In this document: positions 1-64,000 of the stretch, piece by piece
Position numbering within the stretch: position 1 is the first letter of the stretch
Layout: the number at the start of each line of letters is the position of its first letter
NCBI GenBank assembly: GCA_963971405.1
Contig: OZ020489.1
Coordinates: forward strand, 28,360,290 to 28,424,289
Length of the DNA stretch: 64,000 nt
Reading direction: 5' to 3'
Source: Psococerastis gibbosa
Lineage: Eukaryota; Arthropoda; Insecta; Psocodea; Psocidae
The notes under the pieces: model-generated
The model's database searches: none
What the model saw: only the letters and a program-made list of their open reading frames with translations
Told to the model about the DNA's origin: nothing
Position numbers and translations under genes: made by a program

Positions 1-929
1 GCCTGTGTGCGTTTTAATAGCCAGCAATACAAAATGCCATGACAACTAAAGGAGCCAGTGCACCCGAAGGATAAGTTTTAAGAAATATTCCAATTAAATC
101 TAAAGCATTTACATAAGACATGAATATGTTTGGTGGGTTCTAAGGAAGTGGTAGATACCCCAAATGTGTAGTTTAGTGTACGTCGGACTTATCACAGGTA
201 CAAAAACCCGAAAGTGTCAGGATGTCACACGTCAGGGTGATCAGATGCACTCTTTTTAATAGAGTTTTACCGGGTCACCCAGGGTGAATCTTTTTTTTTA
301 GGAAACGTACTCCTTTTCAGTTTTTTTTTTTTTTTTTTAATCCAAATGCACTCTTTTTCCATTTTCAGCCTTTTTATAGCAAGAGTAGTCTAGTTCCTCT
401 TAGTCCTACTTTCGAAAAAAAAGAGTGGTCACAAGACTACTGCTATCAACCCCCACCCTCCCTTATGGTACCCGGCAGACTCCGTTTTTAGATAAATCTG
501 GTGGCCCTACAAGAAGTGGAGAGGTCGCAATCTCTTTTGAGCTCGAATAGTAAAAACTACGTATAGCCTAATGTGGGGCATAAGCCGACCTACCATGTCG
601 TTTAATAATAATATATTCTGGGGTTAAAAATGTAAATAAACCAATTTTAGAATATCTCTTAGAATTCTAAAAATCTATTGTTGACATTTTTAAACCGCAG
701 AATAGGTTATACGGCATAGTAAGCCTGAAGAAAGTTGAGGTCAGTTTATAGCAAATTTTAGTTTCATTTAAATGCTCCCATTGCCGAGTTTCTAGCGTTG
801 TTAAGTCACATGGTGTAAAGTAGTGTGTCTATTTTTTATGTGTCTTTGCAGCGTGTATGTATGGAACTAGCAAGTCATTGTAACTGAGAGTGTTTCTAAT
901 TAAGGGGGAGAGGAAGGAGGCGGTGTTTA
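1..929. other. No gene seen
   Basis: AT-rich sequence with T-runs near 291 and 321. No coding frame, RNA gene or clear repeat was found. Confidence 0.5.
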
Positions 930-1475
930 GAATGACCTATCACCTGGAACCAGTCACTCAGAATGACCCTTGTTTCTTAAAATTAAGATTGATTGAAATG
1001 GCGGAACGAATTCACAGCTGTCTGTCCTGGTGCTGGTGTCAGTTAGGAGCGCTAATTTTCGGTTTTTAGCAGACTTTTAAGTGCTCCCCTCCCCAATTAA
1101 AAGCATGCTAATCACCGAAAATACTTATATGCTGTTTTAAACATCGCCGCGGCACGACAACACATTGAGGGTGTAGGGCGTACTGGCAAAGGAACCTCCC
1201 TCCAGATCACAGCTCTATTTGGGATGCTCCGGGAACCAAAATGCCGGGCAGCAGCGTTTTTCCATACATCAATGAAGATATTTCTCTCTTTTTTGCTCTA
1301 CGTCACTCATTAGTTTTGAACCTCGACTTTCCTTCAAAAACCAGTTCTTTATCAACAGGGCAATTCCGGATCAGACTCATCACTTGGTACAAGTCATTCA
1401 CAATGACACTTGTTTTTTTAAAATTAATAACAACTGGAATGCCAGAACGAATTCACAGCTGTGTGACGTGGTGCT
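930..1475. repeat. Direct repeat of about 105 bp, spaced about 435 bp
   Basis: 935-1040 (AGAATGACCCTTGTTTCTTA, GCGGAACGAATTCACAGCTG) recurs at 1375-1475 (ACAATGACACTTGTTTTTTT, CCAGAACGAATTCACAGCTG). The class is unknown and there is no coding evidence. Confidence 0.5.
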
Positions 1476-2550
1476 GTTTAAGTGTTTAACACTGTTGTAC
1501 AATAGTTCTGTTATATGGAAGTTTAAATTAATTAAAAATCAAAGAAGTTCGTCAGTCATTTAAATAAACCTTCAGTGGCCACATGTCTGGCAGTAGTGGT
1601 GACTTATACGATATCACCAAAGGAAAGTCGTAAGTTCAAAGAAGTTCAACCAACTTGATCATTCAATTGTTATTCTAAGCTGCAACTCGTTTTTCCAAAA
1701 CCACTATACGATAAACTTGCTCACATGCATTTCTTCTTACATGAGAGAATCAGTTTTTTATTGTTCATGAAGCATGGTAGGAACGTTGACCTGACCAGCA
1801 TTCCGGCCGGTCAGCGGAGAAATTGTATCAAAATAGTTCAATAACTGTGACCGGTCGGTACTAGTGACGGCCACATAATGCACATCAAAATGTAGAGGAG
1901 CATTTATTCTATTTATGACATTTCATTTATGACTGATCGATCGATGATCGAAGATCGATGTTTCCCGTGAAATTTTTTCTCTTAATCAATAAGCGAATGT
2001 GTAATAATAAATAATTGTTTCTTGGTAGAAAGAGCACTTTTTCATTAAATGAATATTGTACTGTGCTACTAGTAGTTCAGTACTATGGTATTTATTTTTT
2101 GTGCCACATAACCAACCTAACGGAGTGACACGACTTAGGGGAAAACCTCTCTCTTGTACATAGCTATGGCGCCGCTGGTCACCTGCAAAATGTAAGTAGC
2201 CTAATTATGGCCCCCGAAGTAGGGTAAGAAAATTTAGTATGCCCAGACAAACATAATGAAGAGTATCGCTGAAGAAAAGACACAGAAAAATTATTTCGAC
2301 ACTTTTCACTCGACAGCAGCTTCCACAATCGAAATGAACATGGTTAAATTGATTGACCAATGATTGAATATAACAATGGCTTGTTGTCGACTATAACGGT
2401 TCTATAGCCTAATATTGGACCTCCGCAGGCATTGACCAATAAAATATAAATATTTTTAAGATAAAAGAAATAAGGACGTGGTTAGTACCTTAACGAATCC
2501 AGGTATAGGTGCCCATTGGGAAAGATCCGAATCATACGCTTAGGTACCAT

Positions 2551-2737
2551 CTGAATTACCAGAGAGATTGCAGATAGTATGCGAGTAAAACAAGATGGCA
2601 GCCTCGATATTGCACTTCTGTGCGGCAATCTAGAATCATCTCGAGCTCTTTCCGAAGTAGAATCACGTTTAGATGAGGCGAAAACGGTTGCAGTCATGGA
2701 TACACTGTTCTCACTTGCGCATGAAAAGGCAAAATGA
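2551..2737 (+). other. Unidentified short open frame ending in a stop
   Basis: The plus frame reads VKQDGSLDIALLCGNLESSR, then LSEVESRLDEAKTVAVMDTL and a TGA at 2735-2737. Composition is protein-like, but the other strand is also open. It could be a terminal exon or a transposon relic; no family recognised. Confidence 0.18.
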
Positions 2738-2865
2738 GGAATCCTACATGTAGAGTGGACGTATTATTAAAAACTAAAAGAAAAAAACATGGAAACAAGT
2801 CGTACAAAATAAGCAGTTTCAGAGCCAATTTCCGAGCATTCGTTCGTCGGCTTGAAGGATTATCG

Positions 2866-2990
2866 TAACTAAGTTCATGACATGGCGTCCACGAAACAGC
2901 TGGAAGGACGAATTAGAAACTAACCTCCGCGAGCTGGGAGGTTGTAGATGGTGGAATATGCAGCTAGAGTTCGATGTAGGAAAGATAGGC
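2866..2990 (+). mobile_element. Decayed 3' end of a LINE related to the 37.9-kb element
   Basis: The plus strand encodes RPRNSWKDELETNLRELGG and then RWWNMQ, nearly the same as the C-terminal tail of the intact LINE at 37954-40944. The upstream reverse transcriptase is not readable, so this is a truncated or heavily decayed copy. Confidence 0.65.
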
Positions 2991-3417
2991 CTGGTGGGCA
3001 CCATATTCCACGCGTGTTTCGACCAATGCCACCAGAAATTTTAAAAATATGGTTGGAATGAATGGCCCAGTCTCTCCTACATAGAGTTCTAGCTGCACCT
3101 GTCCAGTCAATTACAATTAATTACGGACTGTGCGAGAGAAAAACGCGAAATGCAAAACGCAAAATGGGAAAGACGACATCCGATATGCGTTGCGCACTCG
3201 AAGGCCAGTTGTCTGGCACAAAAGACTATACACGGTCATTGCTGTTCGGTGCCAAAGAAGGAAACTTGGTGAACTTCTGAGAAGCCGAAGAGTTAGAAGG
3301 TATACGGGGGCAGCATAGTTGTCAATCAGAAAGGTAGCGGTTCTGATGGGGCATTGACAGCGGCACCGATGCACCGGACGTTTTTAATGAGCGCAGATCC
3401 CTAATGGTCGACCTGAA

Positions 3418-4447
3418 CCGAACAATAGGTCTTTAGGTCAGGACTACTTTTTATGTCCTTGGAGGAGTAAGGACCACTTCGACCCATCTCCGGTACAACG
3501 ACGAAGTTGACTAAAAGAATGAGAGCAATCAAGAACGGCGAGTGCAGATCGTCTCAATGACTTCCATGCATCCTCCAGGAACCGATCAAGTACCCTAACC
3601 AAACCATCATTGGTGGAGATACCCTCCATTTGCAATTCTACCACCATATCACCTCTCAACCTGGAGGTAAGCGTGCATTCAAGGACCAGATGTTGAAGCG
3701 TTTCTTCTGCCTCACACGGGGAGAGAGAGGAAACGCCAATGTAGGACCACTTCGACAGGTGAAAAAGGGTTTGCTTCATTGGGAAATTGTAATAATTTAA
3801 TACTAACATTTTTTAGTCCAAGGGAGTGGGTGTCGCACCTGATCAGACATAAGGGACTCCTTAACGCCGTAATAGAAGTCAAGATTGAGGGCACCAATGC
3901 CAGGACTTTTTAAAATATATTACTAATTAAATAGTGTCCTGTGGGCCTTCACCGTGGCCTGGGACTTTGCCAAATTTACTACTACTACTACTAATACTAC
4001 TACTAATACAATTAAATAATAAGGAAGACATACGCGGAAGACCTCCAGCAAAATATGAGATGCGGAACGTAATTGAAACTCACGAGAACGAGAAGAATGA
4101 AGAAGAAGATGGAGAGATTTGCTGAAAACCAACCGTTTAATTGCACCAGAGAAGAAGTCCCAAGGATTCGGATCCACCACTGCTTAATTATAAGTACATA
4201 TTACGTAACCCCTGGCGAATAGGGTTCGATTCCTGTTCAGGAAAACCTTCTCTGCCCCATATTGCGTTATAATATGCGAAGGGCCGATCCCCCCACCCCA
4301 TGAGCAAAGCGAGTTTGTAGGGTAACACCCCCCCTGGTATTAAAATACCGACCAGCCAATTTTTTCCCTAGAAAGTACCTGACTACTGCACCAATGCAAA
4401 ACAATAGGTCTTTAGGTCATGACTGCTTTTTTATGTCCTTGGAGTAA
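3418..4447. repeat. Direct repeat pair of about 50 bp flanking 1 kb
   Basis: AACAATAGGTCTTTAGGTCA followed by TTTTTATGTCCTTGGAG occurs at 3420-3465 and at 4400-4445. The interval contains the zinc-knuckle retroelement fragment. It could be decayed ends of one element or two copies of a dispersed repeat. Confidence 0.4.
3444..3809 (-). pseudogene. Retrotransposon C-terminal zinc-knuckle fragment
   Basis: The minus strand holds CEAEETLQHLVLEC, the C-x(n)-H-x(3-4)-C zinc-binding signature found after the RNase H or reverse transcriptase of many non-LTR elements, followed by a helical stretch (VLDRFLEDAWKSLRR). The 121-codon ORF is open, but no reverse transcriptase lies upstream, so I read it as the tail of a truncated element. 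Confidence 0.5.
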
Positions 4448-5212
4448 GCATCACCCCTCGAGTTCCGTTGCATTTTGATGGACGACTCCATTTGACTTTT
4501 AAATTGGAATGCTCACGATTTTGTATGTGCGTTTGTGTTGGAACATTGTATGGTATTCGTGTATGGGTACTACTCATCTTGACTGCTAATGCTTTTGTTG
4601 ATTTCTTTAGGGTTCCTTATATGGACAATGTTCAACGCGGTGAGAAGAGGACTATAGGCAACTTTTTAATAGTTATGGAGAATGTGTCCTAGTTTCAAAC
4701 CCCACAGTAAGACATATGGATGCTTTTAATTAGTCTTAAGGTATAATTTTCTGCACTTCTAGCTTATTAAGTAACTCAGGTTATAAATAGTACTGGAGAG
4801 AGTACAATGCAATATAATACGCAAACTCCGCGAGCTGATTAGGCATCAGCTAAAAGATCAGCAGCAGGTATGTTTGCATTTAAAACTGCAGACTATAATA
4901 GAAGATTTTTCCAAGTCCAAGGGAAGCTTGAAAATGTTTCAAGTGGATGCTTAACCGGTCATTAATCGGAGAAATCCAGCTCTAAGCAGAAGCTCTTGTA
5001 CAAATCATTCTAATTTACCTTCTATTAAATCTAAATGATGAAATTTATATAATAAAACTTTTTATAATGCTGGCTAATACAAGATTAGAGAAATTAAGAA
5101 TAGACTTGTTGCACTATTGTTAAAATAAAACAAACAATAGAAGAAAGATACTGATCAAGCAGAGGTTAGGACCTGGGCGTAACTTCTATCAACATTTGAG
5201 CAGCCATTCATA
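4448..5212. other. No gene seen
   Basis: AT-rich DNA without supported coding potential, ending at an element G copy. A B-box-like GGGTTCGATTCC lies just before it at 4220. Confidence 0.45.
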
Positions 5213-6076
5213 AAAGAACCGGTCCGAGTTTACTCGAACATGCTTTCCAATTTATCAAAATTAGTAGATAGAGAAAATGAGTAATTACATGGTAAATAAT
5301 TTTCTTCTAGTTAAATTTCCGATATCTGGGGGGGGGGGGACGGTTGTCCACCTGACGTCACTGGCGGTGAGGTAAATTCTAGATAGGTCAGACCCAAGAC
5401 ATTACCACACAGCAATAATGGCAGGGCACGCAATGCATTTTAGCGCGGATTTTCTATCATTTAAAAAAAAAAAAATTTTTGCACAAAACCAAATAGTTTT
5501 TTTGGGGAAGCAACCTGTCCGGTTTCGTTACTCAATTTAACATCTAAAACATACCTGAATGTAGAAATCATGGATGGAAAGGTTTAGCAGAAAAATTATT
5601 TTTTTTAGTCATTTTTCTTTAAAATTTAGTTCATTTTATTTTTTTACCCCCAGAAGCAAACTATCAAGGGGCAAGCGACCCCCCGCATTTTGTCAACATT
5701 AATAACGACTACAATATATGTGAATTTAAAATAAATCGTTGGAGCTGTTTTGGAGAAATAATTTTTTTAGAGTTTTTTTTTTTAGTTTTTTGAAAATAAC
5801 ACCCCCCCCCCCCAAATTGAGTTAGCCCAAAATATAAAAAAATGGTCCCGAGGTATGGTTTTTGTCATTTTGTGAACTTACATGCCGAATTTCATCAAAA
5901 TCGACCGAGTAGTTTGCCCGCAAATCGAGGCACAGCCATAATACAGACAGACATTTCGTAAAAACCATTTCTTTGGGTTCGTGGGACCTCAAAACGTGTA
6001 AATCCGTTGAAATCTCGGAATCGAAAATTTCGACCACCACAAAGCTTTCATTATACTACGTATAAATTGGAAAGCA
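5213..6076 (-). mobile_element. Element G, minus-strand copy
   Basis: Reverse-oriented copy: starts AAGAACCGGTCCGAGTTTAC and ends ACGTATAAATTGGAAAGCA. It shares the internal TGACGTCA, C-run and GTCTGT segments with the other copies. Confidence 0.75.
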
Positions 6077-7640
6077 ATGAATTTCTAATATAAGAATTAG
6101 ATGAATTTGCTATTAAAAGTTAAGGTTAAGCAATTGAATGGTAAAATATATTTGTTAAATTATACAATCAAGTATACGACAAGAAAGTAAAAATTGTCAA
6201 AATCAGGTAATTCTGTCATTGACATTGTGCTAGTCTCTTTTAGTGACAGTGTAGAAGGTTTTCTCTAAGAGATGGTCTCTAAACAATTTAGGGAAGTTAG
6301 TAGCATTTCTTACCGCTCGCAGTTCAATCGGGAGTTTTCTAAGGTAGGCGAAACCTTTTTAGTACAGGATCCAGTCGCTCACACTTGGCAGTGCGTGGTG
6401 CTGACCTAACAAGGTCTCCCCATTGCCTCGTGTTGTAGGTATGGGTGTCCCCATATTGTTTAAATTTACCCCCCTCCCCTCCCCACCTCAGGCTTTAAGA
6501 CATGTAAAATGCATCTATATACTGCCTGTAAAGACTTGGTGCTGTCTATGGGTGACTATCATCGGAAGTCGTTCATGCTACATTTTACATTGCTAGGGCA
6601 TGTAAAACATGAGGTCTCGGATTAGGTTTTGGTCAGTAATTGAACAAAAAGTAATTATTTATTTATTATGAGCAAAGTGTCAGTTTGGTACAGGCAAGAA
6701 AAACTCATTTGTCAATGGGGAGATCCCCATTTAAGTCATGGCAAGCCTGGAGGCTTTAGCGCCGGAACTATGCACAAATTATTATTGCATGGTTAGTTAT
6801 TGTTACACCTGTTGTCAGAAATCCATTGTCTAACTGCAAGATTAATTCAATGGCTTCTCAGAATTGGTGTAAGACTGGAGTCAGTCAAAAAGTTTGGGGG
6901 GAGCGGCAGCTACTGGCATCTTGCAAGGTCTTGGTAAGGAATACTGGACAGCACTGCTACGTGATGTTCCATTGCTCGCTCGTGCAGAATTCCTTACGGA
7001 GGCTTTACAAACAAACGTGGGACCCGTCTTTATAAGCATCAAGATAGTGGTGTAGCACAAATAATCGGGTTAAATTGCACTAAACGTTATATAAAATTTT
7101 CAAAATGAGCTACTGAAGAACATGAACAATAGACTAGCCGTTGTTAATTTAGACCTACTGGTTACTCTACATATTTATTCAACAGGCGACTGAGGACGTT
7201 CATGAAACCAAGTAACAATAAGTTACACCTACAACTCCCACTCTTTCGGACTGTCGGAATACAATAGCAAGGTGTGTCAAAAACCAAATGAAGACCACAC
7301 AACTTACGACCTTAAGAATGCATATAAGCATGTCTTGTTTTAATTATTTTGCACTTTTATCAATGTAAATCTCGCGTATAACGAACTATTTCCCAACAAT
7401 TCACTAAAACGTAGGAAATAAGCTTTCGACTTCGTCAGTTATTATTTTTTAACAGCGTTTATATTTATGTGTTTTAGTTATTTAAATATGTAATAAAAAA
7501 TGTCAGGAGAAATATCGAATTTAGGAGCGTTCGGTACCGTACGCTAGAAGCGGAAAACCAGTGTAAGGTACACATCCACGAACTATTCTCGCAGTCGCGA
7601 TTTTCCGACGGCCTTTCCGATGTACCTAACCTAACCTAAT
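6077..7640. other. Intergenic or intronic, no gene seen
   Basis: Includes a block near 6895-6960 (GGTAAGGAATACTGGACAGC) that is shared with 13035-13110 and, inverted, with 9440. If the integrin gene continues left, this would be intron. Confidence 0.4.
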
Positions 7641-7779
7641 CTATTTCTTGACAATTTCGGAGGCTGGTGTGAAGCCGACCACACGCAGGAGCACGGTATT
7701 CCCTTTGACACGCCGGATCATAGAAATCTTCTGAAGTCGACTCTGTGGCTTTGCACCAACTATTGACCAAGCCCATTGG
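7641..7779 (-). pseudogene. Possible integrin alpha exon 2 (divergent or decayed)
   Basis: About 300 bases downstream of the integrin exon on the same strand there is a good acceptor (pyrimidine tract, then ATTACAG, at 7780-7790). It opens in the required phase and reads WAWSIVGAKPQSRLQ and then IRRVKGNTVLLRV. Integrin alphas have W-x-x-VGAPxA followed by a KGGAVYRC-like stretch here, so order and spacing fit loosely. The proline of VGAP is replaced by lysine, and the frame runs into a stop at 7641-7643 with no convincing donor before it. It may be a degenerate exon, a pseudogene piece or chance. A run of CCTAA repeats lies just beyond (7624-7640). Confidence 0.27.
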
Positions 7780-8074
7780 CTGTAATGGAAAAGACGTCGG
7801 CAAATCGCGACTGCGAGAATTGGCCTTACGCTGAATATGCGCGACACTTAGGAGTGGCTCAAGAATAATGCCTCCTACCATCTGTCCAAGTAAAGTTAAT
7901 ATACTTACCGGTAATCAAAAAATGCTGGAACCCTATAGCCAATAGACTAGACTATGATCGCAGCCTTCAATGAGAATGCTGTTCCACCAGCAATTGAAGG
8001 ATGGGCTAATCGTAGAGTACTAAACAAACATCATGAACGTATAAATGTGCGATGGCAAAAACAAGGAAACTTAC

Positions 8075-8226
8075 CAGCTTCCACCACGCTCCCTGTGCAG
8101 AGCGACGCTGAAGCCGAACATGCTTCCTCGGTCACCACGGTACCGCACCACATTCTTGGTGTCTACGTTGAAAGCTGTTATGGACGGCAGCAGGCAGTAC
8201 AACAGTAGGCACCACCGCACCATCAT
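8075..8226 (-). CDS. Integrin alpha subunit, first coding exon
   Basis: The minus strand reads an ATG pair followed by a hydrophobic leader (MMVRWCLLLYCLLPSITA) and then FNVDTKNVVRYRGDRG and SMFGFSVALHRERGG. This is the mature N-terminus of integrin alpha chains, where F-N-x-D and FGFSV open the first blade of the extracellular beta-propeller. Integrin alpha pairs with a beta chain at the plasma membrane to bind extracellular matrix. The exon is 152 nt (50 codons plus 2 nt) and ends at a strong donor (CTG then GTAAGT, with the donor at 8074-8069). The start could be either of two adjacent ATGs (8226 or 8223). The sequence resembles insect PS-type alphas, but the exon is too short to assign a subtype. 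The remaining exons should lie to the left. Apart from a doubtful exon 2 at 7641-7779 none is recognised, so the gene is either split by introns running out of the window or is a fragment. Confidence 0.7.
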
Positions 8227-8299
8227 ACCACACCAACACCACTCTACTCTTCACGCACGAAACATCTGCAACAAGACAAATAAATACATAAAGCTCGAT

Positions 8300-8395
8300 A
8301 AAAAACCAGAATTCCCTCAATCCTAATGGGTACCTTACTTTCACCGGGAAGGAAAAATCAGCTGCCGCCAGCCATGTTGCTAACAACTAGATCCC
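8300..8395 (-). repeat. Repeat shared with 21470-21560, next to the integrin exon
   Basis: On the minus strand AAGTAAGGTACCCATTAGGA and TTGAGGGAATTCTGG match plus-strand AAAGTACCCATTAGGGTTTA and GTGAGTTTTGTC at 21530-21570. It may contribute 5' UTR or promoter sequence to the integrin gene. Confidence 0.4.
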
Positions 8396-9025
8396 AAAGA
8401 GAGACCAATCCTTCTGAACCCTCAATGGGATGTAAAGGTATTACAAACTATAGGTACGTATCCCAGAAATAACCCACCAACATAAGGTTCAATTCATATC
8501 AACAAAACCTTTATTAAAGACGCGCACAAGAACATACATACGAAAACAAGTACAATTCATGGGTATAGCCAACTATAACTTTAAGTTCATGCTTTTTAAC
8601 ATTCACTACCTGAAACCTTTCCCATATAATATATATTCCCTTCACAACTTCCCCTACCCCACCCCCTTGTTACAACTTATAACAATTTCTCAAAATTGGA
8701 TTACATTTTATTGTATACTGTATTCTGTACATAGGACTAGAGGTAGTATTGTATATCAAGGGCGGTATACCTTTTGAGAAACATTGTATGGATTGTACTG
8801 GAAAAGTATACTTTATTCATATACTTCTGGATTGCTATCCTTTTTGGTGATGCAAACTGTGGGCAAGCTACTCGAAGGATTTCTATTAAATGTAGGCTCA
8901 TAAAAATCTAGTTCATAAAAATGAGATATGATTTAGTCATATTTCAGGACAATTCTTTCCTGTCTTGTGCTAAGTCAATTTTGGGGGTTCATTCCAAAAA
9001 CACTAAACTTTTTTTTTTAAGTTCA

Positions 9026-9180
9026 CATCGCACTTCGAAAGCCAGGTGGTAAAGTGCTTGCACTTGTGCGAGTCTTTACACGCCATGCGATCGGAGACGT
9101 GTCGTAACTCAACACGGGTATTAACCTACATAGGCGACTGAAGAGGTCAATCGGAAACATTCTTTTAATTGTTTGTATGA
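9026..9180 (+). repeat. Short repeat family S2, copy 1
   Basis: GCCAGGTGGTAAAGTGCTTG, CACGCCATGCGATCGGAGAC and GAGGCGACTGAAGAGGTCAA-like blocks, shared with 24500-24665. The head resembles a tRNA A box (GGTGGTAAAGTG), so it is probably a SINE. Confidence 0.55.
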
Positions 9181-10084
9181 GATTAATTTTTTATTTAAAA
9201 AAAAAAAAAGTACAAATACATACATAATGTATATCGGAGTCGTTGTAAGTGTGGTTACACCCCACTAGGTCGCTTTTCCCTTGAAAGGCTGGTTCCTTCA
9301 TAAAAATCATATAGCTCGGGACCATTTTTCTTCTTTTGGGCTTACTTTTTTTGATAGACGGAATGGAGGCATACGAACAATAAGGCCTGGCCCTACCATC
9401 ACTTGAAAAGTATCGGTCGCCACCGCCATCTATACCTGTGCATGGTATTCCTTACCGAGACTATTCTAGCGATGATGGGAACAACCTAAAGTACCTCTCG
9501 TCTTTCTTGAGCTCCCTCCATACAATGCAACTTCACTTAGAAATGCACCATGACATGAATGGATCTAAACTGATGTCAATGATGACAGCACGATCCTAAA
9601 CAGTCGCAAATATCCAAGGCCAAGGAGTTGATTAACAAACGAACAGCATCAAGTCATAGACAAACAGAAATAGACCATGATGGAATAGCCAATGCAATTC
9701 TTCAAGCCGTTTGTGAAGGGTCAGCTCCGGGAATAAGCCACCGTAATGAAAACTATTTTACCATCAAAAGAAAACAAAATGCTCCCCTCTGTTTACAACA
9801 GACGTAAATAAAACTGTTAGTCATAAAATAATCGTCGTGTATGCCTACCCCAGGGCTAGATCTCCCCCAATAATAAAATTTTGAGTTTAATCTGTATTTT
9901 TCTACGTTTAATCCCAGACCCCACCAGTGTCATATGTTATGGGCACCCCCTCTATGCGTTTTTTTAGGCTAAGTACAATTCCATAGCGACCATGGCCATA
10001 AGAAATATCGATCATAAAACTGCCATTGAGAGCTTTTTGACTAATACATAATATATTGCATTATATAGTATATGGTCCTCGTTT

Positions 10085-10230
10085 TAATTGAAATTAGAGG
10101 AAAAAAATACTGAACTTGGCGGGATTCGATCTACCCCTAACCGGTTCGGTTACTTAGTTGTGTAGCTGTGCTAACCTGTCTAGCAATACGAATCTTGCCA
10201 AAATGAGCATATACAGTACGTAGAGGATGA
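10085..10230 (-). repeat. tRNA-derived SINE, family S3, intact minus copy
   Basis: On the minus strand: TGCTAGACAGGTTAGCACAG, CCGGTTAGGGGTAGATCGAA (B-box region), then CAAGTTCAGTATTTTTTTCC and a tail CTCTAATTTCAATT. Same family as 18505-18870 and 18875-18990. Confidence 0.6.
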
Positions 10231-10571
10231 TTGAACTTTCTTCTCCTAAAAATCTGTTGTAAGCTACCTACCACAGTCAGAAATCACTTAATGGCAGTTT
10301 ATTATTGACGTTTATTAACTATGAGCTGCTTCATCGCATGTTGTTGCTCCCAATAGACTGTAGTAACCTAATTCAGGTGTCGTCCCACGTGGTGAGCGAA
10401 TGTATGAATCCATCGTAGGTGGACCCGTACCTGTTCAGCCTACTCAAGCGTCTGTCACCTTGGACCGACGCTTGCCTACCAACGTTCCATCCCAGCACCG
10501 TTCCTTACCAACTTAAATTTGCACTATAAAACGTATATTTGAAAATAATCGACCGGACCGAATCCATCACT

Positions 10572-10868
10572 ATGTTTGTAGTAGTAGTAGTAGTGTTCGT
10601 CGGGTTAATAACGACTTAGGCCTCATATTTGGGCCCATAGAGCGACTCCGACTTGAGTGTCCTATGCCAGCCCATAGGACAGTGGACCTCCTGATTATAG
10701 TATATTCCGAACCACTTGGGAAACACAGTGAAGTCACACGATTAGTTCGGATGTGACCAGGACAAGTCCTACCATGTTTCCCTACCGGCACTGTGCACAC
10801 GACCAAGTTATCTGCAGCTTTGAACCTGCTCTGGTCCGCTGGATTCAACTTGGTATGGCGACCGGCCC
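10572..10868. repeat. Dispersed repeat B, copy 1
   Basis: Starts with (GTA)n and TTCGTCGGGTTAATAACGAC, then GTGGACCTCCTGATTATAGT, CGAACCACTTGGGAAACACA and GTGACCAGGACAAGTCCTAC. Nearly identical to 61345-61640; the class is not recognised. Confidence 0.65.
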
Positions 10869-11119
10869 ATCACTATGTATCTGTATAGTGATGGATTCGG
10901 TATGAATACTCCCTCAACGGACACCCTTCTCGAGCGAATCACCCCAGCCCAGTAGTGCAAGAAGACTCCTGAGATGGGGTGCAGTGGTGCAGACAGTGAC
11001 GGGGTTCATGTAAGGTGGGCAATGCCGCATTACACTCAACTAACTGAACTAATAAGGTTACGAAAGTCTAAGAAAATAAAGAATCTCGTCACGTCAAATT
11101 CATTGAATTGTTTTCTTTT

Positions 11120-11966
11120 TGCTTTCCAATTTATACGCAGTATAAGGAAAGCTTTGTGATGGTCGAAATTTTCGATTCCGAGATTTCAACGGATTTACAC
11201 GTTTTGAGGTCCCAGGAACCCAAAAAAGTGGTTTTTACAAAATGTCTGTCTGTCGGTCGGTCTGTCTGTTCGTCGATTTCCGGGCAAACTACTCAGTCGA
11301 TTTTGATGAAATTCGTCATGTAGGCTCACAAAAATCATATCTCGGGACTATTTGTTTTATTTTGGGCTATCTCAATTTGGGGGGCTTTATTTTCAAAAAA
11401 CTCAAAAAAAACGTCTAAAAAATTATTTATCCAAAACGGCTCCAACGACTTCTTTTAAATTCACATATATTGTAGTTGCTATTAATGTTGACAAAATGAG
11501 GGGGGTCGCTTGCCCCTTGATAGTTTGCTTCTGGGGGTAAAAAAATAAAAATAACTAAATTTTAATGAAAAAATGACTAAAAAATGCGAAACCTTTCTAT
11601 CGATGATTTCTACCTTCAAGCATGTTTTAGGTGTTAAATTGAGTAACGAAACCGGATAGGTTGCTTTCCCAAAAAAAATTTGGTTTTGCCCAAAAAATTA
11701 TTTTTTGAAAAAAATGATAGAAAATTCGCGCTCAAATGCATTGCATGCCCTGCCATTATTGCTGTGTGGCAATTAATGTGTTTGTTTGACCTATCGAGAA
11801 TTTACCTCACTTCTAGTGACGTCAGGTGGACAACCGCCCCCCCCCCCCCCGAGATATCGGAAATTTAACCATAGGAAAAATATTTGCCATAAAATTACTA
11901 ATTTTCTCTATCTAATAATTTTGATAAATTGGAAAGCATGTTCGAGTGAACTCGGACCGGTTCTTT
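11120..11966 (+). mobile_element. Element G, plus-strand copy
   Basis: Starts TGCTTTCCAATTTATACGCA and ends CTCGGACCGGTTCTT. Very similar along its length to the copy at 28998-29812, apart from an extra C-run near 11838. Confidence 0.75.
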
Positions 11967-12699
11967 GTTTTGAAATGTTTACTTTTTAAGAAGATATTTT
12001 ATTATATAAAATGATGCGTGTTTTCTATTTTTTAAACTTAATTAATATTTGCAAGCATTACACTCGCAACTATCCCACCCCCCGCCACTGGGTGCAGAAG
12101 ACGGCCCCTTTACAGTATTCATAAATCTGAATCAGCAAAAAGCGCCAGCCCCTCTCGTGAGAGCTGCTGAATATCAAGAAATCTGGAAAGTCGAATCAAA
12201 TTAAACAGAACCTCACATAAGCAGACACACCCATCATTTGGAAGGAAGGTGGAAAAAATCGTAAATTGGTGAGAGCCCATATTGTGCTGAATCCAGGTCA
12301 CAGGGCAATAAAATTAGGAGTGCTGAAATAGGTCAGAACCCATAGATTATTTGATACTGCGACAGTTACAGACATAAGCCTTGGCGCCTATCCGATGCCT
12401 GTAAGGTTTATGACTGACACTTTACGATGGTACAAGAAAAGAAGATTCCGGGTTGATGGGCCGAGGTTGGTCTGAAAGTAAAGAGTTGCTACTCAGTCTC
12501 AGAGATGTAAACTTCGAGATCAATGAAGTCATCGAAGATACTTACTTACTTACTAAGCGTGTCAACGTCATACTCATTTGTAGTCCAATACGTAGAGACC
12601 TGGCCGGCTTTGTCATTGACGATATCAACCACTGCTGTTTAGTCAATAAAATCTACTTTTTACCTGCATGTTGCTTTCGACATCAGCTTGCTGCGGGAA

Positions 12700-12990
12700 A
12701 CAGTGGGAATCACTCGTAAACCAGCCCATGCCAAGTGATCTACCGAGGGCTGATGCAGTCGCAAAATTCAGACTTACTACTGGGCACGACTATTTACAAG
12801 AGCACCTACACCGGATTGGGTTTGTAGTCTCGGACACCTGTCCCCTTTGCAACTCTGTGAGACTGGGAGGTCTACACCTACAGGATTGCGCAGTCCTCTT
12901 CAACTACCAGGACAGAAACCTTATGCGTCTTTACTGGGAGGCTCGTCAGCGAATGGCAGAGATGCCAAAAGGTAAAGTAAGTAGTTTTGA
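12700..12990 (+). pseudogene. Non-LTR retrotransposon C-terminal fragment
   Basis: The plus strand reads AVAKFRLTTGHDYLQEHLHR and then CPLCNS ... HLQDC, the classic end of non-LTR polyproteins (RLRTGHxxLxxHLxRxG, zinc knuckle CPLC...HxxxC). No upstream reverse transcriptase is intact. The frame continues open to 13180 but ends in a dispersed repeat also seen near 9385 and 6895. Confidence 0.7.
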
Positions 12991-13159
12991 CGTCAAACAT
13001 ATTAAGACCCAATCCCACCACCACCTGAAAAGTATCAATAAGGAATACTGGACGGCACCGCCATCTATCAATGCATACGTACAGTATTCCTTACCGAGAC
13101 ATTTAAGGCATGATGGGAACTACCCTTATTTGTATTTTGTAAAACTAATAAAAACGCTC

Positions 13160-13561
13160 TTAAGAGGACATGCTACGTAGAAAATGAGCAACCCAAAATT
13201 TGTTGTTTTTATTGACTTTTTATTTATTATTTAATTAACAAAGCAAGCCATTATAAATTTGGCTCATGGAAGTTGTAGAAGACTGCTTCATACATCATGT
13301 AATAGGAAATATTACATTTTTTGTACCTTTTAGTTCTTTCATAAATACCAGAACGGACTTAAATTATGCGCATTCTGGGATTTTTGGAAGAACTACAAAA
13401 CCGAAAAGGAAAAATACCCGATATGATGCACGAAGTAGTCTTCTTCAACTTCCATGAGCCAAACCTTTAATGACTTCCTTTGTTAATTAAATAAAAAATA
13501 AAAAGTCCATAAAAACAACAAATTTTGGGGTGCTCATTTTCTACGTAGCATGTCCTCTTAA
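13160..13561. mobile_element. Foldback MITE, family F, copy 1
   Basis: The two halves are near-complete inverted repeats: TTAAGAGGACATGCTACGTA at the left and its complement at 13542-13561. The arms extend about 190 bp each (for example TGGCTCATGGAAGTTGTAGA against its complement). TTAA is present at both ends, consistent with a TTAA target duplication. No coding capacity. Confidence 0.85.
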
Positions 13562-16500
13562 TATCACAACAGCTGTAATTTAGGTAGGTACTGCACCTGT
13601 GCGATAAACATTATTAGGTCGTGTGCCATGTATTATGTAAGCCAATATGCAGCGTCAATTCGTTCCATTACCATCTGAGGTGTAAAGGTTAAATAACCGT
13701 GCAAGCAGCACAGTTCTTATTACAACAATTTTGGATCGTGAATGATGTCATTAGCAAATTTAACCGACTCGCCAGCCACCATGCAATTGACTCACATACT
13801 GTATGTTGGACGCTACTAAAAGTACAATATAAAGATGGTGGATGGAGTAGAGTCACAAATGCAGGTGACACAGGTCTGGCATACAACAGTTTTAAATTTC
13901 AATTATTGCAAGTCCGGATTCTCCTGCTTCTTTATCTGACTCCGGCCGCGAAAACCTTTTATTTGTTATACAATACTGCAAAAAACTTAATGTCCGAGAA
14001 TGTGGAGAAAGGCGGCGTCGAGAGAAAGAGTGGCGGAATCGTTGCAGCTGACAAGGCTTTTAACGGACTATAGAGCCAGCTAAAGAAAGAAAGAAAGAAT
14101 AAAGACACAAGATTTTAGGAAACAAGCTTCCCAACAGAACGTAACTAATCCGAAAGCTACACACGATGCATACTCGGAGACTAAGTCTAAAGCAAAGAAT
14201 TGGGTCAAAATAACACCTAAAAATAACAAAATAACGCTCGTGAGGCTTTTATGTACCTCATTGCGATAACCAAAGGACCTTAACACACATTGCAGATTGC
14301 AAGGCCGCTCGTAGCTATACGGGCAACTGACTGCTTCAGTCTAAGTGGCGCATCCATTCCCTTTTCCTAAAAAGGTAAGGAGAAATTGAGCGGGTTATGA
14401 AACCTTGGTAACTCTATCCCCGCGACAAATCTCAGAGACTACAAGTGTCAGATGAATAGGGATATCGCTCGTGTTATGGAGATTTCTGTCTTACTGTCTA
14501 TAATACCGGCTTTTTGTTATGGAAATGTACATCTGTATTTTAATTTCCCAAAAGTGTAGCAGAAGAAATCCAATTAGGTATAGTTTAGATTGTTTAGAAG
14601 AACATAACTAGCTTTTTATATTCCATAGAAGTGATTCACAGCATTACCGATAGTATAGAGGACGATTGAGGAATCAGCTTAGAAAACATTCACGAGAAAC
14701 ATGTCCGCGGCCGTATGCCCCATCCAAAGAGCATTGAAACTAGAAAGTTTCCAGGTTTTAACTCTCTTACTGCCATCACGGTTAAGGTTTTGGATAAGGT
14801 AAAGGTTACGTTAAGTTTTCTATAAATCAGGTCTGATACAGATTTTAACCGGTACTTCCAACTCCAAGCCTTCGCAGGTATGTGAGGTGCATTAAGCGAT
14901 ACCCTACCTGTAGACAGAGGGGAGGGGGGCAAGGGGGCCTTGATAAAATTTAATTAATAATAATAATAATAGATAATGTAACAGTTTTAGCTAAAACTAC
15001 AAAAATCACTACGGATGTACCTATCATTTATGAAAAAATTTGTTCTTGCCCCCCCCCCCCAAAAAAAATCCAAGGTACGGGCCTGCCTGTAGAGTGTAGA
15101 GGCTTTCTATAAAATTCATTAGGTAGTCTACACATCTAATTTTTGCTAAATAATGTCATGCGATTTTTAAAAATCTACCTGCATATTTTGATACATTAAA
15201 GGGTAAAGGTCATTTTTCCTGTTTTCCTAAATGTAGAGGAGCATTTTCTCTATTCCAGAATTATAGCTCGATCGGAGGATTATTATTTGTAGGACTTTAT
15301 TGACCTTACGACTTTAAGGGTACTCTTTCTGAGACGTGTTTACTAAACAAGCTTCGAATAGATTGAATGTCACTATTTTTGCCTTAATTACTGCGTTAAC
15401 CTCTCCTGTATTCATCAAACCGATGATTATAGGATGGAAGCATTAGTATTCCGACATTCCACACTATTTTACCGTAGGCGAACGGGTTATCGTGCAAAAT
15501 GCCTGATCAGGAAAAGGAAATGGCTGGCTACATGATTTCCAATTCGTGCCTATATTATATATAATAGGAAAAGTTTTCCCGAATGGTCAGTAGGTCAGAT
15601 AAACATTGGGCTGTGTTTTCTCAGTGGGAAAATAGCTCACTTCAGTACCGTAGCTACTGTAGACTCACACCCGCTCTTGGTTCAGGTGTCAATGGTAAGC
15701 AAGTCATTGCTTGCCCATTGCCATCGACAACACAAGTGGTGTAGGTCACATCAGGGACAAAGCGCAAGTGCACATTGAATTATTTGTATGCAAAAAATCT
15801 TGTTTCAATTTAAAAAAAAAAAAAAAGTAGACAACCATGTAAATCATGTCGGAAAATTAATAGGGACGGTGAAATCGAAATCGTATGCATAGCACAAGGC
15901 TCATAAAAATGCCAATTAAACCCTAACAGATACATTAACCGATTTTCTTCCAACACGCCCTATTTTGCCTAATTAGCTGGTATAGTATGGTGTACAGAGT
16001 TTCACAATCCAACTATAGAGCTGCAAACTTTAAACTGATCGATTTTTCAACTTACCAATCAGAAAGCACCAATTAAATCAGGGTTACGCATTACTCAAAT
16101 AGTGCTGACTAGAGTTCTATAAAGAAGAGGTGGGACATTCGCTCATATGGAAAATAATTGAAAGACAATTTTCTTTCTTTCTTATTTTCTTTCGAGCGCG
16201 CCAAAATTTATTTTTTCAAACTGGGACAGACGTGGTGAGTTGCCCAGAAATTGAAATATATATTTTTGGCGGGATGTCCCATCCGTCCTATATATACAGG
16301 TAGGACTCAAGTGTAGTGATGACCACAACAGTTGCCAAACCCAGTGCGCGTGCCCATAGACAATATTAGGTACAGTATATGATGGGTGCAGCAGCCGGAT
16401 GTGTGCAGAGATTGAAGGGCGGCCCGCACGTACCTATAATGTAAGGAGCTCCAAATGCATGCCCATTAACTAATACTCTGTGACTACTCTTGTGTGAAAT

Positions 16501-18504
16501 TACCAATCAATGCATCTGGGTGAGCTATGGATGAGTAGTTGGCGGCGATGACGTCCAGTTAACAGAACTGAACAGTGAACCGGGCTGTTTCAAAATGAAA
16601 CATCGGGAGTTTGATTCCCGGCAAATAAATATTTTTGGGGACACCCTAGCACTGCTGTTCGGAATTCCTCAGTTGGTTTAAGGTGCAAGGTGCACACCAT
16701 GCATAGAAATGACTCGTAAGGTTTATCAGACTTTACGCGTACGGGCCCCATGACAAAACCTCGTTTCTTTATTAATGTGGACTATAATATAATCCCCATA
16801 AAACGTAATAGTGATCCTGGCTTAGCTTTTGAATTAGCTATTCCTAGTTCCCAGAATAAATGCAGCCAGTTTATAAATGCTCCTTAAACGCTCATCAAGC
16901 GTTCGTAAATCGTATGCTAACCGCTCTGTTAGGAGCGTTCGCCGAAAACTATTGTAAATTTACAACCAAGGAACGTTCCTAAGTATGAGGACCATGGATA
17001 ACAAGGGGCTATATTATTACTTGGCAGCTAAGGAGACGGACGTGATATGGGCACGTATGACAAATTGCCTCAGGTCAAGCAGCGATTCATATGGGACCGC
17101 TTAAACTCCGGGTTCCGGCGTCATGGCCGAACCTCCGAATATAAGAAACGAAAATAGCTGCGAATAAATGAAGAAATCTTAAGTTCTTCAGTTCTTTTTC
17201 AGAATTCTAAGGGGTGGTCCTAGCAACAGCGACGGTCCCGATACATTGCGGACAGTGGGTTGATTGATATATTTGGGCGGCACTGCGGCAGGGCCCACCG
17301 CACTATTTTCAGTGAAACCATCGCCCCGCCGCACAACCCCATGTGAATAGGGACTAAGAGCTTTGGTAGTAGGGAGCATGGAGAAGCTATGGCAAAGTAT
17401 TTACAGATACACATTCAGATTCACACCACCGACATAGCAGAAAACTGTAGAGAAAAGAGGCTAAACTTGGGGGGACAAGAAGACGAGGCAGAACTTGGCA
17501 CTCCCCAGAAAAGTATTCACCAATTGTCGAGTATAAACCGCACGACTCTTTCACTAAACAGCACAACATATATGTATACCTAGAACAGGGCAGAATTGGT
17601 AATTAGATCATGATCTGGTCTGTGTTCCTTTCCACCTTCTTCATACAGACTTGATCTCTTCAAGTCCGAAATCCCAAAACAGGACTTCAGGATTGCACAA
17701 TAATGAAGAGAGCATTGAGCCAAAACCCAGAAGCCGTAAAGTTGCTATATATGATCGCGATGTCAGGCTATGGATCACATCCAAGCGCTTAAAGGATTGG
17801 GGAAGGTGTTGGTAATCGCAAGGTAAATGGGAAAGTGTGCATATCTGAAAGTAATGAAGTGTGATGAAAGAGCATAGCACAGAGAGAGGAAGAAAGAGAG
17901 ATGGAAGAATAAAAACAGTTTTCACTGTTCTGTTGATTGACAGCACAGCATGAGAACAAATAAACTAATAGTGGGTTTAATAAGTTATACAGAAGGCAGA
18001 TGAATGACCAGCATGCCAGCAATAGGGTCGATGATGTTTAGGATTTTTCATGAATGAAGTGATAGGGAATAAATAATTTATATGATGGTGTTATGTGGTA
18101 TACGCCTACTATGTGATGAGAGTGTTGAGCCTTGGGCATCCGCTCAATCCACGGAACATGTGTTCATACAGACATCTATGACGTCATTGAATATGCTCTT
18201 AGCACCAGAGATTTAGGCGCGGCAATAGAAATTCTTTGGGGGAGGAGTTCCCTGCACTTACAAATTGTTTTTTATTTTGCAATTGGGCTAATGGGTTCGG
18301 TATCGGACCTAGAATAAAATAAACCTGTGCGTAGGCGCCCTGTAACACATGCATAATATGTGATATATCCATGTGACATTTCGCGACTTCAAACGATCTA
18401 CTTTAACATTAATTGACTTATTCTATTGCAGTATTATATGGTATATATAACACTGACATTAAATTAACTTTGGTTGAAGAGGTAACCTCCTCGTTATAAC
18501 CGAA
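13562..18504. other. Long stretch without a recognised gene
   Basis: Contains a 124-codon open frame (13699-14070) with no recognised domain, a C run at 15050, an ATAATA microsatellite at 14952, and a block (ATGTAGAGGAGCATTT) at 15230 that is shared with 1890. No exon chain could be built on either strand. Confidence 0.45.
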
Positions 18505-18870
18505 ATTATAGGACATATAGAAAAAACTGGACTTGGGATTCGAACTGGCAACCCACGATCTGCAAGAGCGGATCCAGACATAAATTTATTTCACAAGTTG
18601 TATATAAGTTTAAAAGGTAATTTTTTTGTTGAAAATTTGAGTTTTACTTAATTTTTTTTTACTATAAAATGAATTTACTCCTTTAGGGGGGGGGGGGGTT
18701 ATGACCCCCCCTGTGGATCCGCCATTGGATCTACGGGGGGTTATGACCCCCCCTGACCCCCCCCCCCCCTATGGATCCGCCATTGGATCTACGTGTTGAG
18801 ATAGTTGTGCAGCTGTGCTATCCTGTCTAGCAATACGATTCATGTCAATAAGAGCATATAAGCAAAGGAT
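18505..18870 (-). repeat. SINE S3, minus copy split by an insertion
   Basis: The tail and B box (GGGATTCGAACTGGCAACCC on plus) lie at 18525-18565 and the head (AGCTGTGCTATCCTGTCTAG on plus) at 18811-18835. Between them a C/G-run-rich insert contains GGATCCGCCATTGGATCTAC twice (18715 and 18774). Confidence 0.5.
18655..18795. repeat. C/G homopolymer-rich insert
   Basis: Contains G and C runs of up to 13 bases and two copies of TATGACCCCCCCTG. It is the insert that splits the S3 SINE. Confidence 0.5.
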
Positions 18871-18874
18871 AAAG

Positions 18875-18990
18875 GTGAACTGTTCTTGTCGGGGCTTGGG
18901 GTCCAGCGGTAAAGACGACACCCCGGTTAGGCGTAGATCTTGGGTTCGAATCCCCCAGTCCAGTCCAGTTTTTCTATATCCTCTAATTTC
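18875..18990 (+). repeat. SINE S3, plus copy
   Basis: GGGGTCCAGCGGTAAAGACG resembles an A box and GGGTTCGAATCCCCC is a B box; it is followed by the S3 tail CTATATCCTCTAATTTCGGT. I do not call it a tRNA gene because the acceptor stem does not close and the same tail occurs in other S3 copies. Confidence 0.55.
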
Positions 18991-19558
18991 GGTTAGTTGA
19001 CTTAGCCTACTAAGCCTAGCCTATGCTTTAAAAGCCTAATATTAAAAACCTTATGTAGCCACTTATCAGTTATTAATAAAACGCTAAAACTCACGGTTTG
19101 GAATAATTGGGTGAAAGCTGACCTCACGGCCGATGAGTTCGATTTTTGGCCCACCGCCATACAAGCTAACAACAAAATTGATGAAATGCGTGGGCAGAAG
19201 CCGTCGGCAATAGGCTAAAGGACTACAAATGCCCACAAATGATAATGGCAAGCCTATTTAGAATAAACTATTAATTTCAACTTAAGGAATTCTTCAAGGC
19301 TATATACATAGGCCCACCAACGTCGGTTAAATGCATTGGGCCTTCAAATTTAAATGCTTTACTGCAAGTTTAATAAGGCATTGGCCTTGAGCAGGTGTTT
19401 AGAATATCGGCACCGAGTTCTTTTATTAATAGGTCGCATATTGGTCTTCATTAGGCAACAGAATTAAGTCAGCAGTCAACATTTCAAGTAAATGCAATAG
19501 CCTACGCAAATGCACAGCAGTCCGCAATACCCAGGTATTATCTGCCATCGGGGTCTAA

Positions 19559-19743
19559 TAAGGCGGGGATTCCACCAACGTCAATAGTGATAGTAAATGT
19601 TTTTTGACGTGGTAGCAGACATTTTAGAGTCTAAATAAATGTTTTTTGACGTGGTAGCAGACATTTTTAGAGTCTAAAAATGTCTGCTACCACGTAAAAA
19701 AACATTTACTATCACTATTGACGTTGGTGGAATCCCCGCCTTA
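19559..19743. mobile_element. Palindromic MITE, family M, copy 1
   Basis: Ends TAAGGCGGGGATTCCACCAA and its complement. Arms contain GACGTGGTAGCAGACATTTT; the left arm has that block duplicated in tandem, the right arm has it once. No coding capacity. Confidence 0.8.
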
Positions 19744-21460
19744 GCGTAAGACAGGAGAGACGGATTTGGAAGCCATCGCAATAGGCTACTTGACAATTTT
19801 TGAAAACCAATTTCGATGCAGATTTATTTACACTCCTTAAAAAAATCCTAAAAAAAGTGATTTAGTAGGGGATAAAAAATATATAATATATAAAAAAAAA
19901 TGTGACGCTATTTGTGACGCGGCGGAGAAGGCACCAGTTGGAGTTGTATTTGTAGTGACGTCAATCTGACGTCATTTCTAGTCACCCATGTCTGTCGGCA
20001 TTTTGGATCTTGTAACCCACATTTAAAAACGATTATACGTTTTGACTTACTTATATCAAAATGAACTATCTCTATTGTCCATCTTGGCTATCACGAAATG
20101 TATTGATTAGATTGACTGTCAACTTTGAGATCCATTAGCTAAACATAAAAAAATATGAAACCAAACTGCTAGTCAAAAAGACAAAACGCTTCCCATATGC
20201 AATCCTCAGATGCCAACATGTATAGTCCACGCAAAATGAGAAAAGCATGGATATGGAATGTGTTGATCCTGTGCAACACTGTAAAAATATTCCTTGCACC
20301 ATTTTGCGTTACCTTGTTGCATTTGATGCAAGGCATAACAATGGCTATGGCGCTATAGCCCCCCCCCCCCCATTAGGTTCCTCAAAATGCGTAAAACCCC
20401 ACTATTTCAGTCCCATTTTTCTTCAATTTTCTCCCGGGGGAGACCCCCTTGTGCTCAATTGTATTAATTCCCTATAATATAGCAATATAATAGCAATAAG
20501 CAACCTTATTGCTCTGAAAATGCGTAAAACCCCAATATTTCAGCCCTATTTTTCAAAAAATTTCACTTAGCCCCCCTCCTTGGTCTCATTCTAGATCCGC
20601 GCCTGCGTGGACTATACCTCTGATGGTCTACCTCATTTTACTCATAATGCAACCATGTAACCAAGACAACATGCATTAGTTCGGAGGGCCTGTCTTAGTA
20701 GTTCAGTACTCGTTATACAGGTTATCAGTTCAGCGTATCACTATTTCCCAATTTGCATTAGGTGAAAAATTTACACATGTATTTGCAGATACGGAGTTAG
20801 ACGTACAGTAGGTATTGTACTTTGTTTCTACGGCGGTTTTATCTAGACCTACTGCCAACAAAACATATGTATAAAATTTGGGTTGTCGATGGTTTCAAAC
20901 TATATTTTTCATGATTTCATGACGCCGAGTTTGTATATACACACATATTATAAACGAACTGCGAACGACGTAAGAAGTGGAGGTTGACGAATTAAGCCAG
21001 CAAAGGATGTAACGTTATCACAAATTTTTTTTTAATGATATTTTGACGTGAGATTTTCCGATTGAAAATTAGGGTGCTTTCTTGATATTCAGTCAAAATT
21101 AGGTGGAAAAAATAAATATTTTAAATCAAAAAAATTAAAGTGCATTTAGAACACAAAAAGGCAAGTTTTCACCAAATTTCGTGGAAAAAATGGTTTTTTG
21201 TAACAGATATTAAAAAAAAAAAAAAACTTTGTTTTTCGCATTTTTCACATAAATTTTGCTATTTAATGTTTTTCCATATGACTTGTAGTTTTACCGGAAA
21301 TCAAGATATACCGTATTTCACCAACTTCCCGACCTCAGATCGCCAGTAATTAATTTTTCCTTTCATTTCTGTCATATTATCTGCCATTTCCACTGGGTTT
21401 CATCCTACTATAATTTGATGTCATTTCAAAAAGGCACGACAACCCAATACGGGACCTGAC
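19744..21460. other. No gene seen; two CRE-like sites
   Basis: TGACGTCA occurs at 19956-19963 and 19967-19974. GGGGGAGACC-type repeats lie at 20360-20590. The rest is AT-rich without coding evidence. Confidence 0.4.
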
Positions 21461-21929
21461 CACGGTTGTATATAGCATACTGTGGTCAGCAGCATGTCCG
21501 GCAGTTGCGTTTCTCCCCAACTGGTGAAGATAAAGTACCCATTAGGGTTTAGTGAGTTTTGTCTAGTCTCGAACGACCTGCCATTTTATAACTTGGTTCT
21601 CTACCAACTACCGAATCATTCATTGGGTGCGTACTTAGGCCATTTTGAAAATATATACACAAGTTGAGGATTTTAAGACCACCTACAGTCAGAAATATTG
21701 TAAGAAAACAAGACAAGTGTCAGAACTGTCAATTTGTGATGGGGGATGACCCTGAGCAAGGGCAGGTGTCCCAAGTGACCTTGCACCCCTGATAGGAAAG
21801 TGATGTGCGTTTCCGGTGTACAATAACGAGCTTAAGAGCTTCTTATCTGTTGACCCTGCAACGGTTTTGACACTGCTCTTCAGTTTTTTCACATTCCAAA
21901 CAGGGCCCACACCAAGCTATTAAGAAAAA

Positions 21930-22307
21930 TAGATTTTGCTATATGACGTAATAAAGTTTTTTTCGAAATGTCTGCCGGTCGGTCTGTCTGTCTGTTCGTC
22001 AATTTGCGGGAAAACTACTCAGTGGACTTTGAATAAATAAATTCAGAAATTTTTTTTTTCTGGACTAACTCAATTTTGTGGTTTTTACCCTCGAAAAATT
22101 AAAAACGGCTTCAACGGTTTTCTTTAAATTCACACATGTACATTGTACATGTTACTAATGTCAACAAAATCCAATGCTTTGGGATAGGGAAACCGAAATT
22201 TAACCATAGGAAAAAATTCCCACTACTCATATTATCTATTACGGTACCTACCTATACTAATTGATAAATAGGAAAGCTTGTAAGAGTTCACTTCTACACC
22301 GGTTCTT
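21930..22307 (+). mobile_element. Element G, decayed and internally deleted copy
   Basis: Keeps AATGTCTGCCGGTCGGTCTG, GGGAAAACTACTCAGTGGAC and the end CACCGGTTCTTTT but lacks about half of the middle. A further short fragment (TAAAAATCATATAGCTCGGG) is at 9300-9345. Confidence 0.6.
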
Positions 22308-22739
22308 TTAACGAGTTCGTTACTGGGTCAACCTAAAGAAAACATTATCCTTCCATAAAACGCATTAAAGTCGTAAGATATAAAGAGAAAAATATGCAGT
22401 ACCTCTTGCAAAAAAAAAACTAACAATGCTATACATTACAAGACCCGTCTACAATAAAAAAGTGTGCATGGTTGCATACTTGGAACACTTCAGGCTTTTT
22501 GTAACCTTCCCAACATTCGCTGGCTAAATTATTATTTATTGCTAATGCATTGATTATTTTTAAAAATTCAATGTAATTTGATTTTATTTTAACAAAGTAA
22601 AATAAATCACTTGCGGCATGTTTGGACACGCGGTCTGATTGTTTGGGCCCAAACATTTTCTTAGACGAGCGAGGTCTATTGCTATGACAACGTTACACAT
22701 CAGTATGTAACCCCCCCCCCCCCCTATCATGGGTAACGT

Positions 22740-23102
22740 TCACAAATCTTTTGAGCTCTGTGGTGAAATGGGGGGGGGGGCAAGTAAATCATAAAGAAAA
22801 CTTACTGGCACTAAACCAAAATAATCCAAGTGTATCCAAAAAGACGTAGCACTCACGTAACAATTTGGATGGGACACGGATACAGACCCCACTCGCGCAC
22901 CAGTCCGGACAAGACTGATTGCTGAGCGGCCATGCTCGCGGGCCGCCCCCCACGCACCACGCACCAACCTATATACATCGCCTTCTAAGGCTCTCCCCAG
23001 CCACCCATGCCTATAATGTTTTGTAGGGGCGTTTGAAACAATCAGGTACTCGCAGTCTTGGCAGGGACAATGGTACAGGTTCTTGGGAGTCGAGTGCAAC
23101 AC
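22740..23102 (-). other. Unidentified GC-rich 120-codon ORF
   Basis: A GC-rich island (22860-23030) in AT-rich surroundings, open on the minus strand with RHGWLGRALEGDVYRLVRGA. No domain recognised. A G run at 22770 and the A-rich edges suggest repeat DNA. Confidence 0.15.
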
Positions 23103-23734
23103 AGGCGGATGCAGAAACGCAGAATATTTTTATTTTCATGACTTAAAGCCTAGGCGAAGGGTTAGAAAAAATTGGGATCCACTTCTTTAAGAGAAAATAA
23201 TCAATTTAATGACTTGGTGTTAAAGTTAGAGCAACGAATTGGAGATTATAGCTCAATATGAATAATTTTAAATAGGTAGGTAGTCAAATGGAATTTTGGT
23301 TCTTGCCATGAAAGTGTTGACATTTCAAAATTGGCAGAAGGCGTACAGCTTTTTTGTACAACAGAAACTGACTTATTTATGTCAGACTTGACAGTCCAGT
23401 TGGTAGGTGGTTAAACGGAAGGGCGTTACATATGAAGTTATTCTGATCTATAGTCCAGGAATCTGTCTTAAGATTTCGTCGGAGCGGCGGTTCGATAAAA
23501 AATCTAGCATCAATATTTAATCTTTGCAATTTTTAATGCCTTAGCCGTTTGTACAAACATTTCGGGGGGGGGGGGGGGGGCAACTATTGCCCCCTTCTTC
23601 CCCGCGTCTACGACTTTGCAACTGCAATAGCCTCAATTGTCCTAATATCTCAGAAAATAAATTTACTACCATTACTTTTATCTATTGGCACATTCAGTTG
23701 TATTAACTTATATAGGGCCTAGATATTATGTATT

Positions 23735-24130
23735 TTATTTTTCTAAAGCTCGGCAGTTCAACTGCCTCTCCCTAGGGCCCCAAATGACACCTCTTCCCCT
23801 GGAAGAACCTTTTTGAAAAGTAAATAGCTTAAACACCAAAGTAAAAACATGTGCATGAATCACGACAGTCAACCATAAAGTTTTTCCAGGAATGGAACAA
23901 AAAAGATTTAAAATTATGGGTGACCGGTGAGTTTTGTCAATTGTCAAAAGTTGTTCTATCCTAGCTTCGAACAACAATTTTTTTGCTTCTTCCAAGTCTT
24001 TGTTTTCGAATTTTAATAGTGCCATATGATATGTTGTTCGTCCCGGCATGACGAGGTTGGTTGGAGGAAGGCAGGAAGCGTCAAAATATCGTAGATGAAG
24101 GCAACATCTGGCGAAGGGTATGCTCTTCAA
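23735..24130 (-). other. Unidentified 131-codon ORF
   Basis: The open frame includes a protein-like helical stretch (MALLKFENKDLEEAKKLLFE). I do not recognise it. It has no clear splice sites or homologous neighbour, and the first and last thirds look noncoding. It may be a gene or transposase fragment. Confidence 0.2.
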
Positions 24131-24499
24131 TGGGCGAATGAGCCCCTCTCCCCCTCATAAAGTGAGGGTATACAGCAAAAAACGGCGGGGGCTGACAGAG
24201 AAAGCGGGCTACCCAGGCAGGACCACATCCAGGTGCAATAGCCATCCTCTTTTCAACGAGTAACTTATTTTGTACTATCCATTCAATTAATTATAAAAAA
24301 AAAATTAAATTTTGCAATAACCTACATGTGTACAAGTACAACCTTATGAAACCGCAGATTTGGTCCCTGACAACAAAGCTGATCTCGGGCATTATAAATC
24401 ATGGATTTCCGATGAAAATTTAGTAGCCCATCTACGATCATCTTGGGCTAATAATTGAGAAATGAATTTTGGGTCTCCAAAACAAAGCTTTGGCTTTAG

Positions 24500-24665
24500 C
24501 TTTGGCTACGGTGGCAAAGTGGTAGCGTGTAAATACTTGTTCAAGTCTTTACACACCATGCGATCGGAGACGTGTCGTAACTTAACGCAAGTACTAAGTT
24601 ACTTAGTAGTGAGGCGACTGAAGAGATCAATTGAATTCGATTGTAAGCATTTATTTATTTATTTT
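24500..24665 (+). repeat. Short repeat family S2, copy 2
   Basis: GGTGGCAAAGTGGTAGCGTG, ACACACCATGCGATCGGAGA and GGCGACTGAAGAGATCAATT, homologous to 9026-9180. Confidence 0.55.
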
Positions 24666-25108
24666 ATCTTAAATAAAACACTAATGTCGGGCATAACAAA
24701 TCATGGTTTTCTATAGTAGCTACGACCACCATTGGCAAATAATTGGGCAAAAGATTTGCACTACCAATAAGGGCTCCATGCTCCGTTGGTAAAATAAATA
24801 TTTTAAGATCAATTCCATTCCGTAATTGATTTTTACAAATCAGCAACAGTTATACTGCTCCTCGTTAACAATAAATTACTAGTAGATTTCATGTCAGTAC
24901 AAAATCAAGGTTGTGTACTTACGTTCTTACTATGACAGATGAAGAGGTCTGCTAGACCTTTTCATGATATGCGCTTGTTGAGCCAGCCTGGAAGGAATTA
25001 AAAAAAGATTGTATAGTATAGGTATAAGTACTGTTGCAGGGACGAGTGGGGAAGAGAAGGGAAGAGTACAAAAAGTCAAATTAGAATGGGTTTTGCACTG
25101 TTGCGTTT

Positions 25109-25177
25109 GGCGCTTATTCCACCTACGTCAATACCACATTTACTATGCACTATTGACGTAGGTGGAATAAGCGCCTT
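25109..25177. mobile_element. Palindromic MITE, family M, minimal copy
   Basis: Short hairpin: GGCGCTTATTCCACCTACGT against its complement, with a central loop of about 20 bp. Matches the ends but lacks the GGTAGCAGACAT core. Confidence 0.6.
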
Positions 25178-25715
25178 TACATCCAGCATGATTGATTCTG
25201 TCGCCAGCAACACCATCTTGGGTTTTTAACACAATAGTTACATATAGCATAAGTTAATAATTTAAAAATGGGGATTATACAATAAATAATCTGAATTTGT
25301 AAAGTCCAAAAATTAAATTATTATGAAAAGAACCCTATAGAAGAGGGATTGGTGTTCTCCACTGGTGGAGAGACAAAATGGCGAGAAGGATTTTTGAGCG
25401 GTGACATACACAGTATAAAGAGGATGAATAACAGCCGGTGCGTGGGGAATCGGCTTGGAGGGAGATAGAAAGTACAAGAAGAAGAAGAAGGCTAAGGAAG
25501 TGCTAGGTTAATACTGAAACCGGAGGTCCTGCTGAATAACCAAAAGAGGAGGAACATGATGAGTGAAGGAGGTTCATACTACCATACAAATTACACGTAA
25601 GCGACTGCAACAGAATGTAGATGATGTTGATGGCGTCAATACAGATCAGAAGGAACTGGACTAACCGCCACGATCGATCTGGCTAGCTTCAGGATAATTA
25701 GGCTACCTAATTACC

Positions 25716-25883
25716 TAAGGCGCCCATTCCACATCCGTCAATCGTCAATGAAAAATTGAAAAATGACGTCAAAATGAAGTAAATTGACGTGGTAGCAGAA
25801 TTTTTAGTATGTCTTTAATGTCTGCTAAAACGTCAATTTTCAATTTTTCATTGACGATTGACGTATGTGGAATGGGCGCCTTA
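25716..25883. mobile_element. Palindromic MITE, family M, copy 3
   Basis: Ends TAAGGCGCCCATTCCACATC and GGAATGGGCGCCTTA. Arms contain AAAAATGACGTCAAAATGAA and TTGACGTGGTAGCAGAATTT. Closely similar to the copy at 51060-51227. Confidence 0.8.
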
Positions 25884-26044
25884 ACCATAACCTTCGAAGT
25901 CTGTACTTATGCATGTGCTATTGTCATTAGAGATTACCACAGCAGTTGGAGAAAAGATTGGAAGCCTATTACTAGTCACTTCCAGATCGACCACGGTCTA
26001 TGCATTAGCCCGGATTCTACTGTTCAATTAATATGTTTGTTTTC

Positions 26045-26400
26045 CACTTTTCCACCAACTGCCTTCAGCATTTCTCTTCAAGCATTAAGCAACCCTGTTA
26101 GCCTGGTGGGGCGAGTGAGTCTGTTTCATAACTTGAGGCACCCTAAGGGCCAACTCCTTCACGTCAGGGAGAAGGGAGTTGACTGACAGGGTGGACCTCC
26201 AGATTATATTGCAGCTGATTTCTAACCCCTTAGCAGTCACACGATTAATTGGGAGGTGACTAGGACTTGACATGCCCTTAGAATGACCGGCAGTCTCAGC
26301 ACGTTATCATCTCCCACCATGTTCCCCTGCGAACGCTGTGCACACTAAACAAGTTTGCTGCAGTTGGGAACAGGCTCTGTTCCGGTGGATTGGCAGTTGT
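26045..26400. repeat. Dispersed repeat B, diverged variant
   Basis: Same architecture as 30340-30695 (GAGGCACCCTAAGGGCCAAC, then GGTGGACCTCCAGATTATAT and CACACGATTAATTGGGAGGT), more diverged. Confidence 0.55.
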
Positions 26401-28163
26401 TCTATTAATATAAAAAATTTAAATTCTAATAGTTTTGGCTGTGTGACAGACTTTATAGATCTCACTGGATTTTATTGATCGTGAAGAGGCCTAATGGCCA
26501 GAAGACTATCACTTTCCAATTTTTCTTCGTCCTTGAATGTGATGTAAATTCAGCTTCTTTTATGGAAGGTAAAAAAGGTGAGAATTGGCGTTATCCCCAT
26601 ATCCCTAATAATATTAAAGCAATTAAACTAAGGCACATAAGGTATCTACTCAACTATGCTTTTAATAGAGTAGGTACTGTAGGTAATTGCCAGTTTAAAA
26701 TCAAAAGTTTAAATAACATAAAGAATGTGATAATCTACGTACATGTGTAGTGGCGCAAAACATATTTGCACACTGTCAGGGGAAAAGTCTGCCAAGGCCA
26801 AGCGAGGGAAATGCTCAGAGTAATCTGCCAAGCCGCAACGTTAGTTTCATTGGAAATCTCTTCCATTTCAGTGTTTGAGATGAGTAAGGCATTTCTAAAC
26901 TTAGCGAACGACATTTCACTTCACTATTACTGGAAAATTTAAGTCGCCAATACAGATAAATCCCATTTTTGACACACCGAAAACAGAAAATCCTATATCA
27001 GGATTATCAGCTGTTGTTTTTGTTTATTGCTATATTGGTGTACATGTTACTACACTAATTTTAAAACTTCTGTCAAAATTTCAGGGAGATATGTTATAAT
27101 AAAATTACTTCAAAAAATCTTTTTCCTTTTAAATTAAAACTATGATCAGATTTTAGTGCATCTTAAAATAATTTCAAACACATATCTGAAGTTTTTCAAG
27201 TAGTCTTCTTCGGCTGTAAAAATTCAAACTTTCTGGCGGTTTTATACAATTCCAGATGGTACCATAGCCATTGAAGTCATTTGCTATCTCCATAGAAAAA
27301 CTATAGCTAACCATAGCCTAGTATAATTAAATTCTTTATACTACCATACAGCTTCTTCCCTTTTCTTTATCTTAAGTCAAATTGTCATTAAAGACAAAAG
27401 TGACAATTGACATTGCAGCAATACACTTATGCTATGATAAGCGAAAAGGTAAAAAAGGATGAGGATACTACTGTAGTAGTTAAAAAAATTGAGCAGTTAG
27501 GCTATTTTACTATTCTCCTTGAGACCTTGATTAATTTATTTTTCAAATTACTATTTCAAATTTTAGCGAAGAAACTGGGAAGGCTGGAAACCCAACCCTT
27601 TGAGATTTCGACTTCGGTTCCTAATGGTCCAATGTTCAGATCCATCAAGAACAAAGCTTATCCGGCAAAGCAGTGTTTATTAACAGTTTTCTTTCAATAT
27701 TCTCTACTTAGTATTTGCCTTAGCCTAGTACAAGCTTAGTGTTTACTACACACAGTATGGTGTGCATTGCAGGCTTATTTTATAAATTTGATTAACTAAG
27801 AAACATTTTAATTAAATTTTTTTAAACTCTTCCCTTAAACATTTCTCTATAGTATCTCTGCTTTTAGAGACGTTATTAAAGGCTACAGATCGGTATACAA
27901 TACAACAACAGTTATTTGTAGTTATTTAGTTATCTGTATAAAAGCCTAAACCGCACACGGACTAGTCCTGCGGTAAGTCACCCCTATAATTGTAAAAAAA
28001 AAACTTGTAAAAATATACAGCTTTTTGATTGATTTGATTGAACAACAATTGAAAAAAAAGAGTAGACCTCTATTATAGTATAATACACAGAAAACATTCA
28101 ATGTATAAAAACATTTAAAAAAAGAAACAGTAAAATTTCATAGTTAGTATTTTAGTATTGAAA
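26401..28163. other. PEX14 downstream region, no gene seen
   Basis: AT-rich; open frames at 26475-26750 and 27407-27739 lack recognisable domains or codon character. The PEX14 transcript should end here, but I cannot choose a polyadenylation site. Confidence 0.4.
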
Positions 28164-31100
28164 TTAGGCTTCACTTTCTTCGACGTCAACTTCTTTAATC
28201 ATTTCCAGGGACGAGTCACTCCCCTGGCTACCACTGTTGCTAGTAGGATGTACAGCGTCAAGAGACTTGGTTTCGTCTCCTGAGTCGCCACCATTATCTC
28301 GACAAGAAGCCAATTGCCACGCGGGTATGGAGGAAGTTCCGGAAAGAGTGACTGCTGGGAACTGATGTCTGAAACAAGCCAAAGTAGGCCACAATAAAAA
28401 AAAGATTGGCAGTTGAGCAAGAAAATTCGCAGCTGCATCATTGAACAAGCCCAAAAGTAGAAAGTACTGCGGTGTCGATTGAGAATGGCGAAATGTTGTA
28501 GGCTCCCAATCGTTCTGTATGGTATGGGGGGGGGGGGGGATAAGGGTTGACCCAAGCTTTGGAGAGCAGTGCATTTGAAATGCGGATGAACAGATGAATA
28601 CTGCACATATTTTTATAGAGATGGTATCTCAAATGCTGAGGCGAATGGATACAAAATCCGGGCTGTTACTGACAATTCAGAAACGGAAACTAACATAGGC
28701 TCCCGGCAGAAGAAGAACATCCGAGTTGACACACCTGAGGCAAGTGGTTTGACAAGAGCATGACGTCCCTTTTCAGAGCAGCAGTCTCCAAGGTCTAAAT
28801 TGCCATGATGTTCGCCAATCTTCTCTAGAAGAGGCATATTTAAAGAAGAAAAAGGAACTAAGAGAGAATTTCATTAGTGACTTCGTGGAAGGGAAGCATG
28901 ATTAATAACTTAAGCCTGAAGATGGTGTTACACAACATGCTACGTAGAAAATGAGCACCCCAAAATTTGTTGTTTTTATGGACTTTTTATTTTTTATTGC
29001 TTTCCAATTTATACGTAGTATAAGGAAAGCTTTGTGATGGTCCAAATTTTCGATTCCGAGATTTCAACGGATTTACACATTTTGAGGTCCCAGGAACCCA
29101 AAAAAGTGGTTTTTAAGAAATGTCTGTCTGTCGCTCTGTCTGTCTGTGCGTCGATTTCCGGGCAAACTACTCAGTCGATTTTGATGAAATTCGTCATGTA
29201 GGCTCACAAAAATCATATCTCGGGACTATTTGTTTTATTTTGGGCTATCTCAATTTGGGGGGCTTTATTTTCAAAAAACTCAAAAAAAACGTCTAAAAAA
29301 TTATTTATCCAAAACGGCTCCAACGACTTCTTTTAAATTCACATATATTGTAGTTGCTATTAATGTTGACAAAATGAGGGGGGTCGCCCTTTGATAGTTT
29401 GCTTCTGGGTAAAAAAAATAAAAATAACTAAATTTGAATGAAAAATGATTAAAAAATAATTTTTCTGTGAAACCTTTCCATCCATGATTTCTTCCTTAAG
29501 GCATGTTTTAGGTGTTGAATTGAGTAACGAAACCGGACAGTTTGCTTTCCCAAAAAATTATTTGGTTTTGTGCAAAAAAAAATGTTTTTGAAAAAATGAT
29601 AGAAAATTCACGGTCAAATGCATTGCGTGCCCTGCCATTATTGCTGTGTGGTAACTTTTTGGTCTGACCTATATAGAATTTACCTCACCTCCAGTGACGT
29701 CAGGTGGAAATTTAACTGTAGGAAAATTATTTACCATGAAATTACTCATTTTCTCTAGCTACTGCTTGATAAATTGGAAAGCAAGTTCGAGTAAACTCGG
29801 ACCGGTTCTTTATTTAACAAAGCAAGTCAATAAAGATTTGGCTCATGGAAGTTGTTGAATATAATCGGGTATTTTTACTTTTCGGTTTTGTAGTTCTTCC
29901 AAAAATCCCAGAATACGCATAATTTTAGTCCGTTCTGGTATTTATGAAAGAACTAAGGCACCAAAAATCTAATTTTTCCTATTACATGATGCATGAAGCA
30001 GTTTTCTACAACTTCCATGAGCCAAATATTTAATGACTTGCTTTGTTAATTAAATAAAAAATAAAGATTCAATAAAAACAACAAATTTTGGGGTGCTCAT
30101 TTTCTACGTCTTCCTCTTAAGGAAAAGGAACATTGTCATGCTGAAATTAGGGTGGCCCCCACCAACTGTAGGTCTCCCTGTGGTGAGTGGAATTTTGGAA
30201 GATTCTATTGCTATTGTAGGTTTATGATTTTTTGTAATACAACGCAAATACTGTCCATAGTGAATATAATAGATTATCATTTACAGTCACTCATTTAACC
30301 ATTTTACAGTAACAGTGGAAAAAAATGTGTTAGACGCAATTATGTTGTTTCTAACGCCTGCTTTCAGCGTTTCTGCTTTAAGCTACCCTGTCAGCCTGGC
30401 GGGGGGAGTGAGTCTGTTTGTTAACTTGAGGCACCCTAAGGGCAGACTCTTTCACCTCGGGGAAAGGGGAGTTGACTAACAGGGTGGACCTCCTGATTAT
30501 AGTGGATTCCGAACCACTTGGGGAACATGGTAAAGTCACACGATTAAATCGGAGGTGACCAGGACTCGACTTATACTGCCTGAGCGAGTTATCATGTCCC
30601 ACCAGGTTCCCCTGCCAACGCTGTGCACACTACCAAGTTGCCGCAGTTTGAAACATGCTCTGCTCTAATGGAATCAACATGGTAAGGCCGTTGGCATTGT
30701 TAGACGCAATTATAAAAAAACTAGTAAATTAAAATAAAATTTGGTGGTTTGGTCCTTGTTATGCATTACTACATTGCAGCATTTTTTCATCGACGGCGCC
30801 AGGTTTTGACATACACATCTCCCATGCCTTTTACACTTCAAGCCACAGTTGGGCCATGTTCGGCATGTTTTCTTTGGGAATACGGCTCTTCAGCAGTTTC
30901 CAGAAGTTTTTGCTTGGGTTGAGGACACATTGAGCCAAGGCATATCTCGTAGGTACGAGTCTCACCAGATTCCGTTTTTCCGGATTCCCATTTCAGATAT
31001 AGTAGTTGTCTTTACCGTAAAAACTATAAAAAAACTTTTAAATATGTCACCTGCTAAGTAAAATGCCTTTGACTATGGCTAATTCAGACTTGAGGTCGCC

Positions 31101-34100
31101 CAGATTTCTGACCAACACCTGTTGCTCCATTTGAATGACTGTCATCCTCTCCAGTTCACTATGCATTTTATGTACATCTGTCTTCAACTCTCCAATGGAA
31201 TTATTCAACGTATTGCTAAGATTCGTTACTTTAGATTGCAAACATTCCGGCTTCTTTGGTTTCCCAAATAAAAAGGGGATAATAACTTTCTGCAAGAGAA
31301 ATATTACGATATGATTAATTATTAGAACAATTGTTGCATAATGAACGGTAGCCAAAAAATGACCAGTAGCAGTTGGTTCTTGTTCATCGAATGTGTAGAG
31401 AGGTAATGTTATTTTTGCTTTCCAATTTATACGTAGTATAAGGAAAGCTTTGTGATGTCGTGATTGTCAAAATTTTTGACTCCGAGATTTCAACGGTTTT
31501 ACAGTTTACACGTTGTGAAGTCCCAGGAACCCAAAAAAGTGGTTTTTACGAAATGTCTGTCTGTCTGTGAGTAGATTTGCGAGCAAACTACTCGGTGGAT
31601 TTGGCTGAAATTCGGCATGTAGGTTCACAAAAATCATACCTCGGAACTTTTTTTTATTTTGGGCTGACTCAATTTTGGGGGGGGGGGTTTTATTCTCAAA
31701 AAAATACAAAAAAAAAGTCTAAAAAATTTATTTCTCAGAAATGGTTCCAACGGTTTCTTTTAAATTCACATATATTGTAGTCGTTATTAATGTTAATAAA
31801 ATGCTTGCCCCTTGATAGCTTGCTTCTGGGGGTAAAAAAAAAATGAAAAATAACTCAATTTTCATGAAAAATGACTAAAAAATAATTTTTCTGCGGAACC
31901 ATTCTATCGATGATTTCTACCTTCAGGCATGTTTTAGGTGTTAAGTTGAGTAACAAAACCGGACAGGTTGCTTTCCCAAAAAAGTATTTGGTATTGCGCA
32001 AGAAATTCTTTTTCTGAAAAAATGATGAAAATTCACGCCAAATGCATTGCGTGCCCTGCCATTATTACTGTGTGGTAATGTATAGATTAATTCAGTGCTT
32101 TGGGATCCGAAAAATAACCACAGGAAAATTATTTACTATTAAACTACTCATTTTCTCTACCTACTAATTGATAAATTTGAAAGCATGTTCGAGTAAACTC
32201 GGAACGGTTCTTTAATTTGTATCTTTAACAGCGCGTGAACCTTAGGAACGTTTGCACCGTTAGTTGTTGGTGCTCATGCCTCATTTGGCAATTTGTTGCC
32301 CAGGCAACGTCAAAAACAGTTTGCCAATGGTTAGTGTTCATGTCTCATGTTCAACGCTCACGTCAACTACACTCCTTACAGTATGATTGTGCACTCACTA
32401 TTACTTATTACTATACACTTATTACACTCATAAAACGAATTGAAATGGCTACAAATTCTTCGATTTTCAATGCCAATGATGTTAAGTACTTAAATTACAC
32501 GATGTAACATGTGTGTTTATTGTGTATGGACACCTTTTATATAATTGAAGCAACCATAGAAATATATTAACTGGAGCGGCGGGAGCCATAATATGCTTTA
32601 TGGGGCACCCGTTAACCATAAGCCAACTATCAGAGATAATTACCAACGTAAAAACTATCGAAGTCTTACACATTGCAGCACAGCAGAACGGATAGCTGGA
32701 CCCGGTTAAAAACTCTGTACTTAGCTTGTGCAGGCTATTTTCCCAGCGAAATTGCGTACTTAACATGTACATCTGCTAATGCAGCCATATTGATACAGCC
32801 ACTGGATAGAAGCAACGGCATGCGACATGTCTACCAACCTTAAAAAACAAATAAATTCCATAAGCTGCTCCTACAAGTAATGACGCAGTGTGCAAAATAT
32901 CACGGAACTTTTGAAATGGCGTTACGCCAGGGCCATATGGAGTAATCCCAGGAATAGGTGCGGGCAAAAGCGAAGCAGACTGTCTCACTGGGGCCATGGC
33001 TACACTTCTTTCAAATGCTATTCGAATTTCCTCTTCTGTTAGGCCTTTAGACCTAAGAAATGACTCTTTTTGTTCATCGGTTGCCCTTCTTATTTTAGGA
33101 TTAAGAAGAAAAGAAATAGCAGTCTTTATCTGAAATGAATATAGAAAAAATTAATTTGTAGCTTAGGTACTACACCTGATCTAGGTCATGGTCATCCCTT
33201 AATGGGCGTAGAAACAGCGCACCTGGGCCATACCAACTCTATAAAGCTCAACCTCCCCAGAGTTTAGTTGACGACAATATTTATTTGACAAGTTGACATT
33301 GTAAACCATCTTAAATGCACTGAGTGGTTGAATATTACAATGCATCAAGTTATAAATAAATAAATATTGACTTTTTTTTGTTTTTCTATTAGCCAACCTA
33401 GGCTATAAAGCCCTCTCTTACACTCAACTAGGAAGACCCTGCTTTACATGCCCTCCGAAGCATGGCCAGAAAATGTAGCAAGGGCGGGACTCATACCAAC
33501 AACCTTTCGGGTGAAAGTCGGAGTCTGTACCTTTTCTCTACATGTCATGTTACGTATGGTGTTATCGACGTGTCCTGTGTCATTCACATTATCAAGTAGA
33601 TAATACAGATGAGTCCAAGCCCATAAAATAAAGCAGTTAAAACATGTGTACTAATGTAAGTCTACACTAACATGAATTTGGGCAGTAGTGTAACGAGAGA
33701 GGGGGGGGCGGTCCACTCGGAGCCACATCGCCTGGGGGCGCGATATTTCATAAAGAATATGCATATTATTAGGGTGACCATCTATACTGTTTTTGGCAGT
33801 ACAGTAGTGTTTTTCGGTGTCTCTGTACTGAAACTGCTTTGATTTGCCAAAAACACCAATATGTACTGATTTTCGGTGGAGGACCGTACTTCCATTCCCA
33901 ATATTAATCAGTACATACATTTCCAGATGAACAATGTAAAAAATTGGAATTTGGCACCCATTCTTGCCCGATGGTGTATTTAAAAATTACCTATAGGCCT
34001 ACAATTGTCATAATAATTAGTTGCCATGTTTAACATTAGGGAAAAAATATTTCCACTCAACAGATTAAATTTGTGATTCTGATTAAGTAGTTAGTATCTT

Positions 34101-35201
34101 TTATTTATGAATAGGGAAAAATTAATTCAAAAATAATTTTACACTGGGCAGAATGAGTATTTGAAGAGCAAGTTTACACTATATAGAATGGGCTGTTTTT
34201 CAATTTCAAAATTATGGTCACCCTATATTATGTAACAAAAAATTACAACATAACATTGATTAAAATTGAAATATAAAAAATATACTGCAATTATTTGAAT
34301 TAATTTGTGGAGTGGGGTTTATAAATCGGCAGCAGCACACTTGCAGTAATGCTGGTTTATAGACATTTTGACAATATCTCTATAGATGCCGTCTTTCACT
34401 AAATAAAAATTAATGAAAAAAACTATTTACGAACGACAATTTCTCACCTATCAAGACTCCTCTAGCTCTTTTGTCCAGGGCTGCCCCATCTATTAAGCGA
34501 ATAAGCTCAAGGTTTAATATAAATTTAATTATAAATTAATAAATTAAATTATTTAAGGCCCCGCGCTTTCTTAGAAACTTACAGTTTTACGCATATTTAT
34601 TTTTAAAAGAATCACCTGCGGGAGACTCCCGGCCCCCATTGTATCCAGTTTTGTTAATGAAGTCGTCCTCTGCAAATTATACTTTCTTTGCTGACAAATG
34701 CGGTGAACACCACTATTTCGCACCTATAGTTAATTTTTTATTCCCCGAACCCCCCTTGTTTGTAGTTATATTCTTCGTTTGTAAAATCAAAACGTTACTT
34801 CTTTCATAATACTGATCGCAGAACCCCACTACTTCATTTTCAAAATATTTCCTATGGGGGAGCCCCCTCTAGGCTTCTCCAACCCTCCGCAAAGGACAGT
34901 TAGGCCATGGCAACTAATTTAAAAGCAGTTGAATACGTCGTAGTACGTACGAGTGGGGGTGGGAGGGGGAGCACCAAATGATACACCACCCCCTCGTAAA
35001 ATTTTCGTTACGCCACTGAATTTGCGACTTCCAGTGCCTTCGTGAAAACTATTTGGTGGTCTATCTACAGTAGTACTGTAGTACCTACCAATGTAGTCTA
35101 AACGTATCTATGCACCAATGCACGGAAGGATGTAAAATTTTCAACTGAATACTTACCAGATCCTCTCTGGGTGTATTATTCTTCAGAAAGCTTTCTGACA
35201 T
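28164..35201 (-). CDS. PEX14: PEX14, peroxisomal import docking protein (4 exons)
   Basis: Exons on the minus strand are 35201-35157, 33129-32839, 31289-31051 and 28368-28164. They join in phase to 259 codons plus stop with GT/AG borders throughout. PEX14 sits in the peroxisomal membrane and docks the PTS1 receptor PEX5 with its cargo, together with PEX13. Residues about 11-57 are the N-terminal PEX5/PEX19-binding helical domain (AISFLLNPKIRRAT, then SKGLTEEEIRIAFERS). A proline-rich linker follows at about 58-85. The hydrophobic segment GAAYGIYLFFK/KVIIPFLFG spans the exon 2/3 junction. A coiled coil runs from about 118 to 190, and the C-terminus is acidic (VDVEESEA). RHQFPAVTLSG at the start of exon 4 matches the conserved stretch after the coiled coil. 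It is shorter than the 377-residue human protein, mainly in the acidic tail. Introns 2 and 3 are loaded with repeats. The ATG at 35201 is the first in exon 1. Confidence 0.9.
28735..28848 (-). repeat. Coding-like duplicated fragment (GDCCSEKG), copy 1
   Basis: The minus strand reads MPLLEKIGEHHGNLDLGDCC then SEKGRHALVKPLASG. About 80 per cent alike at the DNA level to 46610-46712, where the strand reads IGDHRGYLDFGDCCSEKG. I do not recognise the protein. It lies in PEX14 intron 3. Confidence 0.45.
28931..30120. mobile_element. Foldback MITE, family F, copy 2, interrupted
   Basis: Same ends and arms as copy 1 (ATGCTACGTAGAAAATGAGC at the left, TCTTCCTCTTAA at the right), but an element of about 815 bp (28998-29812) is nested in the left arm. 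The outermost left bases have diverged (CACAACATG instead of TTAAGAGGACATG). It lies in PEX14 intron 3. Confidence 0.8.
28998..29812 (+). mobile_element. Element G, copy nested in a foldback MITE
   Basis: Begins TGCTTTCCAATTTATACGTA and ends GACCGGTTCTT, with an inverted GCTTTCCAATTTA / TAAATTGGAAAGC pair near the termini. It contains the TCTGTCTGTC stretch and GGGCAAACTACTCAGTCGAT found in all copies. Its boundaries are clear here because it interrupts the foldback element. Confidence 0.75.
30340..30695. repeat. Dispersed repeat B, variant with different 5' part
   Basis: Shares the GTGGACCTCCTGATTATAGT-CACACGATTAAATCGGAGGT core with copies 1 and 2, but begins with a different block (CCTGTCAGCCTGGCGGGGGG, GAGGCACCCTAAGGGCAGAC). 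Located in PEX14 intron 3. Confidence 0.6.
30790..30940 (-). pseudogene. Tc1-like transposase C-terminal remnant
   Basis: The minus strand reads LNPSKNFWKLLKSRIPKENM and then PNMAQLWLEV, a stop, and KAWEM. The pattern LNPxxNxWxxLK followed by NMxxLWxxVxxAW is the catalytic-domain end of Tc1/mariner transposases. A stop interrupts it and no more of the transposase is seen. It lies in PEX14 intron 3. Confidence 0.5.
31416..32212 (+). mobile_element. Element G copy in PEX14 intron 2
   Basis: Starts TTGCTTTCCAATTTATACGT and ends CTCGGAACGGTTCTT, carrying the same internal blocks with small deletions. Confidence 0.73.
33395..33560 (-). repeat. tRNA-derived SINE, family S1, minus copy
   Basis: Reverse complement of the S1 consensus: GGGCTTTATAGCC, GCATGTAAAGCAGGG and GGTATGAGTCCCGCC. 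Located in PEX14 intron 1. Confidence 0.6.
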
Positions 35202-37570
35202 TATAACGAATGATTTTTTTTTAATTTATAACAAATTTTTGCCTGAAACAAAAAAAATGCAAATTCCACAATGCCGTTCTTAGTCAAACTTCGAGGGATG
35301 GGTTCACCAGATTTATTGCTAATAAGCACAATTAAATAGGACTTACATACATATAACTATTACATATATAGTCATGAATTTCACATCATTCTACAGTTAT
35401 CTAAAGGGAACTGGTTCGCATTTCTGCGATTTTAAAATATATTAATATTTGTCATAAATTATGATGACAATTTAATAAATCAGCAGAAGACAAAAAAAAA
35501 CACAGGTCACAGAGACAAAACAAATAAACATGTATATAAGAAAAACAAACAAAATGGCGAAGATGAACCAAACAAAGTAATGTATTTATGATACTATTAA
35601 TTTATAACGTAATTTTTATATCCATTGAAGTTGGTGTTGCGTTGAGAAACAGGTTTTGCAGGTTTTTTTATACCTTTTTGGATATACTTTACCTTAGGTG
35701 TCGCTGCAAACCCAGGCGCGGCATCGGCAACTGGCATGATAATATAGCCTTATACAGAGCTACAGTCTAAGACGACCAGTTTCTGGCATGGAGATCTAAA
35801 AGGAATGTACATACATCAATTCGATGTCATCAAATGCTCGCTAAGCTGTGGGCCTGCGGCGTCAAGTTTTACAGAGAGTGGCAACCACGACCCAATTAAT
35901 ACTGAGGTGGGTTAAAAAAAAATTATAACTCCACTGCATTTGGCAAGCGCAAATCTAGTGTGCTAATGTCGGGTGTGTTTGAGTCTCTGTAAGCCAAATA
36001 AAAGTAAATGTCTACAAGCGATAATGCTACCCCTAAGGCAATTACAAAATTAGGTTGTGTATTGAATTATTGTATATTTAGCTTAAGAGAAACCCATTTC
36101 TAATGGAATTAAATGTCGGTGAAGCATATTACTTTACTTATGCTACAGCCCATTTTATGTCGAATTTTTGCATTGACAGGTATATTCACTTTTTACTTCT
36201 GACATATTTTATGGAGAGAACATGTCAGAGGCATGCAAATAAAACAGAACCTTGCTTAAAATGTAAATTATCTTGCGAATGGGACGTTTACCTTCTACTA
36301 CCGTATATATGCATTTTCATCTTTTTGAACCGTGGGGTAGCTTAACTACTCCTTCACCAAAATAAACTACAACAGAAGTAATATTAACGAATGCCTCTTT
36401 GACGGACTAATATAATCCACAGACATTACAGTACCCGGGTGTCAAAGCCCTACAGATTCCTTAAGAAATTGCAGTTTCTTCAGATTTAAAAATACAGATG
36501 TTTAAAATAAATTGGTCTTTTATTAACAGGTTTTGTTCATAGAAATAGTAGTGAATTGATCCATAAATTATCCAAAAGAGGACTTAATCACCATCACCAA
36601 GGAAGTAAATTCGAAATTACCCTCACCTAAGACAGTCGCCTTCAGGCAGCTCTGTATCTGGTACACTACTCTAATTTACAAGTTTAAGCCGTTCGGTATT
36701 GAGGCAAACGCCGGAAGGCTTGCCGTCTCAGATGTAGACATCGTCAAAAATAACAAAAGTATCTACTGCATTAGTGGACAACTTACTCGTAGTAGGCCTA
36801 GTGTTAGTTATGTAATGGTAGTGTTATAGGTTAAATTAAGACATGTCCCTGCGTCAAAAATTTGCTAAGTGAAAAACAAATAACTAAAAGTTCCTTCTTC
36901 AATGCCTTGCCATTGATCCTTCATTATCACTATCTGTGAGACTGTGACCCTAAATTTATTTTATATTGATTTTTCGTAGTGTAGATATTTACCTATCTCA
37001 ATATAAAGCTGTGTGAATTTAAACTGGCAGAAGTCTCTGCCTCCAGTATAAAGTAAAAGTACTGGTAAAGTACGGTATGCATAACTCTACACAAATTTTA
37101 TAAAATTATAAATTACAAAAGCTTCAGGGCCGGAGTCAGATAATGAAGCAGTAGAGTCCAGGCCATCAGCCCGGACTCGACTGCTTCTTCATGTGACGCA
37201 AGTATTAGAGGGAATATAAGTCTGTGGTGGGATTCTGTTTTTAGTACCTGTAACGGCACAACAATAAGCATGAATGCTAATAATTCATTATTATTTCAAA
37301 TCTTTTTTCCGTATTCGTATCATTAGCACTGCAAAAGTCAATGAAACTGTACCAAAATGATAACTTTAACCTGATAAATCTGATTGATATCTAGGCTGTC
37401 CGCCCTCTATTTAACATGACCATGACCCATGACGTATGCTAACAAATAGTGACAACCTGTGATTTGTTTACCTCTAATCGCATTTCAATAATTGCTTCAT
37501 TCTAATTACTAAATCAATGAGACTACGTCCACTCGACGAAAGTAAAACAGTCAATCCTCTGCTCGTGACT
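35202..37570. other. Intergenic region between PEX14 and the ionotropic receptor
   Basis: About 2.4 kb between two divergent start codons, so it must hold both promoters unless 5' UTR introns exist. AT-rich; no TATA or initiator motif could be assigned with confidence. A short repeat-like motif (CCGGAGTCAGATAATGAAGC) is at 37130. Confidence 0.5.
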
Positions 37571-40500
37571 ATGAGGAAATTATGGTTAATATTGTGCGCG
37601 TTCTGTGCTTTACGTTTAACTTTGTCTGAATACCTTTATAATGAAAGTGAATCTTACGCAGGGCTCGCCTCTGCGATAGCTGATTATCACAAGTCAGCTT
37701 GTATTTACCTCTTGACGGATTCACGATCTAAAGGTGGGAACTATTGATTTTCAGATTTTGCTTAATTCATTATTTGTTTACCTCACCTATGCACGCATAC
37801 AAATCCCGTATTGAAATTATTGGCTAAGGCAATAAGGGGGTTGGTAAAAATAGCTACGGGTACAATTTATGTGTCATTGAAGTATTTTAGTGTAAGAATA
37901 TGCCGACGGAAGAGTAAACAATGAGAGGGGTTTATCTTCTTCTTCTTCCGGCTCTACAGCCCTTGGTGGGCTTTGGCCTGCTCGACAACACTCCTCCATT
38001 CTTCTCGGTTTTGCACAACGCTCCACCATCTGGAGACTCCCAACTCGCGAAGGTCATTCTCTAACTCGTCCTTCCAGCGGTTTCTTGGCCGTCCTGGCAG
38101 TCGTCTTCCCGTCATGCTTGCTTTGTACATTTTTCGTGGCATGCGTTCTTCAGACATCCTTACAACGTGTCCCAGCCACCTTAATCGTTGTGCTTTAATG
38201 AACCTTACTATGTCTTCTCCGTTGAGAGCGGCGTCGATTTCAGCGTTGTGTCTTATACGCCATTCTCCGTACTCGTAAAGGGGTCCATATATCCTCCTTA
38301 TTATCTTTCTTTCGAGTACACGTAGTTTGTTGGCATCGTTTACAGTGAGATTCCAGGTTTCCGATCCGTATGTTGCAACTGGTCTTATAAGGGTTTTGTA
38401 TATTCGTAGTTTTGTGGCTCTAGAGATAAGTCTTGACTTGAGCAATTTTAGGTTGGCAAAATATGCTCTATTGGCTGCTGTTATTCTTCTGTCTATCTCT
38501 GCGCTAGTTTTGTTTTGATTGTTTACTTCTGCACCAAGGTAGATGAAGCTCTTTACATTCTCGAAAGCCATTCCTTGTACAGTCAGGTTGTCACTTCTCC
38601 GTCTCCTTTCTAACGCTGACATTACTAGATACTTAGTTTTTGAGACATTTATTTCTAGTCCAGCTCTACTCGCCTCTACACATAGTCTAGCAAGTATCTC
38701 TCCTAGTTGCTTCCTATTTTTAGTGATTATGACTATGTCATCCGCATATGCGCAGATCATTTGTGACTTGTATACAATTGTCCCACTCTCTACTATATTC
38801 TGTAACGCTGCTTGCAGTGCCAGGTTGAACAGTGTAGCTGAGAGGGCGTCTCCTTGTCGTACCCCTCTGCCGAGTGGGAATTCTTCTCCACATCGTCCGT
38901 CTATTATTACACTGGCTCTGGCGTTTTCCATAGTCATTTTTACTAGATTAACTAGTTTTTTTGGTATTCCTTGTCGGATCATTGTGTTATATAGGCTGTC
39001 TTTCCAAATAGAATCGAAAGCCTGTCTAAAATCCACAAAGAGCATGTGTAGGTCCGTATTATGCTCGTAGCATTTTTCCATAGTTTGCCGTACAACGAAG
39101 ATTTGGTCAACAGTTCCCCTGGCTGGTCTAAAACCACATTGGTACTCGCCTATTATTTCTTCTGCATACGGTGAGATTTTTCTTAATAGAAGATTTGAGA
39201 AAGTCTTGTAGGCAGTATTAAGGAGTGTAATTCCTCTGTAGTTATTGCAGTCCAACTTGTCGCCTTTCTTGTAAATCGGTACTATAGTTCCTGTTTGCCA
39301 TGCTTCCGGCATACATTCGTTTGCCCAGATCTTTGTAATAATGTCATGTAGTTCTTTTACAACCTCTGACCCAGAGTATTTTAGTATTTCACTGGTGATG
39401 CCATCTTTGCCTGGTGCTTTATAGTTATTCATCCTTTTTATGGCGTTTTCTACCTCTATTAGTGTTGGTGGGGGTATAAGCATTTCCGCAGTTTGTGGTA
39501 GTGGTTCTTCTTCTGGTGTAGTGTCGCTCTCTTTGTTGAGTAGTTCTTTGAAGTACTCGGTCCATCGTTCCATAATACTCTCCTCTTCGCCAAGTAGTTT
39601 CCCATTCTTATCTTTGCAACCGCTTAGTCTCGCCTTGTATTCTTTCCTGAACCAGTCTGTGTCTTTATAAAATTTCCTGGTCTGATTTTGCTGCCTTTTG
39701 TTTTCTATTTCTTCTAGTTTTTTGTTAATCATTTCTTTCTTCTTTCTGCGGCATACTCGGTTTGCTTCTCTTCTGAGTTCATCATATTCTTCCTGGGCCG
39801 ACCTGGTGTTTCTTTGTAATTTCCTCTTTCTGGCTTCATTCTTCCGTTGTATTATTTGTACACATTCATCATCAAACCACTCATTTCTTACGCGCTCTTT
39901 CTCTCCAATAATGTCTCTAGTCACTGTTGTCAATGCTTCTCTAAGTTGTTCCCATTTATGGTTTATATCATTTACATTCTCGTCTTCTGCTCTTTCTTCT
40001 CTTTGTTCTTGCAGCTTATTTCGTATCTCACGTTGAAAATTATCTTTTACATCTTGTACTTTAAATAACTCTTGGTTCCACACCGTACGTTCTTTTGGCT
40101 TTCTTTTTTGGGCGTTGGACAGTTTCTCTCTCATCACTGCTTTAACTAGGAAATGGTCGGAATCACAATTAGGTCCTCGGCAGGTCTTCACATCTATTAC
40201 CGACGATGCGTGTCTAGCTGATACTAGGATGTGGTCTATTTGATTCGTCTCTGTAGTTCCAGTGATCGTCCATGTCCCTAGGTGTATGTTTTTGTGTTGA
40301 AAGTAGGTACTCATCACCGCAAGTTTGTTCGCTGCTGCCATTCCAATCAGGAGTCTACCGTTTTCATTTGTAGTTTGATGTTTTGAGAAGAGGCCACATG
40401 TTGTTTGGGTAAATGGTTCCTTTCCGATCTTCGCGTTGAAGTCACCTAGTACTACAGTGATGTCATATTGTGGTATGTTCTCAATGGAATAAGTCATCTG

Positions 40501-43500
40501 GTCGTAGAAGGCTTCTTTCTCGTCGTTATCTGCCTCTTCGGTTGGCGCGTATGCAGACAGTATACTTATATTTCTAAATTTTCCTTTAATACGAATTTTA
40601 CATATTCTGTCACTGATGGGCTCAAATCCTATTACTTTCCCTCTTGCTCTCTTTGTCACAAAAAAGCCAGTTCCTCTCTGTCCTGTTTTATCCTGGTTAC
40701 CACTGAAGTACACTGTAAAGTCACTTTTCCTGATTTCTCCTTGGCCTTTCCACCTTATTTCTTGTACTGCTACAATGTCGAAATTATATTTCAATATTTC
40801 TCTTCCTATTTCTTGCATCTTCCCTGGCATTAGCATTGTCCTTACGTTCCACGTAGCCAGTTTTAATTCCAAGGAAGCTCGTTTGTTTTGCGGGGGTCGT
40901 CGTCTAGTTCCGGTATAGTTGTTCCGAGGCGTGTCTTGAGTCATCGCAACTTGGGTTTTTTTACGGTGTTAGGTCGTCGGCCTTACGCCCAACCTCTGCC
41001 AGAGGATGGGGGTGTTGATTTCGGGGTACCCAGCCCCTAGGTGATCGCCTTCTCTTCGGCTGGGAGTCTCACCCGCCCCTTCGCAGTACACCATTCGTGT
41101 GTTGCTCATTGCCGTTGGCCCTTTAGGGCTCTTCCGCCACTGAGTTGGATGACAGCCCTGCTGCCGACTGACATCGCCTTCAAGAGACTCTCACTTCTCT
41201 TCCCCTTAGGCTATGCTGTGTTCCGAGAGGATCTTCTGCATACTCAGCCGTTGAAGTTGCATCTCCTCCAACGCCGTTGTATCCATTGTCCATCTCTTCG
41301 TGCAGCGCGGGGGGCAACACCTATTTAGTGGCGGTGTTACTCGCCACGTCACGATGGTTTCTAAGATCTGTGAGGGATTTGTTAGTAAGTGCATTGCCCA
41401 GTGCACTTACCACCTCAACCTCCACCATCGCCACTGCATGGTCGGGGACTGCTTATTCAGTATATTCGCAGCTAACCACTATATCTAGTGGCCGTATCAC
41501 TATCCGCCACCTGTGACCCCGCTAGTAGCTCGCAGTTAAGCCCTAACAATGAGAGGGGTTTATAATTTTTACAACTCTATGGATTTTCTCAACATAGCCT
41601 ATTACTTACTTAGGCCTAAGGCCTACTAGTCAATGCCCACACTTGGCTGATGAGCCATTCGGATGCAGGGGGTAGCCGCCCTCCCCCCCCCCCCCAAATT
41701 TAGTAAACATATTGTAAGCTAATTTATTGCGCTATGATTTAATCGATCGATCCTACATATATATATTTCACCTGTTTTGGCACACAACCACCCCCCCCCC
41801 CCCCAAATGGGCTGGATCCGTCCCTGCATTCGGTGATGTGCTGACCGGTAGAGGTTGACTGTTCTTAATGTGTTGTTCTCTTCATCTCGGGAGTGGCGGA
41901 GTGCCGTGCAGTCTCCACTTAGGTGGTTTGCATTCATCGTTTCGTGTCCCGATAGGGGGGCACTCTAGTGATGTAAGGACTTCAAACAGATGTTGGGTGG
42001 CTAGGTACTTAATTACTTACTTAACGTGTCCGGGCCTAGGACATGTTGATCCAAAACGTTGCGGCCTGGATGGCCTTGTCATTGGCCTCTAAAAGATCTG
42101 CCTGGGATACATCTTCTTGTCTCGGGCAAACCAGAAGGCGGCCGTCGTCTTGATGTTGTCTGCATTCGCAATTCGGGTCCTCCGCCAGCCCCCACCTACA
42201 CAGGCATCTTGTAACTCCCATTCTTAGCCTACTATTGAGGCTCCTCCAGGCTAGGTACTCAACGGCTCAACTTGCTTATTTCTAGTCTTAAAAAAATACG
42301 TTTCGATACAGAACGCTACATATTTTCCTGTTTACAGACGCAAGATTTGTCGAGAAGGTTATGAAGCTGGTCACTCACAAGCATAAGTGGTCCGCAAATG
42401 TGTATTCTTTTGATGAGTACCACAGCTTGCAAGAGAGTGATATCAAAACCGTAAAGTGTTATGTTCCTCTTCAGGTTGTCATTTCTCATGATGACGCCAC
42501 ACATCAAGCTTTCGTTGAGGTCAGTACGAAATTTGTAGCTCCATAAGCCTTAATTTAAATATACGCAGGGGAAATCACAGCATTTCAACTTCAAAACGTC
42601 GGGGCCATAGAGTCCGGAAGCGTTGAACTGTCTATGGAGTGCTTACTCCTGAGCCCGGCAATTTCGGAGCGAAACAGTCCTTTATTCAAAGCATGTTTTT
42701 GGCCATTAATTTCGTCATTTCATTGAATTTTTTTTCAAGTGAGATATTTTTTAAGTGGGCTCATTTAGAAAGCGTTAGTCTGCCTAAGTATGCTCTAAGC
42801 CTATGTACTCTGATAAGGGGACAATGAAAACATTTCCATATTTTCTGTCTCACTAACAATGCAACACTGTTTAAGAGGACATGCTACGTAGAAATTTAGC
42901 ACCCCAAAATTTGTTGATTTTATTGAATTTTTATTTTTTAATTAATTAACAAAGCAATTTATTAAAGATTTGGCTCATGTAAGTTGTAGGAGACTACTTC
43001 ATGCATAATTTAATAAGAAATATTACATTTTGGGTACTTACGTCTTTCAAAAAAACCAAAGAGTACTAAAAGTTCGCGTAATCTAGGAATTTTGGAAAAA
43101 CTACAAAACCAAAAAGTAAAAATACCCGATTATACAGTATATGATGCACGAAGTAGTCTTCTACAACTTAAATGAGCCAAATTTGTAATAACTTGCTGAG
43201 TTAATGAAATAAAAAATGAAAAGTATTTAATTTTGGGGTGCCAATTTTCTACGTTGCTGATCCTCTTAAATTCGTTTGCAGTTTGCTGCTATTATCATTT
43301 TTCTGTATCCCAATTGAATATGAGAAGTTTATGTCCAATAGAGTATTGATGTTCCTCTTGTCAATTGTTATCATTATCAATGGTGTGATATTTCAGCACT
43401 CAAAAAGAACGAGTATGCATGGCTCAGACTCATATGGCGGAGGGATCTGGCTGGTGTTCGTGAAGTCTTTGAGTGCGGATTACATGAATAATTATTTCTC

Positions 43501-46500
43501 CGATATCAACACACCGTTTGATGTTCAGTTGTTGGTTGCCGAACTCAAGCATAATCTTCAGGTACCTATCTAAGTATTAAAACACCGGTGCAAATGCTTT
43601 CCTATTTTTATTAATAGTTTCACTGTAAATAATTGTTCTTGGTTAAATATCGGTTGTCCAGTGGGTTTTGGTTTCTATTAATAGGTAATTACTACAAAAT
43701 ACATAAATTGTGAATTCAAGAGAAGTAGTTCCGGTTCGTTTCTGAGAAATTTTTTTTTTAATTGTTTGGGGGGTTTTTGGGGTATAAATAAATACCGAAG
43801 TAGTGACTTTTTGTTATACCAAATTATTATAAATTATATTATATTACCAAGCCAACCTAGCAGAGTTGGGGCTATAAAGCTCGCTTACACTCAACTAGAC
43901 CTGAAAGGTTCAGGGTCGCTTGCTTTACATACCCTCTGAAGCATGATCAGAAAATCGAGCAACCTTTCGAGTGGTAGTCGTACCACTACAGTCATGTCCT
44001 CACAGCATTTCTATTTGTCTAGATGGTTTTGAAAGAAGTCTACCGGCTGACTCCGCAGAAGCCTCTTCGGACGCCTATGTTCGGTTCGTGGTCCGTAAAC
44101 TCGTCTCTGCAGGCACCGCCTCTAGGACACCTGTACAGTCGCAGGAACGACTTGGAGGGCGAGCAGCTGCGCGTGGGCTACGTCAACAGCCCCCCCTTCA
44201 CGTACCATGTCGAAGATGCTACAAGACTGGATGGTTATTTAGGTGATATCTGGGAGGTCATCCAGTCAGCAATCAATATCACGTATGTACACGGGGTAAA
44301 CACCTCAGAGATGCTTGTTTCCAGTAATTCTTAGAATTCTGGGTAAATGAGGTTCTGTAGGGACAGTTTTGGTCACTAGGTTCGCTGACGACGAACCGAT
44401 ATCCATATTATTCAAAATGGCCCCCGTTTGCATGTGAAAACTAAGCTCTTAGCATCTAATTAATTCTTTTTATATTTTTTATAATATTTTTACTAGGCCT
44501 GGACCTTATTTCGCTGCATATAATTTAATATGTATATTCTCCATGATTTATAGAAAAATATCACTTTAAAATAATACATAAATAAAATAATTTTGAAATA
44601 TTATTGAGGCTTATGGAAAAATCAACGCTTTGATATCATTGCAACTGGTGCTGCCATCTACAAAATGACGTCACAAATGAACCTCATATGGTGGCTCAAA
44701 ATGGAATTTCGTATAAATGACGACTGACGCGTATCGTTGTTACTCTGAAGTTTTCTCGTTTTATGGATGAGTTTCTACATAAATTATTTGAATGTATTAA
44801 TTATTTACAGGTCGTCGTTTAGAAAGAAAAAGAACTATGGGGTGCACCTAGCGAACGGATCTTGGACAGGCCTTATTCGAGCAGTACACAAGGAGGAGTT
44901 CGATGTAGGCATTGCTGACTTTGCGCTGACTCAGAAGAGATACCTTACCATTGACTATTCCCTGCCATTGATGCTTACCACGTATGTACAGTCCCTGTCA
45001 GTCAAACTCCCCTTCTCCCTGAGATGAATGAGTCTACCCTTGGGGTGCCTCAAGTTTATAAACAGACTCACTCCCCCGCCAGGCTGACAGGGTTCCTTAA
45101 AGCAGGAATGCTGAAAGCAGGAGTTGCAAAACAAACAAACAAATAGAGAATAAACTAGTGTGGTTGTAATCGACGTGATTTGTTGAATTGGTTACTTTTA
45201 AGAACATACTGATAAAGTTGCGTTTATTTAAAGTAGGCCTAAGCAATTCCCATAGTTTCAGCTAAGTTCACATCACTTTAGGAAGAATTTCCTCATGTGT
45301 AGGCACTTAACTCTGGCAGATCTCGAAGCTTACTAGCAACCTATTGTGCACTATAACTTAGCTAATTGCAGTTTCCAGGTGATTTACAAAAATTTGGGAT
45401 CCACTATAGATGCAGATGCGATGTTCATGCCGTTGGGACATGACTTGTGGGTCACCCTTGCCTGCTGGATTTTGCTGGCCGCTGTGCTACTCTACCTTGG
45501 CTGCTATCTCAGTGACGTCACCTTTGACACCAGGGAAAATATGAGCTTTGCAACGGCAATGTTTTTTGTCAGTGGTGCTCTTTGTGGTCAAGGTGAGTAA
45601 CAGATATGTATCTTGTTGTATTAAGGCGGCTATTCCACCGACGTCGTTTTTCAATGTGCATGTGCATGACGTGGTAGCAGACATCATTAATAAGTCTACC
45701 ATATTATGACTTAATTTATAATAGATAAGTATCTAAATTATAGTCTCCTTAAAATATGGCAGAGACTTATTAATGATGTCTGCTACCACGTCATGCACAT
45801 GCACAATGAAAAACGACGCCGGTGGAATAGCCGCCTTAGAAGAGAACGGCCGGGATAGTCCAGTTCGTAGGGTAGCGGAATTTCGAGGCTGGAGACTCGA
45901 CATTAAAGGAAAACTTTTGCCCAGGACCTGGGTCCACCCAGCCCTATTTTCTTATCATTTGTTTTTCATTTTCCGATATTTTCCTTTTTTTTATGTTTGC
46001 AATCTTATAACTTGGTCACATTTCCCTCTGCATTTGCCCGCTACCGGCATTACTTAGCTTATGGCTAGAGCGATCTATTCTATTTCATTATCGTTGTCCC
46101 AAGCATACTAAAATGTTTTTTTTCTCTTTGTTGATAGCGGGATTCTGCGTGCCACAACGATTCACCTGCCGCACTCTGTTCCTTTCTTCGTTCTTTGTAA
46201 CGGCCGTGGTAATCCCCTCATACTCAGCCAGTCTAATGTCGTACCTCACAATTCTGCCTCCCATCGTGCCGTTTCAAAATATGAAAGAGTTTTATGAAAG
46301 CGGCAAGTTCAAAATGGTGGTCAAGTATAGCAGTTACGAATTTGACCTCTTCGCGGTGGGTATTCGTTATGGAATTAATTTTTTTTACAAGTCTCTGTAC
46401 ACATTTAAAAATCTGAGCAAGCTTAGCAATACCTGGGGTAGTTCTCCCCTGAGAAGCAAAACAACGGATTTCATTCTCTTCCTATGGAAGTCTTTGTTTT

Positions 46501-48899
46501 GTCATAAAATTCCTATGCAGAAAATTTAATGACAGCTATATTGGCGGAAAAATTCAGTTTCCAAAAATGTATACATAGGCCTATGTGCATGCTAATAATT
46601 GCTAACCTGAGGCAGTAGTTTGGCAAGAGCACGACTTCCCTTTTCAGAGCAGCAGTCTCCAAAGTCCAAATAGCCACGGTGGTCGCCAATCTGCGACAGA
46701 AGAGGCATTTAAAGAATTTCTAACCATAAGCTAAGTATTAACCTCCATCATCATCAATAATTAGCTCCAGTTGCCCGGGTATACGCGAGCCTCCAACACC
46801 CCATCCACTTCTGATCATCCTCTGGTACCAGTCCTACTGTTCTGAGATCGTCCTCAATCTGGTTTCATATTCCATCTACTTTTTCCTCCAGCTATTTCCA
46901 CTTGCTATCTATTCGCTTTGCGTGTCCAACCCATTGCAGTCTTCTTCTCGCCAATGAACTCTCTTCTCATCACTTCATTATTAGGCCCCAAGCTAATGAG
47001 CGCGTCATAGCCTTATCCAATCACCATATACCATTTATTACGTTTGTTTTGCTTTCTCAGCTACTAAAATTTAAGCCAGTTATAGGATGGTCATGCTTCA
47101 CAGTCTCCTCTTATTTTCAATGTGAATATGATGGCTGTCATAGGACAAGAAGAGATAGGGTTTGAAACGAAGTGATGAGAAGAGTGTGTGGGGTGGAATA
47201 ACTACTGGTGGAGAGGATAGCGAGAAAGAGACTCCAATGTGGTTCGGACACGAAAGGGGAATGGATACCACCAGGAGCTCGAGGTAATGACTGGAGGTAG
47301 AAGTAGAGGGAACTCGAAGAAGAGAAGGACCAAGGAAGAGACACAGACCACAATGAGGACGATCTCAAAAGAGTGGGACCTGAAGAATAATCAGAAGTGG
47401 AGAGAAAGGAGGACGTGTAGGAGGGTCACGTATCACATCCGGGCAACTGGATCTGATTATTGATGATGATCATAGCTATGTTGCTAACCGATCTAACAAA
47501 AATAATTCTTATAGGTTCGGCAAAGTGAAGATAATTTATTTCAGGAATATGTTGGAATGAAGTGTGTACGGCTGTTACGGGAATGGCTAGCCCTGTCTTC
47601 TCCGACTGTTTAGCTGATTAAGCGATTATATTCGAATGCAACTTTAGTTGGACATCGGTATTCAGCATTTAAGTTCTATTTTTCTTTCTGTTTAGTATGA
47701 GGCAAGCAATGATCCTTTCATGCATCAAATATTCAAGAGAGACCTTGATAAACTTGGTAAAGAGGACTTTCCCAGGTCCACAGCTGAAGCCATGGACCGT
47801 ATTTGTAAACATGGTGACTTGGCTTATTTTGGACTGAATGAAGCTATTGATTGGGCATTCAGTCAAGTGAAGCGTAAAGAAGGTCTTCGGCGGAATTGCA
47901 ATCTGCGGAAAATGTCTTTTGACGCAGGAAAAGTCAGCGTAGGCATTATCTTTCCTAAGAAAAGCCATTTTCGAGGCATAATTAATTACTAGTAAGTATA
48001 TAATGTTTTTATTTATTTATTTTGTCCCTTTGGTCCAGTAAATACGTAAGAAAAGCAGCGCATTTCAGGAAAGGTCCGTTGGCATCGAATTTATTTTAGT
48101 TTTTTATGATTTTCGTGATGCTGAATATGTTTCGAGGTGGAACATTGTGAAAAATGCAAAAAAAAAAAAAAAAAAAAAACAAATTACTCCTCTCTGCGGT
48201 TTTCTGTCTGTAGCTTTAAAAGTAAGTTCTCGTGAAGTTGGGGTTGCTTGCTTCGGAGGGCATGTAAAGCAGGCGGTCCCGGGTCTTCCTAGGTGAGTGT
48301 GACAGGGCTTTATAGCCCTAACTCCGCTGATATTTATTTATTTGAGTCCCTTACAAGTTGGGATGCCTTGCATTGCCATATACCAATATTGTAGTGAATG
48401 AAAATATGGTATATATTGTACTGTAGTATACGCCAAGTTTCGTTGGGCGAATAAGCCTACGTCCATAAAAAGTCGAGAAAATATTAAATAAAATAAAATC
48501 TTCGAAAATTTATGTATAAATCAGCTAAATGGCAATTTTTGTTTCAGTTTATATCTGTTGTTAAGCAGAGGCACATTTAAGAGACTTATAAGGAAGCACT
48601 GGCCCCTCCAAAAGAGCATCAAATTGGATGAAGTGCAACCGGTCGAGCTCAGCAACGTGTTCATGATGTTCGTGGTAGTAGGTTTAGGCGTCGTGGCAGC
48701 AGTGGTGTTGTTCATTGCTGAGCTACACTTTGGCCGGAAAAGGGTGAAGATTAAAAGGCCTAACAGTGACGCAGCAGGAGAGGTGATTACACCGAAATTT
48801 CACCTAGAAACACTGCTTGAGAATGCGGAAAGGAAGATGTTTTTCCAGGCTGTTAGGAGGAGGGACGTCGCCGATGGTGTGTTATTATATAAATATTGA
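37571..48899 (+). CDS. Ionotropic receptor, IR75-like (9 exons, 675 aa)
   Basis: Exons are 37571-37733, 42338-42519, 43397-43561, 44023-44282, 44811-44981, 45372-45592, 46138-46355, 47696-47991 and 48548-48899. All junctions are GT/AG and in phase. These receptors are ligand-gated cation channels of chemosensory dendrites, related to ionotropic glutamate receptors. Residues 1-19 are a signal peptide. The N-terminal domain holds NNYFSDINTPFD and EVYRLTPQKPLRT. S1 begins LRVGYVNSPPFTYH, and the iGluR carboxylate-binding arginine appears kept in IADFALTQKR. M1 is about 339-360, the pore loop 371-387, M3 about 399-424 with SYSASLMSYLT in place of SYTANLAAF, and M4 about 596-616. The clade call rests on the motifs before S1 and is not certain. 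An upstream in-frame ATG at 37517 would add 18 residues and hide the signal peptide, so I prefer 37571. A polyadenylation signal AATAAA lies at 49377. Introns carry a whole LINE, two MITEs and SINEs. Confidence 0.88.
37936..41544 (-). mobile_element. Full-length non-LTR retrotransposon with 19-bp TSD
   Basis: The element is flanked by a perfect direct repeat AACAATGAGAGGGGTTTAT at 37917-37935 and 41545-41563. The 3' end (left side) is a (GAA)n tail next to GAGCCGG; the 5' UTR is roughly 41544-40945. It lies antisense in intron 1 of the ionotropic receptor gene. Length (3.6 kb), single intact ORF and unmutated target duplication all indicate a young copy. Confidence 0.92.
37954..40944 (-). CDS. 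LINE polyprotein: AP-endonuclease plus reverse transcriptase
   Basis: This is a single uninterrupted ORF of 996 codons. Residues about 27-270 are an apurinic-type endonuclease with LATWNVRTM, VQEIRW (60-65), SAYAPT, GDFNAKIG (167-174), NQIDHILVS and SDHFLV. Residues about 500-800 are a reverse transcriptase with APGKDGITSEIL, CGFRPARGTVDQI, FVDFRQAFDSIW, GRGVRQGDALSATLFN and catalytic YADD (733-736). The C-terminal tail (RPRNRWKDELENDLRELG, then RWW) is typical of RTE-like and related elements. No second ORF or RNase H is seen. The EN-RT layout in one ORF and the (GAA)n tail favour an RTE-like clade, but a phylogeny is needed. The lack of any stop or frameshift suggests recent insertion and possible activity. 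Confidence 0.93.
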   Translation of the reverse strand: MTQDTPRNNYTGTRRRPPQNKRASLELKLATWNVRTMLMPGKMQEIGREILKYNFDIVAVQEIRWKGQGEIRKSDFTVYFSGNQDKTGQRGTGFFVTKRARGKVIGFEPISDRICKIRIKGKFRNISILSAYAPTEEADNDEKEAFYDQMTYSIENIPQYDITVVLGDFNAKIGKEPFTQTTCGLFSKHQTTNENGRLLIGMAAANKLAVMSTYFQHKNIHLGTWTITGTTETNQIDHILVSARHASSVIDVKTCRGPNCDSDHFLVKAVMREKLSNAQKRKPKERTVWNQELFKVQDVKDNFQREIRNKLQEQREERAEDENVNDINHKWEQLREALTTVTRDIIGEKERVRNEWFDDECVQIIQRKNEARKRKLQRNTRSAQEEYDELRREANRVCRRKKKEMINKKLEEIENKRQQNQTRKFYKDTDWFRKEYKARLSGCKDKNGKLLGEEESIMERWTEYFKELLNKESDTTPEEEPLPQTAEMLIPPPTLIEVENAIKRMNNYKAPGKDGITSEILKYSGSEVVKELHDIITKIWANECMPEAWQTGTIVPIYKKGDKLDCNNYRGITLLNTAYKTFSNLLLRKISPYAEEIIGEYQCGFRPARGTVDQIFVVRQTMEKCYEHNTDLHMLFVDFRQAFDSIWKDSLYNTMIRQGIPKKLVNLVKMTMENARASVIIDGRCGEEFPLGRGVRQGDALSATLFNLALQAALQNIVESGTIVYKSQMICAYADDIVIITKNRKQLGEILARLCVEASRAGLEINVSKTKYLVMSALERRRRSDNLTVQGMAFENVKSFIYLGAEVNNQNKTSAEIDRRITAANRAYFANLKLLKSRLISRATKLRIYKTLIRPVATYGSETWNLTVNDANKLRVLERKIIRRIYGPLYEYGEWRIRHNAEIDAALNGEDIVRFIKAQRLRWLGHVVRMSEERMPRKMYKASMTGRRLPGRPRNRWKDELENDLRELGVSRWWSVVQNREEWRSVVEQAKAHQGL
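42036..42221 (-). pseudogene. Non-LTR retrotransposon C-terminal fragment in receptor intron 1
   Basis: The minus strand encodes CRWGLAEDPNCECRQHQDDG, then RLLVCPRQ and ATFW. The W-G-L-x-x-x-P-x-C-x-C motif followed by H...C-P is the zinc-knuckle end of many non-LTR polyproteins. It is 61 codons only, without the reverse transcriptase, inside intron 1 of the ionotropic receptor gene. Confidence 0.6.
42871..43269. mobile_element. Foldback MITE, family F, copy 3
   Basis: TTAAGAGGACATGCTACGTA at the left and ATCCTCTTAA at the right, with more diverged arms than copy 1. It lies in intron 2 of the ionotropic receptor, ending about 130 bp before exon 3. Confidence 0.8.
43850..44000 (-). repeat. 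tRNA-derived SINE, family S1, in receptor intron 3
   Basis: Minus-oriented copy (CTAGTTGAGTGTAAGCGAGC, TTTATAGCCC-like end) ending about 20 bp before exon 4 of the receptor (44023). Confidence 0.55.
44990..45128 (-). repeat. Dispersed repeat B fragment in receptor intron 5
   Basis: Reverse-oriented 5' block only: GGGGTGCCTCAAGTTTATAA, CAGACTCACTCCCCCGCCAG. It starts within about 10 bp of the exon 5 donor at 44982. Confidence 0.55.
45621..45838. mobile_element. Palindromic MITE, family M, copy in receptor intron 6
   Basis: Ends TTAAGGCGGCTATTCCACCG and its near-complement at 45819-45838. Core GACGTGGTAGCAGACATCAT is present in both arms, with an inner segment (TTATAATAGATAAGTATCTA ... AGTCTCCTTAA) that recurs at 62432-62552. 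Confidence 0.8.
46610..46712 (-). repeat. Coding-like duplicated fragment (GDCCSEKG), copy 2
   Basis: Partner of 28735-28848, located in intron 7 of the ionotropic receptor. Conserved peptide IGDHRGYLDFGDCCSEKG; the frame breaks soon after. Confidence 0.45.
46750..46985 (-). mobile_element. LINE 3' end, minus copy of an inverted pair
   Basis: On the minus strand it runs from a GATGAGAAGAG motif to CCCGGGCAACTGGAGC and a (GAT)n tail near 46750. It is homologous to the plus-strand copy at 47160-47470. Both lie in intron 7 of the ionotropic receptor, about 170 bp apart. Coding is decayed. Confidence 0.6.
47160..47470 (+). mobile_element. LINE 3' end, plus copy of an inverted pair
   Basis: Plus-strand partner of the copy at 46750-46985. 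It contains ACTGGTGGAGAGGATAGCGA, TCCGGGCAACTGGATC and a TGATGATGAT tail. A related stretch (CACTGGTGGAGAGACAAAAT) occurs at 25358. The reading frame is broken. Confidence 0.6.
48158..48179. repeat. Poly-A tract of 22 bases in receptor intron 8
   Basis: Uninterrupted A run, 64 bp upstream of the truncated S1 SINE at 48243. Confidence 0.9.
48243..48335 (+). repeat. SINE S1, 5'-truncated, in receptor intron 8
   Basis: Carries TTCGGAGGGCATGTAAAGCA, GGTCTTCCTAGGTGAGTGTG and TATAGCCCTAACTCCGCT, but lacks the tRNA-like head. Confidence 0.6.
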
Positions 48900-51059
48900 T
48901 AGGTTATAGCAATGCGCTTCAGAGTTAATTCGCAACGCTTATTGTTAGAGCCAATCGGAGGGTGAAAAGCCTCACAAATGTACAAAATTAAATATCTCAA
49001 AATATATTGACCGTAGAGCTGACAAAGATGTCACAGAAATGATCCTTTACATTTTGATACATAATTCGTGCCTGTCTATAACACATATTGGTTACAATTA
49101 TAGAACTTGATTTGAACAAACAACGGTTGGTGACGGCGTGTGGAGGAAGAAATTTGAAAACCGTGGCCAATGGGTGTTAGTGCTGCCACGTATCAAAGGA
49201 GGAGAATTTCTTTTAAGGGATGTAATATTTTGATATCTCTGCAATGGTTATTTCCGGAAAATTCGACATTGTACAAAAACGTAGTGGGGTTGTCCGATTT
49301 GCTCTTAAGTATTTAATATCTCTCCCTCTTAAATATTTCTTTGGAAACAAACCATGTCTATGTATTACTGATTATAATAAATAATCCCTCGTTCAGGAAT
49401 TAATTAATTTAGTCGAAAATGCCCAAGCCTGCTTTGTTTACAAAACATTTGGAAATATATATATATATGTATACAGTATGAAAACAAATATAAAATTATG
49501 TTTTGCTCGGCATGATTCTGGTATTTTCGGACTTGGGACAGGTATTCAGCTTTTCAAGGGTTAATCCCATCATCGCTTGAAGTCTCGGTACTGCATGGCG
49601 CCGATAAATAAGATGTAATAAACAAGAAAATTTGTTCTTCTACACTTTGGTGTGCATTATGGTGCCGTCATTAACACCGATCGGTCTCAGTTATGGGACT
49701 TGATTTGTTAAATATAACGGTTACTGAGGTTGTCAGGTCGAAGAAGTTCCAAAACTGTGGCTAATTGGCGTTAGTCACTGCCTCATACTATATAACAATA
49801 CTAGTATATACAGTATATATAAAATAAGAAACATTTCTTCTACTTTATAGCATCTCATATTTAAGGCTCTAGGATTGAAATGTCATGAGAAATTTGAATT
49901 TGTGCAGAAAAGCGGAAGATGCGGTGGTCCATTTGCTTCTACTAATTAGAATTCGCCTTAATTCCTGAATCTGGGTAATATTAATTTTAAAAAAATCCCA
50001 TTGACATCAGTTCATACATAACGTATGTTATTGTCGGACACAGTCCGTATTATATTTCACCTTGGAAATTTATGACTAAAAGGCTCCATCCGAAAAAATG
50101 AAGCTAACTGGCAGTTGCGTTCAAAATCAGCGTCTAGTGGTAGTAAGATAACTGGTAGTCTCCGAGATATCACCACCATGGTGTCCGAACTCGTAATATC
50201 TCCATTACCTTACACGAAGCTAATTGGGGTGGAGCCCAATTAAATACTATTAAGACTGTTGGAAAATGCAACATGCAACACAGATTTTTAGGCGGAATTA
50301 AAGGTTTCTAAGAATTCTAAAACCTTGGATAGGTAATAAAATGTGAGTCACCATATACTTTCCACATGATTGTAAAAAAATATTATAGCCTACAGGTTTA
50401 AATTCATAAGACAATGCAACTATGCAAGAACAGAAATCGTCCAAAAATAGTACCTGGCACGTGACCAATCCACTAATATTCATAAACAAAATAGCTATAC
50501 AGAACACGTTGTAGCAAATTGTTTTTAATGGCATTAGATTTTTTTCAAACTTACACTGATGCTTCGAAAAAGTTAGAACGTTCTGCCATGGAGCTTTTCA
50601 AATACTGACAGCATTGAGCCGAAAGACCCTGTATGTACTATGCCTTTCTTATGGCCAGCATTATACTGCTAAAGTTCCAATCAGTCATAATTACTAAGGA
50701 ATTGACTGAAGATAAGTAATATCAGTTTATTACTTTTGAAGAGTAAATTATAAACCGATTTTTATCAGTTCAATCGAACGGCATCACCATCCTTGCCCAC
50801 AGCAGAACATTTTTAGAGCGACAAAACATAAAATACGCCTAGTGTTTTAATTTAGAAAAGGCTCAATATGAAAATGTTTAAAGCTTCTTAAAATGGAAAC
50901 GCTGCCCTATTTATATTATACGTATATTCTATAATATATTATAAAAAGTATTGAATATTGAAAAGTACATGCCAAGCTTATGTTATGTTCGCTAAAAAAC
51001 GTTATATAACGCTTGATAGGATGTTGGACCGTGTAATGTGGCCCAATTAGTCGGCTAGC
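48900..51059. other. 3' intergenic region between receptor and SRPRB
   Basis: The two genes converge here. AATAAA at 49377 fits the receptor. For SRPRB, TTTATT on plus at 50728-50733 is an AATAAA on minus, about 490 bp after the stop. Repeats occupy 48985-49970. Confidence 0.4.
48985..49970. repeat. Two diverged copies of a dispersed repeat downstream of the receptor
   Basis: GAACTTGATTTGAACAAACA with ACCGTGGCCAATGGGTGTTA (49105-49190) recurs as GGACTTGATTTGTTAAATAT with ACTGTGGCTAATTGGCGTTA (49695-49785). A related block (CTACATTTTGATGCCGTCAC) is at 61275. Confidence 0.45.
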
Positions 51060-51227
51060 TTAGGTGCCCATTCCACATACGTACAACGTCAACGAAAAAT
51101 TGAAAAATGACGTCAAAATGACGTAAATTGACGTGGTAGCAGAATTTTTAGTATGTCTTTAATGTCTGCTAAAACGTCATTTTTCAATTTTTCGTTGACG
51201 ATTGACGTATATGGAATACCCCCCTAA
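51060..51227. mobile_element. Palindromic MITE, family M, copy at SRPRB stop codon
   Basis: Ends TTAGGTGCCCATTCCACATA and GGAATACCCCCCTAA. It holds AAATGACGTCAAAATGACGT and TTGACGTGGTAGCAGAATTT. The right terminus overlaps the TAG stop of SRPRB (51224-51226 on minus), so insertion was at the very end of the coding sequence. Confidence 0.8.
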
Positions 51228-53259
51228 GCGACCTGCTGCAGCCATTCCTCCAACTCGTGCAGATTGGGACCGTTGTCTTCATCAGACATGATAGCAGACG
51301 ACTCGGCAAAGGTGACATCAATGGGGCTGATGTGATCAAATTCAAAGTCTTTGCCCTGCTTACCGAGAAACGCGCCACGGGACTTGTTATCAATTGATTC
51401 CAGTTGGCTTGTTTTGGTTTTTCTCAAAATATTTCTGAAAAATAAAAGCCTTTTTAAATGTCAAAAAAATAATAGGTAACTAATTTTTAACACTGTCCAA
51501 TCAGAATCAGTTTCAAGTTTTTACCATTTAAATAGAAATGGCGGATTTGTGTCATATTAGCCCAGTTTGTTCATTATTTGCATGTGGAAGAGGATTATGC
51601 TGTACTATCACGCCCGGTCGACTGGAATTCAATACAGATAATGATGTATTTAATATTTGGGGCATAATGAAGAATTTAACCGTAATGAGGATGGCCGATT
51701 GGCCTTTACGTCTTTACTATAGTTGACAAAGTACTAAATATAAATATTTATTCTATGGTACTACCCGACCACGATAGGATAACATTTAGAACACTTTGTT
51801 TTTTCCAAAATTTGCATAAGCGGACCATTGAGTTTAGTCGATTTTTAGAAAGTGTTCTAAATGTCATCCAACCGTTATCGGGTAGTACTAGGCCTACATA
51901 CAGTATATTTTTATACTATGATTGTTGGCATAGCGATGCGCTGGGTCTAGGACCTTATATAATCGTTCTAGAATATCTCGGCTGCATCTGAAGAAAACAT
52001 CATGTGTCACAGGCTTCAAATAGCGTTCGATAACTTGGATTTTCCAATTTCAGGTCTCAGTAAGTTATTGTTTTACATTCTCTATCAATCTTTAGAGGTT
52101 TTGGAACTAACTTCAACCACTAAAGATGACATAGGTACATTAGACAAAGCTTACATTTCCTTTTCTAGAAGAGAGCGAACTGCAGAAGATCCTTTTGCCA
52201 TAGCCTCATCTTGTTTATTGCACAGAATTAATATTGGTGGGTGGATAGACTGGATGGTCTCGTCAGACAGAACATTGTAGAGGTATTCTGCCACATCTCG
52301 GAGCTCTCTTTGGATGTTCAAAGAGTCTATCACGAAAACGAGACCTCGAGCTTGAGATTTATACTGGTCGAGGATTCGGTTACGAACTCGCTCTTGCCCT
52401 GGAACATCTATGAGCTGCACAGTTTTCTGTCGTAAAAGTAAAAAAATAATTATCCTTCATACATAAATTGTCTAAATCAAAGCGCCCAGAACCTTTTTCT
52501 TCGTTCATTATACAGAAATTTAATACTCATCTTCAGTGGACTGCCAATGTTTGAAGACTATTAATATTCAAGATTCTACTTAACAGCATTTTGAGGCTCT
52601 AAGAAAGAAGAGCCAAAACCATTCCACAATTAGTACATCCTGCTTTCGTGCTTTGCTAATCAAGGTTTAAAATAGGCTACTTACATTTCCAGTTTTGTAA
52701 TCTATTTCATTTTCTTTCATTGACGTATGCGTGTCAAAAAACTTTTCATAAGCTAAGCGAGCAAATATCAACGTTTTTCCAGAATCGGACAGTCCCAGAA
52801 GCAAAATACCATGTCGTTTCACTCTCTTCTTCAAAACCACGTAGATCAACACTAAAAGGAAATGTGTTTTTCAAAAATTATGTCTAAAATGGGTTCTTTA
52901 AATAAACAAAATGCATGAACTGTAGTCCATTGTACAAGGGATGAGCTCCACCTGAATCATGAAAATATATTTGATAAATATTATGACTTACCACATTCTT
53001 ATTCGAACTGCCTTTCTGTCATATTATTCAAGAATTTAATACAAAGACATCGGAAACACCTCAACAATGGTACAACCGCAACATATTACTTGGTAGTTAA
53101 TAGTAAATATAGAAAATAGGGATAGTTACCTATAGTTATTAGCACAGCAGCAATGGCTACAATAATTCCTAGAAATTGGGGATCTTCCCATTGCGATATC
53201 GGCTTGGAAAAGGGAACCTTCCTTGGAATTTTTTGCACGTTGTCCACTTTTGACGCCAT
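51224..53259 (-). CDS. SRPRB: Signal recognition particle receptor subunit beta (4 exons)
   Basis: Exons on the minus strand are 53259-53130, 52851-52685, 52426-52155 and 51434-51224, joining in phase to 259 codons plus stop. SRPRB is the ER membrane-anchored small GTPase that tethers SRP receptor alpha and so delivers ribosome-nascent chain complexes to the translocon. A membrane anchor occupies residues about 29-50 (FLGIIVAIAAVLITI, continuing into exon 2). The P-loop is GLSDSGKT (63-70), G3 is DVPGQE (106-111) and G4 is CNKQD (168-172). LGKQGKDFEFDHI and the end LHELEEWLQQVA match the conserved C-terminal part of the family. Length is close to the 271 residues of the human protein. The TAG stop at 51226-51224 lies inside the terminal inverted repeat of a MITE (51060-51227), so the 3' UTR starts in transposon DNA. 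Confidence 0.93.
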
Positions 53260-53944
53260 ATTGTATGTTGATACTTGACTTGATTGTTGATGTGGAGAAA
53301 CGTGTACTTAGTGTCTTTAAATCTTGCAATTTGTCTATTGACACGAATTTCTGAATTTGGCGGGAATGCAACTTACGTGTATAGTACGGTATATTTGTTA
53401 AATAACCTACAACAATACAAATTTTATTGTAAAATGTTGGTGATATTCTGTATATTGTGTCTTTCAGTTTAATGCGCCTATGATCTGCTTCGGTTTTGCC
53501 TTATTCGCTTCCCAAGCGGAATAAAGTTCTGCATAGGACAGCCACGATAAAGATATATTTAGCTATTGAATTTTTGTAAGTACACTTTAGCGCCTTTATT
53601 AGTCCCCACGCTTGATTATGAGATTATCGCCTATTGAGCCACTGTTGTTATCGAAGCTAGGAGTGTATATGGCTAAGTATAGAATTTAGTTACATTAAAT
53701 TAATAAAACTAGTTCGAAATCTTTTAGATTTCCATCAGTCAGCGAACTGAATGTGTGCAGTACGCTACAGGATGATTAAATGCAGGCTGACAAGCTAGGA
53801 CCTAATATACAGTTCGCAAGGTAATAATAATTGTATTATATACCACAGGCTTCGTTTACTTTCTGCAATATTGCGGTTATCTATCTGTGTACACAGTTTT
53901 AGGGACACCACAATATGTGTTATTAGTCATTGGCGTAGGAAGGG

Positions 53945-54660
53945 GCTAAGCCCCCCCCCCCCAGGTCCACCCGTAGCCCCCCCAGGATTTCTGGTGACAA
54001 AGACGTTATGAAGGCTAAAGGCATAGTATCCACAATAATTAAAGGGAAATTAATTCTTAGTATGCCTATTTTACATGAAAAAAATCAACTTACTGACTCA
54101 AAATGCTTAAAATCCCAATACTTCAGGGCTATTTTTTCAACCAAAAAAAAACCGGGGCCCCCCTCAATGGTAGGTATATTCGTCGCTATATTATCTCAAT
54201 TGTAATGCTTGCAAACATTGGCGTGTATAGGGAGTCCTGCCCCCCCCCCCCTCCCCAGGATTTCTGGTCACAAAGACGTTATGGAGGCGAAAGGCATGGT
54301 ATCCACAATAACGAAAGGGAAAATAATTCTCGGTATGCTTATTTCACATGAAAGACATCATAATAACAAAAAATCAACACATTGACCAAGTACTTTCACA
54401 AAATGCTTGAAACCCCAATATTTCAGACCTATTTTTTCAAAAATTTTCTTCGGGGGAGACCCCCCGGACATTGAGCTCTTCCGGAATTTTGATAATTTGG
54501 ACTGGCAGTCAATGTGCTAATTTGGGCTTATCCATCAATTTTTTTCTCCGGGGGAGACCCCGGGCCCCCCTTTCTCCACGATAGAATATTCGTAAAACCT
54601 CACTAATTTGGACCCAATTATCAATTTTTTTTCTCCGGGGGGGGAGGGGCGGGTTCGTCT
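53945..54660. repeat. GGGGGAGACCCC-type dispersed repeats
   Basis: Three or four diverged copies of a unit with AATGCTTAAAATCCCAATA, TTCAGGGCTATTTTTTCAA and CGGGGGAGACCCCC, preceded by C runs. Similar units are at 20360-20590, 34735-34890, 55395-55890 and 60690-60780. Class not recognised. Confidence 0.5.
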
Positions 54661-55029
54661 ACCTAGCTCCCTTGCACCGCGCTAAGCATTGGTTTCCCTA
54701 TACCTTCTTAAGATATTTCAGAATTTGCATGGCAGCCGCGGCTCCTAGATAAGCTAAGCACTATTTTAATGAACCATTTATGAACCATTTCCTACTAGAT
54801 TTTAATGAATTTTGTCATCTTAGAGTGCGGCAGTACATCCAGAGGTTAGCTCCTATGCACCGCCGTGGCCGGCCTGGCTCCTGTGAACCAGACAGTGTGC
54901 TTCAATTGCTAATAGCAAATTGGCTGTATTGCTGGCCACAATAGAGCAAATTCAATTTTAGCGCTGTTTTTAAAAAAATAGAAATGGTGTACATGGTATA
55001 ATCAAATAATTGCACGCAATCAAGACTAC

Positions 55030-55265
55030 CATCAGAATGCAGCTATTGGTCGGAAAAGTGGCCAAGAACAATGAGATTACCCAAAATTATGAATTTTTGG
55101 TTTTCACAAACTTCGCTCCAAATTACACTATTCGAACATTTTCTTAAATTTCTGGTTCAAAATACTGTTATTGGACGGAAAAAGATGCCAAGAGCGTATC
55201 AATTTCCAAATTTCAAGATATTTGTGGTGTTCACTAATTTCACCCCTAAATGCACAATCGGACAA
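55030..55265. repeat. Two diverged reverse-oriented units of the 124-bp repeat
   Basis: TTGGTCGGAAAAGTGGCCAA is the reverse complement of the unit landmark, followed by AATTTTTGGTTTTC, AATTACACTATTCGAA and TTTCACCCCTAA. The spacing matches about two units, 2.5 kb left of the main array and in the opposite orientation. Confidence 0.65.
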
Positions 55266-55394
55266 ATTAAATAATTAAATATCAGAATCGATATCTCTCT
55301 TACCGGTCGGAAACGTTGTCAAGAACGAGATACTTTTGGCTTTAATTCCATTATTCGAACATTTTTTTTCAATTTCTGGTTCAAGCAGGTCAGT

Positions 55395-55890
55395 GATTCA
55401 ACACCAACAGTGGGTCCGCCCCCCCCCCACCCAAAATTTACCAAAACAGAAAATTGTTCAGATATTTCTTTTAAAAAAATTCCCCTGCTTCCAATTTGTT
55501 AATAAAGTTATCGTCTGCAAAATCAAAAACTTTCTGCCGACAAACTATTTCAGGCCTATCTTTTAAAAAACATTCCCCGGGGTAGACCTCGGGCCCCCCT
55601 TGTAAGCTGTAATATTCTTCACATGTAAAATATAAACACATAACTGCTATCAAGTTGCGTAAGTGCGTAAATTCCACTATTTTGAACCTATTCTTTTTCT
55701 AAATAATTCCCCGGGGGAGACGCGCCTGCCCCCTTTCTCGTAGTTGGTCTGCTATTCTTCGGCTGAAAACCTAAACATTATTAGAATACGTTTCAAGACG
55801 TATATACACCAAAATGTGAAAACTCCACAATTTCAGGCCTATTTTGTTTCAAAAGCCGTTCCGGGGGAGACCTCCGGGCCCCCCTTTGGC
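55395..55890. repeat. GGGGGAGACCCC-type dispersed repeats, second cluster
   Basis: Repeated TTTCAGGCCTATCTTTTAAA and CCCCGGGGGAGACGCG-like blocks alternate with short AT-rich spacers, as in 53945-54660. Confidence 0.45.
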
Positions 55891-56309
55891 CTCCCGACCC
55901 GTGGGTGGGAAAATTAAGATCATGCCTCTAATTAGGAGATGCGTAAACCCATGAGAACGGCTTTCCTCTTTTCTACTGTTTTACGAAAATACGGTGGGGG
56001 GGGGGGGGAACACCACCCCATTCGAAAACCTATCGCAAGCGGGCAAACTTTATGTATTGATGTGGCATGAAAATTGGACCCCCAAAAAAAAAATTCTGAA
56101 CAGCGGCCCCTAAACATCATGGTTTCGTTCAAATTTACACCCTTATTTATTTATTTATATTTTTCAGGCTTCAAATTTCTTCCTTTACCTATGCCGATTG
56201 ACATCAGGCAATTAACATCTATAACGGTTATTGTTAATGTGAGCCTAATTCTTGTCTCAATATTTCAGAACCATTTTTGTCAGGGAGGATTTTGTCAGGA
56301 CATGTAGAT

Positions 56310-56475
56310 TAGTGGTGCGAACTCGGACTTTCAGCCGCAAGGTTGTTAGTTCGAGTCCCACACATGATGCATTTTTTGGCCATGCTTCGGAGGGCTTGTA
56401 AAGCAGGCAGGCCCGGGCTTTCCTAGTTGAGTGTGAGAGAAGGTTTTATAGTTCTATAACTCCACTAGGTTGACA
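56310..56475 (+). repeat. tRNA-derived SINE, family S1
   Basis: Has an A-box-like TAGTGGTGCGAAC, a B box in TTAGTTCGAGTCCCACAC, then the shared body CATGCTTCGGAGGGCTTGTA and the CTAACTCCACTAGGTTG-like end. Confidence 0.65.
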
Positions 56476-56989
56476 TAATACTGCAATAGAATAAAAGTAA
56501 TTATTTCAATTTTCGCATATATTTATTTTATAGGCCTATAGACTATGTATTTTGTAAGTGCATTTTTTTTTCAATTTAAATACATTCATAGGCTAAGTTA
56601 GATAAGCAAAAGTTTGTAGTTGGCAATATAATTGCTGAATTCAGAATCATGAACATATATTTACATCAGCAGCAGTTAGGCATGATTCATAGGAGCTGCG
56701 TGCCCACCTACAAAGCAGGCAGCCAAATGGCTACCAACGCAGATTTTGGAACTGATAAGGGCAGTAGGCCTACTCATCATGGTTCTAGTTCACACTTCAC
56801 TATTAGGCCTATTTGTTGCAACAGTTTTGCCTGTATTTCCTTTGCCAATATTATTGAATTTAACATTGTTATGTAGGTAATGCGTTTTAAACCCCTCACT
56901 ATGTCTTTCCTATTTTTCACACAAGAAATCCCCTGGTGGCATGTAGTCATGTGTAATAAATTGTAATTGGCATGTGAAGCTGATGCGAA

Positions 56990-57165
56990 GTCAGGGCATG
57001 TAGTATAGGGTAGTGGTACAGACTCCACCCGAAAGGTTGTTGGTTCGAGTCCCACACTTGCTACATGTTCAGGCCATGCTTCGGAGGGCATGTAAAGCAG
57101 GTGGTCCCGAGTCTTCCTAGTTGAGTGTAAGAGAGGGCTGTATAGCCCTAACTCCGCTAGTTTGA
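56990..57165 (+). repeat. tRNA-derived SINE, family S1, most complete copy
   Basis: A-box-like GGGTAGTGGTACAGAC, B box GGTTCGAGTCCC, then GCCATGCTTCGGAGGGCATG, TCTTCCTAGTTGAGTGTAAG and ATAGCCCTAACTCCGCTAG. Confidence 0.7.
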
Positions 57166-57699
57166 ATGAAGAACCAGTGGAAGTTCGCTTTCATTTCGAC
57201 CACGGCCCATCAACCCGGATACTACTAGTTTCTCATTCGACTCCGGCCGTGAAAGCCTTTGCTGTTACATTTTCCGCTAGGTTGGCTTACTAATAGAACA
57301 AAAAGTCAATAAAAAAGCTTGCGGCCCCACTCCATCATTTGAAAGTAAGATTAGATTAATAGGAATAATGATACAATGTATCGTACCATGAATGAGTGGT
57401 TCCCGCTCAAAATGGGCATGCGTGAAGCGCAACTCGGGCATCCCCAAAGCCCATTTTATGTGACAAAATCAAATTTTACAGAAAATATCCATTTTTTAGC
57501 TGTTTCATGATTAAAGTTATGCAACTATGTCATAACATTACATACGCATTAGAATGAATGATGGAAACGGTGTCAGAAAATACATTAGTACTGTTTAGCA
57601 TACTTTGGATACTATGGAATTGGGGTTCACCCTAGTACAAAACATAACTTACTTGGAACGAGGCGATTAGGGGGAAAAGAAAACTAAAAGCATCCTTGT

Positions 57700-59640
57700 G
57701 GGCAATTTCTTGGCTCTTAGTCACATTTCCGACTGCTCTCCGAAGAATAAATTGAAGGAATTTTTCGAATTGTGTAATTAGGGGCGAAGTTAGAGAAATC
57801 CAAAAATTTTAGTTTTGGGCAATTTCTATAATCTTGGCCACTTTTCCGACCAAACACTGCTCCCTGAAGCATATATTGAAGAAAGTTTTCGAATTGTGTA
57901 ATTAGGGGTGAAGTTAGAGAAAACCAAAAATTTTAGTTTTGGGCAATTTGTCGGCCCTTGGCCACTTTTCCGACCAAACACTGCTCTCTGGAGCATATAT
58001 TGAAGAAATTTTTCTAATTATGTAATTAGGGGTGAAGTTAGAGAAAACCAAAAATTTTGGTTTGGGCAATTTGTCGGCCCTTGGCCACTTTTCCGACCAA
58101 ACACTGCTCCCTGAAGCATATATTGAAGAAATTTTTCTAATTATGTAATTAGGGGTGAAGTTGGAGAAAACCAAAAATTTTAATTTGGGGCAATTTGTCG
58201 GCTCTTGACCACTTTTCCGACCAATCACTGCTCTCTGAAGCATATATTGAAGAAATATTTCTAATTATGTAATTAGGGGTGAAGAAAGAGAATTCCAAAA
58301 ATTTTAGTTTTGGGCAATTTCTATAATCTTGGCCACTTTTCCGACCAAACACTGCTCCCTGAAGCATATATTGAAGAAAGTTTTCGAATTGTGTAATTAG
58401 GGGTGAAGTTAGAGAAAACCAAAAATTTTAGTTTTGGGCAATTTGTCGGCCCTTGGCCACTTTTCCGACCAAACACTGCTCTCTGGAGCATATATTGAAG
58501 AAATTTTTCTAATTATGTAATTAGGGGTGAAGTTGGAGAAAACCAAAAATTTTAATTTGGGGCAATTTGTCGGCTCTTGACCACTTTTCCGACCAATCAC
58601 TGCTCTCTGAAGCATATATTGAAGAAATATTTCTAATTATGTAATTAGGGGTGAAGAAAGAGAATTCCAAAAATTTTAGTTTTGGGCAATTTCTATAATC
58701 TTGGCCACTTTTCCGACCAAACACTGCTCCCTGAAGCATATATTGAAGAAAGTTTTCGAATTGTGTAATTAGGGGTGAAGTTAGAGAAAACCAAAAATTT
58801 TAGTTTTGGGCAATTTGTCGGCCCTTGGCCACTTTTCCGACCAAAATACTGCTCTCTGGAGCATATATTGAAGAAATTTTTCTAATTATGTAATTAGGGG
58901 TGAAGAAAGAGAAATCAAAAAAATTTCGTTTTGGGCAATTTCTCGGCCCTTGGCTACTTTTCCGACCAAACACTGCTCCCTGAAGCATATATTGAAGAAA
59001 GTTTTCGAATTGTGTAATTAGGGGTGAAGTTGGAGAAAACCAAAAATTTTAATTTGGGGCAATTTGTCGGCTCTTGACCACTTTTCCGACCAATCACTGC
59101 TCTCTGAAGCATATGTTGAAGAAATATTTCTAATTATGTAATTAGGGGTGAAGAAAGAGAAATCAAAAAAATTTCGTTTTGGGCAATTTCTCGGCCCTTG
59201 GCTACTTTTCCGACCAAACACTGCTCCCTGAAGCATATATTGAAGAAAGTTTTCGAATTGTGTAATTAGGGGTGAAGTTGGAGAAAACCAAAAATTTTAA
59301 TTTGGGGCAATTTGTCGGCTCTTGACCACTTTTCCGACCAATCACTGCTCTCTGAAGCATATATTGAAGAAATATTTCTAATTATGTAATTAGGGGTGAA
59401 GAAAGAGAAATCAAAAAAGTTTCGTTTTGGGCAATTTTTCGGCCCTTGGCTACTTTTCCGACCAAACACTGCTCTCTGGAGCATATATTGAAGAAAGTTT
59501 TCGAATTGTGCAATTAGGGGTGAAGTTAGAGAAAACCAAAAATTTTAGTTTTGGGCAATTTTTGGGCCACTTTTCCGACAAATAACAGTTCCATGAGGTT
59601 TTGTTGAAAATGTTTGTAATCACATCACGTTCCAATTTTT
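57700..59640. repeat. Tandem array of about 15 units of about 124 bp
   Basis: Each unit carries CTTTTCCGACCAA, CACTGCTC, GCATATATTGAAGAA, TGTAATTAGGGGTGAAG and AAAATTTTAGTTTTGGGCAA. Successive CACTGCTC landmarks fall at about 57855, 57980, 58103, 58228, 58351, 58476, 58600, 58723, 58849, 58972, 59097, 59221, 59345 and 59468. Unit types recur in the order A-B-C between 58228 and 58849, giving a period of about 372 bp. The first (57700) and last (59591) units are diverged, as at array edges. The minus-strand ORFs of 60-109 codons here are products of the repeat. Confidence 0.95.
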
Positions 59641-60359
59641 CTTATGCTTATATTTAATGAAACAATACTACAGAGTGTGTAATCAAGGGAGCTGCAATTT
59701 CTTAATTTTTGACAATTATTTGACTCTTTTAGTGCCGGTAGGCTACTATTTTTAGTTGGTGTTTAATTTTTCATTTCATGTGAGGGGCTGCAACCCAGTT
59801 GACCCAGTAAGCCTGTCATGGCTGGGGTCGTACAGTAGCTATGAGTTCCTCATTTGTCATGACAACCATGAAGAGTTTTACATCATAGTAATTAGTAAGA
59901 GTATTAAGTGTTGATTCAGCATGTAAAATATTCAATTTAGCACATTATCGGTAGAAGTTGTTCAGTTAAATGCGACCGGGCCGTGAAGAGAATAAAAATA
60001 CTTAAAAACGCCGCGCCGTGGCATGTCTAGACCCCATGATCCACGCACTACTAGGTCTATTACGGTCCGCAACATGCCCGACATCAGCGTTTTTCCCTTC
60101 TGATAAGGGAACGGTACCCATTTCAGGGATGAGTGGACCCTGGTGGATCCGTTGCTGCATGTTTGAAAATTAAGGGTCTTGAGGAAAAATCTATAAATTG
60201 ATTTAGTAGTAAAATACAATGAGACGGATCATATCAAATCAATTGATGTTAAAGTACAGTGCTTTCACCATTTAAAAAAAAGCGGGAACTGCTGTAAAGT
60301 ACAGCAAAAGGCCTTCATAATTGCAGCAAAATAATAAAAGGTGCCTGTTTCAATAACTT

Positions 60360-60610
60360 CAGCTCCTATGAACCAAAAAGGTGGCTGTCCATAGGATCTG
60401 CGGCTCCTTTGCACCACAGGGCAGCTCCTATGAACTTGCGCAGCTCTTATGCATCAAAAGGTGGGGCGTGCCTAAATGTCCATGGGAGCTGCAGCTCCAA
60501 TGAACCAAAAGTTAGCTCCTATGCACCTGTCCATAGGAGCTGCCAGCTCCTATGAACCAAAAGTTAGCTCCTATGCACCTGTCCATAGGAGCTGCAGCTC
60601 CTATGCACCT
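60360..60610. repeat. Short tandem, partly palindromic repeat (AGCTCCTATG)
   Basis: AGCTCCTATGAACCAAAAG and TTAGCTCCTATGCACCTGTC, then CATAGGAGCTG, recur several times; the last two units are nearly identical (about 57 bp). Since CATAGGAGCT is the complement of AGCTCCTATG, each unit can fold. A related single stretch is at 54845-54895. Confidence 0.7.
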
Positions 60611-61179
60611 TTGAGGTTTTTTTCCTCTGGATCGTAAGATGTATGGTTCAAGGAGCCCCGCACGCGTAAAGGTGCTCCCCTTTCTCCAGGGTATATAATG
60701 CGTAAAACCTCACTAATTTGGGCCCATTTATCGATTTTTTTTTCTCCGGGGGATCAAGGTCTTGGGGTCCTAAAGCCCTCCTCCCCAGAAATTTTGGAAA
60801 TTTACGCCAATGTTATTAGTACAATGTACGAAGTGTAATATCTCGCATAAGGCATAAAATAACGATAATAGAGCCTTAAAGTAGAACAAATGTCTCTCTA
60901 CATTTTAATGCATAGTATATAACAGGCACTAGTGTATTTTGCCAGTTTTTGAATACTTTTGAGCATTGCTTTCATACGCCTTCAACAACGATGCATGTGG
61001 CAAAACGGTTTTACGTTTTAGTGCCGACTACATACTTCGTATGTTTGTACAGTATATGCATAGGGTCACTTATTCTACTATACTCATTTACAGCTCCATA
61101 ATCAATATCACTTAAGAAATTCAACGTACAACGAACAGTACCATACAACAGACGTCTAGTGTCAAAAAGTAGAAAAACT

Positions 61180-61180
<1 letters not shown>

Positions 61181-61214
<34 letters not shown>
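61181..61214. repeat. Poly-T tract of 34 bases
   Basis: Uninterrupted T run; as a minus-strand poly-A it could be the tail of a retroposed sequence to its right. Confidence 0.9.
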
Positions 61215-61219
<5 letters not shown>

Positions 61220-61344
61220 GGGGTACAGGTGTTACCTGTGCGCACTTAAGCCTTAAAAACTGTTACCTACTCTACATTTTGATGCCGTCACTAACAACGA
61301 TTATTTCACCATTCTGGAAGAAAAATGTAACGCTATGAATTACT

Positions 61345-61640
61345 AGAGCCATGTAGTAGTAGTAGTAGTGTTCGTCGGGTTAATAACGACTTAGGTCTCA
61401 TTCGGGCCCATAGAGCGACCCCGACTTGACTGTCCTATGCCAGCCCATAGGACAGTGGACCTCCTGATTATAGTGGATTCCGAACCACTTGGGAAACACA
61501 GTGAAGTCACACGATTAGTTGAGAGGTGACCAGGACAAGTCCTGCCATGTTTCCCTACCGGCACTGTGCATTCGACCAAGTTATCTGCATCTTTGAACCT
61601 GCTCTGGTCCGCTGGATTCAACTTTTTAAGGCGGCCGGCT
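61345..61640. repeat. Dispersed repeat B, copy 2
   Basis: Near-identical partner of 10572-10868, starting from the same (GTA)n run and GTTCGTCGGGTTAATAACGA and ending CGCTGGATTCAACTT. Confidence 0.65.
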
Positions 61641-62367
61641 ATGCTTACGGCTTACTTCGCAAAGTGGCACCAAATACTGCACGTCTGTATCGTTCTGCAT
61701 TGTGGGATTTTCTTTCCTATGTTTTTTCACTCTTTTTTTTTTTTTTAATTTTTTGCGTTGCTACTATGATGCCTATAGAATTATACAATAATAAGTACGT
61801 TTAATACAGTTTTCGTGGATCATCAGAAAATTCATAATCCTTACCAAGTATTATATAATGCCATTAATGTCACTAATGTGTTTATGTGCTACAGCATAGC
61901 GATATTTTAGGTGTAGGTAGGTAGGTAGCCTATACCCAAAATAGCGTGATCCCTGACTTGATCAAGGCTGATCCCTCCAGTCAATATCAAGGCACGGCCC
62001 TTTAGTCTGCTGATGGATGGCACCCGGGCAAATATTGTGAATTGTCACCATTGAGGATTGGCCCATTGAGTAGCAAATATTTGTCGCGTCCCACTCTAAA
62101 TTTGACCCCAGGGGTCCACACGTTTGTGAAATCTCTGTACCTGATCTTGCATTAATAAGGCTTAGGCATTCAGTGATGCGCACCTTTAACTTAAATGTTT
62201 ATTGTAAGCTAATTCTGATATGAATCACCTTCCATCGACGTAATTTTGGGACTTTTGATTTGGGTGGGCTAAAACCAATCTAGAAGCGAGGGTGAGAAAT
62301 CCACTGGATGAGGCCTAGAATTGTAGGTACTAAAAGCACCTATAGTCCAAATTCAAATACTTGCATA

Positions 62368-62640
62368 TAAGGCGGCAATTCCACCGGCGAATTTACTTCA
62401 TATGTGATTTGAGATTTTTTGCTTGTTTTGTATTAAGGAGACTATTATATTGATACTTAACTTATCTATTATAAATTAAGTTATAATATGGTAGCAGACA
62501 TCATTAATAAGTTAATAAGATAAGTTAAGTATCTACATAATAGTCTCCTTAAAGGCGCCCATTCCACCGACCGGCTAGGGCTATTTACAAAAACAGTGAC
62601 GTGGTAGCAGACATTCAAGACTAGGGTTAATATATACACA
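62368..62640. mobile_element. Mosaic of family M ends and an inner hairpin
   Basis: TAAGGCGGCAATTCCACCGG starts at 62368 and a second, same-oriented end (AAAGGCGCCCATTCCACCGA) starts near 62551. Between them 62432-62552 is itself a palindrome (TTAAGGAGACTATTATA ... TAATAGTCTCCTTAA) containing TAGCAGACATCATTAATAAG. GACGTGGTAGCAGACATTC follows at about 62600. Confidence 0.6.
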
Positions 62641-64000
62641 TAAATTTAGTCATAAAAGATCAAGACCACAAATACTTTATAGATATGAGATCAGGTTTAA
62701 GGCATTGACACAGTGTTTTCATGCTCGCAATATCCTTTTTGGCGCTGACAAAGACTGATACGGTGCAGATTTAATTTCAAATAATTTCATCACAATCCGA
62801 AACCTGTCGGACTAGCTTCCTTACTAGGAAGCCTGGCCCATCAGTCCCTAACATTTTTAACACTAAATATTTGGCCATAGCAACCGCGCGATTTCCATTT
62901 CTTCTGTACCTCTATGGTGCCTGGAGCTTCACCATAGGGCCAATGAGGGATCCACGGGGGAGGTCACGGGGGTCATGAACCCCAAGGGTGACGTCAGGAT
63001 TTTAGCTGGGGGGGGGGGAGGAGGTAGGGGTTCCCCCCCTTAAAAGGTAATTTCGTAAAAAAATGACTATAGCTTAGCATGTAATAGCAGAGCAGTAGCA
63101 GGCTCTAGGGAGGGGGGGGGGGGCAGGGGATGGTGCAGGGGGCCAGTGGTCCCCCTGCCCCTCCCTGATGAACCCCCCCCCCTAAATGAGTAAATTCATA
63201 AGGTAGTAAAAATATTTTTAGCAAAAACGATTTGTCGGGAGGGTGGGGGTGTAGGCTGCACATCTACACAGGCAACTTGTGACTTGTGAAAATATTTCCT
63301 TGGGTTGTTTCAATTTTCAGAAAAATTATTTCTAAAAAACATCTAGCCTAGTATGTTCACCAGCAGCAACGGGCTACGGGCCAGCAAGGTATCTTTTTAT
63401 CAGCTATATTCTGTTTAGAAAAGTGACAAAAGCCTATTAGGTACATTCTTTTGTCCAAGCTATACTTTAATCGTAACAGACAACACGCCAGCCTCCCCTC
63501 GTACTTCTTTTAATCATCTAACATAAAACAATATGTATAGTGTAGGGATGCATGTAATGAGGTGGGTGCTTACTTAGGAACCCCTAAAGGATCCCTTCGT
63601 CCCACATAAGTAGGCCTACTCCCCAGTACTTGCCTAGACAAAGCCTAATTAACTGTAGCCCTTAACCGGTATAGAATGACTAGATCGATGAAGCAGATAC
63701 CATGAATATAGATCAGAAACCACCCTTTACTACCTGCGTATCATTTACAAAATCAACAAGTTTAGTACACATATAATTGTAGGGTAAGGCTAAAAAACCA
63801 ACACTTTTTCAGGCATTTTTTACAGCTGAGATTAATGCTTATCTCTTTCCTTTACAAGCAAAAGAAGGTATGTCCAATGTGATTACCTATGCCCATCCCA
63901 AACGACCGAAAGGGAGACTGGACTAAGGTAATTTATGTAATTTCTTTATAATTTTGGATTGTTGTTACAGTAAAGACTAAGTTATTTTCATTAGCGTAGC
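62641..64000. other. No gene seen; G/C-run-rich
   Basis: Runs of G and C at 63008-63190 with GGGGGAGG-type repeats; the remainder is AT-rich. No exon recognised. Confidence 0.45.

Follow-up and report, generated by a model that had tools for sequence, protein, structure and literature searches.

A putative recent MITE insertion at the stop codon of SRPRB in Psococerastis gibbosa, with TAG kept at the junction

Introduction

How can a transposable element land on the stop codon of a gene and leave the encoded protein with its usual end? We address this question at the SRPRB gene of the insect Psococerastis gibbosa, in a stretch of 64,000 nucleotides (assembly GCA_963971405.1, contig OZ020489.1, positions 28,360,290 to 28,424,289 of the forward strand; hereafter, the window, to whose first letter positions refer). 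A first-pass annotation of this stretch had proposed that the reading frame of SRPRB ends GTC GCT TAG, that the last T of GCT and the TAG belong to the terminal inverted repeat (TIR) of a palindromic MITE, and that the MITE thus provides the stop codon. We analyzed the gene, the MITE family in the genome assembly and the target sites of its copies, and used these to weigh alternative histories of the SRPRB stop codon.

Results

The SRPRB gene and the end of its protein

SRPRB is encoded on the minus strand of the window by four exons (Table 1) with GT-AG introns, which together form an in-frame sequence of 780 nt that is translated into 259 amino acids; the minus-strand reading confirms the frame end GTC GCT TAG. 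The assignment to SRPRB follows from the GTPase domain, with a match of the predicted protein to the Pfam SRPRB model (E = 3.4 × 10−46), and from the usual C-terminus, as found in a PDB search. At this C-terminus, LHELEEWLQQVA, the last 12 residues align without gaps up to the final residue in the three printed SRPRB alignments, and a fourth SRPRB row of the same search also reaches query residue 259. The rows that inform the protein end are 7obq, 7nfx, 2fh5 and 6frk, the SRPRB chains of which we take to be mammalian; the more distant SRPRB rows, 1nrj and 2ged, end at residues 208 and 191, respectively, and are uninformative on the C-terminus. The PDB chains that end at the same residue bear out the earlier claim that the host protein still ends at the family's usual position. 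Two further genome matches exceeded the cut-off of the SRPRB model (37 and 33.5 bits vs. 25), and were taken as other small GTPases. The 3' flank of SRPRB is single copy in the assembly, so that there is no empty paralogue of the insertion site.

Table 1. Positions of the SRPRB exons, the MITE and its target triplets in the window
Feature	Position	Strand	Basis
SRPRB exon 1, from ATG	53130..53259	-	gene model
SRPRB exon 2	52685..52851	-	gene model
SRPRB exon 3	52155..52426	-	gene model
SRPRB last exon, including the TAG stop (51226-51224)	51224..51434	-	GT-AG gene model; Pfam SRPRB match
Palindromic MITE, 162 bp, 5'-GGTGCCC...CCCCCC-3' on the plus strand	51063..51224		boundaries from other family copies
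Left target triplet TTA (coding strand: downstream copy, TAA)	51060..51062	+	triplets of 38 distinct sites
Right target triplet TAA (coding strand: upstream copy, TTA; supplies T of GCT and TA of TAG)	51225..51227	+	triplets of 38 distinct sites

Elsewhere in the window, a 1004-aa open frame on the minus strand (37957-40968) has, by eye, the look of a LINE endonuclease-reverse transcriptase, minus-strand frames at 31050-33150 are, from their look by eye, presumably PEX14 exons, and 53940-55900 holds a series of C-run/G-run repeats of the type ccgggggagacc.

Anatomy of the MITE at the stop codon

On the plus strand, positions 51058-51229 read GC TTA, followed by 162 bp and then TAA GC. The two arms (51058-51113 and 51174-51229), of 56 nt each and separated by 60 nt, are 86% complementary, and, with up to 3 mismatches allowed, the arm motif CGTCAACGAAAAATTGAAAAATGACGT occurs 4 times in the window, compared to a mean of 0.00 over 100 shuffles; two of these matches are in the MITE at SRPRB and the other two in a second copy, near 25.7 kb. 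The complementary arms, the motif matches vs. shuffles and the many copies elsewhere all support the identification of the element as a palindromic MITE. The second copy, at 25712-25873, is 92.6% identical over 162 aligned positions and is flanked by TAA...TTA, and more diverged palindromic relatives at about 19561-19746 and 45624-45839 share GTGGTAGCAGA and ATTCCAC, with flanks that also read TAA...TTA by eye.

On the coding strand, the junction reads GTC GC-TTA-GGGGGG..., such that the flanking target triplet supplies the TA of the stop codon, and the MITE its G alone. The assignment of the four letters T and TAG to the TIR in the first-pass annotation therefore holds for the G, whereas the T, T and A make up a target triplet that varies among copies and lies outside the constant GG...CC. 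Similarly, its statement that the stop codon is supplied by the MITE end is correct for one of the three letters, but probably not as a matter of history, given that a stop was already present in either of the likely empty sites, GCTTAG.. and GCTTAA... Its proposal that the insertion hit the old stop, or a position no more than a base or two away, agrees with the overlap of the target triplet and the stop. We conclude that the MITE inserted recently, at the SRPRB stop codon.

The MITE family

A search of the genome assembly (409 Mb, 68 contigs) gave 953 family candidates at first look, or 1362 with a longer query, these being candidates that were not individually confirmed. All 40 scored copies, which include the SRPRB copy and are the best-scoring ones as opposed to a random sample of the family, are 100% identical over a 133-bp core, and the family appears to be young and high-copy. 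Two of the 40 share flanks with another, leaving 38 distinct core-identical sites, at which the left end was GGTGCC in 38 of 38 cases, whereas the right end was CCCCCC in 32 and had CC as its final two bases in 36; the TIR thus starts with GG, a feature of PIF/Harbinger-type elements. At one locus (C1:22878000-22879100), MITE copies form a cluster in which they are adjacent or nested, with matches at 22878208-22878828. Among 31 three-kb loci, frames of at least 60 codons that end at a MITE junction were found at SRPRB (78 codons) and at L060 (65), L067 (64) and L079 (64), the latter three having a non-coding look by eye.

Target triplets and the length of the duplication

The triplets that flank the 38 sites, as cut, were TTA/TTA in 10, TAA/TAA in 9, TTA/TAA in 7 and TAA/TTA in 3 sites; AAA/AAA was found twice, and CAA/CAA, TAT/TAT, TCA/TTA and TAA/GAA once each, whereas three sites carry an insertion or deletion at an end (TAC/TAA, TTA/ATA and TAA/ATA). 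Accordingly, TWA is present on both sides in 29 of the 38 distinct core-identical sites (identical in 19 of the 29), and the two triplets are identical as cut in 23 of the 38. These frequencies correspond to a 3-bp TWA target-site duplication, with exceptions at 11 sites where the middle base alone differs, 1 where the first base alone differs and the 3 with end insertions or deletions. That the duplication is 3 bp long is further shown by the occurrence of identical non-consensus triplets (AAA, CAA and TAT). The 2-bp TA duplication of Tc1/mariner (Stowaway) elements, which was attractive at first in view of the TAA...TTA seen by eye at the ends of three older relatives in the window, was rejected for the family, as identical AAA, CAA and TAT triplets cannot arise from TA. 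For single TTA/TAA sites such as L051 and L019, the TA reading could nevertheless hold; at SRPRB, where the triplets are unequal (coding strand, TTA upstream and TAA downstream) and no clean direct duplication is visible, a TA duplication would mean no more than that the old stop was TAA instead of TAG.

We further compared individual copies to repeats that lack the MITE. For copy L024, six such repeats could be aligned to its flanks joined over a single triplet; the 3-bp TAA form was best in 2 of the 6 (L094 and L097, by 4 points each), TTA and the 4-base TTAA tied ahead of TAA in L091, and all three forms tied in 3. For copies L051 (which has an extra C) and L019, a 2-bp TA duplication of TTAA fits the repeats at least as well. 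In the empty-site comparison for copy L052, a 9-base gap lies beside the junction, so that this comparison does not settle the duplication length, and a search for junction-spanning empty-site matches of copies L001, L004, L005 and L065 found none.

Unequal triplets and possible carry-over of donor flanks

After hand realignment of the three sites with end insertions or deletions, the count is 12 sites with a difference at the middle base, 1 with a difference at the first base and 25 with equal triplets. That 12 of the 13 differences fall on the middle base is significant compared to an expectation of one third (p = 1.7 × 10−5), but weak when taken alone, the middle base being the loosest position of the target. 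Decay after insertion cannot explain why approximately one third of the copies are unequal, because the outer 29 bp of the MITE in the same copies contain 10 differences in 1102 bp, of which three come from one truncated end and four are the same CCCGCC variant.

For mPing, PMC4561436 infers a cut with 5' overhangs of the triplet, the middle base of which is free; carry-over of donor flanks has been reported with mPing in engineered plants. We infer that the MITE of P. gibbosa might similarly carry a flanking TNA overhang from its donor site, which pairs with the target, so that one triplet is target-derived and the other partly donor-derived, a proposal of our own that we consider to have slightly less than an even chance of being correct. 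Middle-base differences would result from the pairing of a carried TNA overhang with a TNA at the new site. Five sites without end insertions or deletions have a triplet other than TNA on one or both sides; 4 of them were equal (AAA twice, CAA and TAT) and 1 was unequal (TAA/GAA). Were filling-in obligatory at such targets, equality would be expected, although the number of sites is small. Against carry-over as the sole cause, TTA/TAA is more common than TAA/TTA (7 to 3 as cut). Given L051 and L019, part of the unequal class may result from TA duplication of TTAA, which, however, does not explain the TAA/TTA and TCA/TTA sites; at single sites, exchange of flanks by recombination is possible. 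If carry-over is true, TTAG would travel with the MITE, and a stop on which the MITE lands would be protected by an imported stop-like end; the family would then provide natural genomic evidence for the process reported with mPing. An unequal middle base may allow a genome sequence to reveal the carriage of donor flanks by a transposon.

Why the stop survives

Enumeration of stop-overlapping contexts showed that an element with a GG end keeps the stop in 5952 of 5952 TWA contexts and in 9856 of 9856 TNA contexts. When the element cuts within the stop codon, the stop was kept in 2048 of 2048 contexts with GG or AG ends, and in 0 of 2048 with CA, CC or TG ends. The stop is kept because a triplet that ends in A can end inside a stop codon only at base 2 or 3, and TA followed by G is TAG. 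On this account, the insertion at SRPRB would have been tolerated because a TWA-targeting element with G as its first base has no way of destroying a stop. This amounts to a testable rule, namely, that no stop can be lost to TWA- or TNA-targeting elements with ends beginning with G (or A), and the rule predicts that stop-codon insertions are over-represented among the tolerated coding hits of such elements vs. those of elements ending in C or T.

By a rough estimate that assumes the gene number, the stop usage and the frequency of T before the stop, 0.36-0.85 stop-codon insertions are expected by chance for the MITE family, and 0.10-0.25 in the register seen in SRPRB; with this expectation, a single stop-codon case requires neither selection nor a special role. 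No stop-codon MITE insertion of the SRPRB kind was found in the literature searched (including the available portions of PMC6593561 and PMC2872659), the coverage of which was partial and amounts to no proof of absence.

Predicted fold of the transcript

The 172-nt RNA is predicted to fold at −80.8 kcal/mol (z = −14.7), a stability reached by 0 of 200 shuffled sequences, which supports the foldable hairpin that had been proposed for the start of the 3' UTR; in addition, the stop codon UAG itself is located within the closing stem, GCUUAGG/CCUAAGC, of the predicted fold of the minus-strand transcript. On the coding strand, the MITE contains an ATTAAA at 51163, and the first AATAAA is located at 50731. 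In Rfam, the palindrome matches three miRNA models (E = 5.6 × 10−7, 1.8 × 10−5 and 0.11, the first on the non-coding strand), but with bit scores of 37.9, 38.4 and 23.5 that are far under the curated cut-offs of 110, 211 and 100; long palindromes of such make-up may match these models by their fold alone. The suggestion of the first-pass annotation that the hairpin may affect mRNA stability or the production of small RNAs is not supported by these matches.

Discussion

The explanation that best accounts for the observations overall, and that we hold with high confidence, is that a young PIF/Harbinger-type (PHIS) MITE entered the TTA that spans the last sense codon and the stop, GTC GC(T TA)G. 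The target would have been duplicated, with the coding side retaining T-TA, and the first base of the MITE, G, would have replaced the third base of the stop, giving TAG again and leaving the protein unchanged, whereupon the 3' UTR of SRPRB would have acquired a 162-nt hairpin, the closing stem of which holds the stop codon. Most likely, the insertion was neutral or nearly so.

Three old sites come into question: GCTTAG, in which TAG was already present; GCTTAA, with TAA present and TA duplicated; and GCTAAG, which adds four residues (KLAD). The old site was likely GCTTAG or, with a duplication of TA alone, GCTTAA, rather than GCTAAG, because the C-terminal residue coincides with that of the PDB SRPRB chains. 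Under GCTAAG, the insertion would have created the stop: the protein was four residues longer (VAKLAD), and an imported middle T turned AAG into TA plus the G of the MITE, trimming the protein. The downstream triplet is indeed TAA, its empty form translates as VAKLAD*, and middle-base differences are common in the MITE family; nevertheless, we consider this history improbable, as the trimming would have to hit the exact end of the PDB SRPRB chains. An origin of the palindrome as an ancient stretch of the 3' UTR, rather than by insertion, has a negligible probability, given the many identical copies with different flanks and the existence of repeats without the MITE for another copy (L024), and no evidence for such an origin was found. 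As to function, recruitment of the hairpin as a regulatory element of SRPRB, acting through mRNA stability, small RNAs or a poly(A) site at the ATTAAA, would fit the very stable predicted fold, the ATTAAA itself and the three miRNA model matches. Such recruitment is very unlikely, however, because the MITE is identical to many copies elsewhere and too young for selection to be visible, roughly half an event is expected by chance alone, and the Rfam scores fall far short of the cut-offs, so that the matches may reflect the palindromic fold.

Among the empty sites inferred for the region at 50600-51059 (minus strand), one would read TAG CTA GCC, in which only three codons (LAD) would follow the stop. 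A CUAG context favours stop-codon readthrough, and if the empty site was TAG CTA GCC, the insertion would have removed this context.

By its target and ends, which also suggest the kind of transposase, the MITE appears to be of the PIF/Harbinger type (PHIS). DDE_Tnp_4-type transposases are abundant in the genome, with 150 matches listed of 220 candidates. A search for an autonomous partner in seven loci, from four groups of DDE frames (375, 384, 382 and 348 aa, with two, two, two and one loci, respectively), found none with the TIRs of the MITE family as its ends. At the one end of L103/L106 that is visible, the inverted repeat differs from that of the MITE. The MITE-like pieces found in L103, L104, L106 and L108 were rejected as ends of a partner, since, in our reading, they lie inside or beside other elements. 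L103 (C14) and L106 (C13) share a 5344-bp stretch that is 99.96% identical between the contigs and contains a 375-aa DDE transposase frame as well as a MITE variant; L103 also has a second frame, YqaJ-like by eye, and the L103/L106 element appears to be very recent.

Like other PIF/Harbinger-type MITEs (Tourist-like; mPing/Pong), the MITE family found at SRPRB consists of small, high-copy, non-coding elements with TIRs and a 3-bp TWA triplet, and it shares with mPing a tolerant middle base of the target (PMC4561436); it differs in being almost fully palindromic and in that its triplets are often unequal at the middle base. TWA duplications are described for PIF/Harbinger, and C-TNA-G targets and TIRs that mostly begin with GG for the NuwaII group of the PHIS superfamily, in PMC4482050; the MITE family at SRPRB resembles NuwaII in the GG start, and here the flanking C and G are a preference and not a rule, with C preceding in 9 of 22 and G following in 11 of 22 core-identical TWA/TWA sites (22 of 26 sites read). 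Landing of piggyBac/TTAA MITEs on TTAA over a TAA stop would also keep the stop; the MITE family at SRPRB differs from these in that it lacks a general TTAA duplication and has identical AAA, CAA and TAT triplets.
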